From Bacteroidota bacterium (GTDB taxonomy: Bacteria; Bacteroidota; Bacteroidia; B-17B0; Aurantibacillaceae): DNA of 64,000 nt. Location: NCBI GenBank assembly GCA_030681615.1, contig JAUXSA010000061.1:1-64000 (forward strand). Reading direction: 5' to 3'. The translations under genes were made by a program, and so were the position numbers. The number at the start of each line of letters is the position of its first letter. The stretch's first letter is position 1. Below the pieces are notes generated by a model. It had not been told where the DNA came from, did not search any database, and worked only from the letters and a program-made list of their open reading frames with translations. Below, one piece after another: positions 1 through 64,000 of this stretch.

Positions 1-69
1 CCGGGTGTTTATACTTTAGAAATAAAAGGTAAAACAACTACAAAATTCAAAAAATTAATTGTAGAATAA
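1..69 (+). CDS. C-terminal end of a T9SS type A sorting-domain protein (partial)
   Basis: The window opens inside a reading frame that ends with PGVYTLEIKG...KKLIVE and stops at 67-69. The pattern 'G-x-Y-x-L-x-I, short turn, K-K-L-I-V-x-stop' is the end of the type A C-terminal sorting domain that targets proteins to the type IX secretion system. The same ending (GMYFVKLETG...KKLIVE) closes the CHRD protein at 5382-7223. The body of the protein lies outside the window, so its function is unknown; it is presumably secreted or attached to the cell surface. Confidence 0.75.
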   Translation, partial: PGVYTLEIKGKTTTKFKKLIVE

Positions 70-70
70 A

Positions 71-1039
71 TTAGCACGCAGCCCTTCTTAACCTATCATT
101 TATAGCACGGCCAAGGCCTGTATCCGACACTTCCTGGCAAAGCACTATGTCCGCATCGCTTTCATCAGCCAACCGTAAAAATTTAAATAAATTAATTGCT
201 GCTTCCTTTAAATTTTTATTTTTTGAAAGATCGAACACGATAATATCTTTTCCTTTGATATTTTCTTCACCAAAACAAATAATGGCTATTTTTTTTCCTT
301 TATTTTTTTCAATCAATTGTTTTAAATCGCCAATATATAAAGGTTTTTTTGGCGCATAATGACTTTTTAACTGGCCCGGTGATACAGGGTTGCTCGAATT
401 ATTAATGCGTAATTCTGTTTTGCCAATCACTTTTTCAATTTCTTCCAGGGCCAATCCACCTAAGCGGAACACACATACTGTGTCATCCTCAATGCCTACA
501 ATGGTAGATTCGAGGCCAACTTCACAAGGTCCGCCATCTAATATATAAGCAATTTTATCGCCCAACTGGCTATTAACGTGTGCTGGTTGGGTGGGACTGA
601 CATAGCCAAAAGGGTTGGCGCTTGGTGCAGCTAAGGGAATATTTATTTTCTTAAGTAATTCTAAACTAAGGGCGTGGTTGGGTATTCTTACCGCTACATT
701 TGCCTAACCGGATGTTACAAGGTCAGGAATGCTCTCTTTTTTTGGGAGTAACAAGGTTAAAGGTCCCGGCCAAAAGGCTTTTGCCAGTTTTTGTAAGCGC
801 AGATCCGTTAATTGGGCATATTTTTCAATACTTTCAATAGTGGGCACATGAATGATCAAAGGGTCAAAAAAAGGCCTCTGTTTTGCTTCAAATATAGAAA
901 GTACTGCTTTTTCATTAAGGGCATTGGCTGCCAGGCCATACACCGTTTCGGTTGGAATTGCAACTAAACTGCCCTTTAAGAGCAGTTCTGCCGCCAGATC
1001 GATATTTTTTCCTGTTTCTGCCACAATGCAAATATACAA
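71..1039 (-). pseudogene. Threonylcarbamoyl-AMP synthase Sua5/YrdC, interrupted by an in-frame TAG
   Basis: Sua5 makes threonylcarbamoyl-AMP from threonine, bicarbonate and ATP for the t6A37 modification of ANN-decoding tRNAs. The first part reads LLLKGSLVAIPTETVYGLAA and FWPGPLTLLLP, the YrdC signature. After DLVTSG a TAG codon (704-706 on the plus strand) breaks the frame. The same frame then continues without any indel through NVAVRIPNHAL, PLAAPSANPFG and the C-terminal Sua5 domain to 71. Total length, about 322 codons, fits a complete Sua5. The family usually has a hydrophobic residue after this SG, so a Leu TTG to TAG change is the simplest explanation. It may be a real pseudogene, a strain mutation or a base-call error; t6A is normally essential. 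No ATG is present: TTG at 1037-1039 or GTG at 1022-1024 would be the start. Confidence 0.85.
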
Positions 1040-1053
1040 ATATCAAAAAACCT

Positions 1054-1061
1054 TATATTTG
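1054..1061 (+). promoter_or_regulatory. Bacteroidota -7 element for hpt
   Basis: TATATTTG matches the TAnnTTTG -7 consensus of Bacteroidota and ends 7 bp before the hpt ATG, so the leader would be very short or absent. I see no clear TTTG at the -33 position. The opposite strand also carries a TATATTTG match just inside the sua5 start region, which suggests divergent promoters packed between the two genes. Confidence 0.45.
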
Positions 1062-1068
1062 TTAACGT

Positions 1069-1605
1069 ATGAGTGATCTGGTTACAATAAAAGATAAGCA
1101 ATTTAAGCCATATATTTCTCAACAACAAATATCTGAAGCTGTAAAAAAAATTGCAACCTCAATAAATAACGAACTAAAGAATGATCAACCTCTTTTTTTA
1201 GTTGTATTAAATGGTTCTTTTATGTTTGCTGCAGATCTTTTAAAAGAAGTTTCAATTCCCTGCGAAATATCTTTTATAAAAGTAGCAAGTTATCACGGTA
1301 CAACAAGCAGTGGAACAGTAACAGAATTAATTGGACTTTCAGAAGACATAACAGGAAGAACAGTAATTATAGTTGAAGATATTGTTGATACAGGAATTAC
1401 ATTAGAAAAATTAATTACGGTTTTAAAAAGAAAGAACGTAAAACAAATAAAAGTAGCAACGGTTTTATTAAAACCAGATTCCTACAAAAAAGAATTTACA
1501 ATAGATTATTACGGTATGAAGATCCCAAATGATTTTGTAATAGGTTACGGTTTGGATTATGACGGATTAGGAAGAAATTTAAAAGAGATCTACGTTTTGG
1601 CATAA
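1069..1605 (+). CDS. hpt: Hypoxanthine phosphoribosyltransferase
   Basis: Cytoplasmic purine-salvage enzyme that converts hypoxanthine (and often guanine) plus PRPP to IMP/GMP. The 178-residue length is normal for bacterial HPRT. The PRPP-binding loop VIIVEDIVDTGIT lies at residues 99-111. LNGSFMFAADLL near 48-58 and the KVASYHGTTSSG flexible loop near 71-82 are also typical. ATG at 1069 follows a -7 element directly. The gene lies 33 bp upstream of adk on the same strand, so the two are probably cotranscribed as a small purine-nucleotide unit. From memory, some Flavobacteriaceae encode these two activities as one fused polypeptide; here they are separate. Confidence 0.93.
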   Translation: MSDLVTIKDKQFKPYISQQQISEAVKKIATSINNELKNDQPLFLVVLNGSFMFAADLLKEVSIPCEISFIKVASYHGTTSSGTVTELIGLSEDITGRTVIIVEDIVDTGITLEKLITVLKRKNVKQIKVATVLLKPDSYKKEFTIDYYGMKIPNDFVIGYGLDYDGLGRNLKEIYVLA

Positions 1606-1638
1606 AAAATTAAAACAAAAGAATAAAAACAACAGTAT

Positions 1639-2724
1639 ATGAAAAAAATGTTAAACCTTGTATTATTTGGCCCTCCGGGAGCTGGTAAAGGTACGCAATC
1701 AGAAAACCTGATAAGTAAATATGGTTTAGTGCATTTAAGCACTGGTGATATTTTACGCAGTGAAATTGACAGGGGAACTGCTTTAGGAAAAAAAGCTAAA
1801 GAGATAATGGATAAGGGTGAATTAGTGAGCGATGATATTGTAATTGGTATGATAGAATCTAAACTGGATGATAACGCCAACGCAAAGGGTTTTATTTTTG
1901 ACGGTTTTCCAAGAACCACTGCGCAGGCAATTGCACTTGATGATCTGTTACAGAAAAAAGGTACCGGCATTAGTGGCATGTTAGCATTAGAGGTGGATGA
2001 TGAAGAACTAACAAAACGTTTATTAAAAAGAGGCGAATCAAGCGGACGTGCAGATGACAGGAACGAAGATATTATCCGTCGTCGCATCTTAGAATATAAT
2101 ACAAAAACATTACCGTTAAAAACTTTTTATAGTGAGCAAGGTAAATTCCATTCAATTGAAGGTATTGGTTCTATTGATCAGATCTTTAAATTGCTGGTAG
2201 ACCGCATCACTTTTTTAGATGCAGAAATGGATCTTACAGCTTTAGAAAGCGACCTGGAACATTTAGATCTTACGATACAGGATTTTGAAGTGGCAAATGA
2301 AATTGCTCCGGAATTATTATTAGAAATTGATGCTATAAAAAGAATAGAAGCAGAAGAGGCAGAAGAAGAAAAGGAAAATAGAAAACAGGAAGCAAAAGCA
2401 AAAAAGGCAACGACTCCTGCTAAAAAAGCTCCCGCAAAAAAAGCACCGGCAAAACCGGCAGCAAAAAAAATAGCAAAGCCGGCAAAGAAAACTAAGCCTG
2501 CTGTGAAGAAAAAAGCTGTAAAAAAAGTAGCTAAAAAAGCCGCACCTAAAAAGGCTGTTAAAAAAGTTGCTAAGAAAAAAGTAGTAACAAAAGCAAAAAA
2601 GGTAGTTAAAAAAGCAGTAAAGAAAAAAGTAGTTGCTAAAAAGACTGTCGCAAAAAAAGTAACAAAGAAGCCTGCTAAAAAAATTGCTAAATCAAAAGCA
2701 AAAAAGTCAGGTAAAAGAAAATAA
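1639..2724 (+). CDS. adk: Adenylate kinase with a lysine/alanine-rich histone H1-like C-terminal tail
   Basis: Interconverts ATP + AMP and 2 ADP. Residues 1-~190 are a complete short-type adenylate kinase: P-loop GPPGAGKGT at 11-19, TGDILRSEI, GFIFDGFPRT, and RADDRNEDIIRRR in place of a long lid. The protein does not stop at ~190 residues as usual. A helical, acidic linker (~195-240, ending in EAEEAEEEKEN) leads into about 115 residues made almost only of K, A, P and V in repeating KKA/AKKA/KKV units, like bacterial histone H1 or AlgP tails. The reading frame is continuous through the tail, and codon use changes to GCA/AAA-rich repeats. The kinase assignment is secure. Nucleic-acid binding by the tail is inference. 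An intrinsic terminator follows the gene. Confidence 0.95.
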   Translation: MKKMLNLVLFGPPGAGKGTQSENLISKYGLVHLSTGDILRSEIDRGTALGKKAKEIMDKGELVSDDIVIGMIESKLDDNANAKGFIFDGFPRTTAQAIALDDLLQKKGTGISGMLALEVDDEELTKRLLKRGESSGRADDRNEDIIRRRILEYNTKTLPLKTFYSEQGKFHSIEGIGSIDQIFKLLVDRITFLDAEMDLTALESDLEHLDLTIQDFEVANEIAPELLLEIDAIKRIEAEEAEEEKENRKQEAKAKKATTPAKKAPAKKAPAKPAAKKIAKPAKKTKPAVKKKAVKKVAKKAAPKKAVKKVAKKKVVTKAKKVVKKAVKKKVVAKKTVAKKVTKKPAKKIAKSKAKKSGKRK

Positions 2725-2739
2725 AAATAAAATCATATT

Positions 2740-2773
2740 AAAAGTCTGATGCGTTTTGCGTTGGACTTTTTTA
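2740..2773 (+). terminator. Intrinsic terminator after adk
   Basis: AAAAGTC (2740-2746) pairs with GACTTTT (2764-2770); the interior extends the stem with G-C and G-U pairs around a TTTT loop, and a T-rich stretch follows. It separates hpt-adk from obgE. It also shows that a possible upstream obgE start at 2756, inside the hairpin, is wrong. Confidence 0.6.
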
Positions 2774-2794
2774 TTTATTGAAAGAGAGAAGAAG

Positions 2795-3802
2795 ATGGAT
2801 AATAATTTTGTTGATTACGTTAAAGTGTGTTGTCGCAGTGGTAAAGGCGGCGCGGGTTCTGTTCATTTTCACAGAGATAAGTTAACCGCTTATGGTGGAC
2901 CTGATGGTGGTAATGGTGGTCGTGGTGGCCATATTATTTTAAGGGGCAATAAACAATTGTGGACTTTGATCCATTTAAAATACCGTAAACATATTATTGC
3001 CGATGGTGGTGTAAATGGTTCAAGTGGAAATAAGTCGGGCAAGGAAGGTGGCGATGAATATTTAGATGTACCATTGGGAACCATTGCGCGAGATGAAGAA
3101 ACAGGTGAAATCGAATGTGAGATAACCGAAGATGGCCAGGAAATAATTTTGGTGCCGGGTGGAAGAGGAGGAATGGGTAATGCGAATTTTAAAAATGCTG
3201 TTCAACAAAATCCACAATATGCACAACCTGGCGAGAACGGGAAAACAGAATGGAAGATCTTAGAATTAAAAGTTTTAGCTGATGTAGGTTTGGTTGGATT
3301 TCCAAATGCCGGAAAATCTACTTTACTTTCGGTAGTGAGCGCTGCTAAACCCGAAATTGCAAATTATCCATTTACCACACTGGTTCCTAATTTGGGGATT
3401 GTAAGTTACCGCGATCATAAAAGTTTTGTAATGGCCGATATTCCTGGAATCATTGAAGGGGCGCATGAAGGCAAAGGATTAGGTTTACGTTTCTTAAGAC
3501 ATATTGAACGAAACTCTTCCTTATTATTTTTAGTGAGTTGCGATAGTAAGGATATTGTTGACGAATATAAAATTCTATTGAACGAATTAAAAAAATATAA
3601 CCCTGAGCTGTTGGATAAAAAAAGGATTCTGGCAATAAGTAAAGCCGATCTTATGGATGACGAATTGGAAAGTGAAATGACAAAAGATCTAAAAAAACGA
3701 TTGACAGGAAAAAACAAAGTTCCTTTTATTTTCTTTTCATCAGCAAGTCAAAAAAACATTATTCAGTTAAAGGATATGCTTTGGGAACAATTAAATTCCT
3801 GA
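2795..3802 (+). CDS. obgE: GTPase Obg/CgtA
   Basis: Essential ribosome-associated GTPase of late 50S assembly and stress signalling. With the start at ATG 2795 the protein has 335 residues, normal for the family. Residues 1-~158 form the glycine-rich Obg fold ([39 protein letters not shown]). The G domain follows, with P-loop GFPNAGKST at 168-176, switch region [11 protein letters not shown] and [16 protein letters not shown], and the base-recognition motif near AISKADL. There is no long C-terminal OCT domain. I prefer 2795 to the in-frame ATG at 2756 because the latter lies in the adk terminator and because AGAGAGAAGAAG precedes 2795. Confidence 0.96.
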
Positions 3803-3923
3803 TTATTTTTTAGCACTAAGAACACCATGAGGTCGCAATGGGAACAAAGACATTTATTGGTGTGGTACTTGTAATTTTCAAGAATAAAGAATATATTTAA
3901 AGAGAAAAGCAAACAAGTCTTAT

Positions 3924-4607
3924 ATGGAGCATGAAACACCGAGATTTACTAAAAAAGAGTTTAAACAAATTAAATACTTTGTTTATTTTGCTCTTTTTAT
4001 CGTTGTCTTCCAGGCTTTTCAATATTTTACTACAAAAAGAACCACACAAAAATATAAGGAACTGTTCTCTAAAATAACAGAATTGATCATTCTTACCAAT
4101 TCGGTGTCAACTGAAAATTCAACTATTCATCGCTCTTTATTGAATTTAACTTTTTCATCAGATAGTAATGAAATAAAGATCTTTCGTAAAAAACTTCAGG
4201 CATCCCAACAAAAGATCCAGAATGAGATATCTCTTATGGAGAAAAAGATCAATGAATATGAATTATATAGTTTCGAAAAAACAAAACTATTCATACATCT
4301 TAAATTTGCTCAACATCAATACAAAAAAAATTATACGCTTTACTTATCGGAACTAAAAAGTATGGATCAGGAAGCGGCTTTATTATCCCGGAAAAATAAG
4401 CTAAGGCCTATTTTAGAGTCTTTTCAAAAAAAGCATTATTCATTTCTAATAAGGATATTTACAGATCAACAGATCTTAATAGAGGAAATAGCTGATGAGG
4501 CAGAAGAAACAAGTTTCAGGCTTCTGATCATTGGTAATTTTTTACTGGTAATAATTATTTTATTTTTGTTATATATTATATTAACCGAACGAAATAAGCT
4601 GGTCTGA
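3924..4607 (+). CDS. Two-TM membrane protein with a helical periplasmic sensor-like domain
   Basis: No named function. The 227-residue protein has a cytoplasmic N-terminus of ~17 residues, TM1 (~18-36, YFVYFALFIVVFQAFQYF), a ~160-residue strongly helical Lys/Glu/Gln-rich region, TM2 (~200-220, IIGNFLLVIIILFLLYIIL) and a tail of only ~7 residues. The region between the helices, with its early HRSLLNL segment, resembles four-helix-bundle (4HB_MCP/CHASE3-like) input domains of chemoreceptors and kinases, but no HAMP, kinase or signalling domain follows. It could be a stand-alone input subunit working with another signalling protein. It has its own 121-bp upstream gap and looks monocistronic. Confidence 0.5.
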   Translation: MEHETPRFTKKEFKQIKYFVYFALFIVVFQAFQYFTTKRTTQKYKELFSKITELIILTNSVSTENSTIHRSLLNLTFSSDSNEIKIFRKKLQASQQKIQNEISLMEKKINEYELYSFEKTKLFIHLKFAQHQYKKNYTLYLSELKSMDQEAALLSRKNKLRPILESFQKKHYSFLIRIFTDQQILIEEIADEAEETSFRLLIIGNFLLVIIILFLLYIILTERNKLV

Positions 4608-4611
4608 TGCT

Positions 4612-4761
4612 TTATTTAGTTTTTATTCTTTTGGTTTTTGCACCTCCTCTATAAAGCCAGGTTTTAATAACTTTTCCTTCCATATCTAAAACAAATTCTA
4701 TTTGCCTGTCAATGCCATCTTCCAAAAAGAATTTTGTAGATGATTCAGCTTGCGCCTGCAT
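4612..4761 (-). CDS. Small ORF, possible remnant of a DUF3471-like domain
   Basis: A 49-residue frame starting MQAQAESSTKFF and ending in a lysine-rich tail. The segment IEFVLDMEGKVIKTWLYRGG resembles the short beta-hairpin unit (hydrophobic, D/N, G-K-V, L, x-x-G-G) found in DUF3471-type tails of serine-hydrolase proteins. Upstream, the same frame stays open for ~23 more codons and encodes a strongly hydrophobic, signal-peptide-like run (LSLILLLTIIPFF), but with no ATG, GTG or TTG. It may therefore be a secreted small protein that lost its start, or a decayed gene. The rest of the 350-bp gap 4608-4957 holds nothing else I recognise. Confidence 0.3.
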   Translation of the reverse strand: MQAQAESSTKFFLEDGIDRQIEFVLDMEGKVIKTWLYRGGAKTKRIKTK

Positions 4762-4957
4762 AGTTATTTGTATTTTAAAAAACGGAATAATGGTTAAAAG
4801 TAAAATGAGTGATAGTTTGTGAATAAGTAAAAAACAAACTACAACTAATATTTAAAGAACGTATTGGCTTTTTATATGGTAAGGATGACTTACAAAAATA
4901 GAACCAATAAAAATCTTTATTTTTTAGAAGTACGGCAAAAAATGTCTTTAAAATTGA

Positions 4958-5320
4958 CTAATTGTTTAAAGCACCTGCTTTTATCCAACTTTCAAGTTTG
5001 CTTACTTGGCAATCTGTAAGGGGCGGACCAACAGAGTAACTTGGAGGCATGCCTCCACCGGGTTTAAAACGAGTAATAAAATTAGAGGTATTATCGATAG
5101 TACTCTTTAATGCATTATAATTTGTAAAATCCTTATACCCCCCTGTAACATGACAGCCAGAAAGTCCACATGACTGATTGATAAGAGGAACGATATGTTT
5201 CACGTAAGAAATATCAGTAGTACACGTATCAACCTGTACAACAGTTATTGGTTTCCCTACATCCTTTGTACAAGAATTAGAAAGTATTACTATAAACATA
5301 AATCCAAAAAGTTTTTTCAT
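4958..5320 (-). CDS. Small CX4CH haem-binding-like lipoprotein (copy 1 of 3)
   Basis: A 120-residue lipoprotein: short signal peptide with lipobox ...ILSNSC (Cys ~16), then PLINQSCGLSGCH, a CX4CH motif similar to c-type haem sites but with four residues between the cysteines. Further on are GGGMPPSY, a possible Met ligand in an M-P-P turn, and DCQVSKLESWIKAGALNN. This order (CxxxxCH ... MPP ... W-I/L-x-x-G-A) resembles the planctomycete-type cytochrome c (PSCyt1) layout. Two paralogues occur at 10253-10609 and 34720-35076, and all keep a second Cys near the final Trp. It lies downstream of the CHRD gene, separated by a terminator. Electron transfer in the periplasm or at the outer membrane is inference. 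Confidence 0.7.
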   Translation of the reverse strand: MKKLFGFMFIVILSNSCTKDVGKPITVVQVDTCTTDISYVKHIVPLINQSCGLSGCHVTGGYKDFTNYNALKSTIDNTSNFITRFKPGGGMPPSYSVGPPLTDCQVSKLESWIKAGALNN

Positions 5321-5332
5321 AATTTAAATGTA

Positions 5333-5364
5333 AAAAAAGAGATGACATATGCCATCTCTTTTTT
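5333..5364 (-). terminator. Intrinsic terminator after the CHRD gene
   Basis: On the minus strand AAAAAAGAGATGGC and GTCATCTCTTTTTT form a stem with one mismatch, closed by an ATAT loop and followed by T residues. It ends transcription of the CHRD gene just before the CX4CH lipoprotein gene. The A/T-tailed stem could also work on the plus strand. Confidence 0.7.
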
Positions 5365-5381
5365 ATTACCTTTTTATTCAA

Positions 5382-7223
5382 TTATTCAACTATTAATTTT
5401 TTAGTAATGCTATTGTCTCCAGTTTCTAATTTAACAAAGTACATTCCTTTATAATTATCTTTTAAACTAACATTAATGTTATTGCTACCCACTTTTGAAA
5501 TAAAAGTTGAAGAATAAACAACCTTCCCTAAAACATCAAAAACATTTATAGCAATTTTATTTTCTGTATTTGTAGTTAATGAAATATTGAAGTTACCTGT
5601 TGCTGAAGGGTTAGGATAAATAGAAACACTATTGTTAGATAAGTTATCGATAGATTCTATTCCTGTTATGATGCTATAGCATTTAAAGCCACGTAATACT
5701 TGACCTCTAATCTCGCCACCTGCATTAGCAGTAGTATGTAAGTTTACATAGATACTATCTTTATTAAATTGCGCAGAGTTAGAGAGTAAAAATGGTGTTA
5801 CATCAGTACTTTTCCAGTAGCCAAACGCACCATTATTTGTGTAAATTGTAGAAAGGTCGTATGCTACAGCACCTGATTGGCCAGCTAAACCTTTGTGAAA
5901 GTGAATACCAGTTGATGTAACACCAGCCGTAACTAACATAAAATGAGCGTTATCCTGATCACGATTAATAGAAACCATTCCCGAACCTTTTCCTGCCGTA
6001 GATACCGTAGGAACTTGCTGTGTGCCGTCCATAGAGAAAGTAAAACCTTCACGCATCACACGATAAACCTGGCCACGTATTTCGCCGCTTGGATTTGCGC
6101 TAGTGTGAATATTAAGATAAACACCACCACTTAACATACTATTTACAAAAGATGTAGTAACAGCAGTACCGGTTACAAAACCTGTAATTTTATTACCACT
6201 AATACCGGGAGTAATATCAACGGCAACTGCACCATTAACGCCAATTGCACCTAAATGAAAATGAGCTGAACTGATTGCACCACTTAAACCGTTTGTAAAA
6301 ACATTGTAAAACAGTGTATCAAACGTTGTATTTACTTTAACACTTGCAACACCTTTAGCAGATGTTGTAACTGAAGGTGTTTGCTGTGCACCATCAAACC
6401 ATGCGTCAAAAGCAATTTTATCATCCATTTTTAATTGAGCGCGAATTTCGCCACCAGGATTGGCTGCAGTATGTACATTTAAATAAATATTACCTGCCAT
6501 TAAAGAAGAGACAACACCTGCAGATGGAGTAAATATACCTACAATCGTATTTCCAACAATAAAAGTTGCCAGGTCCTGTGCAACCGGACCATTAACACCA
6601 ACCGCACCTGTATGTAAGTGAGCCGCTGTAATTGCACCGCTTAAACCATTAGTAACAACATAAAATCTTACCTGACCTTGATGTTTTGACAGGTTAAAAA
6701 CAGCCCAGCCATTTGCTGAAGTAGAAACCGAAGGTACAGATTGTGCACCATCAATTACCCCTGTAAATGCCCAATCGGATTCAAGGCTAATTTGACCTCT
6801 TATTTCTCCACCCGGATTAGCAGTTGTGTGTACATTAATATAAGTAAGTCCTTTTAATAAACTCGACTTTAAAGCGGTTGTAAGAGCTGTACCAGTAATT
6901 GTAGCGCTAACTCTGTTGCCCACAATATAAGGCCCAAGATCTAATAATACTGGACCATTTACACCAATTGCTCCTGCGTGAATATGCATTGCAGAAGGAG
7001 CAGATGATAAGCCGTTAAATGTAATATTTATACAAAGTGTATCGCGTGTAGAGTTTAATAATAAACTTGCAACGCCGGTTCCTGAATTTGTAAGTGCTGG
7101 AACCTGTTGCGCACCATCTAATCGCGCCGAAAGCAACATGTGACTTTTAAGATGTCCAGAGAAGCCGCTGAAACTAGCAAGAGTTAAAGCAACCATCATA
7201 ATTTTTTTAGTAAATTTTTTCAT
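5382..7223 (-). CDS. Secreted protein with four CHRD domains and a T9SS sorting domain
   Basis: A 613-residue exported protein. The signal peptide (MKKFTKKIMMVALTLASFSGFSG) is followed by four tandem CHRD (chordin-type) domains of ~115-120 residues, at roughly 32-147, 150-266, 270-386 and 392-510. Each carries the pattern DGAQQVP...H(I/L/F)HxGAxGxNGPV...(I/L)N(V/I)HT(T/S)ANPxGEIRGQ. The last ~80 residues (SIYPNPSATGNF ... GMYFVKLETG ... KKLIVE) are a type A T9SS sorting domain, so the protein should reach the cell surface. CHRD domains have no settled biochemical role in bacteria. The gene lies downstream of the DHOR-Rieske-porin genes on the same strand but is separated by 138 bp, so it may have its own promoter. 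Confidence 0.88.
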   Translation of the reverse strand: MKKFTKKIMMVALTLASFSGFSGHLKSHMLLSARLDGAQQVPALTNSGTGVASLLLNSTRDTLCINITFNGLSSAPSAMHIHAGAIGVNGPVLLDLGPYIVGNRVSATITGTALTTALKSSLLKGLTYINVHTTANPGGEIRGQISLESDWAFTGVIDGAQSVPSVSTSANGWAVFNLSKHQGQVRFYVVTNGLSGAITAAHLHTGAVGVNGPVAQDLATFIVGNTIVGIFTPSAGVVSSLMAGNIYLNVHTAANPGGEIRAQLKMDDKIAFDAWFDGAQQTPSVTTSAKGVASVKVNTTFDTLFYNVFTNGLSGAISSAHFHLGAIGVNGAVAVDITPGISGNKITGFVTGTAVTTSFVNSMLSGGVYLNIHTSANPSGEIRGQVYRVMREGFTFSMDGTQQVPTVSTAGKGSGMVSINRDQDNAHFMLVTAGVTSTGIHFHKGLAGQSGAVAYDLSTIYTNNGAFGYWKSTDVTPFLLSNSAQFNKDSIYVNLHTTANAGGEIRGQVLRGFKCYSIITGIESIDNLSNNSVSIYPNPSATGNFNISLTTNTENKIAINVFDVLGKVVYSSTFISKVGSNNINVSLKDNYKGMYFVKLETGDNSITKKLIVE

Positions 7224-7361
7224 TTGTTTTTGTTTATAGGTTAATATAATAGAAATACGATATAGTATGCCATTTGGATTTGGTTTTGATTAAAAGAGTG
7301 AAATTTTAACAATTGTATTCAGACCTAAACTGATTTACATTGTAGATAATTATTGTTATTT

Positions 7362-8585
7362 CTAAAAATAGGTCGAAAAACCAAACTGAATTCCCGCAGT
7401 TCTAGCTGCTGGATTACCAAGAAGATCGGTTTGCCAGTGATAACGATAATTAAAGCGTATTACCGTTAATGCCGAAGGTCTGAAACTTATTCCCGGAACA
7501 ACCGCAAATAGATGATCAGCAATATTTGTTTCTGTCTCGCTAAATGTACCAACATTATAATCTACATATTCTGTTCTGAACGCAAGGTTTAAGGTACTGT
7601 TTTCCCAACCTAAGATCTTACGTTTTAATATTGGTTGTACTACATCTAAAAATCCACCACGTAGTTTATTGCCATATTCTTTCGTGTAATTATCTGGCAC
7701 CTCTACCATAGCCCAAACCCATTCGCCGGTAATATATGTGTTAATTTTTGGAAGTGTTGTATTAAGATCGATCGCAAAAAGATCTATCCTGCGTTGTTTG
7801 TCCACAATTACGCCGTCTATTCTAAACTTATTGTAAACGCCTCCCATCCACGATACACCTATCTCACCAATTTTGCGGTGACGTATTGCGGTTTTTGTAG
7901 TAACTAGTGGCACGCCGTTAAAACTTTCTTCAAAACGTTCAGGATTTTCTTTACTTGCGGGTAACCACGTTCTATTTTCAGGATTAGAAATAATTTTATC
8001 ATCAAAACCATTGGTTAAATAAGCTTCGTAAGCCCACACAAAATTATTCATCGCGTATTTTCCAAATAAACCAAAACCTACGTTGCTCCAGGTAGAGGGA
8101 ATTATAGTTGTGGCAGAAAACGGACGGTTAATGAATTCCCATTTGGGCCCGTCATGGTTTTGATTGAAAGCGCCAATAGGGTTCATAATAATGCCACCAC
8201 GAAGATTTAACAATGGATGTAATTCTATATCCATAGAAGCGAATTCAATGGCAATTTCTTTTCCACCTTCTTCAAATTCTATTTCCGATAAAAATTTAAT
8301 TCTTTTTTTAATAGAAGAAGAAATAAAAAGAGTTAAGCGTGGAATTTGAAATGATAAGCCCTCTGTAACGCCATCAGTGCCAAAGTAAGAGCTGTTAGCT
8401 TCCACATATCCACCCACGGCTACTGGGAATTTTCCCATGGTTAAAAACGGACGGTTATAAACCGCGTCCATGTTCATTTTTAATTTGTTTGTATCTGCCG
8501 GTGTACGTTTTATAAAAGAAGAGTCTGTTTGCGCAATTGTTCGCAGACAAAGTAAAAACAAAATTATGGGTAACAGGTTTTTCAT
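7362..8585 (-). CDS. Outer-membrane beta-barrel porin, OprP/phosphate-selective porin-like
   Basis: A 407-residue protein with a signal peptide (cleavage near TIAQ) and a body of alternating amphipathic strands such as VGGYVEANSSYFG, LRGGIIMNPIGAFNQNHDGP and VGFGLFGKYAM. It ends ...GIQFGFSTYF; the terminal Phe is the usual beta-barrel assembly signal. The strand pattern and the RGGIIMNPIGAFN segment resemble the OprP/OprO-like porin families of Bacteroidota, but no substrate can be read. It is the last gene of the unit CX4CH cytochrome-DHOR-Rieske-porin, 2 bp after the Rieske gene, so it may supply the substrate of that redox chain. DUF3138-like or other barrel families are possible alternatives. 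Confidence 0.7.
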   Translation of the reverse strand: MKNLLPIILFLLCLRTIAQTDSSFIKRTPADTNKLKMNMDAVYNRPFLTMGKFPVAVGGYVEANSSYFGTDGVTEGLSFQIPRLTLFISSSIKKRIKFLSEIEFEEGGKEIAIEFASMDIELHPLLNLRGGIIMNPIGAFNQNHDGPKWEFINRPFSATTIIPSTWSNVGFGLFGKYAMNNFVWAYEAYLTNGFDDKIISNPENRTWLPASKENPERFEESFNGVPLVTTKTAIRHRKIGEIGVSWMGGVYNKFRIDGVIVDKQRRIDLFAIDLNTTLPKINTYITGEWVWAMVEVPDNYTKEYGNKLRGGFLDVVQPILKRKILGWENSTLNLAFRTEYVDYNVGTFSETETNIADHLFAVVPGISFRPSALTVIRFNYRYHWQTDLLGNPAARTAGIQFGFSTYF

Positions 8586-8587
8586 CT

Positions 8588-9028
8588 TTACACTAATTGT
8601 ATATAAATATTTTGTTCATCCTGTGAAACAGAGAACACTTTTAATTTTTGATCTGCGGGCCCTTGTATCACTTCGCCTTTATTGCTGAACTCGCTTCCAT
8701 GAGCCGAACAGCTTAAGATATCGCCGTTAACGTTTAACTCAATTCCCTGGTGTGTACATTTCATTAACATGGCCAGGTAACTGTTCTCATCTTTACGGTA
8801 AACAATAATTGGAAAGTCTAACTTGTCGCTTTTAACTACAATATATTTTCTGTAGTCAGGTTTATTTTTTTTAATAATTTTGAATTCAGATTTAATAACC
8901 GATAATTTATCGCCAGATAAAGAGCTCTGAGCATAGTGTGTGCCTGTACAACTTTGATTTAGTAAGGCTATGCCTACCAGGCCAAAACAAGCGCCTCCGC
9001 AAACTTTTATAAATTCTTTTCTATCCAT
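8588..9028 (-). CDS. Rieske [2Fe-2S] protein, exported
   Basis: A 146-residue protein with the two Rieske cluster motifs C91-T-H93 and C107-S-A-H110; the 13-residue gap between them makes this a compact, high-divergence member. The N-terminus DRKEFIKVCGGACFGLVGIALL looks like a twin-arginine-type signal with R-K instead of R-R, and Cys27 after LLNQS could be lipidated. It therefore probably acts on the periplasmic side as an electron carrier, perhaps replacing a cytochrome partner of the DHOR enzyme. Its ATG overlaps the stop codon of the DHOR gene (TAATG), which indicates translational coupling. Confidence 0.88.
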   Translation of the reverse strand: MDRKEFIKVCGGACFGLVGIALLNQSCTGTHYAQSSLSGDKLSVIKSEFKIIKKNKPDYRKYIVVKSDKLDFPIIVYRKDENSYLAMLMKCTHQGIELNVNGDILSCSAHGSEFSNKGEVIQGPADQKLKVFSVSQDEQNIYIQLV

Positions 9029-10248
9029 TAAAGACTTTCTAAAAATTTAAATATCTGATCCTTTTCAGTTTGTGATAAAGCATTAAAGGCTGTTCTTCTA
9101 CTGGCGGCTTCACCACCGTGAAAAGTAATGACCTGGTCAAAAGTTTTTGCCCTTCCATCATGTAACAGAAACATTTGTCCGCCTTGCGAATCTTTTGCTA
9201 AACCAAGTCCCCAGAGTGGTGGTGTGCGCCATTCAAAACCGTTAGCGCTTCCTTCAGGAAAATTATCATCTAATAATTCTCCCATATCATGTAATAAAAA
9301 ATCAGAGTAGGGGTAAAAGGTTTGGTTGCTTAGTGCAGAAATATCTGATTGTGCGGTAGTAAAACTTGGTGTATGACAACTTGTACAACCTATTTGCGCG
9401 AATAATTTTTCTCCGGCGATCACATCTGCATTATCTTTGTTTCTGCGGGTTGGTGCTTTTAATGTGCGCATATAAAAAACAAGGCCATGCACAAATCCTG
9501 AAGAAACTTCTGGATCCGCAGCATCATCTCCAGTATAAACCCCTAATTGGTAATTAAAAAGATCCTGTGTGTCAAAATCAGAAGTAATGCCTATATCTTG
9601 TTTTAAAGCAAATACAACCTGATCTTGTATGGTTACTTTTTCTGCTTTTTTTCCAAAGCGCCCAATATATTGATTGTTAAAAGGAATATGAATTGATTGA
9701 GGACTAAAAAAGCTCGTTGGGGTAACGTAATTGGGTCTGCCGGAAATGCCATCACCATTCAGGTCATTAGGATCAGCGTTGCTTAAAATAGTTTGATCAT
9801 CTAAAGCAGCAATATAACCAAGACCCATAACTGCCGGAGCAATACGTTTACTAAATGCATTTGCTTCGGTTGGTAAAGTTTCGGGTAAATAACCTAAAAT
9901 TGAATGTTGTTGTAATTGCGGGCCTCCTTTATTTAAAAGGTAATCAATTATTGAACCGTTTACATTTGCAAAACGGGTAAGTTGTGTTGAGAGATGCCCT
10001 TTACCGTTTCCAATATGACAATTAGCGCAAGAGGTTTGAACAAATATCGGTCCAAGGCCTTCTTCTTTTGTAAATATTTTGCCAAAACTGGCATCGCCAA
10101 CAAGATGTTCTTTTTCCTGTTCAGGTGTTAGGCCGGGAATGGTACCCGCTAATACATCTTCATCTTTTGGAGCAGGGGGCATTAATTTTTGACAAGACGT
10201 AATTATAACGAATGAACCAATTATAATATTTAGAATAATTTTTTTCAT
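9028..10248 (-). CDS. Di-haem oxidoreductase of the DHOR (DUF1111) family, lipoprotein
   Basis: With the start at the MKKIILN methionine (10248) the protein has 406 residues and a lipobox IITSC (Cys ~19). Two c-type haem sites are visible: C74-A-N-C-H78 and C288-T-S-C-H292. The surrounding segments GLGPIFVQTSC, NADPNDLNGDGISGRPNY, PPLWGLGL, LHDGRA and HGGEAASRR are typical of the DHOR family, which is distantly related to MauG and bacterial cytochrome c peroxidases. The physiological substrate of most DHOR proteins is unknown; in many genomes they sit near metal-uptake genes. An alternative upstream start at 10269 would overlap the preceding gene's stop and add a charged leader before the signal peptide, so it was rejected. 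Confidence 0.9.
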   Translation of the reverse strand: MKKIILNIIIGSFVIITSCQKLMPPAPKDEDVLAGTIPGLTPEQEKEHLVGDASFGKIFTKEEGLGPIFVQTSCANCHIGNGKGHLSTQLTRFANVNGSIIDYLLNKGGPQLQQHSILGYLPETLPTEANAFSKRIAPAVMGLGYIAALDDQTILSNADPNDLNGDGISGRPNYVTPTSFFSPQSIHIPFNNQYIGRFGKKAEKVTIQDQVVFALKQDIGITSDFDTQDLFNYQLGVYTGDDAADPEVSSGFVHGLVFYMRTLKAPTRRNKDNADVIAGEKLFAQIGCTSCHTPSFTTAQSDISALSNQTFYPYSDFLLHDMGELLDDNFPEGSANGFEWRTPPLWGLGLAKDSQGGQMFLLHDGRAKTFDQVITFHGGEAASRRTAFNALSQTEKDQIFKFLESL

Positions 10249-10252
10249 TTTT

Positions 10253-10609
10253 TTAATTATTCGGAGCACCTGAATTTAACCAGCACTTTATTTTTTTTAG
10301 GTCATCAATTGCAAGAGAGCCTGAAGGAGGCATGTTTCTTTGCTGGATCACACGATTATCAAGCGAGCCATTATCCGCTTTTGCTTTAAGTCCTGTATAT
10401 GTTGTGAGATCGCCATTGGCTGAACCGGTATTATGACAGCCCGAAGAAAGACAATTAGCCGCAATGATCGGTTTTATATCGGATGAATAACTTGAATTTA
10501 TCTTAGAACAATCTAGGTTATTAAGATCATCTTTTTTATTCTTTTTGCAGCCAAATACAAGGACAATGAAGGCAGGTATTAAAATAAATATGAAAAGCCG
10601 TTTTTTCAT
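10253..10609 (-). CDS. Small CX4CH haem-binding-like lipoprotein (copy 2 of 3)
   Basis: First gene of the DHOR-Rieske-porin unit. Starting at MKKRLF (10609) it has 118 residues, a lipobox LVFGC, the CX4CH motif in IIAANCLSSGCHNTG, then QRNMPPSG and IKCWLNSGAPNN. It shares with the copy at 4958-5320 the order CX4CH ... MPP ... Cys-Trp/Ser-Trp ... G-A-x-N-N. As a mono-haem-like lipoprotein cotranscribed with a di-haem enzyme, it is probably an electron donor or acceptor for it (inference). The stop lies 5 bp before the chosen DHOR start. An upstream methionine at 10627 is less likely because it would put non-hydrophobic residues before the signal peptide. Confidence 0.72.
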   Translation of the reverse strand: MKKRLFIFILIPAFIVLVFGCKKNKKDDLNNLDCSKINSSYSSDIKPIIAANCLSSGCHNTGSANGDLTTYTGLKAKADNGSLDNRVIQQRNMPPSGSLAIDDLKKIKCWLNSGAPNN

Positions 10610-10658
10610 GGGTACAAATTTTAACAAAGGTGTGCTTTTTTTATAAAAACATAATTAT

Positions 10659-10679
10659 TATTTTTGGTATGCCTAAAAA
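10659..10679 (+). promoter_or_regulatory. -7 element and overlapping DtxR-type dyad
   Basis: TATTTTTG (10659-10666) matches TAnnTTTG in front of the DtxR-family gene. Overlapping it, TTTTTGGTATGCCTAAAAA (10661-10679) is an imperfect inverted repeat of the TTTxGG-N4-CCTAAA type that DtxR/MntR-family repressors bind. The site lies between the regulator gene and the divergent CX4CH-DHOR-Rieske-porin unit, so metal-dependent autoregulation, and possibly control of the redox operon, is likely (inference). Confidence 0.5.
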
Positions 10680-10686
10680 TTAATTT

Positions 10687-11343
10687 ATGAGGACAGAAAC
10701 GGTAGAAAACTACCTTAAAACCATATATAACCTCTCTGCTGACAATACTACCGTGGTTGCCAACCAGCAACTGGCCGATAAATTGAATATTAATCCGGCC
10801 TCTGTTACCGAGGCTTTACGTAAGCTACATGAGTTAAAATATGTTATTTACGAAAAATCGTATGGTACAAGGTTAACAACTGCTGGTGTAAAAATGGCTT
10901 TGAATATTGTAAGAAGGCACAGGATATGGGAAACCTATCTTGTAAAAGAATTAGGGTTTGGTTGGGATGAAGTGCATGTGATAGCGGAAGAATTAGAACA
11001 TGTGAAAAATGATAAACTTATTAATAAACTGGCAGAGATATTAGGCAATCCTGTTTTTGATCCGCACGGCGATCCCATTCCCGATGCAAAAGGCAAGATC
11101 CAGAAAAGTAATTTCATAAAATTATCAGAAGCAAAGATCAAGAACAATTATAAGGTAATGGGGGTTACCGATCATTCAACCGCTTTTTTAAAGTACCTCG
11201 ATAAACATCATTTAATAATAGGCGCAGGTATAACTATAAAAACCATTGAAGAATACGATAATTCAATTATTTTGATCTGTCAGAAAAAGGAAGTGAATAT
11301 TAGTCCTAAAGCGGCCGAATGCATTATAGTACAAACTATTTAG
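10687..11343 (+). CDS. Metal-dependent transcriptional regulator, DtxR/MntR family
   Basis: A 218-residue protein with the family layout. An N-terminal winged helix (ETVENYLKTIYNLS, then the HTH around NQQLADKLNINPASVTEALRKL) is followed by a metal-binding/dimerisation domain with the family's His/Glu/Asp-rich segment RRHRIWETYLVKELGFGWDEVHVIAEELEHV...DPHGDPIP, and a C-terminal SH3-like (FeoA-like) domain from ~150. Such proteins sense Fe(II) or Mn(II) and usually repress uptake genes. It is transcribed divergently from the redox operon, and a dyad overlaps its promoter. Iron versus manganese specificity cannot be decided by eye. Its 3' end overlaps the convergent HEAT-repeat gene by 8 bp. 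Confidence 0.9.
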   Translation: MRTETVENYLKTIYNLSADNTTVVANQQLADKLNINPASVTEALRKLHELKYVIYEKSYGTRLTTAGVKMALNIVRRHRIWETYLVKELGFGWDEVHVIAEELEHVKNDKLINKLAEILGNPVFDPHGDPIPDAKGKIQKSNFIKLSEAKIKNNYKVMGVTDHSTAFLKYLDKHHLIIGAGITIKTIEEYDNSIILICQKKEVNISPKAAECIIVQTI

Positions 11344-12103
11344 AGTTTTTAAAGTTCTTATTTATATATGTTATCGCTTCTTTTTGGGTGAATACAGAAA
11401 AATTCCGATACCGGTAATGCACATCAATTATTTCATCAATTGCTTTTAGCACTAGTTCTTTATTTTGCCACTTATTAAGATCGGCAATAACGGTTTCTAA
11501 ACACCCTTTTTTATATGCTATTTGTCCCAGAACGTGCACTAATGTATTTTTTACACGTGCCGTAGTATCAAATTGTAATTCTTTTAATAAAGGTAAAATA
11601 TCCTGTGGATGCGTTCTGCCTCTCAATTCAATACCGTGACAGATCTCGCGGCGTATTTCTTTGTTGGTATGATGTAAATATTTTTTCGCCCATTTTAAAA
11701 TAGGCTTAGGATTTTTTTCACTCATCTTTTTAATGGAGCCAATTACTGCATTTCTGGGCGAATGGTGTTTGTCAAACAATCCTGTATCAAAAAAACGTTC
11801 AACAGGTTCAAATTCTTTTATGCCAATTTCACCTGCTGCATTTATAACTGTTTGCCTTATCTTAAAATTTTCCTTCTTCAAAAGATCTTCCAGTAATGAA
11901 ATTATTTTTTTTTGTAATTCAATCTGCTCAAAATAAATCCTGCCAATACTTAAATAAGCCGCTTTACGTATATAAGTATCTTCATCAGAAAAATAATGTA
12001 AGATATTGTTTATGCTTTTTTTTGTAAGATCAGAGGCTATCTCTTTTTTTATACTGGCAACAAGCGTCACGCGTTCGGCTTTACTTAAATCGTAAAAACT
12101 CAT
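11336..12103 (-). CDS. HEAT-repeat protein
   Basis: A 255-residue soluble protein made of helical repeats of ~35 residues, for example SDEDTYIRKAAYLSIGRI, ENFKIRQTVINAAGEIG, TNKEIRREICHGIELRGR and TARVKNTLVHVLGQIAY. Each shows the HEAT pattern D-x-x-x-V-R-x-x-A-x-x-x-L-G. No catalytic residues or signal peptide are visible, so it is probably a cytoplasmic scaffold or binding protein; DNA-glycosylase-like ALK/HEAT proteins are a remote alternative. It lies 9 bp downstream of the STAS-like gene on the same strand and is probably cotranscribed with it. Confidence 0.75.
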   Translation of the reverse strand: MSFYDLSKAERVTLVASIKKEIASDLTKKSINNILHYFSDEDTYIRKAAYLSIGRIYFEQIELQKKIISLLEDLLKKENFKIRQTVINAAGEIGIKEFEPVERFFDTGLFDKHHSPRNAVIGSIKKMSEKNPKPILKWAKKYLHHTNKEIRREICHGIELRGRTHPQDILPLLKELQFDTTARVKNTLVHVLGQIAYKKGCLETVIADLNKWQNKELVLKAIDEIIDVHYRYRNFSVFTQKEAITYINKNFKNSK

Positions 12104-12112
12104 GTACTAAAA

Positions 12113-12505
12113 TTATTTAATAAAGGTTCGGAGCCAGTTAAGTGCTTTGGTCCTGTCAGAAAATATCCTGGTATGTAAATACGGTTTATTTACTTTCAAA
12201 TAAAAATTGCCAATAATTCTATGTGCAGTTGAATTAATTAAAAGTGCTTTGGCTAATGCGGCATCAATAAATTCTTTACTTGCTGCCAGTTCCCGCGCTT
12301 CTTTACTAAACGATATCAATTCGCCAGCGGTTACTAAAATAACATAGGGTTTATTACCGGCTTGTTCGTAATTATGTTTTTTAAGAGATGTAATGTCTTC
12401 AACTTCCATAACAACTCCAGGTCTTATAAAGTCCTCAACAATACCTTTTTCCAGTAAAGTAACCTCAAATTTTTCGGTAGTAATTTTTTTAGAGCTGGCA
12501 GACAT
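12113..12505 (-). CDS. STAS/SpoIIAA-like (DUF7793-type) protein
   Basis: A 130-residue cytoplasmic protein. The second half, with a helix ELAASKEFIDAALAKALLINSTAHRIIGNFYLKVNKP followed by FSDRTKALNWLRTFIK, has the ending (F-S-x-x-x-K-A-x-x-W-L) typical of SpoIIAA-like STAS proteins found widely in Bacteroidota. The first half supplies the expected strands (KPYVILVTAGE). Function in these lineages is not established. It precedes the HEAT-repeat gene in what looks like a two-gene unit. Confidence 0.55.
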   Translation of the reverse strand: MSASSKKITTEKFEVTLLEKGIVEDFIRPGVVMEVEDITSLKKHNYEQAGNKPYVILVTAGELISFSKEARELAASKEFIDAALAKALLINSTAHRIIGNFYLKVNKPYLHTRIFSDRTKALNWLRTFIK

Positions 12506-12718
12506 ATATATAATGTGATCTCGTATTTAAAATACGGCAGAAAGGTAATAATATATCTTAATAATCTCATGTTAACATTTCAAAACAAATAAATTGGGAC
12601 GAAATAGGGTTGTTTTTTGCAGTGTTAACGGTCTTTTTAGCCGATCTGGTATTTTTTTTATGGAATTTTTAAAGATCCTTCATCTAAATAGAAAACTAAC
12701 AACTAAAATATATATAAA

Positions 12719-15700
12719 ATGAATATCAGATCAATTACCTCAAAAACAACCCGCTTTGCTGCAATAGGTTTGGTTACCTTATCGCTTGCCGCATGGGTTA
12801 CACCAACCAGCGTGTATAAAATGGCCATGGATAACGAAGTTATTGCCATGATAAAAAAGAAATTAACCAAATACAATGACGCCCTTCCTGAAGACAGGGT
12901 ATATTTGCATTTTGACAAACCTTTTTACGAACCGGGCGAAAGCATTTGGTTTAGCGCTTATGTACGTGATGGTCAAACATTAAAACCATCGCACAAAAGT
13001 GACATAGTACATGTTGAATTATTAAATCCAAAAGGCGGTATCGAGAAAAAAATTACCATTATTTCAAAAAATGGTAAAGCTGCCGGCGATTTTTTATTAG
13101 ATAACGAAGCGTTAGGAGGGATGTATAAAATTCGTGCCTACACTAATTGGATGAAGAACGAAGGTGAAGAAAATTCCTTTGAAAGAGATCTTCAGGTGCA
13201 GGATATTGTTCTTCCGAATTTAAAAATGAAATTAAATTTTGAAAAAAAAGCATTTGGTGCTGGCGACCAGGTTATTGCTAAGTTGGAATTAAATACCAAC
13301 GAGAACAAACCTTTATCAGATTATAAGATCAGATATGTTTGCAACCTTGATGGTAAAAAAATAATTGAAAAAGCGGAAGTTACAGATGAAGAAGGTATTA
13401 AATACATTAAATTTAATTTACCTGCGAAATTGGAAACAAGCGATGGGCTGTTAAATGTATTAATAGATTATAACGGAAGCACAGAAAGCGTTTCGCGTTC
13501 AATTCCTATTATTTTAAACGACATTGATTTTACTGCTTTTCCTGAAGGTGGCGACTTGCTTTGCGGTTTTGAAAACACGGTTGCATTTCGCGCGCTAAAT
13601 GAATTTGGAAAACCGGCCGATATTGAAGGTGTGGTTTTAGATGACAAAGGTGTTGCTGTTACCACATTTAGCAGTTTTCATCAGGGTATGGGTGCTTTTA
13701 AATTTAACCCCGAGCTTAAAGAAAAATATACTGTAAAGATCACAAAACCTGAAGGTATTAAAGAAACATTTAAATTGCCTGAAGCTTTAATACGTGGTTA
13801 TGCCATGAGTATTGATAATTCTAAAGATGAAGAAGTTACTGTAAACATTAACTCAACTGAAACAGAAGAATTATCATTAGTAGCGCAGGTGCGTGGAAAA
13901 TCATTCTATACAACTGTAGTTAATGCTAAAAAAGGGTCTAACAAAATTACTTTCCCAACTACTAATTTTCCAATTGGCGTTTCGCAAATAACTTTATTCG
14001 ATTCGCATTCAATTCCTCGTGCTGAACGATTAGTGTTTGTGAACAAAGACAAACAATTAAGTATATCTGTTGAAACAGATAAAGATAAATATTTACCAAG
14101 AGAAAAAGTAAAAATGACACTTTTTGTAAAAGATGAGCGTGGCTTACCAATGCCTGCTAACCTTTCAATGGCGGTGGTAAATGACCAGTTACTTTCATTT
14201 GCTGATGATAAATCGGGAAATATGTTGTCGCAATTTTTATTGCAACAGGATATTAAAGATAAAGTAGAAGAGCCTGCATTTTATTTTGATGAGAAAGAAA
14301 AGAAATCAGATAAAGCTTTAGATTATCTTTTAATGACATCGGGCTGGAGACGTTTTACCTGGGAAAAATTAATTGAGAACGAAGTACCCGTTGCAGCTTA
14401 CAAAGAAGAAAGAACAATTATTTCCGGGAAAGTTTTAGATGCTTATACAGGGAAAATAATTACCAACTCAGTTGTAAAAATTAATGGCGGTTTAGAATAC
14501 GCAGGCGATTGGGAAGGAAAATTCTTTGTAAAAAATCTTGATCTTTCAAATGCGCAAACAATTACGTTCAAAGCTCCCGGTTATTCTGATCAGGCACAAT
14601 ATGTTCAAAATTATAACCAGAACATGACGGTGTATTTATATCCGGTTCAATCTTACAATTATAATTACAAACAAAGGCCTGCTACAAAATCTTCAGGTTC
14701 AAAACGCGCAAAATCAGGAATGATGTTTGAAAACGATAACGATGCAATGGCAGTTGCTGAAGGTGTGGGCATGGCAATTCCGGCTCAAAATATGGGTCCG
14801 GTTGATCTTGGCAAAGGTGTTAGAAAAGAAGCGTCGTTAAAAGATAAAGTTGGTGAAAAAAAACTAATGCAGCCTAAAAATGAAGAAGCTAAAAAAGAAA
14901 TGGCAGGCGAAATGAATTTTAAAAGCCTTGATATGAAAGTAGATGATTTACTTGCTTCAGAAGTGGTTGATCACCGTGCTGACAGATTTGGTAAAGCTGC
15001 ACGTTTAAATCAAAATATTGCTAACAACGAAAGTCTTGTACAGTATCATCGTACACGCCAGTTTGCAGCACCTATCTATAAAAATAATGATAACGTTGAA
15101 ACAAGAACAGATTTTAGAAATACTATTTATTGGAACCCAAATGTAGAAGTTGGTTATTCAGGAAAGAAAACTATTGAATTCTACACTTCGGATGATATCA
15201 CTTCTTTCCGCACTACTGTTGAAGGAGTTGGAACCGACGGAACATTAGGAAGAGCAGAAAAGAATTTTTTCTCGCAATTGCCTTTTTCTATGACCACAAA
15301 AATTCCGGTTGAAGTTGCTACAGAAGATATGGTATCAATTCCATTAACTTTAAAAAATAATACAAACAAACCTCTTGGTGGAGTTTTAGCGATCACTGCT
15401 CCTGCAGCATTGCTAGCAGCAGCAACTACTCCATCTATTCAAACAATTATGCCCGGCCAGGCAAAAACAATTTATTTAGATTATAAAGTGTTGGATAAAA
15501 TTGGTTACGGCGAATTTACAATTGGGTTTAAAGCTTGTGGTTTAGGCGATGCATTTACTCAAAAAATTAAGATCGCTCCAAAAGGTTTCCCGGTTACTGC
15601 TTCTTTTTCGGGACAGGATGTTGAAAAAGAATTTTCTTTCGTGATGAACAAAGTGATCAACGGATCGGCAAAAGCAATTTTTACTGCTTATCCAAATGTG

Positions 15701-17179
15701 GTTACCGATCTGATGAAAGGCGTTGAAGGAATTCTTCGTGAACCGGGTGGATGTTTTGAACAAACTTCTATGAGTGCATATCCTAATGCAATGGTGTTAG
15801 ACTATTTAAAAGCTACTGAAAGCAAAGATGATAAAACACTGGCTTATGCAGGAACACTTTTAGACAGAGGTTACAAACGCCTTGTTACTTTCGAAACAAA
15901 AGAAAAAGGATACGAATGGTTCGGTGCATCTCCCGGCCACGAAGGTCTTACCGCTTTTGGTTTAATGGAATTTGTGGATATGAAAAAAGCAGGTGGTGAT
16001 GTGGATCAAAAAATGATCGACCGCACAGCAGAATGGATCATGAAACATAAAGATGGTAAAGGTGGTTTCTCAAGAAATACACAAGCTTACCACGATTTTG
16101 GAAGGATCAGCGAAGACGTAATGAACGCTTATATTGTGTATGCTGTTGCAGAAGCAGGTTATACAGATGTAAAAACAGAATTTACTGCGTCATGCAAAAA
16201 AGCGTTAGATACTAAAGATGCATATTTAATTGCTATGATGGCAAATGCAGCTTATAGTTTTAAAGATACTAAAAAGGGTGATGAGTTAATGACAGCGCTT
16301 ATGGGATTGCAGGATAAAAATGGCAGCTGGACAGGTTCAACACATTCTATTACTTATTCGCAAGGTCAATCGTTAACTATTGAAACTACAGCAATTGCAA
16401 TTATGGCCATACTTAAATCAAACAAAAATGCTGTAGAACTAAATAACGCCATTCAATTCTTAGTAAGCGCACGTAGCGGTTACGGTGTGTTTAGCACAAC
16501 ACAAGGAACTGTGTTAGCGTTAAAAGCATTAACTGAGTTTGCCAAAGCCAGCAAAAAAACTACTGAAGATGGAACGATCGAAGTTTTTATTGATAATAAA
16601 AAGATCGGTATCAGAAATTACAAAGCAGGCGATAAAGGTGCTTTAATAATTGACAGCTTAGAGAAATTTATTGTTGGCGATGGAAAACATACAGTAAAAG
16701 TAAAATACCTTGGTGTTAAAACGCCACTGCCTTATTCGGTTGCTGTTAGCTGGAATACATCTTTACCAAACAACAATAAAGAATGCGCAGTTGATCTTAA
16801 AACTAAATTATCTGAAAAAACTACAAGTGTAGGTGAAACGGTTCGTTTAACGGCTACGGTAACTAATAAAAAGAACGAAGGTATTCCAAGCACGATGGTG
16901 TTATTGGGTATCCCTGCCGGTTTTACTGCTCAACCATGGCAATTAAAAGAGATGCAAGAAAAACATGTGTTTGATTATTATGAGATCTCAGGTAATAACA
17001 TCGCTATCTATTACAGAGGTATGGCGCCATCATCGGTTAAAGAAATTAACCTTGATCTTAAAGCAGAAATGCCGGGAGAATATGATGCGCCGGCTTCATC
17101 AGCTTACTTGTATTATACGAATGAATTTAAAACATGGAGCTCAACAGAAAAGATAACCATTAAAAAACCAGGAGTTTAA
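12719..17179 (+). CDS. Alpha-2-macroglobulin family protein with CFEQ thioester motif
   Basis: A 1486-residue exported protein, the largest gene here. The N-terminal signal (TRFAAIGLVTLSLAAWVTP) has no lipobox. Macroglobulin beta-domains follow: an MG1/MG2 start YLHFDKPFYEPGESIWFSAYV and later PREKVKMTLFVKDERGLPMPANLSMAVV. Then come a carboxypeptidase-regulatory-like insert near 570-640, a low-complexity linker, the A2M domain (TRTDFRNTIYWNP...DDITSFRTTVEG), and the thioester domain with G-C1012-F-E-Q. The Cys and Gln that form the thioester are both kept, as in bacterial CLEQ-type proteins. An alpha/alpha-toroid and a receptor-binding-like C-terminal domain end it. Family members trap proteases. 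The usual pbpC neighbour is absent. It stands alone in its transcription unit. Confidence 0.9.
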   Translation: MNIRSITSKTTRFAAIGLVTLSLAAWVTPTSVYKMAMDNEVIAMIKKKLTKYNDALPEDRVYLHFDKPFYEPGESIWFSAYVRDGQTLKPSHKSDIVHVELLNPKGGIEKKITIISKNGKAAGDFLLDNEALGGMYKIRAYTNWMKNEGEENSFERDLQVQDIVLPNLKMKLNFEKKAFGAGDQVIAKLELNTNENKPLSDYKIRYVCNLDGKKIIEKAEVTDEEGIKYIKFNLPAKLETSDGLLNVLIDYNGSTESVSRSIPIILNDIDFTAFPEGGDLLCGFENTVAFRALNEFGKPADIEGVVLDDKGVAVTTFSSFHQGMGAFKFNPELKEKYTVKITKPEGIKETFKLPEALIRGYAMSIDNSKDEEVTVNINSTETEELSLVAQVRGKSFYTTVVNAKKGSNKITFPTTNFPIGVSQITLFDSHSIPRAERLVFVNKDKQLSISVETDKDKYLPREKVKMTLFVKDERGLPMPANLSMAVVNDQLLSFADDKSGNMLSQFLLQQDIKDKVEEPAFYFDEKEKKSDKALDYLLMTSGWRRFTWEKLIENEVPVAAYKEERTIISGKVLDAYTGKIITNSVVKINGGLEYAGDWEGKFFVKNLDLSNAQTITFKAPGYSDQAQYVQNYNQNMTVYLYPVQSYNYNYKQRPATKSSGSKRAKSGMMFENDNDAMAVAEGVGMAIPAQNMGPVDLGKGVRKEASLKDKVGEKKLMQPKNEEAKKEMAGEMNFKSLDMKVDDLLASEVVDHRADRFGKAARLNQNIANNESLVQYHRTRQFAAPIYKNNDNVETRTDFRNTIYWNPNVEVGYSGKKTIEFYTSDDITSFRTTVEGVGTDGTLGRAEKNFFSQLPFSMTTKIPVEVATEDMVSIPLTLKNNTNKPLGGVLAITAPAALLAAATTPSIQTIMPGQAKTIYLDYKVLDKIGYGEFTIGFKACGLGDAFTQKIKIAPKGFPVTASFSGQDVEKEFSFVMNKVINGSAKAIFTAYPNVVTDLMKGVEGILREPGGCFEQTSMSAYPNAMVLDYLKATESKDDKTLAYAGTLLDRGYKRLVTFETKEKGYEWFGASPGHEGLTAFGLMEFVDMKKAGGDVDQKMIDRTAEWIMKHKDGKGGFSRNTQAYHDFGRISEDVMNAYIVYAVAEAGYTDVKTEFTASCKKALDTKDAYLIAMMANAAYSFKDTKKGDELMTALMGLQDKNGSWTGSTHSITYSQGQSLTIETTAIAIMAILKSNKNAVELNNAIQFLVSARSGYGVFSTTQGTVLALKALTEFAKASKKTTEDGTIEVFIDNKKIGIRNYKAGDKGALIIDSLEKFIVGDGKHTVKVKYLGVKTPLPYSVAVSWNTSLPNNNKECAVDLKTKLSEKTTSVGETVRLTATVTNKKNEGIPSTMVLLGIPAGFTAQPWQLKEMQEKHVFDYYEISGNNIAIYYRGMAPSSVKEINLDLKAEMPGEYDAPASSAYLYYTNEFKTWSSTEKITIKKPGV

Positions 17180-17193
17180 AAATAAATTGTCTA

Positions 17194-17277
17194 TTCGAGT
17201 AGCTGCCTCAATTTTCGTGAGGTAGCGTATCGAGAATCTGAATGCTTCTCGATACGCTCCTTTCGTCGCTACTCGAA
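17194..17277. repeat. Nested palindromic repeat, copy 1
   Basis: Outer arms TTCGAGTAGC (17194-17203) and GCTACTCGAA (17268-17277) enclose a second inverted pair, GTATCGAGAA (17227-17236) and TTCTCGATAC (17246-17255). The RNA would fold into a long two-part hairpin. A related 66-bp copy lies at 17762-17827, on the other side of a small secreted-protein gene. It looks like a dispersed extragenic palindromic element. Confidence 0.75.
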
Positions 17278-17304
17278 GTGACATTAAAATAAAAAATAAA
17301 TGTG

Positions 17305-17706
17305 ATGGAAACTATAAAAAATAAAAAAATAATATTCTTTGTTTTATTGTGTTGCAGCTTTTGTTTTGCAAATGCTTTGGTTTTAAAAGAGGATTCATTA
17401 AAATTTGATATTACAGATCCAAGAAACCCTAAATGCCCTTGTCATAAATTTCAAAAGCTGGCAGACGATGAGTATAGAAAATTATTAGGGGAGGCGATCA
17501 AAGTTAAAACTGATAATACAAATAGTAACTACAGCAATACATTCTCAGGAAAGAATGAAATAAATTCAAAAAATAGTGTTGGTACTAAAAAGTTTCGATC
17601 AAAAAAATGGAACCACAGTTTTTTTAATTTTAAAAAGAAAAAAGGTGCCAAAAAAAGAGGAGTAAGAAGGTTAAGGAGAGATAACACAACTTGCTACCAT
17701 TTTTGA
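17305..17706 (+). CDS. Small secreted Lys/Arg-rich protein, unknown function
   Basis: A 133-residue protein starting at ATG 17305; the GTG just upstream at 17302 is an unlikely start. It has a signal peptide (IIFFVLLCCSFCFANA), then a conserved-looking segment DPRNPKCPCHKFQKLADDEYRKLL with CPCH, an Asn/Ser-rich middle, and a very basic end (KKKKGAKKRGVRRLRRDN) closing with TCYHF. I do not recognise the family. The CPCHKxQKxAxxEY motif looks deliberate and could bind metal or form disulfides. The gene is flanked by two palindromic repeats and followed by a terminator, so it may have moved with the repeats. Confidence 0.55.
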   Translation: METIKNKKIIFFVLLCCSFCFANALVLKEDSLKFDITDPRNPKCPCHKFQKLADDEYRKLLGEAIKVKTDNTNSNYSNTFSGKNEINSKNSVGTKKFRSKKWNHSFFNFKKKKGAKKRGVRRLRRDNTTCYHF

Positions 17707-17714
17707 TCAAATAA

Positions 17715-17743
17715 AAAGTCCCGATTTAGGCCGGGATTTTTTT
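17715..17743 (+). terminator. Intrinsic terminator after the small secreted protein gene
   Basis: TCCCG (17720-17724) and CGGGA (17732-17736) form a short stem around ATTTAGGC, followed by TTTTTTT. The same block, including the upstream TTTTGATCAAATAAAAAG, recurs at 18404-18448. This is a duplicated terminator rather than two independent ones. Confidence 0.65.
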
Positions 17744-17761
17744 GACTTTTACAAGCGTCAC

Positions 17762-17827
17762 TTCGAGTAATTCCGACGGTAGGAGGAATGTATCGAGAAG
17801 CGTTCTCGATACGCTTCACTACTCGAA
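17762..17827. repeat. Nested palindromic repeat, copy 2
   Basis: TTCGAGTA (17762-17769) and TACTCGAA (17820-17827) enclose GTATCGAGAA (17790-17799) and TTCTCGATAC (17803-17812). It has the same outer and inner arms as the element at 17194-17277, but a different and shorter spacer that contains GACGGTAGGAGGAA. Confidence 0.75.
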
Positions 17828-17942
17828 CTGACAGTACCAGAGATAGCTATCGGGACCAAGCCGTCTTAAAATCAACCATACCTTCGGTGTATCGTAGATT
17901 GTCATTCAGAAAAAGCGGAAAAAAAAGAAATAATAGGAAGAA

Positions 17943-17992
17943 CCTGCCTTACAAGCAGGGGGTCACTGGTTCGAACCCAGTAGTTCCCACCA
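17943..17992 (+). pseudogene. 3' half of a tRNA-Val (anticodon TAC) with encoded CCA
   Basis: Anticodon stem CCTGC (17943-17947), loop CTTACAA giving anticodon TAC, stem GCAGG (17955-17959), variable loop, T stem ACTGG, T loop TTCGAAC, T stem CCAGT, acceptor strand AGTTCCC (17982-17988), discriminator A and CCA. Every element of the 3' half pairs or matches exactly. The 5' half is absent: instead of the complementary GGGAACT and a D arm, the sequence upstream is A-rich. It cannot be a functional tRNA and looks like the preserved 3' part left by an insertion or carried by a mobile repeat. Confidence 0.85.
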
Positions 17993-18088
17993 GCGTTATC
18001 CTTACAAAAGACAATGACTTTATAAAAATAATTGACAAGAAGAATAATTATAAATTGGTCGGAACCTTCATAAAAAATGGCGTAACAC

Positions 18089-18113
18089 TGGTGCCTACAG
18101 GAATCGAACCATT
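18089..18113 (-). pseudogene. Degenerate tRNA 3' end fragment
   Basis: On the minus strand the sequence reads a partial T stem, loop TTCGATT, CCTGT, then AGGCACC-A, which fits the T-arm and acceptor strand of a tRNA. The 5' T-stem strand (AATGG) pairs only partly, there is no encoded CCA, and no anticodon arm is upstream. It faces the tRNA-Val 3' half at 17943-17992, 96 bp away. Confidence 0.45.
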
Positions 18114-18212
18114 ATTGATTTTTCTCCAATTCATATATAAATATACGTTTTTTTCCGCTTTTTCTGAATGCAAACCTTCGGTGTACCGTAGGTGTGGTGA
18201 TCATTAATTTAT

Positions 18213-18386
18213 ATTTCGTCCCTACGGGACTTATTTATCAATTGCTACTATTTTTCACCATATCTTGTCCCTAAAGGGACATTTAAAAGTAGAAAAAGTA
18301 GTTGAGACAATTTTAAGACTCCGTAGTAGTCAAATATTGGTAGAAAATAAATTTAATAAAATTATCAAGTCCCGTAGGGACGAAAT
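18213..18386 (+). mobile_element. 174-bp palindromic MITE/REPIN-like element, copy 1
   Basis: Perfect terminal inverted repeats ATTTCGTCCCTACGGGACTT and AAGTCCCGTAGGGACGAAAT bound a 174-bp non-coding unit. The interior carries two more palindromes, GTCCCTAAAGGGAC and a GACTCCGTAGTAGTC-type hairpin. A copy of exactly the same length lies at 32286-32459 in the opposite orientation, with about ten differences. The unit encodes no protein; mobilisation by a REP-associated tyrosine transposase elsewhere in the genome is inference. Confidence 0.8.
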
Positions 18387-18421
18387 TATTTCTCTTGTTT
18401 TCATTTTTGATCAAATAAAAA

Positions 18422-18448
18422 GTCCCGGTTTAGGTTGGGATTTTTTTT
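18422..18448 (+). terminator. Duplicated intrinsic terminator, copy 2
   Basis: TCCCGG and TTGGGA form a stem with one G-U pair around TTTAGG, followed by TTTTTTTT. The 40-bp block around it is nearly identical to 17700-17743. No gene ends immediately upstream, so it is probably a passenger of the repeat region. Confidence 0.5.
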
Positions 18449-18535
18449 ATTTAATTGTTTTATTTTCTTATACCATGGATTGCAACCCATAGTTATCGGG
18501 TCCGCGTTGACAATGTTAAAAAAATGAATTTTTGA

Positions 18536-18637
18536 CATTTTGCTTGTATGATTCAGAAATATTTTCATTTTTTTTAACGGTCTTTAACAAGATGCGGTCA
18601 AAAATTCAGCAGAATTTCATTTGGCATTTTGCTTGTA
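18536..18637 (+). repeat. 13-bp direct repeat upstream of the DUF4199-like gene
   Basis: CATTTTGCTTGTA occurs at 18536-18548 and 18625-18637, each preceded by TTTGA/TTTGG-like sequence, 89 bp apart and within 160 bp of the next start codon. It could be a tandem operator or a small duplication. No clear TAnnTTTG element is visible between the second copy and the ATG. Confidence 0.35.
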
Positions 18638-18688
18638 AGACGAAAAATCAGAGCGATTTTTAATTTATAAACTAAAAAATTATAAACT

Positions 18689-19195
18689 ATGGAAACGGTT
18701 AATTTATTTAGAAATGATGGATTGTTTGATAATGAGCAGTTCCGCAGAAATAATTCTGATAAGAGCATGCAAAAAATTTGCTGGCGAAATGGTATCCTAA
18801 CTTCGATGTTATTAATTGCGAGTTTTTTGGGTCTTTGTGCTTTTACGCATCGGTTAGAAATAAATCAGCTGAGTGTTGTTAATTTATTGATCCTGGCAGT
18901 AGGGGTTTATTTTGCACTTGAAGAGTTTAGCCCAACTGGTAGCGGTAATAGCCTTGACTATTTTGAAGGCTTTAAAGTTGGATTGTATACGTCGATCGCT
19001 GCAGTATTGATACATGCTTTAGTTATTTTAATTTACACTAGTTTTGATCCCTCAATATTAAGCCAGATTAGAGCGGGAACTTTTTTTACTTTTAATGCAA
19101 ATCCTTTTGTGGCTGCCGGTATAACTTTATTTGAGGGATTGGCTTGCGGATTAATAATTACATTCTGTATGATGCAATATTTTAAGAAAAATTAA
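18689..19195 (+). CDS. DUF4199-like integral membrane protein
   Basis: A 168-residue protein with a ~32-residue cytoplasmic N-terminus and four predicted membrane helices at about 35-54 (ILTSMLLIASFLGLCAF), 60-80 (VVNLLILAVGVYFAL), 97-117 (VGLYTSIAAVLIHALVILIY) and 143-163 (AAGITLFEGLACGLIITFCMMQYF). The order 'Y-F-E-G-F-K-V-G-L ... F-E-G-L-x-x-G-L-I-x-x-F-x-M-x-x-Y-F' matches DUF4199 proteins of Bacteroidota, which have no known function. The first gene after the repeat patch; 60 bp separate it from the next lipoprotein gene. Confidence 0.55.
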   Translation: METVNLFRNDGLFDNEQFRRNNSDKSMQKICWRNGILTSMLLIASFLGLCAFTHRLEINQLSVVNLLILAVGVYFALEEFSPTGSGNSLDYFEGFKVGLYTSIAAVLIHALVILIYTSFDPSILSQIRAGTFFTFNANPFVAAGITLFEGLACGLIITFCMMQYFKKN

Positions 19196-19254
19196 TTAAT
19201 ATTTAGATCTATCGGAAAGTAGAAATTATTTAAATATAAGAAAGAGAGGATATT

Positions 19255-19803
19255 ATGAAAAATAGTAGTTCAGATAATTCTTATAAAGTATTTAAACATC
19301 AAGGTAAATTTAGTAAAAACATCATCTGCTTTTTTCTTTTCATTGTAATGGTTTCATGTAATGCGCAAACACAAAAAGAACAAGTTGATCAAACGAAAAA
19401 CATAAAAGACATTGAGCTAGTTGACTCACTTAATAAACCAAAAATAGATGTTAAAGTTAATAAGCAGTACGATAAAAGTGGAAAAATGATAAAATACGAT
19501 TCTACTTATTCGTATGTGTATTCAGGAGAGAATGGAATAAATATTCTGGCTGATAACGATAGTATTTTTAATCAATTTAGATCGTATTTCAATATACACT
19601 CTTCAGATCTATTTGATAAACAAAATAAAAGTGTTTTCTTTAATGATTCGCTTTTTAAATATGACTTCTTTAACGATGATTATTTTCAAAAACGATTCGA
19701 ATTAAATAAAGATATTTTTAGTCGATTTTTCTGGCAAATGGATTCATTAAAGGGAAGTTTTTTAAAGAATACGTATCCACGGCAACACATTAAAAAGAAA
19801 TAG
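19255..19803 (+). CDS. Putative lipoprotein of unknown function
   Basis: A 182-residue protein with an unusual start: ~25 polar residues precede a hydrophobic segment IICFFLFIVMVSCNAQ, whose MVSC could be a lipobox (Cys ~34). The mature part is polar and rich in Asp, Lys, Phe and Asn, with VDSLNKPKIDVKVNKQYDKSGKMIKYDSTYSYVYSG, an extracytoplasmic pattern common in Bacteroidota. GAAAGAGAGG precedes the ATG. I do not recognise the family. If the long N-terminus is real, it would be a membrane-anchored rather than lipidated protein. Confidence 0.5.
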   Translation: MKNSSSDNSYKVFKHQGKFSKNIICFFLFIVMVSCNAQTQKEQVDQTKNIKDIELVDSLNKPKIDVKVNKQYDKSGKMIKYDSTYSYVYSGENGINILADNDSIFNQFRSYFNIHSSDLFDKQNKSVFFNDSLFKYDFFNDDYFQKRFELNKDIFSRFFWQMDSLKGSFLKNTYPRQHIKKK

Positions 19804-19878
19804 AATCAGTTGTTATTTAAAAATTAATAAATGGCTAATCTAGGTTTAGGTTGGGATTTTTTATAAAAGACTTTAAAG

Positions 19879-19922
19879 TTGATATTTATCAATGCTTTTT
19901 TATAAAGGGCAAACTATATTTG
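19879..19922 (+). promoter_or_regulatory. FNR-type box A with -7 element
   Basis: TTGATATTTATCAA (19879-19892) has perfect FNR half-sites TTGAT-N4-ATCAA. The -7 element TATATTTG (19915-19922) begins 29.5 bp from the box centre, the same distance as at four other plus-strand sites and one minus-strand site in this window. This puts the box near -42, the class II activator position. No gene lies before the terminator at 19946-19977. Confidence 0.75.
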
Positions 19923-19927
19923 AGTTC

Positions 19928-19977
19928 CAATTTTTGTACCAGATTAAACCCGCTTGTGAGTTCACGGCGGGTTTTTT
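19928..19977 (+). ncRNA. Candidate Fnr-controlled small RNA 1 (~50 nt)
   Basis: Predicted transcript from just after the -7 element TATATTTG to the terminator. The terminator is a long stem AAACCCGC/GCGGGTTT with an inner GTGA/TCAC stem and a T6 tail. No start codon with a useful frame lies inside. Start and end are inferred from promoter geometry and the T run. It could instead be a promoter whose product is simply terminated. Confidence 0.45.
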
Positions 19978-19981
19978 CATT

Positions 19982-20380
19982 TTAATTATTCTCTAATAAC
20001 TCAGCTAGTAACTTCCTGGTATCATCTGTTGTTTCCTTTTTAAAATCTAATGGTTTTAAAATATAACCATGAACACCCAGATTCTCTATTGCTAATTTAT
20101 CATACTCTTCAACAGAAGTTGTAAGAATAAATGTTTTTATATTTTTAAGGCTATAGTAGCTTTTAATAATATTTAAAAATTCAACACCATTCATTTTGGG
20201 CATATTAATATCCAAAATTATCAGGTCCGGGCTTATCTTATCATTTCCGGTTAATGCCGTTAAGCCATCAACGCCATTATGCGCTACACTTAAATTACAT
20301 TTAACACCTATTTTTTTTAAAGCTCTTTTTACACTCTCTACATCCAGGTAGTCGTCTTCGATTAATAATATCTCTTTCAT
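19982..20380 (-). CDS. Single-domain response regulator (Rcp1/CheY-like)
   Basis: From MKEILLIEDD (20380) the protein has 132 residues and is only a receiver domain: acidic pair E8-D9-D10, phospho-acceptor D57 in LIILDINMPKMNG, T/S in FILTTS and the conserved K in YILKPLDF. There is no output domain, so it probably signals by protein contacts or a phosphorelay. It follows the histidine kinase gene by 7 bp and is surely its partner. An upstream in-frame start at 20413 would overlap the kinase gene and add a non-conserved leader. Confidence 0.88.
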   Translation of the reverse strand: MKEILLIEDDYLDVESVKRALKKIGVKCNLSVAHNGVDGLTALTGNDKISPDLIILDINMPKMNGVEFLNIIKSYYSLKNIKTFILTTSVEEYDKLAIENLGVHGYILKPLDFKKETTDDTRKLLAELLENN

Positions 20381-20387
20381 TTGTATT

Positions 20388-21845
20388 TTAATTTTTTGGC
20401 CAGGTAAAAGCAAATTTAGTGCCTGTACCTAACATCGATTCTACATTAATACTTCCTTTATTATCTTCAATTATTTTTTTTACTATAGCTAAACCAACTC
20501 CTGTACTTTCAAAAGCATCTCTTTCTTGCAGCGTTTGAAAAATTTCAAATATTTTATCAAAGTATAATTTGTCAATACCAGGCCCGTTATCCGATATCGA
20601 AAATTGATAATAGTTACCTAGATCTAAATATTCTATAATTATTTCAGGTTTATCGGCATTATTATATTTCACAGCATTGCTTATTAGGTTTGCAAATACC
20701 TGTTCTATATGAAGTTTTTCTGCATTTATAATTGGCAGATCTTCCTTTATTGTTACAACCGTTTTTGGCGGCACAAGAAGATCTTTAAGTTCTTGTATTA
20801 ATAAATTTATATTCACCTGTTCTGCCCCTTTTCGTGTTTTTTCTATCCTTGCATATTCCAGTAACCCATTGATCATGTTTTCTAATCTCAATACCCTACC
20901 TTTTATTAAAATTAAATTTTGATTGACCTCCGGGGTAATATCTTTTTCATGATCTTCTTCTAACCAAGAAATAATGTTTGATATTCCTCTCAAAGGTGCT
21001 TTCAGGTCATGAGAAACAACGTATGCAAACTGATCTAATTCTTTGTTCTTCTTTTTAAGTTCTTCAAAATTCTTATTTAGAGTTTCGGACATTTTATTTA
21101 GAGAATTCAAAAGTTTCGTAAATTCATCATTTTTACTATCTACCAAAGTTTTAAAACTTCCTTGAGATATGTGTTCAGCAAGGTTTACCATTGTAGATAT
21201 GCGTGTGGTTATAATTCTTATAAAGTAAAAACTGGAAACAAGTCCCATCAGAACAGATGTAAGCAAAAGTATGATCGATATAAGCCTTGTACTTTTTATC
21301 GATTTCTGTAAAACAAATCTCCTTTCCTGCCGTACACCATATTCGTAATTATCAAATGAAGTATACATCTCATGAATTTTATCGTTTAGCTTTTTTCCGA
21401 CCTCCATTTTAAGTTTACTATCAAATAATTTCTGATATCTTTTGCCGCCCTCAGGTAAAGTATCTTTCTTTGAAGTAATTAATGAGTCGGAATATGCAAC
21501 CCATTCTTTATGAAGAATGTAAATAGAATCTAATTTGCTTTTTTGCTGCGCGCTTGATAATAGAGCTTTTTGTTCTATTAGTATAAGAGGTACACTTTTT
21601 ATTCCTTCGTAGTAAGGTTCTAAAAAAACTTCCTGGTTAGTCAGTAAAAATCCCCTAAATCCGCTCTGCATTTCTATCATTTCTTTATGAAGTATATTGG
21701 AATTCCTGATAACAGATTCTGAGTTATTAAGGTAATTAGTGTTGGTCAATACTTCTTGTGCCAGACTTTGGTTTGCGAAAAAGACAACAACAAATACAAA
21801 GATAAGCGTGAAAAATCCAAGAAGAAGCTTTAACCGGATCGTCAT
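20388..21845 (-). CDS. CHASE3-HAMP sensor histidine kinase
   Basis: A 485-residue membrane kinase. TM1 ~8-28; periplasmic CHASE3-type helical domain ~35-180 (NSNILHKEMIEMQSGFRGFLLTNQE); TM2 ~188-210; HAMP-like region ~211-262; HisKA with H279 in DQFAYVVSHDLKAPLRG; HATPase_c with NLISNAVKYN (N box), DNGPGID (G1), STGVGLAIVKKI (G2) and GTGTKFAFTWP. This bacteriophytochrome-like HisKA class usually pairs with single receivers such as the downstream gene. It lies 13 bp after the Crp/Fnr gene, so sensor, receiver and Crp/Fnr regulator form one operon starting near 22540. The CHASE3 signal is unknown. Confidence 0.93.
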   Translation of the reverse strand: MTIRLKLLLGFFTLIFVFVVVFFANQSLAQEVLTNTNYLNNSESVIRNSNILHKEMIEMQSGFRGFLLTNQEVFLEPYYEGIKSVPLILIEQKALLSSAQQKSKLDSIYILHKEWVAYSDSLITSKKDTLPEGGKRYQKLFDSKLKMEVGKKLNDKIHEMYTSFDNYEYGVRQERRFVLQKSIKSTRLISIILLLTSVLMGLVSSFYFIRIITTRISTMVNLAEHISQGSFKTLVDSKNDEFTKLLNSLNKMSETLNKNFEELKKKNKELDQFAYVVSHDLKAPLRGISNIISWLEEDHEKDITPEVNQNLILIKGRVLRLENMINGLLEYARIEKTRKGAEQVNINLLIQELKDLLVPPKTVVTIKEDLPIINAEKLHIEQVFANLISNAVKYNNADKPEIIIEYLDLGNYYQFSISDNGPGIDKLYFDKIFEIFQTLQERDAFESTGVGLAIVKKIIEDNKGSINVESMLGTGTKFAFTWPKN

Positions 21846-21858
21846 AGATTAAAATTGA

Positions 21859-22539
21859 TTATAAAAGATACGTGTGTAGTTCATCAGGTTTTAAAACAAC
21901 TATTTTTGTTCCCTGCGAAGAAATTATTTCTTCATCTTTAAAATGCCTTAAATTTCTTACAAGTGATTCTTTTGCAGTGCCAACGAAGCTTGCAAGATCA
22001 TCCCTGTTAATGGAAATGACCACCTTTTTTTCATCATTATTTTGGTAGACTTTACTAAGAATTAATAAACTCAAAGCTATTCGTTCCTTTACAGAATACT
22101 GTGTAAAAACGGTCATTTTATTTATCCATACAGAAAACTCCTTTGACAAATTGATGATTGTCTTTTTTGCAAGCGTATCTGAGCGGTTAAATAAAGTCAA
22201 AAAAACCTCTTTTGGCAAAAACGAAACCACTGTATTATCAATAGCCGCTGCCGATACCGGATTAGGATCTTCTGCCAGCAATGGCCGATAGCCAAAATAA
22301 TCACCCTTTTTATAGATATAAACAATACTTTCGGTTCCTTGCGGATTTGATTTGTATATTTTAATTTTTCCTTTTCTTACAATATACACTCCCTTCGAAA
22401 AGGAGCCTTCTTTAAAAAGAATTTGCTTTTTTTTAAATTCCATACGAATTGCCTTTTCTTTGAAAAAGAGTATTTCTTTGGGGTTTAAGGATTCACTGAA
22501 GGATGAAGATTTAAGGTGATAATTTTCTAAATTGAACAT
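21859..22539 (-). CDS. Crp/Fnr family transcription regulator, cysteine-free
   Basis: A 226-residue regulator: cNMP-type beta-roll ~20-125 (QILFKEGSFSKGVYIVRKGKIKIYK, GDYFGYRPLL), a dimerisation helix, and a winged helix with RDDLASFVGTAKESLVRNLRHF, whose recognition helix reads K-E-S-L-V-R. The entire protein has no cysteine, so the FNR-type [4Fe-4S] cluster is impossible; a haem, a nucleotide or another cue must be sensed if it is the regulator of the FNR-like boxes here. A perfect box (22577-22590) lies 37 bp upstream, with a minus-strand TAACATTG at the standard spacing, suggesting autoregulation. Operon with the histidine kinase and receiver genes. Confidence 0.92.
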   Translation of the reverse strand: MFNLENYHLKSSSFSESLNPKEILFFKEKAIRMEFKKKQILFKEGSFSKGVYIVRKGKIKIYKSNPQGTESIVYIYKKGDYFGYRPLLAEDPNPVSAAAIDNTVVSFLPKEVFLTLFNRSDTLAKKTIINLSKEFSVWINKMTVFTQYSVKERIALSLLILSKVYQNNDEKKVVISINRDDLASFVGTAKESLVRNLRHFKDEEIISSQGTKIVVLKPDELHTYLL

Positions 22540-22546
22540 ATATTCT

Positions 22547-22620
22547 CAATGTTAATCAAAATTACAAATTTAAATATTGATAATTATCAATACTTCTATA
22601 ACAAATCCGGTTTAAATTTG
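22547..22620. promoter_or_regulatory. FNR-type box B, probably bidirectional
   Basis: TTGATAATTATCAA (22577-22590) is a perfect FNR-type palindrome. On the plus strand TAAATTTG (22613-22620) starts 29.5 bp from the centre. On the minus strand TAACATTG (22547-22554, one mismatch to TAnnTTTG) lies at exactly the same distance and faces the Crp/Fnr gene. The box can therefore serve both the regulator operon and the short plus-strand transcript. Confidence 0.75.
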
Positions 22621-22625
22621 TTTAA

Positions 22626-22686
22626 TAATTTTTTTCAGTTGTGTTGTTGTTTAAGATAAATGCCGGTGAAAGCCGGCATTTTTTTT
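22626..22686 (+). ncRNA. Candidate Fnr-controlled small RNA 2 (~60 nt)
   Basis: Predicted from the promoter of box B to the terminator AATGCCGG-TGAAAG-CCGGCATT (22659-22680) with a T-rich tail. It lies between the divergent Crp/Fnr start and the 3' end of panD, on the strand opposite to both. The GC-rich hairpin could also help end panD transcription from the other side. The ends are inferred. Confidence 0.5.
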
Positions 22687-22724
22687 ATAACTTTAATAGT
22701 AAATCATAGTCTTATAGCTTCGTA

Positions 22725-23069
22725 TTATATCAAATTATTTTCTTTCGGAAAAACGATCTTCGCTTTAAACCTTCCAGTTTCTTTTTCATCGATTAAAGCA
22801 TAAGCAATAATTATTATTTTGTCGCCTTTGGTTATTTTAAGAGCTGCAGGTCCATTCATACATATTTCACCACTTCCTCTTTTCCCTTTTATAACATACG
22901 TAATTAATCTTTCTCCGTTTCTGTGATTAATTACATGCACCTGCTCTTCTTCTCTTATATCCACGGCTTCCATAAGGTCTTCATCAATCGTTATACTGCC
23001 AATGTATTCTACATTGGCTTCTGTAACAAAAGCATTATGAATTTTTGATTTTAGTACTTGTAACTGCAT
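22725..23069 (-). CDS. panD: Aspartate 1-decarboxylase
   Basis: Makes beta-alanine from aspartate for pantothenate/CoA synthesis. The 114 residues match the family's size. The self-processing site is visible as Y-I-G-S-I-T-I-D with cleavage between Gly24 and Ser25, which yields the pyruvoyl group. V-I-N-H-R-N-G-E-R and GSGEICMNGPAA carry the conserved active-site surroundings. Other pantothenate genes are absent. FNR-type box C lies 58 bp upstream of the ATG, but a minus-strand -7 element at the standard distance is poor (TACTATTA), so control by the regulator is only possible. Confidence 0.93.
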   Translation of the reverse strand: MQLQVLKSKIHNAFVTEANVEYIGSITIDEDLMEAVDIREEEQVHVINHRNGERLITYVIKGKRGSGEICMNGPAALKITKGDKIIIIAYALIDEKETGRFKAKIVFPKENNLI

Positions 23070-23126
23070 TTTTAATATTGTTGTAAATTAAGACTTTAAT
23101 AGTATTCATCTTTAAATGATTAAAAA

Positions 23127-23170
23127 TTGATAATTATCAATATTAAGTAAAGAAACACTATTTATATTTA
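23127..23170 (+). promoter_or_regulatory. FNR-type box C with -7 element
   Basis: TTGATAATTATCAA (23127-23140), a perfect palindrome. TATATTTA (23163-23170; one mismatch, final A for G) starts 29.5 bp from the centre on the plus strand. The transcript reaches a terminator before any gene. The box also lies 58 bp upstream of panD on the other strand. Confidence 0.72.
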
Positions 23171-23175
23171 CAACG

Positions 23176-23235
23176 ATAAACTTTTCCATAATAAATACAC
23201 CCGCTGAAGTACTTGTTTTCAGCGGGTTTTTCTTT
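23176..23235 (+). ncRNA. Candidate Fnr-controlled small RNA 3 (~60 nt)
   Basis: Runs from the promoter of box C to a strong terminator: ACCCGCTGAA (23199-23208) pairs perfectly with TTCAGCGGGT (23218-23227), followed by TTTTCTTT. There is no open frame. It ends just before box D, so it is insulated from the KamA-like gene downstream. The ends are inferred from the promoter and terminator. Confidence 0.5.
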
Positions 23236-23257
23236 GCAATCAAAAATATTTTTAAGA

Positions 23258-23271
23258 TTGATAATTGTCAA
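23258..23271 (+). promoter_or_regulatory. FNR-type box D upstream of the KamA-like gene
   Basis: TTGATAATTGTCAA, one mismatch in the right half-site. Unlike the other boxes, no good -7 element lies at 29.5 bp; the nearest candidates are TACTTG (23295-23300) and TAGTTG (23288-23293), each one base short of TAnnTTTG. The KamA-like gene starts 56 bp downstream, so weak or differently spaced activation is likely. Confidence 0.55.
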
Positions 23272-23326
23272 CAGCTTTTTTTTTATTTAGTTGTTACTTG
23301 CAAGAGAATAAATAAATCTTGTTACT

Positions 23327-24664
23327 ATGAAATTACAATCTTATTCTCTTCACAATTACAAAAACTTACCACAAATTAAGAAGCTTTCTTCTGAACAGCT
23401 AGAGGCTATTGAAGTGGTAGGTAATGTGCTGCCATTTAAAACCAATAATTATGTGGTGGATGAACTTATTAACTGGAATGATATTGATAATGATCCCATG
23501 TTCAAATTAACTTTCCCGCAAAAAGGTATGTTAAGTAAAGAACATTATGAAATGATGAAGATTACTTTGTTACATACAAATAGCAAAGATGAAATTAAGC
23601 ACGTTGCCAATATAATTCGTAAAGAATTAAATCCACATCCTGCGGGGCAAGTAGAGTATAACGTTCCTGAATTAAGTGGCGAAAAATTAATGGGCATGCA
23701 GCATAAGTATAAAGAAACCGTTTTGTTTTTTCCCAGCCAGGGACAAACGTGCCACGCCTATTGCACCTTTTGTTTTCGATGGCCACAATTTGTTGGTATG
23801 GATGAAATGAAATTTGCTACTAAAGAAAGTACGCTTCTAAGAGATTATGTAATAGCAAATCCACAAGTAACCGATATTTTATTTACTGGTGGCGATCCAA
23901 TGATAATGAAAACAAAGATATTTGCTTCTTATATTGAGCCTTTATTAAACGCAGATATTCCTAATTTGCAAACCATTCGTATTGGCACCAAAGCGCTGGG
24001 TTATTGGCCATATAAATTTATTAGTGATGATGACGCTGATGATATGTTGAATTTATTTGAGTCTATTGTACGCAAAGGGATCAACCTATCGTTTATGGCC
24101 CATTTTTCTCATCCGGTTGAATTGGATACACCTGCAGTTAAAAGCGCAATAAAAAGATTAAGAAATGTGGGTGTACAAATAAGAACACAATCACCAATAT
24201 TAAAACACATAAATGACTCTCCTGATCTTTGGTCTGAAATGTGGCGCAAGCAGGTTAATTTAAATTGTATTCCTTATTATATGTTTATACCACGTGATAC
24301 CGGAGCGCAGGAATATTTTGCTTTAAGTTTGGAAAATGCATGGAAAATATTTAGAACAGCTTACCAAAATGTAAGTGGCGTGTGCCGTACAGTTCGTGGC
24401 CCAAGTATGTCATGTTCTCCCGGAAAAGTGCAGGTGCTTGGCGTTTCCGAAATTAAAGGAGAAAAGATATTTGTACTTAGAATGCTACAGGGCCGAAATC
24501 CCGATTGGGTTGCAAGACCTTTCTTTGCCAAATATGATAATAACGCGATATGGTTTGATGATCTTAAACCTGCTTTCGGAGAAAAAAAATTCTTTTTTGA
24601 AGAGGAGTTTGAATGGTTATTTGAACAAAAGTTGAATGAAACAGAAGTAACAAGTTTTGAGTAA
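23327..24664 (+). CDS. KamA-family radical SAM protein (lysine 2,3-aminomutase-like)
   Basis: A 445-residue radical SAM enzyme. The SAM/[4Fe-4S] motif C142-H-A-Y-C146-T-F-C149 has the CxxxCxxC spacing. LFTGGDPMIM follows, as do IRIGTKALGYWPYKF, FMAHFSHPVEL and IRTQSPILKHIND, all typical of lysine 2,3-aminomutases, which move the alpha-amino group of lysine to C3 using PLP. The length is slightly above KamA. The PLP lysine cannot be assigned by eye, so another amino acid may be the substrate. An FNR-type box precedes it, and an oxygen-sensitive enzyme makes sense under such control. A 47-residue membrane protein gene overlaps its stop, and a GNAT-nitrilase follows. Confidence 0.85.
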   Translation: MKLQSYSLHNYKNLPQIKKLSSEQLEAIEVVGNVLPFKTNNYVVDELINWNDIDNDPMFKLTFPQKGMLSKEHYEMMKITLLHTNSKDEIKHVANIIRKELNPHPAGQVEYNVPELSGEKLMGMQHKYKETVLFFPSQGQTCHAYCTFCFRWPQFVGMDEMKFATKESTLLRDYVIANPQVTDILFTGGDPMIMKTKIFASYIEPLLNADIPNLQTIRIGTKALGYWPYKFISDDDADDMLNLFESIVRKGINLSFMAHFSHPVELDTPAVKSAIKRLRNVGVQIRTQSPILKHINDSPDLWSEMWRKQVNLNCIPYYMFIPRDTGAQEYFALSLENAWKIFRTAYQNVSGVCRTVRGPSMSCSPGKVQVLGVSEIKGEKIFVLRMLQGRNPDWVARPFFAKYDNNAIWFDDLKPAFGEKKFFFEEEFEWLFEQKLNETEVTSFE

Positions 24665-24807
24665 TGAAAGGTTTACTTTTAATATTTGCAGTAACATTGT
24701 TTACGATCTGTGTAGTAGGTATAATTACGATGGCTGTACTCACATGGATCGTGAACAAAAAAAATAAAAAAAGAGAACGGATCTCTAAAAGAAGTGAAAC
24801 GAATTAG
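24664..24807 (+). CDS. 47-residue single-TM membrane protein, coupled to the KamA-like gene
   Basis: The ATG overlaps the stop codon of the KamA-like gene (TAATG), a strong sign of translational coupling. The product begins MKGLLLIFAVTLFTICVVGI, a single membrane helix of ~25 residues, and ends in a basic tail (NKKNKKRERISKRSETN). The topology is probably N-out/C-in. I recognise no family. Size and layout recall accessory subunits of membrane complexes, but no partner complex is encoded nearby. Confidence 0.6.
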   Translation: MKGLLLIFAVTLFTICVVGIITMAVLTWIVNKKNKKRERISKRSETN

Positions 24808-24857
24808 ATCTTCTTATTTAAAATTTATTTTAAAAATCTGTTTAAAATAAGCAGTAA

Positions 24858-24901
24858 TTGATAATTATCATTTTTCTTCAATAATAGTAAAGGTATCTTT
24901 A
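24858..24901 (+). promoter_or_regulatory. FNR-type box E with -7 element
   Basis: TTGATAATTATCAT (24858-24871, one mismatch at the last base). TATCTTTA (24894-24901; final A for G) starts 29.5 bp from the centre. The predicted transcript meets a strong terminator at 24934-24971, before the GNAT-nitrilase gene. Confidence 0.7.
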
Positions 24902-24906
24902 TAACA

Positions 24907-24971
24907 AAGAATGTAAATTTCTTTTGGGTGATTAAATCTGTCAGCATTTAGTTCTGCTGGCAGATTTTTTC
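24907..24971 (+). ncRNA. Candidate Fnr-controlled small RNA 4 (~65 nt) or leader
   Basis: Extends from the promoter of box E to a long terminator stem: AAATCTGTCAGCA (24934-24946) with TGCTGGCAGATTT (24955-24967), one G-U pair, and a T run. An ATG inside is followed at once by a stop. Because the GNAT-nitrilase gene starts 122 bp later on the same strand, the structure could also be an attenuator in its leader rather than a free RNA. Confidence 0.48.
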
Positions 24972-25093
24972 TTTAATCCTATTTGAGCAAACAAAGGTCT
25001 TTTTTAAACGTTACTTATATATGTAGCAACTATGGGAATTTTGCGAATTGCCATATGATTCGTATTGCACTAAAAAATTTAATAAATACAACA

Positions 25094-26650
25094 ATGATAA
25101 ATGAAATAAATAACATATCGAAAAAGATAAAATTAAGGCCCATCAATTCAAAAGATTATGATGCAATTGTAGAATTACAACTAAAGTGTTTTCCGGGCAT
25201 GAAACCATGGAATAAAGCACAGTTTGCCAACATAATTACAATATTTCCTAAAGGGCAGTTATGCATTTCTTATGAAAAGAAGATAATTGCTTCATGCGGA
25301 TCATTAATTATTGATTTTAGCAAATACAACGAAACTTCGTCGTGGAACGAATTGACCGATAATGGCAACATCAGTAATCATACGTTAGAAGGGGATACAC
25401 TCTATGGAATGGAAATAATGGTTGACCCTGAATTCAGGGGTATGAAGCTCTCGAGAAGGTTATACGATGCAAGAAAAGATCTGGCAAAGCATTATAATTT
25501 AAAACGTATTTTAATTGGTGGCCGTTTACCTAACTACTTTAAACATCAAAAAAAGTTGGATATTAACGGGTATGTAGAAAATGTTATTGGAAAAAAAATT
25601 TATGACCCTGTTCTTACCGCGCAGTTGGCCAACGGCTTCGCATTGAAACGAATATTACCTGATTATTTGCCTAATGATAAAGAATCTGCCGGATATGCTA
25701 CTTTATTGGAATGGACGAATTTTCAATATAAAAACAAAACACAACAAAATATAATAAACTACTCACCGTATGTGAGGGTTAGCGCTATACAGTACCAAAT
25801 GCGTTCTATTGCCTCATTTGAGGATTTCGCAAAACAATGTGAGTATTTTGTAGATGCGTCATCAGACTATAAAAGTGATTTTGTTGTTTTTCCAGAAATG
25901 TTAACGATGCAGCTTCTCTCTTTTTTAAAAAATAAAAGGCCGGCACAAGCTGTAAGGGAATTAAGCAATTATACAGATCAATATATAGATATGTTCTTAT
26001 CGCTGGCGATAAAATACAATATCAATATAATTGGTGGTTCGCATTTTTGCGTTGAAAATGATTCGATTTACAATGTTTCTTATTTATTTAGAAGAGACGG
26101 TACTTACGACAGGCAATATAAAATTCACATAACCCCTTACGAAAAAAAATGGTGGGGTGTAAAAGGCGGCGATAAAATTCAGATCTTTGATACTGATAAA
26201 GGCAAGGTTGCAATATTGATCTGCTATGATATTGAATTTCCTGAACTGGCAAGAATTGCAGTAAGCAAAGGCGCCAAAATTTTGTTCGTTCCTTTTAATA
26301 CTGATGATAGAAGAGCTTATTTAAGAGTTAGGTATTGTGCGCAGGCCCGGGCAGTTGAAAACCAGGTATATGTTGTATTAACAGGTTGTGTAGGGAATTT
26401 GCCGGAGGTTGACAACCTCGACATTCATTTTTCGCAAGCTGCGATCTTAACACCATCAGATGTTGAATTTAGCCGCGAAGCAATTGCTTCGGAAGCAGTT
26501 CCAAATACAGAAACGCTAATTTACCAGGATCTGGATCTGCACTTGCTTCAGCGAAATCGGGAAATGGGAAATGCACAAACCTGGAATGACAGGAAAGATG
26601 GTTTTTATAAATTAACATATGAAGAGGATGGACAGACATTTATTGTCTGA
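25094..26650 (+). CDS. GNAT acetyltransferase-nitrilase fusion protein
   Basis: The start at ATG 25094 gives 518 residues, the usual size of this two-domain family, whose members start close to the acetyltransferase fold; upstream in-frame starts at 24983 (TTG) and 25055 (ATG) would add a leader. Residues ~12-190: GNAT domain with YGMEIMVDPEFRGMKLSRRLYDARK (acetyl-CoA loop). Residues ~225-518: carbon-nitrogen hydrolase with the catalytic triad E268 (VVFPEM), K343 (RQYKIHI) and C377 (LICYDIEFPE). The substrate of these fusions is unknown. Following a KamA-like aminomutase it might acetylate or hydrolyse a beta-amino-acid derivative, as AblB acetylates beta-lysine (inference). Confidence 0.85.
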   Translation: MINEINNISKKIKLRPINSKDYDAIVELQLKCFPGMKPWNKAQFANIITIFPKGQLCISYEKKIIASCGSLIIDFSKYNETSSWNELTDNGNISNHTLEGDTLYGMEIMVDPEFRGMKLSRRLYDARKDLAKHYNLKRILIGGRLPNYFKHQKKLDINGYVENVIGKKIYDPVLTAQLANGFALKRILPDYLPNDKESAGYATLLEWTNFQYKNKTQQNIINYSPYVRVSAIQYQMRSIASFEDFAKQCEYFVDASSDYKSDFVVFPEMLTMQLLSFLKNKRPAQAVRELSNYTDQYIDMFLSLAIKYNINIIGGSHFCVENDSIYNVSYLFRRDGTYDRQYKIHITPYEKKWWGVKGGDKIQIFDTDKGKVAILICYDIEFPELARIAVSKGAKILFVPFNTDDRRAYLRVRYCAQARAVENQVYVVLTGCVGNLPEVDNLDIHFSQAAILTPSDVEFSREAIASEAVPNTETLIYQDLDLHLLQRNREMGNAQTWNDRKDGFYKLTYEEDGQTFIV

Positions 26651-26791
26651 CTAAAAAAATGGTTAACAAAAATTTTCAAATTCTTTATTGAAGTTTGGAG
26701 AAGATAAATATAACTTCAGGCTTAACAAAAAACCAAGAGTAATTAGCAGAATAGAATTATTTGGTAAAAAATAAATTTAAACTATAACATC

Positions 26792-27199
26792 ATGAAAAAG
26801 CAAATTGGAATTTGGGTTGATAGCAAAAAAGCAGTTATTGTAACTTTACAAAACGGCGAAGAAAAAACGGATATAATCGAATCAAATCTTGAAAACAGGA
26901 TATATCATGAAAAAGAGGGCGACAAAGGAACTTTTAACGGAGTTCATCATTCTAACAATGAAAAAAAATTTGAAGAAAGAAGAAAACATCAAATGAATGA
27001 TTTTCTAAAACAAATTACTACACACATTTCAAATGCCGACGAAATATATATATTTGGTCCTGCTGAAACCAAAATAAAGCTAAAAACGGAAATTGAAAAC
27101 GATAACAACTTAATTGAAAAGCTTACGAAAGTTGAAACGAGTGAGCAAATTACAACTAAACAGATCGTTGCAAAAACAAAAAAATATTTTAATGCTTAG
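26792..27199 (+). CDS. Small cytoplasmic protein, eRF1-like C-domain fold suspected
   Basis: A 135-residue protein starting KQIGIWVDSKKAVIVTLQNGEE, with a lysine-rich helical middle, then HISNADEIYIFGPAETKIKLKTEIE and a helical end. The pairing of an 'I-G-I-W-V-D-x-x-K-A' opening strand with an 'I-x-I-F-G-P-x-E-x-K' motif resembles small bacterial proteins related to the third domain of archaeal/eukaryotic release factors, but I am not sure. No signal peptide. No FNR-type box lies in its 140-bp upstream gap, although boxes surround it. A 21-codon frame overlaps its end (27191-27256) and is probably meaningless. Confidence 0.5.
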   Translation: MKKQIGIWVDSKKAVIVTLQNGEEKTDIIESNLENRIYHEKEGDKGTFNGVHHSNNEKKFEERRKHQMNDFLKQITTHISNADEIYIFGPAETKIKLKTEIENDNNLIEKLTKVETSEQITTKQIVAKTKKYFNA

Positions 27200-27265
27200 G
27201 TTTTTTGCAAGGCTAATAGGGCCCGATGTTGATGAATTAAAAAATTACTGGGGGTAATTAGCAAA

Positions 27266-27760
27266 CTAATTAAGAATTTTTTTCTTTTTCTTTTTGACTT
27301 TTTTTGGTTTTCCGCCTTTTTCTCGGCCAACAAAATCATAGTGCCTTTTTAATTTATCATGTTTGGTTATTTTTATTTTGCCCTCAATATCCCATTCGGA
27401 AGTTACAAAAGTTATGAAAATGGTTTCATCTTTTTCGTTTGTTACAACGGCTTCCACCTCCAGCAAGCGCACCTCTGTTTCAGTAAAATCTGTAAAAATA
27501 GAATCTTTGTTTATTCGATAACTAATATATTTGTATCCAAATTTAGTATACAAAAAGTCGCTAAATAATTTTCCGTTTTTAAAGTAGATCTTGTCGGCTA
27601 TTACTTTTTTTGCCACAATATCGTTCTTTGTTTCAGACAAACTGATGTTAAATGTTCTTTTATGCAAAGAATCGTGCTCGCTTTTAAAACTTAAAATTAA
27701 TAGAAAGGAAAATGTAACTATAATGATCCAAAATATTCGTATCGATAGTTTCGTAAACAT
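27266..27760 (-). CDS. Membrane-anchored protein of unknown function, Fnr-box controlled
   Basis: A 164-residue protein with an N-terminal hydrophobic anchor (RIFWIIIVTFSFLLILSF), a ~110-residue beta-rich domain (KVIADKIYFKNGKLFSDFLYTKFGYKYISY, EVRLLEVEAVVTNEKDETIFITF) and a strongly basic tail (KGGKPKKVKKKKKK). I do not recognise it. The promoter is well defined: FNR-type box F and a perfect minus-strand TAATTTTG at the standard spacing, about 45 bp before the ATG. A short hairpin (27255-27272) near its stop separates it from the convergent neighbour. Confidence 0.6.
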   Translation of the reverse strand: MFTKLSIRIFWIIIVTFSFLLILSFKSEHDSLHKRTFNISLSETKNDIVAKKVIADKIYFKNGKLFSDFLYTKFGYKYISYRINKDSIFTDFTETEVRLLEVEAVVTNEKDETIFITFVTSEWDIEGKIKITKHDKLKRHYDFVGREKGGKPKKVKKKKKKILN

Positions 27761-27803
27761 TATTTTTTTTAGTTTTATAAGTATTTATAGTTATTCAAGT
27801 ACA

Positions 27804-27847
27804 CAAAATTAAGGCGACTGTTTTTTATTTAAGTTGATATTTGTCAA
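27804..27847 (-). promoter_or_regulatory. FNR-type box F with minus-strand -7 element
   Basis: TTGATATTTGTCAA (27834-27847, one mismatch). On the minus strand TAATTTTG (27804-27811) is a perfect TAnnTTTG, starting 29.5 bp from the box centre. It drives the gene at 27266-27760. On the plus strand nothing suitable lies at this distance, so the site has one direction. Confidence 0.75.
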
Positions 27848-27930
27848 TATTAACATTTAACAACATAATTAAACCAAGGCATTTTTTTCAAAAAAATGAT
27901 CATTTAGTTTACGAAAATTAAATCCGATTA

Positions 27931-28011
27931 TTGATATTTATCATTCATTCTAAAACAAATGTGACTTAACTTTATTAAAACGTTAACTCTTTATTTTAAA
28001 AAGAGTTTTAT
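27931..28011 (+). promoter_or_regulatory. FNR-type box G, -7 element and leader hairpin
   Basis: TTGATATTTATCAT (27931-27944, one mismatch). TAACTTTA (27967-27974; final A for G) starts 29.5 bp from the centre. The leader then contains AACTCTT (27985-27991) pairing with AAGAGTT (28001-28007), followed by TTATT: a weak terminator or attenuator 40 bp before the ATG at 28052. Confidence 0.68.
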
Positions 28012-28051
28012 TAATAAACATTGCAAATTTGGCAAGCTTAAAATATTTATT

Positions 28052-28645
28052 ATGAAAAAATTAATAATTATCATTACTATCTTTATTTGTTCATCAATGA
28101 TGGCTCAAAGGGGAAAAGTAGCTACAATGGCTCCTATACTATCAAAGGGATATTACGTTAATTTACGTGGCGACACCGTTCTTGGTAAAATTCAGATAAA
28201 CCCGCCAAATACAACAGATTTTTATGAGCAATTCTTTTTCCAGGCAAAAAATGCAAAAAAACCGAAACTTTTCACGGCCAAAAATGCAAAAGGTTATGGT
28301 TTTGATGACAGGCATTTTGTGGCGGCAGATCTAAATGCTAAAAAATTATTTATTGAACGTTTGGCTACTGGCCGATTAAGATTTTATGAGTTAAGAGTCA
28401 GCGAAAAGGCAACAAACGAAAGTGAAATGGAAACGGTTTATTTTATTAAAGATACGCAAGCCGAAACTGCTGATGCCGATCTTAAAAAACTTAAGAAAAT
28501 ATCCCCAAAATTTTATAAGAAAATTTTAAAACCTTTTATGAAAGATCAGCCTGCGATTTGGGATGAATTAGATAAATATAATTTTAACGAACAAAACATT
28601 ATTTCAGTTGTTAACCAGTTTAATAGTTATTACTCGCAAAAATAG
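28052..28645 (+). CDS. Secreted protein of unknown function
   Basis: A 197-residue exported protein: signal peptide (IIIITIFICSSMMAQ), then SKGYYVNLRGDTVLGKIQINPPNTTDFYEQFFFQ. The opening G-Y-Y-V-N-x-x-G-D-T-V-x-G-x-I is common to a group of uncharacterised periplasmic or outer-membrane-associated Bacteroidota proteins. The middle (FTAKNAKGYGFDDRHFVAAD) continues that pattern, and the last 60 residues are helical. It is expressed from FNR-type box G. It is separated by 36 bp from the DUF389 gene, so the two could share a transcript. Confidence 0.55.
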   Translation: MKKLIIIITIFICSSMMAQRGKVATMAPILSKGYYVNLRGDTVLGKIQINPPNTTDFYEQFFFQAKNAKKPKLFTAKNAKGYGFDDRHFVAADLNAKKLFIERLATGRLRFYELRVSEKATNESEMETVYFIKDTQAETADADLKKLKKISPKFYKKILKPFMKDQPAIWDELDKYNFNEQNIISVVNQFNSYYSQK

Positions 28646-28681
28646 TGATATGATGTACCATTTAATTCATGCTATTAAAGT

Positions 28682-30016
28682 ATGAAGATATCTATTCTTA
28701 ATTTTTTAAAATACAGGTTTAATCTTGATGAAGATAAAGCACGTGAAGAAGAAATAATCTTAAACCTAAAAAAGAGTATCGAATTTAAAGGCACTAATTT
28801 ATGGGCGCTCATCTTTGCTATTTTTATCGCTTCTATTGGATTAAATGTAAATTCAACAGCTGTTATCATTGGCGCTATGCTTATCTCACCGCTAATGGGA
28901 CCAATTATGGGCGTTGGGCTTGGTTTAGGTATTTTTGATTTTTCGTTAATTAAGCTGGCATTAAAAAATTTGTTAGTAGCAATTGTTATTGGCCTCACTA
29001 CTTCATGGATCTATTTTTTAATAAGTCCGCTTCAGGAGGCGCAATCAGAATTACTGGCGCGCACTATGCCTACAATTTGGGATGTTCTTATTGCACTTTT
29101 TGGAGGTCTTGCGGGTGTTATTGCCAGTACGCGGAAGAATGTCAGTAACGCTATCCCCGGCGTGGCTATTGCAACAGCTTTAATGCCGCCGTTATGCACA
29201 GCAGGTTATGGTTTGGCAAGTGGTAACTTCGCTTATTTTGCCGGGGCTTTTTATTTGTTCATTATTAATTCTGTATTTATAAGCCTGTCAACATTTTTAA
29301 TTGTAAGATTCTTAAAATTTAAACCTGTAAAAGCAGTTGATGAAGTCGCGTCGAAAAAAATACGTCAAACTATTTGGTTAATAGCTATTCTAACAATTAT
29401 TCCAAGCGTATATCTTGCATACATATTTGTGAATGCTGAATTTTTCAGACAAAAAACAACCCGTTTCATTAATGGTGAGATCAAATCACACAAACTTTAT
29501 GTAATTGATAAGATAATTGAAGCCCGTAATAAAAAGATCACTCTAGTAGTGTATGGTAACGAAATAAACGATTCTTTAAAAAAGCTTATCGTTAGTAATA
29601 AAGCAAAGTATAATTTAAACGATGTTGAAATAAACATTCAGGAGGCGCAATCCGAAGCTATCAGTTCACGCGAACTAAGCACTTTTAAAGAAGATCTGCA
29701 ACAGAAAATGCTTCAGGAGAGTAATTCTTTAACCGCAAAAGATAAGAAGATAAAACAATTGGAGGCTGAGTTAATGCTTCAGAAAAAAAACCAGGCATCC
29801 CGGTCGGTGTACAAAGAATTTAAAGCTATTTATGGTGAAGCAAAAGGTTTTGCCGTAACAAGAACCGCGGTTTATTCAGATTCAAAAACAGATACGTTGA
29901 TACTTGTATATATTCAGCCAATAAACAGCAAGCAGAAGTTAAACACGAAGCAAATCACCGATTGGTTGGCTGCCAAACTAAATACAAACAAAATACAGGT
30001 TATTGTTAAAAATTAA
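28682..30016 (+). CDS. DUF389 (TIGR00341-type) integral membrane protein
   Basis: A 444-residue membrane protein. After ~35 cytoplasmic residues, the DUF389 core spans ~40-260 with six or so helices and the signature SIGLNVNSTAVIIGAMLISPLMGPI (two halves quoted) and later ISPL, GLAGVIASTRKN and GVAIATALMPPLCTAGYGLASG. A C-terminal ~180-residue cytoplasmic part includes a coiled coil (~330-375). The family is widespread but has no agreed substrate. The neighbouring antiporter gene 63 bp downstream suggests a role in ion or envelope homeostasis, which is inference. Confidence 0.88.
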   Translation: MKISILNFLKYRFNLDEDKAREEEIILNLKKSIEFKGTNLWALIFAIFIASIGLNVNSTAVIIGAMLISPLMGPIMGVGLGLGIFDFSLIKLALKNLLVAIVIGLTTSWIYFLISPLQEAQSELLARTMPTIWDVLIALFGGLAGVIASTRKNVSNAIPGVAIATALMPPLCTAGYGLASGNFAYFAGAFYLFIINSVFISLSTFLIVRFLKFKPVKAVDEVASKKIRQTIWLIAILTIIPSVYLAYIFVNAEFFRQKTTRFINGEIKSHKLYVIDKIIEARNKKITLVVYGNEINDSLKKLIVSNKAKYNLNDVEINIQEAQSEAISSRELSTFKEDLQQKMLQESNSLTAKDKKIKQLEAELMLQKKNQASRSVYKEFKAIYGEAKGFAVTRTAVYSDSKTDTLILVYIQPINSKQKLNTKQITDWLAAKLNTNKIQVIVKN

Positions 30017-30079
30017 AAGTAGCTTACGCCAAAAAAAGTATGCCTGAGTTTGTTTTAAGCTTATATTTACTTCTCTTTT

Positions 30080-31312
30080 ATGCTTAATTTTTTTGCCATA
30101 ATAATTTCAATTTCTGCTGTTTTTGGTTACATAAATCATAGATGGTTAAAACTTCCCACCACCATTGGTGTAATGCTTATTAGTGTTATTTTAGGCATTA
30201 GTTTAAAAGTAATTGAAATACTCAATCCATCTTATGTTTCGCCTTTACGTGATTTTTTAACAGGTTTCGATTTTAGTTCATTTGTATTGGATTTTATTTT
30301 ATGTTTTTTATTATTTGCAGGCGCGTTGCATGTTAATATAAGTGAGTTAAAAGGTGTGAGAGGAACAATTTTTTCTTATGCTACATTAGGCGTTATAATT
30401 TCTACCTTAATTATTGGCTTTGCCACTTACACAGTTATTGGCTGGTTTGGTATCCATTCCGGACTTATTCCGTGTTTTCTTTTTGGCGCTTTGATCTCGC
30501 CAACAGATCCAATAGCTGTTATCGGCATCTTGTCAAAATATAAGATCCCTCAAAAGCTAAAAACAGAAATTATTGGCGAATCACTATTTAATGATGGAGT
30601 AGGTGTGGTTGTTTTTACAATTATATTTTCAGTTCTCTTAGGTGGGTCACAGGCACTAACTTTCGAAAGTATTTTTAAAATATTTGCCGCTGAAGTTTTT
30701 GGTGGTATTGCAATTGGTATGATAGTTGGATATCTGGGTTATTTCTTAATGAAATCTATAGATCATTATCAAACAGAAATAATGATCACCCTTGCAGTTG
30801 TAACAGGAGGCTACTCAATTGCCTCACAATTTCATGCTTCCGGACCTTTAGCAATGGTTGTGGCAGGATTAATTATAGGAAATAAAGGTAAGGCACATGC
30901 CATGTCAGACATCACTGCCGAATATGTAGATAAATTTTGGGAGCTGATCGATGAAATATGTAATACCATTTTATTTGTGTTAATGGGACTTGAAATATTT
31001 TTAGTGCAGTATGACATTACTTACATTTTAATTGGGGCAATTCTTATTTTGGTAGCGTTGGCAGCACGTTATATTTCGTTGTTACCGGCCTTCTTTTTAT
31101 TCAAAAGAAAAGAGGCTAATAAAAGTTTAAATCTTACCGTACTTACCTGGGGCGGCCTACGGGGTGGCATATCCATTGCACTTGTTTTATCGTTAGTGGG
31201 TAAGGTTGAAAATAGTAATTTGTTTATTGTAAGTACATACTGTATCGTATTATTTTCTATTTTAGTTCAGGGGCTTACCATTAAAAAGTTGTTGGTGCGG
31301 TTTAAAAATTAA
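30080..31312 (+). CDS. CPA1-family Na+/H+ antiporter
   Basis: A 410-residue polytopic protein with ~11-12 helices. The CPA1 signature motifs are present: FGALISPTDPIAVIGIL in helix 5 region and GESLFNDGVGVVVF with the ND pair that binds the transported cation. LTWGGLRGGISIAL near the C-terminus is also typical. There is no long cytoplasmic regulatory tail and no TrkA-C domain. It would exchange Na+ (or K+) for protons at the inner membrane. A TATATTTA-type -7 element lies ~17 bp before the ATG, so it can be transcribed alone. Confidence 0.92.
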   Translation: MLNFFAIIISISAVFGYINHRWLKLPTTIGVMLISVILGISLKVIEILNPSYVSPLRDFLTGFDFSSFVLDFILCFLLFAGALHVNISELKGVRGTIFSYATLGVIISTLIIGFATYTVIGWFGIHSGLIPCFLFGALISPTDPIAVIGILSKYKIPQKLKTEIIGESLFNDGVGVVVFTIIFSVLLGGSQALTFESIFKIFAAEVFGGIAIGMIVGYLGYFLMKSIDHYQTEIMITLAVVTGGYSIASQFHASGPLAMVVAGLIIGNKGKAHAMSDITAEYVDKFWELIDEICNTILFVLMGLEIFLVQYDITYILIGAILILVALAARYISLLPAFFLFKRKEANKSLNLTVLTWGGLRGGISIALVLSLVGKVENSNLFIVSTYCIVLFSILVQGLTIKKLLVRFKN

Positions 31313-31330
31313 CCACAAATAAGTTTTATA

Positions 31331-31486
31331 TCCGATAGTTATCAGGGTCGCGCCACCAGATCATTAAACATACCTACCGTGTATCGCAGATGATCATTCG
31401 GAAAAAGAGGAGAGAGAACATTAGTAATGAGAGGAATTCTGCCTTACAAGTAGGGGTCAATTTTCGAACTTAGTAGTTCCCACTAT
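31331..31486 (+). repeat. Diverged copy of the tRNA-Val 3'-half repeat
   Basis: Aligns over ~150 bp with 17844-17992: both run GATAG-T/C-TATC-G/A-GG ... GTGTATCG-C/T-AGAT ... CATTC-G/A-GAAAAAG ... CTGCCTTACAAG-C/T-AGGGG ... GTAGTTCCCAC. The tRNA part (31439-31486) has mutated T-arm pairs (CAATTTTCGAACTTAG), and CCA has become CTA, so it is a more decayed copy. The remaining 108 bp up to the response regulator gene hold nothing else I recognise. Confidence 0.6.
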
Positions 31487-31594
31487 TTATAAAATTTTTT
31501 TTCCAGCTTCTTCTGTAATTTCATTTACAATTTGAAGTTGTACTTTCAATAATTTCTACTAATGGAAAGCATCTACTTTCTAACTAAAAAGCCT

Positions 31595-32017
31595 TTACAA
31601 ATCATCAAAGCTAGAAATGTTATTAAATATTTTCGCTAGGATAGTTTTATAATTACTCATATACGAAGGTTTAATGATACAGTCCATAGCCCCTAAACTG
31701 ATAAGCCTTTGTTTAGTGCATTCATCACAACTTGTAGTTAAGATACAAATAGGTATATTTTTATAGCTTTCGTCTTTTTTTACTGTTTCCAGGAAATTTA
31801 TGCCATCAATAAAAGGCATATTAATATCACACAATATTAAATCAGGAAATTTTTTATGAACGGAATCAGATTCAGTCAGGCCTAGGTACTTTAACCCTTG
31901 CATTCCATCGTAAACAGATATTAGATTTATTTGCGAACGAAATTCGCTAATAGCTGATTTAACAAACAGGTGGTCGTCTGGATCATCGTCAACAATTAAA
32001 ATATTGAATTGCTTCAT
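31595..32017 (-). CDS. Single-domain response regulator
   Basis: From MKQFNILIVDDDPDD (32017) the protein has 140 residues: acidic triad in IVDDDPDDHLF, phospho-acceptor Asp in LILCDINMPFIDG (~D63), TTSCDE, and K in CIIKPSYM. It is a lone receiver, with no kinase nearby. Residue pattern and size resemble the receiver at 19982-20380, but with only moderate identity. It sits between two tRNA-derived repeat pieces, occupying the place where the copy at 17.9-18.2 kb has only ~100 bp. It may be cargo of, or a bystander to, the repeat. Confidence 0.85.
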   Translation of the reverse strand: MKQFNILIVDDDPDDHLFVKSAISEFRSQINLISVYDGMQGLKYLGLTESDSVHKKFPDLILCDINMPFIDGINFLETVKKDESYKNIPICILTTSCDECTKQRLISLGAMDCIIKPSYMSNYKTILAKIFNNISSFDDL

Positions 32018-32163
32018 AGATTTGACTTTTTGAGTGCAAGGGCGTGAAATCAAATATAAAATATTTTTTGTTTTTTATCTCCAAAACATAAAACTTCGTA
32101 TGTTTAACGTTAAACAGGTATTAATTAGGTGATTGAAAATCACACACTTCATTTATCTTACAA

Positions 32164-32285
32164 GCTGGCAGCGGGATGGATTAGAACCTATTTAAATTTC
32201 TAATATCCACATATAAATATTCATTTTTCCCCACCGTTTCTAAATACCAAAATAGGTGTGCCCTAGGAGGCAATCATTTTTTTAT
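32164..32285 (-). repeat. Diverged tRNA-like end and flank preceding the MITE copy
   Basis: Aligns with 18089-18212: a tRNA T-arm-like stretch on the minus strand (AGGTTCTAATCCATCCCGCTGCC), then ATATAAATAT, TTTTTCC...CCGTTTCT, a GGTGTGCC-TAGG block and ATCATT...TTTAT leading directly into the palindromic element. The homology is clear, but many positions differ. With 31331-31486 it marks both sides of the response-regulator gene. Confidence 0.45.
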
Positions 32286-32459
32286 ATTTCGTCCCTACGG
32301 GACTTGATAATTTTATTAAATTTATTTTCTACCAATATTTGACTCCTACGGAGTCATAAAATTATTTCAACTACTTGTTCTATTTTTAAATGTCCCTTTA
32401 GGGACAAGATATGGTAAAAAATAGTAGCAATTGATAAATAAGTCCCGTAGGGACGAAAT
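32286..32459 (-). mobile_element. 174-bp palindromic MITE/REPIN-like element, copy 2 (inverted)
   Basis: The same terminal inverted repeats as at 18213-18386 (ATTTCGTCCCTACGGGACTT at the left end). Its reverse complement matches the first copy across all 174 bp with about ten substitutions and no gap. The interior palindromes are GACTCCTACGGAGTC and GTCCCTTTAGGGAC; the first is perfect here. It ends 22 bp before the stop codon of the oxidoreductase gene. Confidence 0.8.
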
Positions 32460-32481
32460 AATTTTCCTTGAAAATTTAAAA

Positions 32482-33171
32482 TTAACTCACAATATTAAAA
32501 TTAAACGCACCCATTTTTTTAGCACCGTAAATTCTTAACCAAACCGGTAACACCGCTTCCGTTCCTCTTGCAGCGCTTAGGTCGCCAAGATCAAGCAAGT
32601 TCTCATCTTTCCAGCCAAACTCTTTTAATAATGTTTTAACTGTTGTTTTTGCAGCTTCATCATTTCCACAAATATAATTTACATGGTCGCCTTTTATTAA
32701 AGTAGGATCAACCATAATGCCGCACCACATAGTGTTTAATGTTTTTACAACTTTAGCATTTGGAAATGTTTTTTGAATTTCTTCAGCTAACGAATTTGTG
32801 TTACTTAACTCAGGTGCTAAACACGGTGGCATACCTTTACTAAAATCCAAAGGGTTGGCAATATCAACTAAAATTTTACCGTCTAAATTTTTTGCTGTTG
32901 CTAAATTTAAGGCGTTGATAGAATTCATGCCCTGGGTTGTATTTAAAATTAATTCTCCAAATGCAGCGGCTTCAGCAAAGGTGCCAAGTTTTGCTTTTGG
33001 GTTGGCTTCATGCCAGGTTGCAAAAGCATTTTTGCCACCATCTTTTCCGGGAGCGGACAGTTTTTCCTGAACATTTCTTGTTCCGATCATTACTTCATGG
33101 CCAAGGCCAATTAAACGTGCGGCAAATGTTTGCCCAACTGTTCCTGTTCCTAAAATTGCTATTTTTTTCAT
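32482..33171 (-). CDS. NAD(P)-binding oxidoreductase, F420-dependent-reductase-like
   Basis: A 229-residue Rossmann protein. The N-terminal loop AILGTGTVGQTFAARLIGLGHEVMIGTRN binds the dinucleotide, with R32-type residues suggesting NADP. ILVDIANPLDFSKGMPPCL and KVVKTLNTMWCGIM are typical of the F420_oxidored/NADPH-dependent oxidoreductase group (COG2085). The F420 cofactor is not expected in Bacteroidota, so the substrate is unknown. It is divergent from the HxlR gene, with dyads in the shared region, which makes it the likely HxlR target. Confidence 0.85.
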   Translation of the reverse strand: MKKIAILGTGTVGQTFAARLIGLGHEVMIGTRNVQEKLSAPGKDGGKNAFATWHEANPKAKLGTFAEAAAFGELILNTTQGMNSINALNLATAKNLDGKILVDIANPLDFSKGMPPCLAPELSNTNSLAEEIQKTFPNAKVVKTLNTMWCGIMVDPTLIKGDHVNYICGNDEAAKTTVKTLLKEFGWKDENLLDLGDLSAARGTEAVLPVWLRIYGAKKMGAFNFNIVS

Positions 33172-33202
33172 GTTATTTTTTTTAGATTGTTACTATCAAA
33201 AT

Positions 33203-33261
33203 TATAGTTGCAAACATAACTATACTTATTTACCTTTGCAATAACTGTCAAATTTGACAGT
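33203..33261. promoter_or_regulatory. Divergent promoters and operators of the HxlR/oxidoreductase pair
   Basis: Two -7 elements face apart: TATGTTTG on the minus strand (33211-33218) and TACCTTTG on the plus strand (33231-33238). The dyad TATAGTT-N8-AACTATA (33203-33224) covers the first. A perfect 18-bp palindrome ACTGTCAAATTTGACAGT (33244-33261) lies at the expected plus-strand transcription start. Both are good operator candidates for the HxlR protein. Confidence 0.65.
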
Positions 33262-33287
33262 ATTATAATTTAACAAAAAATTAGTAA

Positions 33288-33680
33288 ATGATCATTAAAG
33301 GTAAAGAATATGTTATTAAACTGCGTGGTGATACATTTCATTGCGCTATGGATGTAACCATGAATTTTATTGGTGGTAAATGGAAAACGATTGTTATTTG
33401 GTATCTCCGCAATAAGACCATGCGTTTTGGGGAGTTAAGAAAACAAATTCCGGATATCACCGAAAAAATGCTGAGCCTTCAATTAAAAAGTTTAGAAGAA
33501 GATGGAATTATTAAACGTGAAGTTTTTGCAGAAGTGCCTTTGCGTGTTGAATATTCGTTAACACCATTTGGTAAAACATTATTGCCTATTGTAGAAAGCA
33601 TTGCCAAATGGGGTAGACATCTTGGAGATACAGAGGGAAAAGTTGAAGAAGTATCCCCTAAAAAGAAAAAAGGAAAGTAA
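33288..33680 (+). CDS. HxlR-family transcriptional regulator
   Basis: A 130-residue winged-helix regulator. The HxlR signature is clear: FHCAMDVTMNFIGGKWKTIVIWYL, then the HTH LRKQIPDITEKMLSLQLKSLEEDGIIKREVF and the wing VPLRVEYSLTPFGKTLLPI. The single Cys in HCAMDV is at the position used for aldehyde or redox sensing in some family members. A basic tail (KKKKGK) ends it. It probably represses itself and the divergent oxidoreductase through the dyads at 33203-33261. Confidence 0.9.
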   Translation: MIIKGKEYVIKLRGDTFHCAMDVTMNFIGGKWKTIVIWYLRNKTMRFGELRKQIPDITEKMLSLQLKSLEEDGIIKREVFAEVPLRVEYSLTPFGKTLLPIVESIAKWGRHLGDTEGKVEEVSPKKKKGK

Positions 33681-33683
33681 ATA

Positions 33684-33721
33684 TCCTCCTCCGTCCTTCG
33701 GACACCTCCTCAAGAGGAGGA
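33684..33721. repeat. Dispersed GAGGAGG hairpin repeat
   Basis: TCCTCC-GTCC-TTCG-GGAC-type sequence joined to CCTCCTC-AAG-AGGAGG forms two adjacent hairpins (GTCCTTCGGAC and CCTCCTCAAGAGGAGG). Repeats of this style occur in many Bacteroidota intergenic regions. Here the right hairpin overlaps the last codons and stop of the dioxygenase gene, and it can serve as a terminator for both convergent genes. Confidence 0.55.
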
Positions 33722-34606
33722 CAATAAAACGGAGGTCATTGTTAACGATCCCGCAATGGCTTTATCATTAAAGAATTGTGGCGTTTCGTTTTTTTCTTGT
33801 AATGCTAAAGTATAAAGTAATGGCAAATAATGTTCGCGTGTTGGTATAGCCAACTTCGCCGATTTACTTAACGACTCATAATTTATTAATGCTCTATGAT
33901 CTTGCGCAAGAATTTTTGTTTTAAAAATGTTGTTCATTTCTAATGCCCAATCAAAACCGTATTCTTTATCAATTTCGGCCATAGAATTTGCTTTTACCAT
34001 TCCTAAATTGTGTACCATGTTTCCGCTGCCAATAATTAATACTCCTTTTTTGCGAAGCGAAGCCAATTCTTTTGCAAGCTCATAATGATATTGTGGTGGC
34101 TGGTTATAATCTAAACTTAATTGAAAAACAGGAATGTCTGCATTTGGGAACATAGGTTTTAAAATGCTCCAGGTGCCGTGATCAAGTCCCCATTTTTCAT
34201 CCAGGCCAACAGTAGTTTTTTTTATAGTGTTCTTTGTTTCCAATGCAAACTCCGGGCTACCAGGTGCAGGATATTTTGTTTCAAATAATTCGTTCGGAAA
34301 GCCGCCAAAGTCATGAATGGTTCTTGGGCTTTTCATAGCAGTAACAAAAGTACCATTGGTTTCCCAATGAGCAGAGATACATAAAATGGCTTTTGGTTTT
34401 GGTAAATTTTTTGCCATTGTTTTCCAACCGGTAACAAATTCATTGTCGTTAAGAGCATTCATAGGATTGCCATGTCCAATAAAAAGCACGGGCATTTTAT
34501 CTGTAGCAGCTAAATTTTCGGTTAGCTTATTTAATTCATTCAATTTCATTGCGGCACCTGAAAGCGGAAGTAAAGCCATTAGTTTCAAAAAATCTTTTCT
34601 GTCCAT
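33710..34606 (-). CDS. Extradiol dioxygenase of the 4,5-DOPA dioxygenase (LigB/YgiD) class
   Basis: A 298-residue protein with a non-haem Fe(II) LigB fold: VLFIGHGNPMNAL (metal His), ILCISAHWETNG, IHDFGGFPNELFETKYPAPG, LDHGTWSILKPMFPNADIPVFQLSL and LIIGSGNMVHNLG. The N-terminal 25 residues (DRKDFLKLMALLPLSG) are an export-type extension with an R-K-x-F-L-K core similar to a twin-arginine motif; most YgiD proteins are cytoplasmic. It would open an aromatic catechol ring such as DOPA. The last residues (SSS) are encoded by a dispersed repeat, which suggests the end has been remodelled. Confidence 0.85.
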   Translation of the reverse strand: MDRKDFLKLMALLPLSGAAMKLNELNKLTENLAATDKMPVLFIGHGNPMNALNDNEFVTGWKTMAKNLPKPKAILCISAHWETNGTFVTAMKSPRTIHDFGGFPNELFETKYPAPGSPEFALETKNTIKKTTVGLDEKWGLDHGTWSILKPMFPNADIPVFQLSLDYNQPPQYHYELAKELASLRKKGVLIIGSGNMVHNLGMVKANSMAEIDKEYGFDWALEMNNIFKTKILAQDHRALINYESLSKSAKLAIPTREHYLPLLYTLALQEKNETPQFFNDKAIAGSLTMTSVLLSSS

Positions 34607-34719
34607 TTGGATAAGTAAAATTAAAAAATAAATCCATTTTTTGTTTCAGAACCATGTTAATAAATGCGATTATATAATTAAGGAATAAATTTGTTACTTC
34701 GTCCTTTAAAAATGTATTT

Positions 34720-35076
34720 ATGAAATATTCAAAACCCCTTATTATATTTTCTTTTTTGGCCTTAACAGTTGTTCTTGCCTGTAAGACCAAAAAAGTAGTG
34801 CCAACCGCAGAAGAGACAAAAGCCTGCGATGAAAAAGTAACCTTTGCCACGTTGCAGCCTTTATTGGCCAAAAGTTGTAATACCGGTGGTTGCCATGATG
34901 AAAGCAGAAGAAAACTGAATTTTAAGATCTACAGTAATTTTAAACATGTGGGTGATGAAGGGGAGATAAAAGAACACGTTTTAATGGAGAAGAATATGCC
35001 GCCAAGAGAGAAGCTTACAGGTGAGGAGCTAAGGCAGTTCCGTTGCTGGATAGAAGGCGGAATGCTTGAAAAGTAA
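34720..35076 (+). CDS. Small CX4CH haem-binding-like lipoprotein (copy 3 of 3)
   Basis: A 118-residue lipoprotein: LTVVLACKTKK lipobox (Cys ~21), then PLLAKSCNTGGCHDESRRKLNF with the CX4CH motif, LMEKNMPPREKLTGEE and FRCWIEGGMLEK. It has the same skeleton as the copies at 4958-5320 and 10253-10609, including the second Cys before the final Trp, but it stands alone beside unrelated genes. This isolated location argues for a general electron-transfer or haem-binding role and not one tied to the DHOR enzyme (inference). Confidence 0.7.
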   Translation: MKYSKPLIIFSFLALTVVLACKTKKVVPTAEETKACDEKVTFATLQPLLAKSCNTGGCHDESRRKLNFKIYSNFKHVGDEGEIKEHVLMEKNMPPREKLTGEELRQFRCWIEGGMLEK

Positions 35077-35094
35077 GCATTAAAATTATTAAAG

Positions 35095-35102
35095 TATCTT
35101 TG
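35095..35102 (+). promoter_or_regulatory. -7 element of the DEAD-box helicase gene
   Basis: TATCTTTG, a perfect TAnnTTTG match 19 bp before the ATG at 35122, leaving a leader of ~12 nt. It starts 19 bp after the stop of the upstream lipoprotein gene, so the helicase has its own promoter. Confidence 0.6.
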
Positions 35103-35121
35103 TGTAAATTAAAAAACAACA

Positions 35122-36453
35122 ATGAGTACTTTTGCCGACCTTAATCTTTCTAAACAATTATTACGCGCACTGGATGAAATAGGTTTTAAAGAGCCAACTC
35201 CCATCCAGGAAAAAGCTTTTCCTATTATTTCTTCAGGTGCCGATGCTGTTGGTATCGCACAAACAGGTACCGGTAAAACCTTTGCCTATCTGTTACCTAT
35301 ATTAAGACAATTAACTTATTCCGAACAACGCCAACCTCGTGTATTGATCGTTGTGCCAACACGCGAACTTGTGGCGCAGGTAGTTAGCGAAATAGAAAAA
35401 CTGGCTAAATTCATGAGCGTGCGCGTTTATGGTGTTTATGGCGCCTCAAATATCAACACGCAAAAACAAAAGGTGTATGATGGTTTGGATATTTTAGTGG
35501 CAACACCGGGTAGATTGATAGACCTTACTTTAAGTAGAACGTTACAATTAGGTTCAGTAAAAAAACTGGTGATAGATGAAGTTGATGAGATGCTGAACCT
35601 GGGTTTTAGAGCGCAATTAACTCAGATCCTGGATATATTACCACCTAAACGTCAGAACCTTTTATTTTCTGCAACCTTAAATGAGGATGTGGAGTTAATG
35701 ATCTCAAAATATTTTAATAAACCACAATACATTGAATTAATATCTCGCGGAACACCACTTGAAAAAATAATTCAACACGCTTATTATGTTCCCAACTTTT
35801 ATACGAAGATCAATTTATTAAAATGGTTGCTTCAAAACGAAAAAGGTTTTAATAAAGTTTTGTTGTTTGTGAAGAATAAAAAAATTGCTGACGATATTTA
35901 CGAAATTTTAGAACCTGATTTTCCAACCGAGATCGGGATCATACACTCTAATAAATCACAGCCACAACGTTTTGCTTCGGTAAAATATTTTGATGAAGGT
36001 GTACACAGATTATTAATAGCCACCGATATTATTGCACGTGGTTTGGATATACCGGATGTAACACATGTTATTAATTTTGATATTCCTAAAGAGACCAGTG
36101 CTTACATTCACAGGATAGGAAGAACGGGTAGGGCCGATAAAGCTGGTGTTGCCATGAGTTTTATTACTGATGCAGAAAAACCAATGCAGTTGGCCATTGA
36201 ATCGTTAATGAATAAAAAGATCCCTATTCTTAAAATGTCAAAAGCTGTAGAGATAGATGAAGAATTGACAAAAGATGAAATGCCCGTTACGCGCGATAAA
36301 AATTTAGCGAAACAGAAAAAAGTCACCATAGAGGGTGGAGGAGCTTTTCATGAAAAGAAAGCGAAGAATAAAAAAGAACAGTTAGGTGGAAAACGAAGCC
36401 AGGAAAAAATAAGACGTTTAAGAGAAAACTACGCAAAAAAAAGAAAATTTTAA
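35122..36453 (+). CDS. DEAD-box ATP-dependent RNA helicase
   Basis: A 443-residue RNA helicase with the motifs in order: Q motif (GFKEPTPIQEKAFP), Walker A AQTGTGKT (~48-55), PTREL, TPGRLIDL, motif II as VIDEVDEML (DEVD rather than DEAD), SAT, then the second RecA domain with HSNKSQPQR, ATDIIARGLDIPDVTHVINFD and HRIGRTGRADKAG. A ~60-residue basic tail (KKAKNKKEQLGGKRSQEKIRR) probably binds RNA. RhlE-type proteins of Bacteroidota have this size and tail. Role in ribosome assembly or mRNA turnover is family knowledge, not visible here. Confidence 0.93.
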   Translation: MSTFADLNLSKQLLRALDEIGFKEPTPIQEKAFPIISSGADAVGIAQTGTGKTFAYLLPILRQLTYSEQRQPRVLIVVPTRELVAQVVSEIEKLAKFMSVRVYGVYGASNINTQKQKVYDGLDILVATPGRLIDLTLSRTLQLGSVKKLVIDEVDEMLNLGFRAQLTQILDILPPKRQNLLFSATLNEDVELMISKYFNKPQYIELISRGTPLEKIIQHAYYVPNFYTKINLLKWLLQNEKGFNKVLLFVKNKKIADDIYEILEPDFPTEIGIIHSNKSQPQRFASVKYFDEGVHRLLIATDIIARGLDIPDVTHVINFDIPKETSAYIHRIGRTGRADKAGVAMSFITDAEKPMQLAIESLMNKKIPILKMSKAVEIDEELTKDEMPVTRDKNLAKQKKVTIEGGGAFHEKKAKNKKEQLGGKRSQEKIRRLRENYAKKRKF

Positions 36454-36469
36454 TATTTAGAAATAAGTG

Positions 36470-36560
36470 ATCGAGCGCAGATGACACTGATCTTGCAGAT
36501 TTCCACTGATTTTTATCTGTGTCAAACCGTTAAATCCGTATCATCTGTGTTCTATCACGT
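36470..36560. repeat. Dispersed CAGAT/ATCTG palindromic repeat
   Basis: The stretch GATCGAGCGCAGATGACACTGATC ... CAGATTTCCACTGATTTTTATCTGTGTCA ... CCGTATCATCTGTGTTCTATCACG contains repeated CAGAT...ACTGAT units and their complement ATCTGTGT, so it can fold on itself. This style of extragenic repeat is common in Bacteroidota genomes. It separates the convergent helicase and secreted-protein genes; no coding function is likely (the open frames across it are incidental). Confidence 0.5.
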
Positions 36561-36564
36561 TAAA

Positions 36565-37188
36565 TTATCTTACCGTTACTTTTGGATTGACCCTTTCAAT
36601 AATATCAAACACTTGTTGTTGTTTGTTAAGCGCAATTACTTCTTCGTCCTCAGCGTTGGTCATGTTACCCAATTTAGCAACAAAATTTGCCTGTGCATAA
36701 GCTTCTTCACGCATTTCTTTTGCCATCCTAATGTATTTTTCAGCTTCTGCATTTAAATTGGTTGCTAAGTTGCTCGTGTATTCGTCATCTTTTATGGTCT
36801 TTAGTAATAGGCCAATGTAGTTCCGGTTTTGATAGAGTTTTTGGTAGGTGTCTTTTGCTAGTAACTCTGAGATCTCAATTTGTTTGAGTACAAATTGTTT
36901 TTCGAAGAAAAGGGCTTCAATAGTAAGCTCTCTTTTTTCATCACCTTTTTTGGTGGTTGCAGCATTTTTAAAAGACTGCATGGTGCTGCTTAGTTCTTTA
37001 GCTTGTTTTAAAAGGTTGGATAATTCTACGGCAGTTGATTTCATTGTGTATGTAATATTCACAATTGAACTTTCTGTGCTTATCAGCGTTTTTCTAACCT
37101 GAGTAATTTGGTTGTCGGGTGTTTGGCCGTGTACCATTACCTGAATGATAACTGCCAACAATGTTGGGAGATAGAGATTTGTTTTCAT
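36565..37188 (-). CDS. Secreted helical protein of unknown function
   Basis: A 207-residue exported protein: signal peptide up to ~22 (LLAVIIQVMVHGQ), then an almost wholly helical, Lys/Glu/Thr/Leu-rich body suggestive of long coiled coils (AVELSNLLKQAKELSSTMQSF, LATNLNAEAEKYIRMAKEMREEAYAQ). There are no cysteines or recognised motifs. The 283 bp upstream (37189-37471), up to the next gene's end, show no gene; a short AGGAGGCT/AGCAGGCT imperfect hairpin with a T run near 37416-37451 could be a terminator. Confidence 0.5.
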   Translation of the reverse strand: MKTNLYLPTLLAVIIQVMVHGQTPDNQITQVRKTLISTESSIVNITYTMKSTAVELSNLLKQAKELSSTMQSFKNAATTKKGDEKRELTIEALFFEKQFVLKQIEISELLAKDTYQKLYQNRNYIGLLLKTIKDDEYTSNLATNLNAEAEKYIRMAKEMREEAYAQANFVAKLGNMTNAEDEEVIALNKQQQVFDIIERVNPKVTVR

Positions 37189-37471
37189 AGTGAATTTGTT
37201 TTACATGTGTAAATGTTTTCATTTTTAATAAGATTTAAATTTGTAAATAAAACGGATGATCGGATATTTCCTTTTCTTACCAGCCCTTTCTATTCTTTGT
37301 TTAGAGAAGGGTATCGGGTATGTTTGTGTTTAGTTACCTTTTTGTACGTTAGTAATTTTAAAAGGTTCGTTTTTAAGATGGATTAGTTATGAACCTATGA
37401 ACGGTTAATAAGTCAGGAGGCTTATGTTATAGATATAGCAGGCTTTTTTAACGACAATGTCAAAAAGGAGC

Positions 37472-37780
37472 TTATTTTTTATTTCTTTTTTTTGTTGAAT
37501 TTGTGTCCTGCCAGTTCCACCATTTTAATTTTTCAGGATCTTGTTTGGCTTCGGGAGTTTCGGCAAAATAAACAGCGCATTTAAAAACATATAATAAACA
37601 ACGGTCCTGCACAACACCGGCATATTTATTTGATTGTGCATACAATACTTCAGGGTCTTTATTTTTAAGGTCGTTAATTGTTGTGATCCCAATATTCCAG
37701 AGGTCTTCTGCAATGGAAATACCAACACCCGGAATTTTTTTTAACTCTTTAATTACTTCTTTTTTATCAGGAGCTTTCAT
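37472..37780 (-). CDS. Cdd1-like helix-hairpin-helix protein
   Basis: A 102-residue protein with an N-terminal helix-hairpin-helix: LKKIPGVGISIAEDLWNIGITTINDLKNKDPEVLYAQ, and then AGVVQDRCLLYVFKCAVYFAE and WWNWQD. This matches the Cdd1 ('pathogenicity locus') family, also related to the C-terminal half of TfoX. HhH units usually bind DNA or RNA backbones, but the family's function is not known. Its ATG overlaps the stop of the aminotransferase gene (TAATG), so the two are cotranscribed. Confidence 0.8.
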   Translation of the reverse strand: MKAPDKKEVIKELKKIPGVGISIAEDLWNIGITTINDLKNKDPEVLYAQSNKYAGVVQDRCLLYVFKCAVYFAETPEAKQDPEKLKWWNWQDTNSTKKRNKK

Positions 37781-39036
37781 TAGGCTGATGCAATTTCTTT
37801 TAAGGCTATTACAAATTTATCTAGTTCTTCGGTTGTTGTAAATAATTGTGGTGTAATGCGCACGCCTTGCACATTGCTGCTGTCAATAGCAACTGTCCAT
37901 ATTTTATATTTTTGCAATAACGTTTTTGCAAGGTCAGATGGTTTAATGCCTTCTACACCAACATTGGCAATAGCACAACTGCGTTGCGGATCTTTTGGTG
38001 TGTTTAATTTTATTTTTTTTACATCTTTTATTTTGTCTGTCCAGTAATTTTGTAAAAAACGTAAACGCTCTTCTTTTCTTTTCATGCCAATTGAGTTGTG
38101 ATAATTAACCGCATGTTTTATGGCTATATCTGATGCAACAGAAATGGTACCTGTATGATTTAGTTTACGGATATCCTCTTCCTTAAAAGCCAATTCACCA
38201 AAAAGTGGCCAGATCTGTTTTATCTTTTCTTTCTTTACATATAAAATTCCAACGCCTAATGGTACACCCAACCATTTGTGTAGACTGCTTCCAAAATAAT
38301 CACAATTAAGATCACTAATCTTAAAATCAATATGTGCCACGGTGTGTGCGCCATCTACCAATACTTCAACGCCTTTGCTATGTGCCATATTGCAGATCTT
38401 TTTTATGGGTAATATGTGACCGGTAATATTTATCATATGGCAAACCATTAACAATTTTGTTTTTGGGGTTATTGCTTTTTCATAGAGACCAACAATTTCT
38501 TCATCACTTTTTGGATGTAATGGAATAGAAATTATTTTGTTAACCATACCATAACGTTTTGCTTGTTGTTTAAACATATCCAGCATGCTACCATAATCCT
38601 GTTCGGCCATAACGGCGTCATCTCCGGGCTTCCAGTCTATACCCGAAATAATAGTATCTAACGATTCGGTTGTGTTGCGTGTAATAATTAATTCTTCACT
38701 TGCGCAGCCTAAAAGCTCTGCCAGTTGTTCTTTGCTTTTTTGTTTGTTTTCGGTTTGAACCGTGCGCATGTAATAAGAACCCTCCATATTTACCCATTGA
38801 AGATCCTTAAAGTAACCTTCCATTACAGGCTGTGCCATTATACTATAATAACCATTCTCCAGGTTAATGTAATCGGGTTTTAATTTATAATCGTTACGGA
38901 TCTTTTTCCAATAGTCTGGCTCTTCTTCAGTGGTCCAAACCGCAGGTAACTCATCTGCAAGGTTCTTTGCTTTTAAAGTTATTGGTAGAGCTGCTGTAAG
39001 CAACAATGACTTTAAAAAATTGCGTTTACTATTCAT
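37780..39036 (-). CDS. PLP-dependent aminotransferase class V (isopenicillin-N-epimerase-like), exported
   Basis: A 418-residue fold-type I PLP enzyme: IITRNTTESLDTIISG (PLP phosphate contact), LMVCHMINITGHILPI, VLVDGAHTVAHID (Asp and His for the PLP ring) and the Schiff-base lysine in SSLHKWLGVPLG. The sequence resembles IPN-epimerase/cysteine-desulfurase-like proteins. The first ~25 residues (NSKRNFLKSLLLTAALPITLKA) look like a signal peptide with a K-R-N-F-L-K twin-arginine-like start, so the enzyme probably works in the periplasm. The substrate is unknown. First gene of a two-gene unit with the Cdd1-like protein. Confidence 0.85.
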   Translation of the reverse strand: MNSKRNFLKSLLLTAALPITLKAKNLADELPAVWTTEEEPDYWKKIRNDYKLKPDYINLENGYYSIMAQPVMEGYFKDLQWVNMEGSYYMRTVQTENKQKSKEQLAELLGCASEELIITRNTTESLDTIISGIDWKPGDDAVMAEQDYGSMLDMFKQQAKRYGMVNKIISIPLHPKSDEEIVGLYEKAITPKTKLLMVCHMINITGHILPIKKICNMAHSKGVEVLVDGAHTVAHIDFKISDLNCDYFGSSLHKWLGVPLGVGILYVKKEKIKQIWPLFGELAFKEEDIRKLNHTGTISVASDIAIKHAVNYHNSIGMKRKEERLRFLQNYWTDKIKDVKKIKLNTPKDPQRSCAIANVGVEGIKPSDLAKTLLQKYKIWTVAIDSSNVQGVRITPQLFTTTEELDKFVIALKEIASA

Positions 39037-39179
39037 AGGCTCAAATTAAAGGTATTTTAACCCTAATTTACATAAAGAAAGCATAGGGTAAAAGCCTGTT
39101 TAAAAAGAAATAGAATTTATGTTAAAGAACATGACCTTTGAACGCTTTTACTATTATCTTTACTTAAAATTTTAATATC

Positions 39180-39764
39180 ATGAGTAAAGGATTAATTATT
39201 GCTTTAGTTTTTGGAGTAATTGTAATATTTGGCGGCGTATGGTCGTGTAATAAACGTAACGGTTTTGTTGGTTTGCGCGAAGATGCCAAAGCACAGTGGC
39301 AACAGGTAGAGAGTCAGTATCAGCGTCGTTCAGACCTTGTGCCGAACATTGTAGCAACCGTAAAAGGCGAAGCTAATTTTGAAAAAAGTACTTTGGAAGC
39401 GGTAGTTTCTGCACGTGCAAAAGCTACTCAAATGACCATCGATCCTGATAAACTGGACGAAAATAATATTCAAAAATATAAAGCCGCCCAAGGCGAATTA
39501 AGCGGGGCATTATCGCGTTTATTAATGGTAACCGAAAACTACCCTAATTTAAAATCGAATGCAGCGTTTGCAGATCTTCGTGTTACTTTAGAGGGTTGTG
39601 AGAATCGTATTTCTACCGAGCGTATGAAGTATAACGATATGGCACGCGATTTCAATAAATCGATCCAGTTCTTCCCGGGAAGTTTAATTGCTGGCAGCAT
39701 GACACAAATGCCGTATTTTGAAGCCGAAGTTGGCGCTGAAAAAGCACCAAAAGTTGAATTTTAG
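39180..39764 (+). CDS. lemA: LemA family protein
   Basis: A 194-residue protein: N-terminal membrane helix LIIALVFGVIVIFGGVW followed by Cys (WSC, possibly lipidated), then the LemA core with NGFVGLREDAKAQWQQVESQYQRRSDLVPNIVATVKG, SARAKATQ, ALSRLLMVTENYPNLKSN and ENRISTERMKYNDMARDFN. This is the complete helical LemA domain. It forms an operon with two TPM-domain genes, the combination seen in many bacteria, where LemA and TPM proteins are thought to act together in the envelope; the biochemical role is unsettled. A -7-like TATCTTTA (39155-39162) precedes the ATG by 17 bp. Confidence 0.93.
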   Translation: MSKGLIIALVFGVIVIFGGVWSCNKRNGFVGLREDAKAQWQQVESQYQRRSDLVPNIVATVKGEANFEKSTLEAVVSARAKATQMTIDPDKLDENNIQKYKAAQGELSGALSRLLMVTENYPNLKSNAAFADLRVTLEGCENRISTERMKYNDMARDFNKSIQFFPGSLIAGSMTQMPYFEAEVGAEKAPKVEF

Positions 39765-39791
39765 ATCTAAATCTTAAACCTTAAATCTGCA

Positions 39792-40226
39792 ATGCCCACA
39801 GCCCGTAATTTCTTTGATCAACGCGAACAACAATTGTTGATAGATGCAATTGTGCAGGCTGAATTAAAAACTTCGGGCGAGATACGTTTGCATATAGAGA
39901 ATCTTTGTATTGGTAACGAATTAAAACGCGCACAAAAGGTTTTTACAAACTTAAAAATGCATGAGACCAAAGAACGTAACGGCGTTTTAATTTACATTGC
40001 CACTTTTAGCCGTAAGATCGCCGTTATTGGGGATGAAGGCATTCATCAAAAATTAGGAAATGAGTTCTGGCAAAAAGTAGTAGACGAACTTATAAAAAAA
40101 TTTAAAGAGAATAAAAAAGCCGAAGCCCTGGCTGAATGTATTATAACCTGTGGCGAACAACTTGGTAAATTTTTTCCAAGAAGTAATGAGGATAAGGACG
40201 AGTTAACCAATACTATTTCTTATTAA
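39792..40226 (+). CDS. TPM-domain protein, no membrane anchor
   Basis: A 144-residue protein with the TPM (TLP18.3/Psb32/MOLO-1) phosphatase-like domain: FFDQREQQLLIDAIVQAELKTSGEIRLHIEN, KERNGVLIYIATFSRKIAVIGDEGIHQKLGNEFWQKVVDEL. It has no signal peptide or TM helix, so it is cytoplasmic or attached through partners. It lies 27 bp after lemA and 2 bp before a second, membrane-anchored TPM gene. Confidence 0.85.
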   Translation: MPTARNFFDQREQQLLIDAIVQAELKTSGEIRLHIENLCIGNELKRAQKVFTNLKMHETKERNGVLIYIATFSRKIAVIGDEGIHQKLGNEFWQKVVDELIKKFKENKKAEALAECIITCGEQLGKFFPRSNEDKDELTNTISY

Positions 40227-40228
40227 CG

Positions 40229-40981
40229 ATGCGTAAAATTTTAAGTTTTATATTTTTATTCCTGGTTGTTATTGCTAGCGCGCAAATTGCTGAACGACCT
40301 AATCCACCAAAGCTTTATAATAATCTTTCAAACGAGTTTCAAGACTTTTTAAGTTCAACAGACGCGGCAACTTTAGAGAACAAGTTGGTGAAATTTAGTC
40401 AGGAAACGTCTAATCAGATATGTGTTGTAATTGTTGACGATCTTAATGGGCTTGAAGCAGCAGACTATGCGACTAAAGTAATAAACGAGTGGGGTGTTGG
40501 TAAAAAGGGAACTAATAACGGTATTGTTATTTTAATAAAACCTACAGGTGGCGCAAACGGTCGTGACTTGTTCATTGCTATTGGTTATGGACTTGAGGGT
40601 GCCATTCCTGATCTGGCTACTAAACGCATTCGCGAGGATGAAATGTATCCGTATTTAAAGAACGGCGACAACTATACGGCCTTAGATAAAGCTACAGACA
40701 AATTAATGGCTTTGGCAAAAGGTGAGATCAACGAAAAAGATTATACCAGAAGAAGTAATCCTGACTCGATCTTTAAAACGATCCTTCTTATCCTTACAGG
40801 TATTGCATTTATTTACATTTTCTTTTTCTCAAAAAATAATGGAGGCGGTGGTGGTGGATACACTTATTCAGGTAGCGGACGCTCGTTCTCTACTGGCGGA
40901 AGTAGTTTTGGCGGCGGAGGAGGTTTCGGTGGTTTTGGCGGCGGCGGCTCAGGTGGTGGTGGCTCAGGCGGTAAGTGGTAA
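40229..40981 (+). CDS. TPM-domain membrane protein with glycine-rich tail (YgcG-like)
   Basis: A 250-residue protein: signal peptide (LSFIFLFLVVIASAQ), TPM domain ~20-170 with LENKLVKFSQETSNQICVVIVDDL, ADYATKVINEWGVGKKGTNNGIVILI and FIAIGYGLEGAIPDLATKRI, a TM helix ~188-206 (LLILTGIAFIYIFFF), and a C-terminal low-complexity Gly/Ser tail of ~40 residues (GGGGGGYTYSGSG...). This is the YgcG layout: periplasmic TPM domain, one helix, Gly-rich cytoplasmic end. Third gene of the lemA operon. Confidence 0.9.
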   Translation: MRKILSFIFLFLVVIASAQIAERPNPPKLYNNLSNEFQDFLSSTDAATLENKLVKFSQETSNQICVVIVDDLNGLEAADYATKVINEWGVGKKGTNNGIVILIKPTGGANGRDLFIAIGYGLEGAIPDLATKRIREDEMYPYLKNGDNYTALDKATDKLMALAKGEINEKDYTRRSNPDSIFKTILLILTGIAFIYIFFFSKNNGGGGGGYTYSGSGRSFSTGGSSFGGGGGFGGFGGGGSGGGGSGGKW

Positions 40982-40982
40982 T

Positions 40983-41459
40983 TTAATCGTTATCCTCTTC
41001 GTCATCCTCGTCCTCTTCAAATAAAGATTCACCGTTGTTCCATTCTGTTGTAATACTGTCCCATATTTTTTCAAGCTTTCCATCCACGTCTTCAATAGAA
41101 AAATAAATAACACTTAAAGCAGAGTATTGCCCCGTATGTTCCCTTACCTTTTCCATATTGGCAATGGTTTCATTCATAGACATTTCTTCTTCTAAAATAA
41201 CATTTTGAGCTGTTTCAAGAATTAACTTCCGTAAAGGGTGTTCAAATTTTTTATCGATGTGTTTTAAAAGATTAATAAGCGTTTCTTCGTGCACAACATC
41301 AGTAGCGGCATTTTTGCATATCTCCTCTATCACAGCAAATACGGAGTTCGGGGAAATGGTAATTGCTTCATCAATTATTTTTATACAATGTAAATAATTC
41401 TCGATCGGAAAATTATCTTCTATCTTATCAATAAATTCAAGTTCTTTTAGTGCTTCCAT
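40983..41459 (-). CDS. Acidic helical cytoplasmic protein, unknown function
   Basis: A 158-residue, mainly helical protein (ELEFIDKIEDNFPIENYLHCIKIIDEAITISPN, EETLINLLKHIDKKFEHPLRKLILETAQN) with a very acidic end (FEEDEDDEEDND). No signal peptide or motif that I recognise. The gene starts 11 bp after the cupin gene's end and ends convergently 1 bp from the TPM gene. It may be cotranscribed with the cupin. Confidence 0.5.
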   Translation of the reverse strand: MEALKELEFIDKIEDNFPIENYLHCIKIIDEAITISPNSVFAVIEEICKNAATDVVHEETLINLLKHIDKKFEHPLRKLILETAQNVILEEEMSMNETIANMEKVREHTGQYSALSVIYFSIEDVDGKLEKIWDSITTEWNNGESLFEEDEDDEEDND

Positions 41460-41470
41460 TTTTTATTTTA

Positions 41471-41842
41471 TTAATCACCTGTTGGTTGTATAGTGCTTGT
41501 TTCTACCATTAACATCACTGTTTTTTTTGGCGCGCGCGGCCTATGTAAAACACCTTTTGTAATAGTAACACCCTGGTTAGGGTTTAGTTCAATGGTTTGG
41601 TCTTCGAGGTCGATCAATAATTGGCCTTCCAGTACAAAGAAAAATTCATCGTCGTTATCATGTTTGTGCCAATGGTATTCGCCTTCAACAATACCGATCC
41701 TCACAACACTGTCGTTAACTTTTGTCAGGGTTTCGTTAAACCATTTATGAGGATTGTCTTTTACCATTTGTGTAACATCCATTTTTTGTAAATGATCAAA
41801 CTTAACATCCAGTTTTGTAACGTAGTTATATTTTTTTTCCAT
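41471..41842 (-). CDS. Cupin-domain protein
   Basis: A 123-residue single cupin. Cupin motif 1 reads GEYHWHKHDNDDEFFFVLEGQLLIDLE, with H-x-H, Asp/Glu metal ligands (family pattern GxxxxHxHxxxxExxxVLxG). Motif 2 is PNQGVTITKGVLHRPRAP with the third His. Such small cupins bind Fe or Mn; the substrate is unknown. Likely in an operon with the acidic helical protein downstream. Confidence 0.85.
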   Translation of the reverse strand: MEKKYNYVTKLDVKFDHLQKMDVTQMVKDNPHKWFNETLTKVNDSVVRIGIVEGEYHWHKHDNDDEFFFVLEGQLLIDLEDQTIELNPNQGVTITKGVLHRPRAPKKTVMLMVETSTIQPTGD

Positions 41843-41886
41843 TTTATTGAATTTTAATTTCGATAAATAAATTTACGTTTTTTATG

Positions 41887-42351
41887 CTACTTTTTAATGG
41901 TTTTATTTTTCCAAAAATTAATTGTTGTGGTAAGGTTTTCGGCTGTAATATATAATTTATAAGCATCATTTGTTTTGGTTTCGCTTATTATGAGGCCTTC
42001 ACCTTTTTCTTGTCCCAAAAAATAATTAGAAACATGTTTATCGTTTACTGTAATTACTTTAGGGCCCGCAAAGGTGGCCACCTTAAAATAAATATGACAT
42101 AATACTAAATGTGCCATAATCGTTTTTGTGGTATCGCTCAAAGCAGCTATTAATTTTTCTGTAGCAGGTTTGCCAATTTTTATAAGTTTATAAGCTGGCC
42201 TTCCATTCATCGTAAAGCCTGGCTTCTCCTCATGAACGATCGTAAACTGGTTATTGTTTAATTTTTTGATAAGCGAATTAACCCGCCATGTTTGCGCAGG
42301 ACTGCGCATGACAAACAAAGATAAAACAAGCAGAAGAAAGATTGCTCTCAT
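41887..42351 (-). CDS. Secreted protein of unknown function
   Basis: A 154-residue protein with a signal peptide (AIFLLLVLSLFVMRSPAQ). The mature part is compact: VNSLIKKLNNNQFTIVHEEKPGFTMNGRPAYKLIKIGKPATEKLIAALSDTTKTIMAHLVLCHIYF. KPATEKLIAALSDTTKTIMAHLVLCHIY resembles a single HEAT-like helical pair, and the end is a beta hairpin plus basic tail. I recognise no family. It stands between the cupin and lipoprotein genes on the same strand. Confidence 0.5.
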   Translation of the reverse strand: MRAIFLLLVLSLFVMRSPAQTWRVNSLIKKLNNNQFTIVHEEKPGFTMNGRPAYKLIKIGKPATEKLIAALSDTTKTIMAHLVLCHIYFKVATFAGPKVITVNDKHVSNYFLGQEKGEGLIISETKTNDAYKLYITAENLTTTINFWKNKTIKK

Positions 42352-42393
42352 TTAATAGCCTTAAGATCTTACAATAACCAATTGGTAATATAC

Positions 42394-43473
42394 CTAAGGT
42401 ATTGTAAAATTAATTTGTGTATTTACAGTTGTTGTTGCCAAAGCTCCTAATGTAAATGTTGTATTGGTTGTACTTATCCAATCGCCGCTATTAATAATGT
42501 TGTTTCCGTCGTTATCATACATGGCGTAATAATAATACGTGCCTGGATGCATATAGTTGAATACAAAGCTGGCACTACTTGCAGATAGAATAACGTAACG
42601 CGAGCGGTATTTTAAATTTGCAGTGTTAAACACAGGGCCTGAAAATAAAGGCTGTGTTGTAACAATTAAAAAAACCTTTTTTGTTGATACGGGTGTGTAC
42701 GTTGCCGCGTAATTATAAGTTGCAGTAGTTTTTCCCAAATAAGGTTGTGTGTTCTCTGCATAAGGATCACCAACCGGAGGGCCTGAAGTTGAAAAATAAA
42801 TTGCTTCGGTTAAACTTGTAAAGCTGGAAGTGAAATCTTTTGTAAGTGTTTTTTTAGGAAACGCAAGAGCAGAAATTGCAGCCTGTGCCGAAGTTGTATC
42901 TTGTAATTTAGCACTCCAGGTCATGTGTGAGGTAGAACTTGGTAATTGATTATTTTTATTGGTGTATGATCTAATATATAAACTATCGGTTCTGAAAATA
43001 ACTTCTGTGTAGGCCCTTATCTTGCCTTTAATAATTTCAGTGAACCTGTAAAAAGAATTTGCGCCATTTTCAGATACGCTATCGGCTAAAAAATACGATA
43101 CACGTTTCATAGCATTAAAAGAACCACCGTTGCGAAATGCTACTTTATACTGGTTATTATATTTGGCAACAAAGAAAGACATAAAAATATCGTTCAGGGT
43201 ATCTAATTCGTTTTTTGCAGAGATCTGGTTCTCGGCATTGGGCCTAAAGTCTACTATCCACTCTGGATAACCGCCTAGCGGGGTATTAGAGCTAACCGGA
43301 CCATTCCAGATACCACGCAATTTTTTTAATACATTAAAGCCATATGGTTCTACAACTTCTACTGTTGGAGGTGGATTTGGATTGACAGGTTCTTCTTCTT
43401 TTTTATCTTTATTTCTACAACTCAAAAATGTGAGCGTAAGAAGTATGATCATAAATTTGATGCTTGTTCTCAT
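42394..43473 (-). CDS. Putative lipoprotein of unknown function
   Basis: From MRTSIKFMIILLTLTFLSC (43473) the protein has 359 residues and a lipobox with Cys at ~19, followed by a Pro/Glu spacer (KKEEEPVNPNPPPTVEVVEP). The ~240-residue first domain begins GFNVLKKLRGIWNGPVSSNTPLGGYPEWIVDF, with alternating strands reminiscent of lipocalin-like heme-binding/DUF4822-type folds (unsure). The last ~100 residues (STKKVFLIVTTQPLF ... GTYYYYAMYDNDGNN) look like an Ig- or DUF2141-like beta domain. The upstream methionine at 43509 only adds a charged leader. Confidence 0.55.
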   Translation of the reverse strand: MRTSIKFMIILLTLTFLSCRNKDKKEEEPVNPNPPPTVEVVEPYGFNVLKKLRGIWNGPVSSNTPLGGYPEWIVDFRPNAENQISAKNELDTLNDIFMSFFVAKYNNQYKVAFRNGGSFNAMKRVSYFLADSVSENGANSFYRFTEIIKGKIRAYTEVIFRTDSLYIRSYTNKNNQLPSSTSHMTWSAKLQDTTSAQAAISALAFPKKTLTKDFTSSFTSLTEAIYFSTSGPPVGDPYAENTQPYLGKTTATYNYAATYTPVSTKKVFLIVTTQPLFSGPVFNTANLKYRSRYVILSASSASFVFNYMHPGTYYYYAMYDNDGNNIINSGDWISTTNTTFTLGALATTTVNTQINFTIP

Positions 43474-43630
43474 TATTGTTATTTTAATTAAGTCTTTATC
43501 CACAACCATTTGCTAAACATGCCGTGGAAATGGTTGTTTAAAGATACAAACTTTCTATTACCTCTCAAACCTTTAAGGTAACCAATCCTGTAATGCCGAA
43601 AATGTTTCTTTTTTTTATTGGTTATCGTTG

Positions 43631-44563
43631 TTACGATAATAATGAGATGCCCGTTAAATTAGCTTGATTACTTTTCAAAAATGCATAGGTTATTTTATCT
43701 ACTTTGCAGTCAATAAACTGCACGCGTTTAAATTTCTTATTGTTTTTAAAGAACGTATTTATTAGCGTTGCATTTTGGAATTTAACGTCATAAAAAGCGC
43801 AGTTTTCAAAATAACAGCCGTCAAAAGTGCCTTCAAAAACAACATCCTGAATTTGCATTTCAATAAAAGAGCTGTTATTCCACTTTACATTTGTAAGTGT
43901 GTTTTTCATGAAGTTACTGGATCTGAATGTTGTTTTGGTAAGATCGGCATCAGAGAAATCACAGGTATTGATATTGCTTTTTGTAAATTCAGTTTCTTGT
44001 AACGAACAGTTTTTAAATATGTTATTGCCTAAGTTAGAGCTCTGGATCTGACTGTTGCTGATGTCGGAATTTGTGAAGTCGCAGCTGTCAATATTATTGC
44101 TGTTTAAAATAAGTCCCGACATATTTGAACCGATAAACAAACATCTCTGCACGTTAGATGAGCCGAATTTTTCGTGCAGATTTTTAAGCCCTGAAAAATC
44201 ACTATCTACCAGGTTCAATTTAGACATATCCCAGTTGAGTTTTTTCTCTCCGGATCTATCAGGATGTTCAACTGCTGAGGATACAGTTTTTTCTTTTGTT
44301 AAAGACTTATAGTTGTTTAGCTCTGTATCTGCAGTCCGAATATCAATAGGGGCGAAGCTTTCTGAAAAGTAGTTAAGGTCTACACCCAAAATTTCTGCAA
44401 GACGATTTAAAGTTGTGATGTCTGGCATTGATTCTCCACGTTCCCACTTTCCTACTGCCTGAGAACTGATAGATACTTGCTGAGCAAGTTCTGCTTGTGA
44501 AAGATTAATTTTCTTTCTTGCTGTGGCAATTTTATTACCAATTGAAGTTGAATTTAGCATCAT
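43631..44563 (-). CDS. XRE-family HTH regulator fused to a pentapeptide-repeat domain
   Basis: Start at 44563 (MMLNSTSIG) gives 310 residues; an alternative ATG at 44611 would begin almost at the predicted transcription start. Residues ~6-65 are a Cro/CI-type HTH (KIATARKKINLSQAELAQQVSISSQAVGKWERGESMPDITTLNRLAEIL). After a linker come about 30 five-residue repeats (~115-300: SNMSGLILNSNNIDSCDFTNSDISNSQIQSSN, quoted in part as NIDSCDFTNSDISNS; DADLTKTTFRSSNF) forming a right-handed beta-helix. This type of protein can mimic DNA or bind proteins. Dyads overlap its promoter, consistent with autoregulation. Confidence 0.85.
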   Translation of the reverse strand: MMLNSTSIGNKIATARKKINLSQAELAQQVSISSQAVGKWERGESMPDITTLNRLAEILGVDLNYFSESFAPIDIRTADTELNNYKSLTKEKTVSSAVEHPDRSGEKKLNWDMSKLNLVDSDFSGLKNLHEKFGSSNVQRCLFIGSNMSGLILNSNNIDSCDFTNSDISNSQIQSSNLGNNIFKNCSLQETEFTKSNINTCDFSDADLTKTTFRSSNFMKNTLTNVKWNNSSFIEMQIQDVVFEGTFDGCYFENCAFYDVKFQNATLINTFFKNNKKFKRVQFIDCKVDKITYAFLKSNQANLTGISLLS

Positions 44564-44615
44564 TTTATTTTTGTTTTTTGATGCTACAAAGTTATTTTGT
44601 ACTGCCCCCATCTTG

Positions 44616-44686
44616 CAAATATAATCAACTACTTATAGTTGTAATTACACTACTTTTAGTTGTTATTTAACAACCATAGGTGGTTT
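44616..44686 (-). promoter_or_regulatory. Promoter and three dyads upstream of the XRE-pentapeptide gene
   Basis: TATATTTG on the minus strand (44616-44623) is a perfect -7 element. Directly upstream lie a perfect dyad CAACTA-CTTA-TAGTTG (44626-44641), a related imperfect one ACACTACTTTTAGTTG (44647-44662) and a third, AACCA-TAGG-TGGTT (44672-44685). The centres are 21 and ~24 bp apart, about two helical turns, so bound dimers would lie on the same DNA face. Confidence 0.55.
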
Positions 44687-44751
44687 TGCAAGATTGTACG
44701 GCTTACAAGTTGAGGATGGGTCGCGCAGCATCACCTGTCGCAACCCTCTCT

Positions 44752-45396
44752 CTATTTACCAACTTTCATTGTTTGGGAATAAAATGATACTTCGCCAGTT
44801 GTAATATCGTGAGTACCTCCAACGATTCCGATCTGTCCGCTTTCAATCATTTCTTTAAGGATCGGGCTGCGTTCCATTATTGATTTTACTGAACGCTCAA
44901 CATTAATAGTTGCAACATTTTCTACGAAAACAGAATTTTTAGAATTGCGATTTTCTTTGGTTTGGGTTTCATCATCAACCGCAGGTCTTATCTTTGTTAG
45001 CAAGGCTGTTAAGTTGCCCATTTCCACGTGGTCGCAGGCACCTTTTACGGCTCCGCATTTAGTATGTCCTAACACCACAATAATTTTTGAACCGGCAACC
45101 TTGCAGGCAAATTCCATACTGCCTAAGATATCTTCATTAATAATGTTTCCGGCAATACGAACACTGAAAACATCACCAAGGCCCTGGTCAAAGATCAATT
45201 CCGCAGAAGTTCTGCTGTCAATACAACTAAGTATCACGGCAAAAGGATGTTGTCCGTCAGATGTTTCATTTGCTTGCTGCAAGAGGTTTCGATTTATTTT
45301 AAGATTGTTTACAAACCTTTTGTTTCCTTCCTTTAGTAATTCTAAAGCCATTAAAGGGGTTATGGCTGTTTGCATTTCTTTTGTTAGCGTTTTCAT
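44752..45396 (-). CDS. can: Beta-class carbonic anhydrase
   Basis: Interconverts CO2 and bicarbonate. A 214-residue protein with the beta-class zinc site: C58-I-D60-S-R62 (Asp-Arg dyad), H111 and C114 in LGHTKCGAV. FDQGLGDVFSVRIAGNI and IVGGTHDITTGEVSF are also typical. Without a signal peptide it is cytoplasmic. It lies 19 bp downstream of the bestrophin gene, and both are read from the TetR-facing promoter, so enzyme and channel are co-expressed. This pairing suggests bicarbonate handling. Confidence 0.93.
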   Translation of the reverse strand: MKTLTKEMQTAITPLMALELLKEGNKRFVNNLKINRNLLQQANETSDGQHPFAVILSCIDSRTSAELIFDQGLGDVFSVRIAGNIINEDILGSMEFACKVAGSKIIVVLGHTKCGAVKGACDHVEMGNLTALLTKIRPAVDDETQTKENRNSKNSVFVENVATINVERSVKSIMERSPILKEMIESGQIGIVGGTHDITTGEVSFYSQTMKVGK

Positions 45397-45415
45397 TTTT
45401 AGTTGAGTTTAATGG

Positions 45416-46306
45416 TTATAGTTCATAAAATTTTTCTGGTGGATATGCTTTAGGAATTTCGGTTTCCTTTAATAACTGTTTAATATTTATTTCAATTTTT
45501 CGGGAAATTGTTGTCATTGCTGTATCAGTTGGTCTGTTCTCAAACGGATCCTGCATATGGGATGCCGATTTTTCTAACAAAAAGAATCCTATAGAAATAG
45601 CGATCAGAAGTGGCGTTTCAAATAGTCCGTCAACTCTTAAAGACATGGCAAGAGTGATAACAAAAAGGTAAATGAGTGCATGAAGAAAGAGGCGATAAGT
45701 AACAGGAAATACAGTTGATTTTATCCGTTCTGCTTTTCCTTGCGCATCGCAAAGCCGCACCAACGTATTGTCTAATTGTATTTGAGAAAATAGTTCAAGT
45801 TGATTACCATCTTTAAGCTCTTTAATATCTTTGCTGTGCAGTTGAAGTAACGCTAACGGTTTATTATTATGTTGTTGTATTTCTTTAAGGTCTTCCTGGG
45901 AAATAAATTTTTCCAGGTTTTCTATTGGATCTAATTCTCTAAGCGTTTGTCCTAACGAGTAGCACCAGGCAATTTGTCTGAATGCAATTTTCTTAATCAG
46001 AGTGTCATTCCCTTTTGATGTTAAGGTTTGTAACTGAATAACAAAACTGCGCGAGTCGTTTACAATGGCGCCCCATACTTTGCGGGCTTCCCACCATCTA
46101 TCGTAAGATTGACTAAGTTTAAAAGAAAGAAGAATTGAAATGGCTGTTCCAATAAAAGCAGGAATCGTTAAAGGCATTTCGGGAAGCAGGTCTTTATACT
46201 TTTCGGTAATAAAAAGAACCGACAACGATACGATAAGCACGTAAACAAGGTCATACTTTACCTTATCGAGTATATAAGATGCAGGAATTCGTTTATTGAG
46301 CAACAT
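45416..46306 (-). CDS. Bestrophin-family anion channel
   Basis: A 296-residue membrane protein of the bestrophin (UPF0187) family: early helices with YDLVYVLIVSLSVLFITEKY and LTIPAFIGTAISILLSFKLSQSYDRWWEARKVWGAIVNDSRSF, whose 'SYDRWWEARKxWG' block is the family signature, then paired helices ~200-240 and LLIAISIGFFLLEKSASHMQDPFENRPTD, with the conserved D-P-F. Bacterial members form pentameric channels, some with cation preference; thylakoid bestrophins carry bicarbonate to a carbonic anhydrase. The neighbouring carbonic anhydrase supports the second role here (inference). Confidence 0.9.
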   Translation of the reverse strand: MLLNKRIPASYILDKVKYDLVYVLIVSLSVLFITEKYKDLLPEMPLTIPAFIGTAISILLSFKLSQSYDRWWEARKVWGAIVNDSRSFVIQLQTLTSKGNDTLIKKIAFRQIAWCYSLGQTLRELDPIENLEKFISQEDLKEIQQHNNKPLALLQLHSKDIKELKDGNQLELFSQIQLDNTLVRLCDAQGKAERIKSTVFPVTYRLFLHALIYLFVITLAMSLRVDGLFETPLLIAISIGFFLLEKSASHMQDPFENRPTDTAMTTISRKIEINIKQLLKETEIPKAYPPEKFYEL

Positions 46307-46330
46307 AATTGAATTTTTTAATATTCAGCA

Positions 46331-46405
46331 CAAAGATAGGAATAGGTTTTTTAAATGATAGCAATACTATCATAAATAATTGTAAAATTATTTTCCGTAG
46401 CTTTG
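46331..46405. promoter_or_regulatory. Divergent promoters with a perfect TetR-type operator
   Basis: The 19-bp palindrome ATGATAG-CAATA-CTATCAT (46355-46373) lies between TATCTTTG on the minus strand (46331-46338, for bestrophin-carbonic anhydrase) and TAGCTTTG on the plus strand (46398-46405, for the TetR gene). Both are perfect TAnnTTTG. The operator covers the -33 region of both promoters, so one bound TetR dimer could shut off both directions. Confidence 0.75.
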
Positions 46406-46439
46406 TTGTTGTAATAAACAGAAGTAAAAAACACCTAAA

Positions 46440-47117
46440 ATGAAGTTGCAGTTACAGATAAAGATGAATGAAGCATTGTTTCTTCGTAACCCCGAAAGCT
46501 CAGAGCTAGGAAAGAATATACTTAAATACAGTATTCAGTTAATTTATAAAACTGGTTTCGAGGCATTTACTTTTAAGAAACTGGCTGAAGACATTGGGAC
46601 AACGGAAGCAGGAATTTACAGATACTTTGAGAACAAGCATAAATTATTGGTTTACCTAACAGCCTGGTATTGGTGTTGGCTTGAGTTTCAGATCAGTTTC
46701 CATACCAATAATATTAAGGACCCAACTGTTAAGTTAAAGAGAGTAATAAAGCTATTAGCAACTGCCATTGAAGATGATGAGCAAACCAGTTATATAAATG
46801 AGAGTTTGTTGCACCAAATAATTATTACGGAAGGCTCAAAAGCATACCTTACAAAGCAAGTAGGAGAAGATAATAAACAGCAGTTTTTTAAGCCGTATAA
46901 AGACCTATGCGCGGTTATTGGAAAGATTATAACAGAATGCAGTGCTAAATATAAATACCCTAAATCTTTAGCTTCTACAATTATTGAAATGGCTCATTTT
47001 CAAAACTTCTTTATGAAAAATCTGCCGTCATTAACCGACTTCGGTAATACGAAAGAGGAAAGTGAAATAATAGACTTTCTAAATGATCTCGTGTTTACGA
47101 GTTTGAAAAAAAGTTAA
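46440..47117 (+). CDS. TetR-family transcriptional regulator
   Basis: A 225-residue regulator. Residues ~20-70 hold the TetR HTH: LGKNILKYSIQLIYKTGFEAFTFKKLAEDIGTTEAGIYRYFENKHKLLVYLTAWYW. The rest is a helical ligand-binding domain with no recognised ligand class. The divergent placement opposite bestrophin and carbonic anhydrase, with a perfect 19-bp palindrome between them, makes those genes its likely targets. The inducer may relate to CO2, bicarbonate or an anion, but this is speculation. Confidence 0.9.
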   Translation: MKLQLQIKMNEALFLRNPESSELGKNILKYSIQLIYKTGFEAFTFKKLAEDIGTTEAGIYRYFENKHKLLVYLTAWYWCWLEFQISFHTNNIKDPTVKLKRVIKLLATAIEDDEQTSYINESLLHQIIITEGSKAYLTKQVGEDNKQQFFKPYKDLCAVIGKIITECSAKYKYPKSLASTIIEMAHFQNFFMKNLPSLTDFGNTKEESEIIDFLNDLVFTSLKKS

Positions 47118-47142
47118 AGCCGTGTTGTGCGCTAATAATTTA

Positions 47143-47532
47143 TTATTGCGGGATCACTTCCACCAAAATTTCATTTCCGGCTTTGTCAAAATAAGTACAG
47201 GTCATTTTGTTCATACATATTGCCCATTTTTCAATGCCAAATGTTGCACACATTTTAATAAAGGTAAGGAAATCTGTTTTGCCTTGCTGGTGCGCAATTA
47301 ATCCGTTCTTAAATGGTTCGCTGTAGGCTGTATCGGCAACAATTAATGGCTCGTACTTTGCAGGCACTTTTGCTGTATAATTGTTAGCACCATGATAATC
47401 AATATGCCCATCGGTTACATAGGCTTCGTAATGAGTAACTCCTAATGCCTTAATTTCTTTTATATAAGCTGGGAAGTCCGCGCCTGATTTTACCTTGCTG
47501 TGAGCAGCTTTTATTTGTTCTATTGTAAACAT
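47143..47532 (-). CDS. DUF1398 family protein
   Basis: A 129-residue soluble protein: FTIEQIKAAHSKVKSGADFPAYIKEIKALGVTHYEAYVTDGHIDYHGANNY, PLIVADTAYSEPFKNGLIAHQQGKTDFLTFIKMCATFGIEKWAICMNKMTCTYFDKAGNEI. The pattern 'D-F-P-x-Y-I-x-E-I-x-x-L-G-V-x-x-Y-E' and 'GIEKWxxxMxxMTCTYYDxxGNEI' (written loosely) identify DUF1398, a family of ~130 residues found widely in bacteria without a known function. Confidence 0.82.
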   Translation of the reverse strand: MFTIEQIKAAHSKVKSGADFPAYIKEIKALGVTHYEAYVTDGHIDYHGANNYTAKVPAKYEPLIVADTAYSEPFKNGLIAHQQGKTDFLTFIKMCATFGIEKWAICMNKMTCTYFDKAGNEILVEVIPQ

Positions 47533-47583
47533 TTTCGTTAGATTTTAACGATGTTTTAATTATACATTATCAAAAGTAAAAAA

Positions 47584-47694
47584 TTATTTGCTTCTAAGAT
47601 CATTTGTACAATTTTCAATATGAAAAAGAGTCCCGTTTTTTTTGTAAATATATTTTGTGGCACTCACTTGTTGGCCGTTTTTGCTTATGTTCAT
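47584..47694 (-). CDS. 36-residue ORF overlapping the end of the NmrA-like gene
   Basis: The ATG overlaps the stop of the NmrA-like gene (ATGA). The peptide starts MNISKNGQQVSATKYIYKK and continues with NGTLFHIENCTNDLRSK. The 'N-G-x-x-V-S-x-T-K-Y-x-Y-x-K-x-G-T-L' pattern resembles one repeat of YwqK/MORN-like proteins, so this may be a truncated remnant. The coupling overlap makes translation possible. I give it low weight. Confidence 0.3.
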   Translation of the reverse strand: MNISKNGQQVSATKYIYKKNGTLFHIENCTNDLRSK

Positions 47695-48560
47695 TTTGTC
47701 AATAGCCTTTTGTTGTCTGTTATAAATTGCTCAAACGTTGTTGGTTGTCTGTTTGTAATTTTAGCAACCCAATCTGTTATTTCAGGTTCTTTTTGAAATC
47801 TCGGAAAATAATGAAGCATTATCATTACAAGAATTAACATTGTTGGTACTTTCTCTTTTCTTTTTGCCAAAAAGAAACTGATAAGACTAGGGGATTTATA
47901 TTGAATGTCAGTTCCTAAATTATCACTTAAAATTCTTGCCATTTCCAAAAACGTTAACTTTTCGTTACAAGTTAATTCGTATGACTTATTTATATGTTGT
48001 GCTAAGTTTGTTAAAATAATTGCAGAAACAGCACCAATGTCACGAACGTCAATGAGCGTAAATTTTGCGTTGCCAGCAGGCAGATAGATCCGTTTATTAT
48101 TCACTATGTCGTTATGCAAGGTAGTAGTAAAGTTTTGCATAAAATAAGCAGGTCGTAAGAATGTGTAGGGTATTTTGCTATCAACAATTAGCCTTTCAAT
48201 TTTGTGGTGCGGAATTATTTTACTATTCTCAACTCCCTGAACTGATAAGAATACAATATGTTTAACGCCGCTGTTCTTACACGTGTCAATAATAGGTTTA
48301 AAGTATTTTTCTACTTCTGAAATTTGTGGCGGTCGTAATAAATAAAGGATATCACAACTCTCCAATGCGGTGTTGTATGTCTTTAAATCGGTAAAGTCAA
48401 AACATTTAAATTTTACTTTGTGATCAGATAATTTAATTTTGTCTTCGTTTGAGTTTCGAACTCCAGCGTAGATGTCAAGTTGATGGTTAATGTTTTGAAA
48501 TGACTTTATCACTTCTGTCCCAACATTTCCTGTTGCACCTGTAATTAAGACCTTTGTCAT
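47691..48560 (-). CDS. NmrA-like NAD(P)-binding protein (QOR2/SDR-a type)
   Basis: From MTKVLITGATGNVGTEVI (48560) the protein has 289 residues, typical for atypical SDRs of the NmrA/QOR2 class. The Rossmann motif is G-A-T-G-N-V-G (TGxxGxxG). ILYLLRPPQISEVEKYFKPIIDTCKNSGVKHIVFLS and PYTFLRPAYFMQNF follow, with the conserved 'F-L-R-P-x-x-F-M-x-N'. There is no catalytic YxxxK, so it may be a redox sensor or a quinone reductase. A longer start at 48605 is unlikely, because the additional residues are non-conserved and polar. Confidence 0.85.
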   Translation of the reverse strand: MTKVLITGATGNVGTEVIKSFQNINHQLDIYAGVRNSNEDKIKLSDHKVKFKCFDFTDLKTYNTALESCDILYLLRPPQISEVEKYFKPIIDTCKNSGVKHIVFLSVQGVENSKIIPHHKIERLIVDSKIPYTFLRPAYFMQNFTTTLHNDIVNNKRIYLPAGNAKFTLIDVRDIGAVSAIILTNLAQHINKSYELTCNEKLTFLEMARILSDNLGTDIQYKSPSLISFFLAKRKEKVPTMLILVMIMLHYFPRFQKEPEITDWVAKITNRQPTTFEQFITDNKRLLTK

Positions 48561-48726
48561 ACTATTTTCTAAGTCTAATTTAGGCATTTGAGCGTTAACC
48601 CGCAAAACATGCAGCTTAGGTGCTGTTAGCTGGTTGTTGGTGCTACACAGTTTTCTAGAATTGCCTTGGTAGAAATTATTTATATAGATCTATTAAACAC
48701 AAAATAGTCTTTAAAATATTCAAGGG

Positions 48727-48945
48727 TTACTTTTTCGATTTCCCCTTCGATTTCCCGTGAGAATTTCCGGGATTTGTAGAATTTGGGTGATGCGGGTTAT
48801 TTGAATTCTTGTACCACCCTTTATGTTTTCCGTTATCTTTTGTATAAAATGACACGCATGATGTTTGGCTTATTAAAATTACTGTAAATATAATAATGCT
48901 AATAAATCGAAATGTAATTAATGTTTTCATAGTTAATGTTTTCAT
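48727..48945 (-). CDS. Small lipoprotein with a duplicated start
   Basis: A 72-residue (or 67-residue) protein: MKTLTMKTLITFRFISIIIF..., a lipobox SQTSC (Cys ~30), then a polar Lys/Gly/Ser/Asn tail (NSNNPHHPNSTNPGNSHGKSKGK). A 15-bp tandem repeat, TTAATGTTTTCATAG, duplicates the start: both MKTL copies carry an ATG, so initiation could occur at 48945 or 48930. Small basic lipoproteins of this kind are known from Bacteroidota, but none that I can name. Confidence 0.5.
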   Translation of the reverse strand: MKTLTMKTLITFRFISIIIFTVILISQTSCVSFYTKDNGKHKGWYKNSNNPHHPNSTNPGNSHGKSKGKSKK

Positions 48946-49230
48946 AGTTAATGTTTTTTAGTCTTTTTATTTTTTGTTCTGCGACAACCTGTAATTAGGT
49001 GTGTTTTGTCAACAGGGTAAGCTTGTTATATAGATATTTGGTTCAAGCGTATAACTAATAATAGAAATATTGTACCATGGACTTCTTCTTGTCTGCAATT
49101 TGATTTGACAAATTATCCACGGAATCACCGTTAACTAATATATAGGATTGATTCTTTCATCTTTGGCAAGCTAGTATGGCATGCTAAAGATGACTTGTTG
49201 AGCCTGTTAATTTTATAATTGTAATTTATA

Positions 49231-49680
49231 TTATACAACCACAGTCACCTTAATGGCATTTAAGCCTTTTTGGCCCATTTCGGTTTCAAAAGTTACTTTG
49301 TCTTTTTCTTTAACTGGGGTACTTAATCCATTTACGTGAAAGAAAACACTTTCCTGCGATTTTTCATCGCGTATAAAGCCGTAACCTTTTTCTTCGTTAA
49401 AAAAACTGATGTTCCCTCTGCGTATAAGATCTGCGGGGTCGATGGCAGCTTCTATTTTAGCGCCTAACTGAATATCTTCGAGATTTAATTCTTTTTTCTT
49501 TTTTGGATCTGGTGGTGTATCGGTAAGATTACCAAATTCATCCACATAAGCGATCATATCTTCAAAACTTTTTTTACCACCAGCTTTACGCTCGGCTTTT
49601 TTTTCTTCTTTCTCCTGCCTCTTTTTTAATTTCTTACTCTCTTTTTCTTTTTTACTATACGTTTCTTGCGATTTAGCCAT
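49231..49680 (-). CDS. Cold-shock-domain protein with a basic N-terminal extension
   Basis: A 149-residue protein. The C-terminal ~65 residues are a cold-shock domain: RGNISFFNEEKGYGFIRDEKSQESVFFHVNGL contains the RNP-1 (K-G-Y-G-F-I) and RNP-2 (V-F-F-H-V) motifs, and VTFETEMGQKGLNAIKVTVV ends the barrel. The first ~45 residues are a charged helix (SKKEKESKKLKKRQEKEEKKAERK), and the middle is an acidic linker. It binds single-stranded nucleic acid. The 285-bp gap 48946-49230 downstream shows no further gene. Confidence 0.88.
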   Translation of the reverse strand: MAKSQETYSKKEKESKKLKKRQEKEEKKAERKAGGKKSFEDMIAYVDEFGNLTDTPPDPKKKKELNLEDIQLGAKIEAAIDPADLIRRGNISFFNEEKGYGFIRDEKSQESVFFHVNGLSTPVKEKDKVTFETEMGQKGLNAIKVTVVV

Positions 49681-49857
49681 TTGTTTTTTTAGGGGTTAAT
49701 CTTCCATAATGGAAGCGATTAAAGACAAATATAAGCAAATATGCGCAGTTTTAAGGCATACAATGGCTTTTAAAGTTAATAATCTGTAATAAAAAGCTTA
49801 ATTAATTGTTGGTTAAATATACGAAGGCTGTTTTCTTGAATAATAAAAACAGCAAGC

Positions 49858-50538
49858 CTATTGTTTTATTATCTTACCATCTTCCATTTCAATTGTACGT
49901 TCTGTTTTTTTTGCAAATTCATTATCGTGTGTTACTATCAGCAAGGTTTGATTAAATTCAAGCGTTAGTTGTTTAAAGATGTCAAAAACGATATCACTGT
50001 TTTTTTTATCCAAATTGCCGGTTGGTTCATCACCCATAATAATTAATGGATCGTTTATAAGTGCCCTTGCTATTGCCACACGCTGCTTTTCTCCTCCGGA
50101 TAATTGATTAGCCCTTTTGTTGGCCAGTTTCTCGATGTCTAATTTTTTAAGGTGCTCTATTGCACGATATTCTACTTCCTGCTCACTGTATTTACCCAGT
50201 TTTAAACCCGGCAACATAACATTTTGCAATGCAGTAAACTCATTCAATAAATAATGAAACTGAAAAACAAAGCCTATTTTTTCGTTGCGTACTTTTGCCA
50301 GCTCACCTTCTTTTTTGTTCGCCATTGGTTGATTATCGATCAACAGATCTCCTTCATAATCGGTATCCATCGTAGATAAAATATACAATAAAGTAGATTT
50401 GCCGCAACCCGATTTGCCGGTAACAGAAACAAACTCACCTTTGTTAATAGTAAAAGTAATGTTCTTTAAAACATTAATGGTTACGGGATTGTGAAAATCC
50501 TTATTTATATTTTTAGCTTCTAGAATTAACTCACTCAT
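49858..50538 (-). CDS. ABC transporter ATP-binding protein, MacB/LolD class
   Basis: A 226-residue ATPase: Walker A GKSGCGKST (~41-49), Q-loop FQFHYLLNEFTALQNVMLPG, signature LSGGEKQRVAIARAL, Walker B LIIMGDEPTGNLD and the switch His in LLIVTHDNEFA. The 'EFTALQNV' and 'DEPTGNLD' details are those of the LolD/MacB type-VII ABC ATPases. Third gene of a membrane-fusion-protein/permease/ATPase operon (52880 to 49858). Confidence 0.92.
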   Translation of the reverse strand: MSELILEAKNINKDFHNPVTINVLKNITFTINKGEFVSVTGKSGCGKSTLLYILSTMDTDYEGDLLIDNQPMANKKEGELAKVRNEKIGFVFQFHYLLNEFTALQNVMLPGLKLGKYSEQEVEYRAIEHLKKLDIEKLANKRANQLSGGEKQRVAIARALINDPLIIMGDEPTGNLDKKNSDIVFDIFKQLTLEFNQTLLIVTHDNEFAKKTERTIEMEDGKIIKQ

Positions 50539-51798
50539 TTATTTGCCTCTAATAATTACAATCGGATCAATTTTACTTGCTTTTTTTGCAGGAAAATATC
50601 CCGCAAAGTATGTAGTGATCAAAGAAAAAATACCACCTATTATGTAAAACGTTATATTATAATTAATAGGGTAGGTAGTAATAGTAGGCAGCGAGGCGGT
50701 ATTAAACGGAATTTGATCTATGCCCATTGAAAGTAAAAGGCCGAAGACTAAACCTAAGGCTCCGCCAACAACGCCAATACTTATAGCAATTACTAAAAAA
50801 ATTCGCTTTACATCTTTACCCGAAAAGCCAGTGGCTTTTAAAATTGCAATTGAATCCATTTTTTCAAAGATCATCATGTTTAATATGTTGTAAATACCAA
50901 AGCCTGCAACCACCAATAGGGTAATGCCAACTGCAAAAGAAATTATCGTACGCACATTGCTTCCTGTTTCAAATTGAGAATTAGCGGTTTGTATGTCTTC
51001 TGCATCTGTTTCATATATATTAGCATACTCTTGCGCTAATTCTGGTGCTAATGAAATATCTTTTAATTTAATTTGAAGATCTGTTAAGTAATTATTGCTT
51101 TTACCTAATAATTTTTGAGTTGTGGCGATTGATGCAAAGCTCTGCACTTTATCTAGCTCCAGTATACCTGATTGAAAAAAGCCTACTACTTTTAAAGAAA
51201 ATCTATCTCCTCTACTGGTTGTTATAACAACTACGTCTCCAATTTTCGTCAACAGTTTTTCTGCAAGTCCTTTACCTAGTATAATGCTGTTACTTACATT
51301 TTTAAGATCTGCCGAAACTCCTTTAACAACATAATCTTCAAAATAAAATAATTTACTTTCTTTATCAACGTCAATGCCATTTATAACGCCTGTAATTTCT
51401 ACGTTGCCATCATTAAAAAAAACAGGTGCGTTTATTTTTGGAGCAATGCCCAGCACCCTGTCATCTTTACTAATTGCCTGCATGATGGCCCCACTGTTGT
51501 ATATTTCTTTTCTTGTGCTGCCGGATTTAATGGATTCAATAAAGTTATATGAGTTTTTGTATTCACCTGATAGATCAATGGGTTGTGTTTTGCTAGGCTT
51601 TATTTCTTTAAATAAACGTACGTGAGCAGTTCTGTTTAAGATTAAACCATCTAAAAGATCATTTAACCCGGTCATAAATCCTAACAACGTAATAAACATC
51701 ATAATGCTAAACGTAACGCCAACGGCTGCCACCGTGGTTTGTTTTAACCGCGCTAATAATAATGCTTTTGCTATTCTAAAGATGAGTTTGTATTTCAT
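50539..51798 (-). CDS. ABC transporter permease, FtsX/MacB-LolE class
   Basis: A 419-residue membrane protein with TM1 near the N-terminus (VAAVGVTFSIMMFITLLGFM), a ~230-residue periplasmic (MacB-PCD-like) domain, and three C-terminal helices (IISFAVGITLLVVAGFGIYNILNMMIF, VFLVIAISIGVVGGALGLVFGLLL, FYIIGGIFSLITTYFAGYFP) with the coupling segment 'EKMDSIAILKATGFSGKDVKRIFL'. This is the FtsX topology used by mechanotransmitting exporters. Its start overlaps the adaptor's stop by 4 bp, and its stop touches the ATPase start. Confidence 0.9.
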   Translation of the reverse strand: MKYKLIFRIAKALLLARLKQTTVAAVGVTFSIMMFITLLGFMTGLNDLLDGLILNRTAHVRLFKEIKPSKTQPIDLSGEYKNSYNFIESIKSGSTRKEIYNSGAIMQAISKDDRVLGIAPKINAPVFFNDGNVEITGVINGIDVDKESKLFYFEDYVVKGVSADLKNVSNSIILGKGLAEKLLTKIGDVVVITTSRGDRFSLKVVGFFQSGILELDKVQSFASIATTQKLLGKSNNYLTDLQIKLKDISLAPELAQEYANIYETDAEDIQTANSQFETGSNVRTIISFAVGITLLVVAGFGIYNILNMMIFEKMDSIAILKATGFSGKDVKRIFLVIAISIGVVGGALGLVFGLLLSMGIDQIPFNTASLPTITTYPINYNITFYIIGGIFSLITTYFAGYFPAKKASKIDPIVIIRGK

Positions 51799-52880
51799 TT
51801 TAACGGTTTCAGAATTATATCAGAAGCCTTTATTCCGCTTAAAATTTCCACTTTCTTATAATCCATTAAACCAATATTTACTTTAATTTTTTCCTTTTTT
51901 TCATTTAACACAAATTCATCATCTATTAAGTAATTGCGGGGTATTGTTAATGCGTTTTCTTTACTCTGTATAATAATATTGCCTTCTACTGTAAGATTTG
52001 GATAAATAACCGGGGGCTTAATAGTAAACGCTCCTGTAATTATAAAAGAGCGCGTTTTTTCATTCATAATGGTATTTATTTTTATAACCTGCGCTTCAAA
52101 TACTTTCCCTTTATAACTATCAAGACTTAAAATAATTTTTTGCCCGATCTTTATTTTTGTAATATCATATTCATCTACCTGCAGTTCAATAATAAAATCA
52201 TTAGCGTCACCTATTATAGCAACCGGGCTTTGCGGAGAAAGCAGCTCTCCTTTTTCTTTTAAAATGCTATATACTCTGCCGTCTGTTTCGCTTTTTACAA
52301 TAAAATCATTTTCTACCGAACGGGTTATTTCAAAATTATTTTTTGCCTGTTGCGCCGAAAAATCTAATTGTTTTTTTGCATCCTTGTATCTCAGATTTGC
52401 AGTTTCGTAATTGGTTATCGAATTTTTGTAAGCAAGCTCGCGAAATTCGAGATCATTTTGCGCGCCAATTTGTTGTGCCCACAAATTTTTTTGTCTTGCA
52501 TACAAAGCCGAATCGTTTTTTAGTTTTGTTTTGGCAAAATCAATGTTGGCTTTTAGTTCATTCAATTTATCACCATTAGAATTAAAACTGGCAAGATCTG
52601 CAGCTAATTTGGCATTAGCAGCATTTAGTTTTGAAGAAACATTCTGTAATCTAAGTATAGGATCGTTTTTTTTAATAAGATCACCTTCTTTTGCAATTAT
52701 CTCTTCAATTATACCATTAACTATTGAGAAGACCTGATATTGGTTCTTGCTTTTAATAATGCCGGAAGCGTAAACTGACTCGGTTATTTTTTCTACAAGT
52801 GGTTTTGTTCTTTCTTGTTTATCCTTACAAGAGAAAAGCATCAAAAAAAAGATTAGTAAAAGTGTACTGATTTTTTTCAT
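51795..52880 (-). CDS. HlyD/MacA-type membrane fusion lipoprotein
   Basis: A 361-residue adaptor: lipobox FLMLFSC (Cys ~17), biotinyl-lipoyl half-motifs around YQVFSIVNGIIEEIIAKEGDLIKKNDPILRL, a helical hairpin ~75-165, the second lipoyl half VKSETDGRVYSILKEKGELLSPQSPVAIIGD, and the beta-barrel/MP domains with IKIGQKIILSLDSYKGKVFEAQVIKI. It would link the inner-membrane ABC transporter to an outer-membrane channel, although no TolC-type gene is in the window. First gene of the operon. Substrates could be drugs, peptides or lipoproteins. Confidence 0.9.
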   Translation of the reverse strand: MKKISTLLLIFFLMLFSCKDKQERTKPLVEKITESVYASGIIKSKNQYQVFSIVNGIIEEIIAKEGDLIKKNDPILRLQNVSSKLNAANAKLAADLASFNSNGDKLNELKANIDFAKTKLKNDSALYARQKNLWAQQIGAQNDLEFRELAYKNSITNYETANLRYKDAKKQLDFSAQQAKNNFEITRSVENDFIVKSETDGRVYSILKEKGELLSPQSPVAIIGDANDFIIELQVDEYDITKIKIGQKIILSLDSYKGKVFEAQVIKINTIMNEKTRSFIITGAFTIKPPVIYPNLTVEGNIIIQSKENALTIPRNYLIDDEFVLNEKKEKIKVNIGLMDYKKVEILSGIKASDIILKPLK

Positions 52881-53022
52881 TTAGATTTAAAGTTATTTAT
52901 CCAGTATAAAGCTAAAGGCTTTCTTTCCGAAAGAACATGACGATTATCAACTTAATTATGATTATTATCAGGTTTGGAACACCTAATGATCACTAGTGTT
53001 CTAAAATAATTAGTTTTTAGGA

Positions 53023-53058
53023 CAAAAAAAACACCTTATCAGCTAAGATAAGGTGTTT
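53023..53058 (-). terminator. Intrinsic terminator after the SPFH gene
   Basis: On the minus strand AACACCTTATC (53047-53057) and GATAAGGTGTT (53030-53040) pair perfectly around a 6-nt loop and are followed by TTTTTTT (53023-53029). It lies 18-50 bp beyond the stop codon of the SPFH gene. Confidence 0.85.
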
Positions 53059-53075
53059 GTATTTATGCAAAAAAG

Positions 53076-55019
53076 TTATGGTTTGTTTTTCCCGTCGTTT
53101 TTAGGACCTGTGTTTTTATCCTCAGCATCTTTGGTCTTGTTTCTATCCATAATACCATCCAATAACTGTAGGCCTAAAAGCCCGTTAATAGGACCGTTTT
53201 GGCCATCACCATTACCTGTTATCAATACTTCAGGTATTATTTTAATACGCTCTTTACCTATTTGTTCGGTTACTTTCAATTTGGTAAAGTTATCGCCACC
53301 CATTGCATCAACCGATAGTTTGTAAGATTCGGCATTTGATTTACCAATGGCTAAAATTTTCTCAGCCTCTGCTTTACCAGTTACGCTTATTTGCTCTGCA
53401 TTTGCGTTTGCCAGCATTTTAATTTTTTCAGCTTCGGCATTAGCAGTTACTTTTGTTTTCTCTGCATCGGCATTAGCTATAATTTTTAACCTATCTGCTT
53501 CTGCAACTGATGAGATCTTTACACCGCTAGCTTCACCGGTTGCTTTCTTAACAGCGGCATCGGCAATACGTTCGGCAATTAATACACCCTGGTCGGCCTT
53601 TACAATTTCTTTTTGCATGTCGGCAACAGCGGTTTCTTTTTCCAAAGTCTGGCGTGTAACCTCGGCACGTTTTTGTGTTTCAAAGGTTGTGTTTTGCTCT
53701 TCGGCAATTTTACGATCGGTTAATGTTTTCATTAAACTTTCTGGCGGCACAATATCACCAATTAATGTATCAACCCCGTTTACGTTATATTGGTCTAATA
53801 CTTCGCTAATGCGTTTTTTGGCAGCATCCTGTCTCTCTTTACGGGTGCTTAAGAAAGCAATTACATCGCTATCCTGCGCCGAGTTACGGAAATAGTTACC
53901 AATTGTAGGCTCTAATACCTGGCCAACTAAATTCATCATACTACCAAAACGTGCAATTACTTTTGGCGCTTCGGTTGTAGGTATGTGAATGATCTGGCTT
54001 ACATCTAAATTAAAAGGGAAACCGTCTTTTGAACGAACTGTGATCGTAGATAAATTTTTATCTAACTGGTGAGATTCGCTGCGCGCATTAGCCCAGTTTA
54101 AAACTAAGTTGGTTGTAGGTACCAATTCAACACGCATAATAAATGTGTTGATTGGATATTTACCCGGACCTAATGGCTCGGCCCAAACGCCTTTCTCACC
54201 TTTGCTTACAATGTTACCATGTTTAAATTCTGCTCCGCTAAGATCTTTTCCGTCTTTACCTACATATGAAATAACTACACCTACATAACCAATAGGTATC
54301 TCCATCATTTTTATTTGTTCAACACTTACAAACCAGGGGTTAATATAATACGAACCAGCTAAAATAGTTTGCGGTTGCAAGCCTTTGTTACCACCAGCTC
54401 TTAAAAATGTATCTGCATCCTGAAAATTGTTATGACCCTGCACTTCTTTACCTGCAATGCTTCCTTCTTCAATTGGCATACCATCTAAAGTGGTAATAAT
54501 ACCCACCATGTTCTCGCTAATAGTGAACATATCCACTGTAAAGATCTCGAACAAAAAAGTATTTATACGATAAGTACCGGCAGTAATATATGCACTTTGC
54601 CTTCCTTTACTTCCACCTTTGGTTAAAAACGCAACTGTATCCTGAAAACCATCACACTCTACCTTACGGGCAAGTATGTGTCCCGTTTCTAATTCTTTTC
54701 CATCGCGCGCAACAATTAAACCAATTTTACCTTGCGGAATAACCGTAAGGGATTGTTTAGTGATCTCAAATTGCCAGATCCATTTCCAAAAATAGATACC
54801 CGGTGCTAATGTTTGCGCCTGGAAACCGGCTTCGCCCTCAACAGCAATAATGCGGCCCGGAGGCAATTCTGACTTACCAAACAATACAAACTTTTTGGTA
54901 ACCAAACCAATTTTATCTTCTGGAATAATAATGATACCAAACAACCTGAAAATTAATTTATAAAAAACCAATAATAAAACGGGGATCAGTATCCACCAAT
55001 ACTTCATAACATATTCCAT
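53076..55019 (-). CDS. SPFH/flotillin-like membrane protein
   Basis: A 647-residue protein (643 if it starts at the MKYWW methionine). TM or hairpin helix ~6-32 (WWILIPVLLLVFYKLIFRLFGIIIIP), then an extended SPFH region (IGLVTKKFVLFG, RSKDGFPFNLDVSQIIHIPTTEAPKVIARFGSMMNLVGQVLEPTIGNYFRN), and a long helical flotillin-like arm ~430-570 rich in repeated A-x-A-E-K/A-N-A-E units (TANAEAEKIKMLANANAEQIS). The end is a Gly/Asn/Lys-rich tail. Family members form membrane microdomain scaffolds. The N-terminal half also contains two internally similar segments (GNKGLQ..LAGSYYINPW and SKGRQSAYITAGTYRINTF). Monocistronic. Confidence 0.85.
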   Translation of the reverse strand: MEYVMKYWWILIPVLLLVFYKLIFRLFGIIIIPEDKIGLVTKKFVLFGKSELPPGRIIAVEGEAGFQAQTLAPGIYFWKWIWQFEITKQSLTVIPQGKIGLIVARDGKELETGHILARKVECDGFQDTVAFLTKGGSKGRQSAYITAGTYRINTFLFEIFTVDMFTISENMVGIITTLDGMPIEEGSIAGKEVQGHNNFQDADTFLRAGGNKGLQPQTILAGSYYINPWFVSVEQIKMMEIPIGYVGVVISYVGKDGKDLSGAEFKHGNIVSKGEKGVWAEPLGPGKYPINTFIMRVELVPTTNLVLNWANARSESHQLDKNLSTITVRSKDGFPFNLDVSQIIHIPTTEAPKVIARFGSMMNLVGQVLEPTIGNYFRNSAQDSDVIAFLSTRKERQDAAKKRISEVLDQYNVNGVDTLIGDIVPPESLMKTLTDRKIAEEQNTTFETQKRAEVTRQTLEKETAVADMQKEIVKADQGVLIAERIADAAVKKATGEASGVKISSVAEADRLKIIANADAEKTKVTANAEAEKIKMLANANAEQISVTGKAEAEKILAIGKSNAESYKLSVDAMGGDNFTKLKVTEQIGKERIKIIPEVLITGNGDGQNGPINGLLGLQLLDGIMDRNKTKDAEDKNTGPKNDGKNKP

Positions 55020-55159
55020 AAATTTTTTTTTATTTTAAGTAAATGTAACATGTACGCGTGTATTAGTTTTTCTATTTTATAAACATTTGTTAGTGCTTTT
55101 TAACATTAGCCCGTAAACAAACAATTTAAATCTTAGTAAATTAGTGTAACCAAAGCGCC

Positions 55160-55167
55160 TAACTTTG
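55160..55167 (+). promoter_or_regulatory. -7 element of the PorE-like OmpA gene
   Basis: TAACTTTG, a perfect TAnnTTTG match 26 bp before the ATG at 55194, leaving a ~20-nt leader. It also argues against the upstream TTG at 55179 as the start. Confidence 0.6.
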
Positions 55168-55193
55168 ATTATATTCTTTTGGATAAAAAATCT

Positions 55194-57218
55194 ATGAAAA
55201 AACTTTTATTTATACTTCCGTTCATTGGCCTTTCATTTTCTGTTCTTGCACAGGATGATGATAAAGGCCCAAAAACATTTTGTAGGGATGATATTGATAA
55301 AAAGGCAATGAAGCTTTACGAAAAAGCAACGGATAAAAAGAAATACAAAAAACCTGAGCGCATCTCTTTTTTAATGGAGAGTCTGCAAATAGAACCTGAT
55401 TTTGCGGAAGCTAATTTATTTATGGGCCAGGAAATGATCGTTCGTGCAAAGTTGGAAAATCTTTCGTTTGCACCAATGACCCCATATTTTAAGAAGGCCA
55501 TTGCAAGTTGTCCTCAAATACACAGCGAACCTTATTATTACATTGGTTTTGCTTATTACGAGGAGGCCAAGAACGATTCTGCAAAAAAGTATCTTGAAAA
55601 ATTTATTGCTTTTAAAGATGACGATGATACAAAATTCGCCAAGGATTATACAGGGGAAATGTATAACGCCAAAGAAATGCTAAAATCATTAAAGAAAGAA
55701 AGTGCATTAAAAAAAGGAGTTCCCTTTGATCCTAAAGTTGTGAGAGGCGTATCAACCGAGCGTGACGAATACCTCGCCTATGTTTCGCCGGACGATAAGA
55801 ATTGTTATTACGTACGTAAAATGCCCTCTAACAACAAAGATAAAGTTTATACCAGCGATAAAGAGGTAGAGGTGTTTATGTATTCAACCCGCGATAAGAC
55901 CGGTGAGTTTGATAAAGGTGAAGAAATGCCATACCCGTTTAACGAAAAAGAAGATAACCAGGGAGGTTGCAGCATCTCTATTGATAACAAACATTTATAT
56001 TTTGCTATGCAACGCGATGAAGGCGGCAACCAGCCAAACGTTGACATTTATATTAGCGATAATCAAAATGACGAATGGAAACCTATCCGTAAATTAAGTA
56101 ATGTGGTAAACCATCCAGTGTATTGGGATAGTCAGCCAACTATTGCGGCAGATGGAGTTACACTTTACTTTGCAAGCGACAGGCCCGGAGGCTTTGGTGG
56201 CGTTGATCTTTACGTTACTGTAAGAGATCCTAAAACAAATATCTGGAGCACTCCAAAAAATCTGGGACCAAAAATTAATACCAAAGGCCACGAAAAAACA
56301 CCTTTTATTCATAGCGATAGTGAAACACTTTATTTTAGCAGCGATGGACATTTTGGTTTTGGTGGCATGGATATTTTTTATGTGCGTAAAGATGAAAAAG
56401 GTGAGTGGCAGGAACCGGAGAACATTGGCTCGCCCATAAACGGAAGTACAGATGATGTTGGTTTTTTTGTAAGTACCGATACAAAAATGGGTTACTTTTT
56501 TAGTTTTGATGAAGGGAAAGTCCGGGGCAAAGGTGTTGGCCGTTTTGACCTTTATAAATTTGATCTTTACAAAGAAGCACGTCCGCAACAAATTGCTTTT
56601 ATTAAGGGCGATGTTAAAGATAATGTTGGGAATGAAGTTACAGGTGCAGTTGTTGAGCTTAAAAATATTAGGACCGAAGAAAAGACATATGCTGTGGTTG
56701 ATAGTGTTAGCGGGCAGTTTATGGCAGCTGTAAATTTAAAACAGAAAGATGATATTTTAGTTACGGTGATAAAAGAAGAGCAGGCTTTTTTATCTAAAGT
56801 AGTAAGTGTAAAAGATCTTACGTATGAAGCACCGCCCAAAGAAATTAAAATGGTTGTGCAGGAAGCTTTGCCGGGAAAAACATTTGTGATAAACAATATT
56901 TTTTATGCTACCAATAGCGCCGAACTTACTAAAGAAAGTAAAGTAGTTTTAAAATCGTTCGCAGCTTATTTGAAAGAAAATGGCAGTATAAAAATAGAGA
57001 TCCATGGTCATACAGATAACGTGGGTAACCCAAAAGCTAACGAGGCTTTAAGTACTAATCGTGCCTTTTCGGTAAAAAGCGCTTTAGAAGAATTAGGTAT
57101 TAAGGGTGATAGAATTAACGCTAAAGGTTTTGGATCTAATAAACCTATTGCTGAAAATTCCACAGAAGATGGCAGGGCAAAAAATCGTAGAACGGAATTT
57201 ATGATCGTGGAAAAATAG
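55194..57218 (+). CDS. PorE-like OmpA-family protein (TPR, PD40 propeller, regulatory-like, OmpA domains)
   Basis: A 674-residue envelope protein starting at MKKLLFILPF (55194). Signal peptide (FIGLSFSVLAQ) without lipobox; TPR-like helices ~25-160; PD40/WD40-like beta-propeller ~170-450 with repeats such as SISIDNKHLYFAMQRDEGG, TLYFASDRPGGFGGVDLYV and TLYFSSDGHFGFGGMDIFYV; a carboxypeptidase-regulatory-like domain ~465-545; and an OmpA peptidoglycan-binding domain ~565-674 (NNIFYATNSAEL, IEIHGHTDNVGNPKANEALSTNRA quoted in part). This order and length match PorE (PG1058) of Porphyromonas gingivalis, which anchors the T9SS to peptidoglycan; PorE is lipidated, this one is not. Paralogues with this layout occur, so the PorE role is probable but not proven. 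Confidence 0.85.
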   Translation: MKKLLFILPFIGLSFSVLAQDDDKGPKTFCRDDIDKKAMKLYEKATDKKKYKKPERISFLMESLQIEPDFAEANLFMGQEMIVRAKLENLSFAPMTPYFKKAIASCPQIHSEPYYYIGFAYYEEAKNDSAKKYLEKFIAFKDDDDTKFAKDYTGEMYNAKEMLKSLKKESALKKGVPFDPKVVRGVSTERDEYLAYVSPDDKNCYYVRKMPSNNKDKVYTSDKEVEVFMYSTRDKTGEFDKGEEMPYPFNEKEDNQGGCSISIDNKHLYFAMQRDEGGNQPNVDIYISDNQNDEWKPIRKLSNVVNHPVYWDSQPTIAADGVTLYFASDRPGGFGGVDLYVTVRDPKTNIWSTPKNLGPKINTKGHEKTPFIHSDSETLYFSSDGHFGFGGMDIFYVRKDEKGEWQEPENIGSPINGSTDDVGFFVSTDTKMGYFFSFDEGKVRGKGVGRFDLYKFDLYKEARPQQIAFIKGDVKDNVGNEVTGAVVELKNIRTEEKTYAVVDSVSGQFMAAVNLKQKDDILVTVIKEEQAFLSKVVSVKDLTYEAPPKEIKMVVQEALPGKTFVINNIFYATNSAELTKESKVVLKSFAAYLKENGSIKIEIHGHTDNVGNPKANEALSTNRAFSVKSALEELGIKGDRINAKGFGSNKPIAENSTEDGRAKNRRTEFMIVEK

Positions 57219-57219
57219 A

Positions 57220-58185
57220 TCAATTAAACAAACTTTTTAGTTTGTCAAAAAAACTACCACCCTCTTTTTTAGTATTGGAATTTTTTGGATATTGTTTATA
57301 GTTGGTGTCAAATTTTCTTATTTGGGAACTGATATCTGCTTCCGATCTGTTTAATTTTTTTCCGATGATTTTTAAGAAAGCAACGCTTTTAGAAGTAGCC
57401 CATAATTTTTCAAATGTTTCTAATGAAAATTCATGGCGTAGATCATTCGCGATATGATGATAGATCTGTAAGTTTTCAGGAAATTTTACCATTAACGCAT
57501 TTAGATCCCCTTCGTTAAAAGCTTCTTTTTTATTTTCTTTCAAACAATTAATTATCTGCTGTGGATTTGTTAGCCCGGATACATTTTTTGGCGAGATCAT
57601 CTTTTTTTGAATGCCAATATAAACATCATCTAAAACCCTTCTGTGTCTTAATGAAGGTGGTAAAATATTTTCTACGCTACAAAACTCACAGGTGTAATTG
57701 GTTTTTGTTGGATCGGTTTGCAATGGCGCTCCACAGGCGGCGCAACGTACTGCAATTAAAGCACTTTTATTTGCAGTGCTTATTTTTTGATTGACGTAAC
57801 GGTAAAAAACAAAATCTTTATAAGAACTTAAAGTTTCAAATCCTATCAACTCATTACACTTTGGGCATTCGCAGCTTTTAGATTCAATAAGATCTGTTTT
57901 AGGAAGCATGGCTGTTTTGCAGTGATAACAATTGATGGTACTAACGTTTTCGGAATTGACGTTCGCTTCCATAACACTAAAGATCTTTTTATGCCCAACG
58001 TCGTTTCTACGCAGATCTTTCAGATCGCAAATGGTGAGCATTTCTTCCCAGCTGTGTTTGCTTAATTCGCCGCAATCGTCGCATTCGGGGGCACCTAAAG
58101 GGCTTTGCATGGCAATTTTGTTGCCGCATTTAATGCATGAAGTATTAAAATTATACTTATACCATCTATAACTACAATCGCTCAT
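57220..58185 (-). CDS. Multi-zinc-ribbon protein of unknown function
   Basis: A 321-residue soluble protein with three or four zinc-ribbon-like CxxC pairs: C17-I-K-C20 with C35-D-D-C38, C86-Y-H-C89 with CECPKCNEL at ~109-115, and CAACGAPLQTDPTKTNYTCEFCS at ~148-170. The last ribbon resembles rubredoxin-like/YgiT-type 'CxxCGx..CxYCx' units. A ~130-residue helical C-terminal region (FNEGDLNALMVKFPENLQIYHHIANDL) follows, and a basic end. No catalytic domain is seen; nucleic-acid or protein binding is the usual job of such ribbons. It ends 1 bp from the convergent PorE-like gene. Confidence 0.6.
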   Translation of the reverse strand: MSDCSYRWYKYNFNTSCIKCGNKIAMQSPLGAPECDDCGELSKHSWEEMLTICDLKDLRRNDVGHKKIFSVMEANVNSENVSTINCYHCKTAMLPKTDLIESKSCECPKCNELIGFETLSSYKDFVFYRYVNQKISTANKSALIAVRCAACGAPLQTDPTKTNYTCEFCSVENILPPSLRHRRVLDDVYIGIQKKMISPKNVSGLTNPQQIINCLKENKKEAFNEGDLNALMVKFPENLQIYHHIANDLRHEFSLETFEKLWATSKSVAFLKIIGKKLNRSEADISSQIRKFDTNYKQYPKNSNTKKEGGSFFDKLKSLFN

Positions 58186-58281
58186 ATAAAATATATAAGC
58201 TAAATTAAATAAATAAAATTGTAATTCCTCTTTATTTTATAAAACAAAAAAAAGCGCAGAATATTTCTGCATTTGTAATAA

Positions 58282-58318
58282 GTATTCCCCCTTTGGAAAA
58301 ACGGGGTGAAGGGGATTG
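58282..58318. repeat. Dispersed CCCCCTTTGG/AAGGGG-type repeat
   Basis: GTATTCCCCCTTTGGAAAAACGGGGTGAAGGGGATTG has the look of a common Bacteroidota extragenic repeat: CCCC(C/T)TTT...GGGG-TGAAGGGG, partly self-complementary. It lies between the convergently spaced zinc-ribbon start and the dnaJ stop. It may act in transcript ends, but no T run follows. Confidence 0.4.
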
Positions 58319-58329
58319 AGATTAGTTTG

Positions 58330-59475
58330 TTACTCAAAATAATCTTTCATGCGTTCAAAAAAGCCTTTTTCTTTTTTATTTGGATTTGGTTCAAAATTCT
58401 TTGAGCCTTTTAAATTTTCCAAAGCTTTACGTTCATCAGGACTTAAATGTGTTGGTGTATAAACACTTATCTCCACTAAAAGATCGCCTCTGCCATATGA
58501 ATTTACATCGGGCAACCCTTTTCCTTTTAAACGCAAAACCCTTCCGCTTTGTGTGCCGGGTTCAATTTTAATTTTTGCTTTTGCATCAATGGTTGGTATC
58601 TCTACATTGGTACCAATAGCCGCATCAGGGAATGAAATATTTAAACTATAGATCAAATGATTTCCTTCGCGTTTAAGATCCGGATGATCTTCTTCTTCAA
58701 TAACAATTAAAAGATCGCCGTTAATACCACCGCGTGGCGCTGCGTTACCTTTGCCACTCATGCTTAACTGCATTCCTTCTGCAACACCGGCGGGCATGTT
58801 AATGGTAATTATTTCTTCCTCGCGCACAATTCCATCTCCGTGGCAGGTATTACATTTATCTTTTACTATTCTCCCTTCACCACTACAACCCGGGCAGGTT
58901 GTTTGCGTTTGCATAGCGCCTAAAATAGTTTGTTGAACGCGTGTAACAACACCACTGCCGTTACATTGTTTACAGGCATCATATTGTCCATTTTTTGCAC
59001 CGCTGCCACTGCATGTTTTGCAACCAACGTATTTATTTACTTTAATTTTTTTCTCGGCACCGTTGGCAATTTCTTTTAAATTTAATTTTACTTTAACACG
59101 TAAATTGCTTCCGCGGTTCATGCGTCGCCCGCCGCCGCCACGGTTTCCACCGCCGCCGCCAAAACCAAATGCACCACCAAAAATATCACCAAACTGGCTA
59201 AAGATGTCATCCATGTTCATGCCGCCATGGCCTTGTCCACCGGATGCACCACCCACACCAGCATGGCCATATTGGTTATAACGCGCACGTTTGTCGGGGT
59301 TACTTAAGATCTCGTATGCTTCTGCAGCTTCTTTAAATTTATCTTCTGCAGTTTTATCATCCGGGTTTTTATCCGGGTGAAATTTAATAGCCAATTTGCG
59401 GTACGCTTTTTTTATTTCTTCTTCGCTCGCGTTCTTAGTAATTCCTAATATTTCGTAATAATCTCTTTTGGCCAT
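58330..59475 (-). CDS. dnaJ: Chaperone DnaJ
   Basis: Hsp40 co-chaperone that stimulates DnaK. A 381-residue protein: J-domain 1-70 with HPD in [11 protein letters not shown], Gly/Phe-rich linker ([11 protein letters not shown]), four zinc-binding repeats [24 protein letters not shown] and CNTCHGDG, and the C-terminal substrate-binding domains ending in [10 protein letters not shown]. All parts are intact. Immediately downstream of grpE (4 bp), as in many Bacteroidota, while dnaK is not in the window. Confidence 0.97.
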
Positions 59476-59479
59476 AATA

Positions 59480-60043
59480 TTATTGTGCTACAACAACTTT
59501 CGCAAATCTAATTACTTTATCTCCTAATTTATATCCTTTTTCAAGTTCGTCAATAACTTTACCTTTTTGCTCTTCGTCGGTTGCAGGGATGTGGGTAATT
59601 GCTTCCATGGTGTCTGGATTAAAAGCATTACCAAGGCTATCAAAAGAAGTTAAGCCCTTATTTTGTATCGAGTTCTTTAGTTTATTATGGATAAGCAGCA
59701 TGCCTTCTTTAATAGGCGCTGCATCTGTTACATTCTCATTTGCTTTAATAGCCCTGTCCATATCATCAAGTACGGGTAAAATAGCTTTAAAAACATCTTC
59801 TGCGGCTGTTTTAATAAGCTCTGATCGTTCCTTTATTGTACGTTTACGGTAATTATCAAATTCAGAATATAAACGCAGATATCTGTCGTTCAGTTCTTTT
59901 ATTTTGGCATCGGTATCAACCGCATTGCTAATAGTGGTAGTTTCGTCAGTTTCTACTGACTTTTCAGTCGTATTGTCAGACTCAGTAGTGTTTTCAAAAT
60001 TCTCTAAATTCTCTTCCGGTACGCTATTTTCGTTATTCTGCAT
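59480..60043 (-). CDS. grpE: Nucleotide exchange factor GrpE
   Basis: Exchanges ADP for ATP on DnaK. A 187-residue protein: an acidic, Thr/Glu-rich N-terminus, the long helix [26 protein letters not shown] with the family's F-D-N-Y-R-K-R-T, the four-helix region [12 protein letters not shown], and the beta-wing [47 protein letters not shown] quoted from the GrpE signature. Forms a two-gene operon with dnaJ. Confidence 0.96.
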
Positions 60044-60121
60044 GGTATGTATCGATTTTAAAATAGTATTTCGCTATTAGTAAATCAATAATTTTGCCAG
60101 ACTTTTTTATAAGAAGTTTTG

Positions 60122-61351
60122 TCAGTTCTTTGATACCACAAATTCAACCCTGCGGTTTTGTTTATGGTCAGCATCGGAGCAATCAGTATGCGCTTTGCAG
60201 GCTTTACGGGGTTGACTTTTACCTTTTGGGAAGGTTTTTATTCTGGCTGCGGCAATGCCTTTTTTAACTAAAAAGTCTTTAACTGTTTTTGCCTGTTTTA
60301 CGGTAAGGTCCATAGCCGATTTATCATCAGGTTTAGAATCTGTGTGCGTGGTAACATTTACCTTCAGGTCTTTATTTTTTTGCAACATTAATAAAATAGG
60401 CTGTAGCTCTTGTTCGTCCTTTGGTGTTAGGCCAAAGCCATTACTTAAAAAAGTTAAGTTCTTGGTTACATTTACCTCACCAATTGTTCCGTTCAAAGCT
60501 TCGTCAGGATTATCGTCGGTTAATTTGTAACTCATGTTTGATGCGATATAAAAAACAAAGCCATTGCCCATGGTTTTGCCATCTACAATATGCTCGCCTC
60601 TTTTATTATAAATTGCTAATGGATCTGTTGTAATAATATCACTTTGGTTATCGGTTTTTAGAATAAAATCCTGGTTCAATTTTATATCATAAAAAGAAAA
60701 TCCACCGTTGGCGTTTGTAAGTGTTGTTGAGATTGAATCGTAATAAGCATCAAATAAATATAGTTTTCCAAATTTTAAAATTTCGTCTTTATTGCTGGCA
60801 TGTCCAATAGTTCCGGTAACATCTTTTTTTATAGGTAAAAAATTTTTCTTTTCATCTAACAGATCTTCCAACACGGCCATTTTTGGATTGATGGCAATAA
60901 CAAAACCGTTTTCGTCAATTAAAACATCAGCAGGAAGAGAAGTAACGCCGTATTTTTTACACACATCATCGTTATAACCTTTTTGAGCAATGCCATTAAT
61001 AAAATTATTTAACGAGTCAACTCTTACTTCTTCGTTCCAAGCTCTTTTATCACTTTGCACAGCAATGGCGATCAGGTCAAAACCATCTGCATTTTTATAA
61101 ATGGCATTTTTATATCTGCCGGCCAAACGGTTCAACGATCTGTTCTTTACTTTTGATTGCTGCACACTTGTGCTCCAAAAATGTAAAAGGATAACGCGGT
61201 TAAAATATGGCAACGCAAAACTCTGAATAGAGTTTTGTTGCGTTAAAATAAACCCAGGTGCTTTGTCTCCCGGTTTTATTGGTGCTATTTCTGTTTGCGA
61301 ATTTAAGTGTGTGAACAGACAGATAAATACTATGAAAAAATAATTTTTCAT
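60122..61351 (-). CDS. Thioredoxin-like (TlpA-type) domain lacking CxxC, fused to an OmpA domain
   Basis: A 409-residue exported protein. Signal peptide to ~19; thioredoxin fold ~25-165 with VILLHFWSTSVQQSKVKNRSLNRL where TlpA proteins have F-W-x-x-W-C-x-x-C: here the two Cys are Val63 and Ser66, so it cannot act as a disulfide redox protein. The cis-Pro region SLPADVLIDENGFVIA is kept. A ~110-residue linker domain follows, and residues ~295-409 are an OmpA-type peptidoglycan-binding domain (TTHTDSKPDDKSAMDLTVKQA, GIAAARIKTFPKGKSQP, NRRVEFVV). It overlaps the TlpA-like lipoprotein gene upstream by 4 bp, which suggests a joint role. Confidence 0.82.
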   Translation of the reverse strand: MKNYFFIVFICLFTHLNSQTEIAPIKPGDKAPGFILTQQNSIQSFALPYFNRVILLHFWSTSVQQSKVKNRSLNRLAGRYKNAIYKNADGFDLIAIAVQSDKRAWNEEVRVDSLNNFINGIAQKGYNDDVCKKYGVTSLPADVLIDENGFVIAINPKMAVLEDLLDEKKNFLPIKKDVTGTIGHASNKDEILKFGKLYLFDAYYDSISTTLTNANGGFSFYDIKLNQDFILKTDNQSDIITTDPLAIYNKRGEHIVDGKTMGNGFVFYIASNMSYKLTDDNPDEALNGTIGEVNVTKNLTFLSNGFGLTPKDEQELQPILLMLQKNKDLKVNVTTHTDSKPDDKSAMDLTVKQAKTVKDFLVKKGIAAARIKTFPKGKSQPRKACKAHTDCSDADHKQNRRVEFVVSKN

Positions 61352-61938
61352 TGGGTTATAACTAATTTTTCTAAAGCTAAGTTCAGAGATTCTCCTCTTA
61401 GATTTTTATCAATTATTATTCCTTTATCATTTATTAATACATTATACGGAATGCCTTGAACGGCGTACTTTTGCGAAGCTTCGTTATTCCATACTTTAAG
61501 ATCGCTAACATGGTAAGGCCAAACCAAACCATCTTTATCTATTGCTTTTTTCCAAAGATTTTTATCGGCATCTAGGGATACGCTGTAAATGGTAAAACCA
61601 GTTCCGTTCTTAAATTTTTGATCTTTAAATCTTGTGTAAGCTTTTACAACTGTTGGATTTTCTTTTCTGCAAGGTCCGCACCAGCTGGCCCAAAAATCTA
61701 TGAGAACAATTTTACCTCTTAAAGAAGAAAGTTTAATAACACTATCAGCTAAATTTCCTTGCGCAATTTCCGGAGCCAGGTTGCCTAAATTTAAACCTAC
61801 AACAGGTTCTACTTCTGCAGCAGGCAAAGGAGTAACAGCAACTGTGGGTGTAAGAGGATCGTTAACAGTAGTTTTTTTGCTTTTGCACGAAGCAATAGTG
61901 ATTAAATAGATACTTAAAAATATCAGTAAGTGTTTCAT
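61348..61938 (-). CDS. TlpA/ResA-like thioredoxin lipoprotein
   Basis: A 196-residue lipoprotein (lipobox TIASC, Cys18) with a full thioredoxin-fold domain from ~48: DFWASWC87-G-P-C90-R, SLRGKIVLIDFW and the cis-Pro loop GIPYNVLINDKGIIIDKNLRG. It would reduce or oxidise disulfides, for example in cytochrome maturation or membrane protein repair. A long Pro/Val linker separates anchor and domain. Encoded between murA and the OmpA-thioredoxin gene, overlapping each by 4 bp. Confidence 0.9.
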   Translation of the reverse strand: MKHLLIFLSIYLITIASCKSKKTTVNDPLTPTVAVTPLPAAEVEPVVGLNLGNLAPEIAQGNLADSVIKLSSLRGKIVLIDFWASWCGPCRKENPTVVKAYTRFKDQKFKNGTGFTIYSVSLDADKNLWKKAIDKDGLVWPYHVSDLKVWNNEASQKYAVQGIPYNVLINDKGIIIDKNLRGESLNLALEKLVITQ

Positions 61939-63245
61939 TTATCTTTTCTAATTATTTGCGCGCCAATAGCATTCAAACGAGTATCAATATTTTGGTAACC
62001 TCTGTCTATTTGATTGATATTAAAAATCACACTTTTACCTTTTGCGCTCATGGCAGCAATAAGCAAAGCCACGCCTGCTCTAATATCTGGACTAGCCATT
62101 TGAATGGCGCGTAATTGCACTTTTCTGTCAAGGCCCATTACTGTTGCGCGGTGCGGATCGCAAAGAATTATTTTTGCGCCCATATCAATTAATTTATCTA
62201 CAAAGAACAAACGGCTCTCGAACATTTTTTGATGAATTAGTACATTACCTCTTGCCTGAATGGCAGTAACCAATGCAATACTAATAAGATCGGGTGTAAA
62301 ACCCGGCCAGATGGCATCACTTATGGTAAGAATAGATCCGTCGATGAAAGTATCAATCTCATAATGCTCTTGTTCTGGAATAAAAATATCATCGCCACGG
62401 CGTTCCATTTTAATTCCAAGGCGTCCAAATATTGTTGGGATGATGCCTAAATTATCATAGCTCACATTTTTTATAGTGATCTCGGATTGAGTTACAGCGG
62501 CCATTCCAATGAATGAACCAATTTCTATCATATCCGGCAATATGCGATGCGTTGTACCTTTTAATTCTTTAACGCCATCAATATAAAGTAAATTAGAACC
62601 TATGCCCGAAATTTTTGCGCCCATGCTGTTTAGCATTTTGCAAAGTTGTTGTAAGTAGGGTTCGCAAGCGGCGTTGTAAATAGTTGTTCTGCCTTCTGCT
62701 AAAACAGCGGCCATAACAATGTTGGCGGTTCCTGTAACAGAAGCTTCGTCAAGCAACATGTAAGCGCCTTTTAAATTTTTTCCTTCAACTTCAAATAATT
62801 CGTTATCGGCGTGGTAATTAAATTTTGCACCTAAAGCTTCAAAACCCATAAAATGGGTATCTACACGGCGACGACCAATTTTGTCGCCACCCGGTTTTGG
62901 CATATACGCCTTACCAAAGCGTGTAAGCATTGGGCCTACGATCATCATACTTCCGCGTAAGCTTCCGCCTTTCTTTTTAAATTCGGGCGATACGAGATAA
63001 TCGATATTTACATTATCTGCCTGGAAAGTATATTCCTCGTGGCCGGTATTCTCAACCTTCACACCAAGTTCGGCAAGTAATTCAATAAGTTTATTAATGT
63101 CAACAATGTTGGGAATGTTTCCTATGACAACTTTTTCTTTGGTTAATAATACAGCGCAAAGAATTTGTAAAGCTTCGTTTTTAGCTCCCTGCGGTATAAT
63201 TTCTCCTTTTAGTTTATGTCCGCCATGTACTTCAAAAATTGCCAT
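61935..63245 (-). CDS. murA: UDP-N-acetylglucosamine 1-carboxyvinyltransferase with Asp at the fosfomycin-binding position
   Basis: First committed step of peptidoglycan synthesis: transfers enolpyruvyl from PEP to UDP-GlcNAc. A 436-residue protein with the usual motifs QGAKNEAL, LRGSMMIVGPML, PGGDKIGRRRVDTHF and the six-fold domain repeats. The residue corresponding to Cys115 of E. coli MurA is Asp121 (GG-D-KIG). A Cys-to-Asp change here keeps activity but gives fosfomycin resistance in mycobacteria and chlamydiae (family knowledge). An operon with two thioredoxin-like genes follows, overlapping by 4 bp. DUF4290 gene lies 9 bp upstream. Confidence 0.97.
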   Translation of the reverse strand: MAIFEVHGGHKLKGEIIPQGAKNEALQILCAVLLTKEKVVIGNIPNIVDINKLIELLAELGVKVENTGHEEYTFQADNVNIDYLVSPEFKKKGGSLRGSMMIVGPMLTRFGKAYMPKPGGDKIGRRRVDTHFMGFEALGAKFNYHADNELFEVEGKNLKGAYMLLDEASVTGTANIVMAAVLAEGRTTIYNAACEPYLQQLCKMLNSMGAKISGIGSNLLYIDGVKELKGTTHRILPDMIEIGSFIGMAAVTQSEITIKNVSYDNLGIIPTIFGRLGIKMERRGDDIFIPEQEHYEIDTFIDGSILTISDAIWPGFTPDLISIALVTAIQARGNVLIHQKMFESRLFFVDKLIDMGAKIILCDPHRATVMGLDRKVQLRAIQMASPDIRAGVALLIAAMSAKGKSVIFNINQIDRGYQNIDTRLNAIGAQIIRKDK

Positions 63246-63254
63246 AAGAAAGTA

Positions 63255-63881
63255 TTAGAATTTTCTAGGATTTTTATGTTTGTGATTATTATTTTTGTGC
63301 TTTGGATTTTTGTGGAAGAATTTTTTGGTGCCGCGTAACTCTTGGTGCGAGCTCAATACGGTGTTATCATCCAGTTTTAATTCTCCGCCCGATAGATCGG
63401 CTAAATTTTTAAAGATCACGTCATCAGTGATCGAATCTTTGTTCCAGTTGAAGTAAGATTTTTTAAGGTGATTGGCTATTTGACGTGTTAGTTCTTTACG
63501 TTCAGGACCTTCAGGCAATTCCCTTGCTTTTTTAATAATATCCTCAATGGTTTTACCGTAGTGTTTAAAACGTATTTTTCCTTTAGGGTAATCTAAAATT
63601 TTAGGCTTTTCTTTAAAAGTTTCCGGACTTGGAATAGGATAGGGGCTGTCTACATCCAGTTTAAATTGCGAGATAATAAATAAATGATCCCATAATTTAT
63701 GGTTGTAATCAGCAATATCCCTTAAATGCGGGTTTAACTGGCCCATTACCTGTATAATTGCCCTGGCGCATAGGTTTCGCTCTTCACGGTCCTTTAATTT
63801 GCAGCAATACTCTATCATTCCCTGGATATTTCTTCCGTATTCCGGGATGATCAATCTGTCTAATTGTGTGTTATATTCCAT
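63255..63881 (-). CDS. DUF4290 protein
   Basis: A 208-residue soluble protein: MEYNTQLDRLIIPEYGRNIQ, MIEYCCKLKDREERNLCARAIIQVMGQLNPHLRDIADYNHKLWDHLFIIS, FKLDVDSPYPIP, a helical middle, and a Lys/His/Asn-rich tail (HKNPKHKNNNHKHKNPRKF). This N-terminal block is characteristic of DUF4290, found upstream of murA in many Bacteroidota. The function is unknown; conserved linkage suggests a cell-envelope role. No gene is visible in the final 119 bp of the window. Confidence 0.88.
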   Translation of the reverse strand: MEYNTQLDRLIIPEYGRNIQGMIEYCCKLKDREERNLCARAIIQVMGQLNPHLRDIADYNHKLWDHLFIISQFKLDVDSPYPIPSPETFKEKPKILDYPKGKIRFKHYGKTIEDIIKKARELPEGPERKELTRQIANHLKKSYFNWNKDSITDDVIFKNLADLSGGELKLDDNTVLSSHQELRGTKKFFHKNPKHKNNNHKHKNPRKF

Positions 63882-64000
63882 CTCTGTATAAAGGCTAAAG
63901 ATACTTAAAATTGAGCTTTACCCGACCATTATCGGTATTTTATTAAGCAGTGCGGTGTTAGTAACAATTTTTAGCCAATAAGTTTAAAACAATATTTGGT

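Follow-up and report, generated by a model that had tools for sequence, protein, structure and literature searches.

The main finding of this work is that a bestrophin gene and a beta-carbonic anhydrase (CA) gene form a conserved operon in a Bacteroidota genome, facing a TetR-family regulator with a predicted operator, and that related operons hold a SulP gene in the place of the bestrophin. The operon has the look of a bacterial bicarbonate/CO2 module not recognised before, in which the ion of the channel is putative. The native roles of bacterial bestrophins are, to our knowledge, poorly known, and a conserved CA operon in which they are interchangeable with SulP gives them a concrete, testable role.

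Gene content of the locus

The CA, the bestrophin and the facing TetR gene claimed in the preliminary description were all recovered by Pfam in the window (the whole stretch of 64,000 nucleotides that was analysed):

44752-45396, minus strand: beta-carbonic anhydrase, 214 aa (PF00484, 140.6 bits, 6.5e-41)
45416-46306, minus strand: bestrophin, 296 aa (PF25539 Bestrophin_2, 183.8 bits, cut-off 27, 6.8e-54)
46440-47117, plus strand: TetR-family regulator, 225 aa (N-terminal helix-turn-helix PF00440, 38.9 bits, cut-off 24, 7.1e-10)

The bestrophin gene lies 19 bp upstream of the CA gene on the same strand, and tetR is divergent from both, with 133 bp between the starts. An XRE-type helix-turn-helix fused to pentapeptide repeats adjoins the operon at 43631-44611 (minus strand).

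Judged by its PF00484 domain and its active-site residues, the enzyme is a beta-carbonic anhydrase, and CO2 hydration is predicted for it. The C-x-D-x-R...H-x-x-C site is present, with C58, H111 and C114 as predicted Zn ligands and with the pair D60/R62, and the catalytic residues are kept in 73-74 of 76 homologues; the nearest solved structures are 2a5v/1ym3. Since the protein is without a hydrophobic leader and its match to NF011765 (261 bits, cut-off 221) begins at model position 42, it is probably cytoplasmic.

The bestrophin is assigned to the bacterial Bestrophin_2 family by its score over the PF25539 cut-off and by its alignment with KpBest, the best-studied bacterial bestrophin, which is a Na+ channel with the neck I-I-F, in which a change of the middle Ile to Phe favours Cl- (PMC8496536). 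This alignment (with 4wd7, E 9.3e-30) extends over residues 12-287, nearly the whole length, and by homology to KpBest the fold is already fixed. PF25539 was used in place of PF01062 (eukaryotic bestrophin), which matched neither the own genome nor the controls. Mapped on the KpBest alignment, the neck reads T54-I58-F62 and the cytosolic aperture is F173, which align with I62, I66, F70 and I180 of KpBest. The first neck residue is polar (Thr), unlike in KpBest and the eukaryotic channels, and there is no middle Phe, the residue associated with anion selectivity in eukaryotes. This Phe does not set the CA-linked bestrophins apart, whose necks are TIF in 35 of 44 and TFF in 2 of 44, and the neck Thr is common across the bestrophin group, with or without CA.

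Conservation of the bestrophin-CA pairing

A neighbourhood search for bestrophin genes beside CA genes, which had been set beforehand as a test able to refute the idea, covered 100 related genomes, 59 with a bestrophin and 89 with a CA, and showed that the pairing is conserved: 24 adjacent pairs were present, against about 0.08 expected by chance. In 21 of these CA followed the bestrophin on one strand, in the other 3 the two genes were convergent, and the gaps were mostly 7-34 bp. When bestrophins were grouped by Pfam score and length, without a tree, pairs were seen in 0 of 51 classic bestrophins (~291 aa), 8 of 22 of the window's group (~300 aa) and 16 of 45 longer ones (~336 aa), so that two of the groups show the pairing, and two CA subfamilies take part in it. 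Both TetR and CA were found in 28 of the 77 named bestrophin loci whose flanks were long enough, TetR only in 2, CA only in 11 and neither in 36, and among the 28 closest named loci both were found in 23; these loci are related, and thus the counts are not independent events. Since 38 of the 77 have no CA nearby, the bestrophin can work without one. The holders belong to Flavobacteriia, Chitinophagia, Cytophagia, Sphingobacteriia and Bacteroidia, and the flanking genes vary between bestrophin-CA loci. One carrier of a TetR-bestrophin-CA unit is Foetidibacter luteolus (L205), which can be cultured and is non-pathogenic. The neighbourhood of the plasmid bestrophin of Hymenobacter tibetensis held no CA.

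Beside one intact bestrophin-CA pair, what was found of tetR is a C-terminal remnant of 62 aa (L110, G037:C18:193333-193512), and in Mucilaginibacter polytrichastri the CA of a TetR-bestrophin-CA unit is split over two reading frames (L202). Four bestrophins of the window's group without CA adjoin a two-component system of histidine kinase and response regulator (L093, L094, L095 and L096).

The predicted operator and promoters

The space between the divergent genes holds the following elements, of which the promoter elements follow the generally known Bacteroidota consensus:

46355-46373, no strand: operator ATGATAGCAATACTATCAT (ATGATAG-CAATA-CTATCAT), with the conserved core ATAGCAATACTAT at 46358-46370
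46338-46331, minus strand: -7-like element TATCTTTG of the bestrophin-CA promoter (pattern match TAnnTTTG)
46398-46405, plus strand: -7-like element TAGCTTTG of the tetR promoter (pattern match TAnnTTTG)

The motif ATAGNAWTNCTAT was found in the intergenic region upstream of 44 of 56 distinct tetR-homologue loci and, with one mismatch, in 9 of the other 12, that is, with at most one mismatch in 53 of 56. Order-1 shuffles of the same upstream regions (n=200) gave a mean of 0.045 loci and a maximum of 1. This conservation makes 46355-46373 a convincing predicted TetR operator, and the earlier proposal of TetR control of the operon is supported by such a conserved palindromic site between divergent promoters, binding and repression being predicted. 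The helix-turn-helix segment of TetR, TTEAGIYRYFENKH, is 84-100% conserved in the 56 homologues except for G58 (54%), which fits the conserved site. Matches of TetR to PDB sequences covered mainly the DNA-binding half and named no ligand. All strict operator matches in the first 824 kb of locus sequence adjoined a tetR homologue, an association that is suggestive only, since most loci were chosen for holding one of the three genes.

The site had been described as a perfect 19-bp palindrome between two -7 elements and over both -33 regions. The TAnnTTTG elements are indeed present on each side, but the palindrome is imperfect: its arms are 7 bp long, 8 of 9 pairs are complementary, and the mismatched pair falls within the 5-bp centre. 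Of the two -33-like TTG motifs, that of the bestrophin promoter (46364-46362, 23-nt spacer) lies within the palindrome, which stops 6 bp before that of the tetR promoter (46380-46382, 15-nt spacer). The symmetry alone is not significant, since an equally good palindrome with 8-bp arms, AAATAATTGTAAAATTATTT, lies beside the operator at 46374-46393 in an AT-rich stretch; it recurs in one close relative only and was dropped as an operator. A scan for sigma-70 promoters and terminators gave no more matches than shuffles. Operator-like sites elsewhere in the own genome (C5, C7, C79 and C168) were ascribed to chance, since a reversed control pattern gave 5 sites against 7 for the operator pattern. 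The exact core ATAGCAATACTAT occurs again some 20 bp ahead of a GT87 glycosyltransferase gene (L143, G000:C58:20157-20169), 130 bp from the contig end.

The same TetR subfamily is also found at exporters. HlyD/ABC-exporter-type genes adjoin at least ten TetR homologues in relatives, and most of these loci share the operator core. The inducer of TetR therefore need not be CO2; a response of TetR to CO2 is unsupported. These homologues are mostly 50-57% identical to the window's TetR, and those that are 85-94% identical are at bestrophin-CA, so that the signal may have diverged. In most relatives TetR homologues face HlyD/ABC exporter genes with this core (L148-L160), and behind the exporter gene there is often a gene of 375-500 aa, which in L149 encodes an outer-membrane efflux protein (PF02321). 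The own genome holds a 55% identical TetR paralogue (L090, G000:C38:3264-4000), divergent from a 744-aa HlyD/ABC-type exporter gene. Its operator core, ATAGTAATACTAT, is nearly that of the window, and cross-regulation between this paralogue and the window operator is possible.

Exchange with SulP

In one relative (L085, in G065) a TetR 63% identical to that of the window and the operator are followed by SulP, CA and DUF2490 genes, and in L176 the order is TetR, operator, bestrophin, CA and DUF2490; L188 has the parts of L176 with DUF2490 before CA. SulP also occurs near a TetR-bestrophin-CA unit (L165) and in a row with bestrophin and CA (L199). In the CA tree, enzymes with a SulP partner are intermingled with those that have a bestrophin partner, L085 and L135 (SulP) for instance grouping with L176 (bestrophin); at least six partner changes are implied, in a quick tree with many open forks. 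Because SulP-CA stands under the same TetR and operator and the CA tree is mixed, the bestrophin seems to fill the position of a bicarbonate transporter. Juxtaposition or fusion of SulP and CA is an accepted sign of bicarbonate transport (PMC6458275, which cites Felce and Saier 2004 for such pairs). By the same logic the bestrophin would move bicarbonate or a functionally equivalent ion, and the SulP exchange thus lends indirect support to a bicarbonate role of the window operon. As in the SulP-CA type, a transporter gene adjoins CA across genomes (24 pairs, 100 genomes); since the window's transporter matches PF25539 and not PF00916 (SulP), the operon is a variant rather than a member of that type.

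The host genome (4.28 Mb, 97.8% complete) contains four genes each for bestrophin and CA and two for SulP, and a phenotype may therefore be masked by the other CAs and bestrophins. Two bestrophin-CA pairs are present, in the window and on C103, and SulP adjoins CA on C77. The C103 pair (L098, G000:C103:16501-18010) has a longer bestrophin, the other CA subfamily and no TetR. A search for RuBisCO (PF00016), positive as a control in 5 genomes, gave no match in this 97.8%-complete genome, which is consistent with the earlier description of the phylum as non-photosynthetic and leaves the operon outside the autotrophic CO2-concentrating mechanisms, defined here by RuBisCO in the genome. Non-autotrophs still need bicarbonate for carboxylations (PMC6689103).

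Proposed mechanism and alternative explanations

We consider it reasonably likely that the operon is a TetR-repressed inorganic-carbon module, in which the bestrophin and the CA are made together and the bestrophin takes the place of the transporter. A TetR dimer would bind the ATAGNAWTNCTAT operator between the divergent promoters and, by occlusion, would shut off the bestrophin-CA operon, and probably tetR as well; what is observed here is the conservation of the operator. An inducer would release TetR, upon which the bestrophin channel and the cytoplasmic beta-CA would be made together. The CA would interconvert CO2 and HCO3-, and the bestrophin may pass HCO3- (or a balancing ion) across the inner membrane, doing the job that SulP would have in the sister operons. 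Without RuBisCO, the use could be the supply of CO2/HCO3- for carboxylations, or CO2/pH balance. By our own reasoning, HCO3- would tend mostly to exit, not enter, through a passive anion channel in an inside-negative membrane, unless bicarbonate outside is high; therefore the algal picture of feeding the CA need not hold, and CO2/pH balance seems at least as likely. The broader claim, that bestrophins are recurrent, unrecognised bacterial bicarbonate channels, paired with CA more than once in Bacteroidota, exchangeable with SulP and switched by a TetR operator in cells without RuBisCO, has in our judgement slightly less than an even chance of being right.

It is unlikely, in our view, that the bestrophin is instead a cation (Na+) channel like KpBest, in an operon for pH/ion homeostasis where the CA buffers protons. 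KpBest passes Na+, which its middle neck Ile favours (PMC8496536), and the window bestrophin keeps this Ile and is without the middle Phe. However, the first neck residue is Thr and not Ile, so that the KpBest selectivity rule is not directly transferable, and an anion is suggested by the exchange of the bestrophin for SulP anion transporters, which occupy its place next to the same CA and behind the same TetR operator. The frequent position of TetR homologues, and of the own paralogue on C38, beside HlyD/ABC exporters, mostly with the same core, would fit an envelope- or toxic-compound-stress regulon in which TetR senses a small molecule and mainly controls exporters, with bestrophin-CA as one target and carbon as secondary. 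We regard this as distinctly improbable, since the most similar homologues are those at bestrophin-CA and the signal may have diverged from that at the exporters; it moreover bears less on what the pair does than on the signal, and is compatible with an inorganic-carbon module.

A third possibility is that bestrophin and CA have no functional link and are inherited together by accident, as part of a mobile or ancestral block; it would agree with the interrelation of the closest loci and with the 36 of 77 named loci that have neither partner. It is nevertheless largely refuted, and we give it hardly any credence, because two bestrophin groups are joined with two CA subfamilies, CA lies nearly always downstream on the same strand, and the flanking genes differ among loci. 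Compared with these alternatives, the TetR-repressed inorganic-carbon module is the reading that we retain.

Comparison with known systems

No description of a bacterial bestrophin-CA operon was found in the open-access literature, subscription papers being outside the search, and bestrophin goes unmentioned in a recent review of the inorganic-carbon tool kits of bacteria (PMC10880623). Several known systems share features with the window operon.

We know of no CA partner for KpBest. This protein of Klebsiella pneumoniae (PDB 4wd7/4wd8; PMC8496536) is likewise a bacterial bestrophin and aligns over nearly its full length, but it is a Na+ channel and its neck is I-I-F, against T-I-F in the window. 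Like the module proposed for the window pair, MpsAB consists of two genes, concerns inorganic carbon and is found in heterotrophs. Its proteins are presumably unrelated to the bestrophin and CA of the window. MpsAB supplies inorganic carbon in non-autotrophs, and CA can functionally replace it (PMC6689103).

In algae, too, bestrophin-family channels are linked with a carbonic anhydrase. We take the homology of the window bestrophin to the algal BST proteins to be remote. The algal bestrophin-like BST1-3 are proposed to supply HCO3- to the thylakoid CAH3 (PMC6708349); unlike the window operon, this system is eukaryotic, lies in the thylakoid membrane, serves RuBisCO and has neither operon nor TetR, and CAH3 is described as an alpha-type enzyme. 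The algal analogy drawn in the preliminary description is weak, given the remote homology, the Na+ channel KpBest and the expected passive exit of HCO3-. Set against that description, the case has gained strength in conservation and in the operator, and has lost some in its algal side. If our reading is true, bacteria offer a non-photosynthetic counterpart to the algal bestrophin-CA partnerships, and engineering could draw on a small bicarbonate channel together with its regulator.

The SulP-CA pairs and fusions (the Rv3273 type, and sulP-can2 of Acidithiobacillus ferrooxidans; PMC6458275) likewise place a transporter gene beside a cytoplasmic beta-CA. The window operon differs from them in having a bestrophin channel, a protein unrelated to SulP, as its transporter and in its divergent TetR with its own operator, in a genome without a RuBisCO match. 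The CA subfamilies of the SulP-CA pairs are related to that of the window, and in L085 such a pair has the same TetR and operator.
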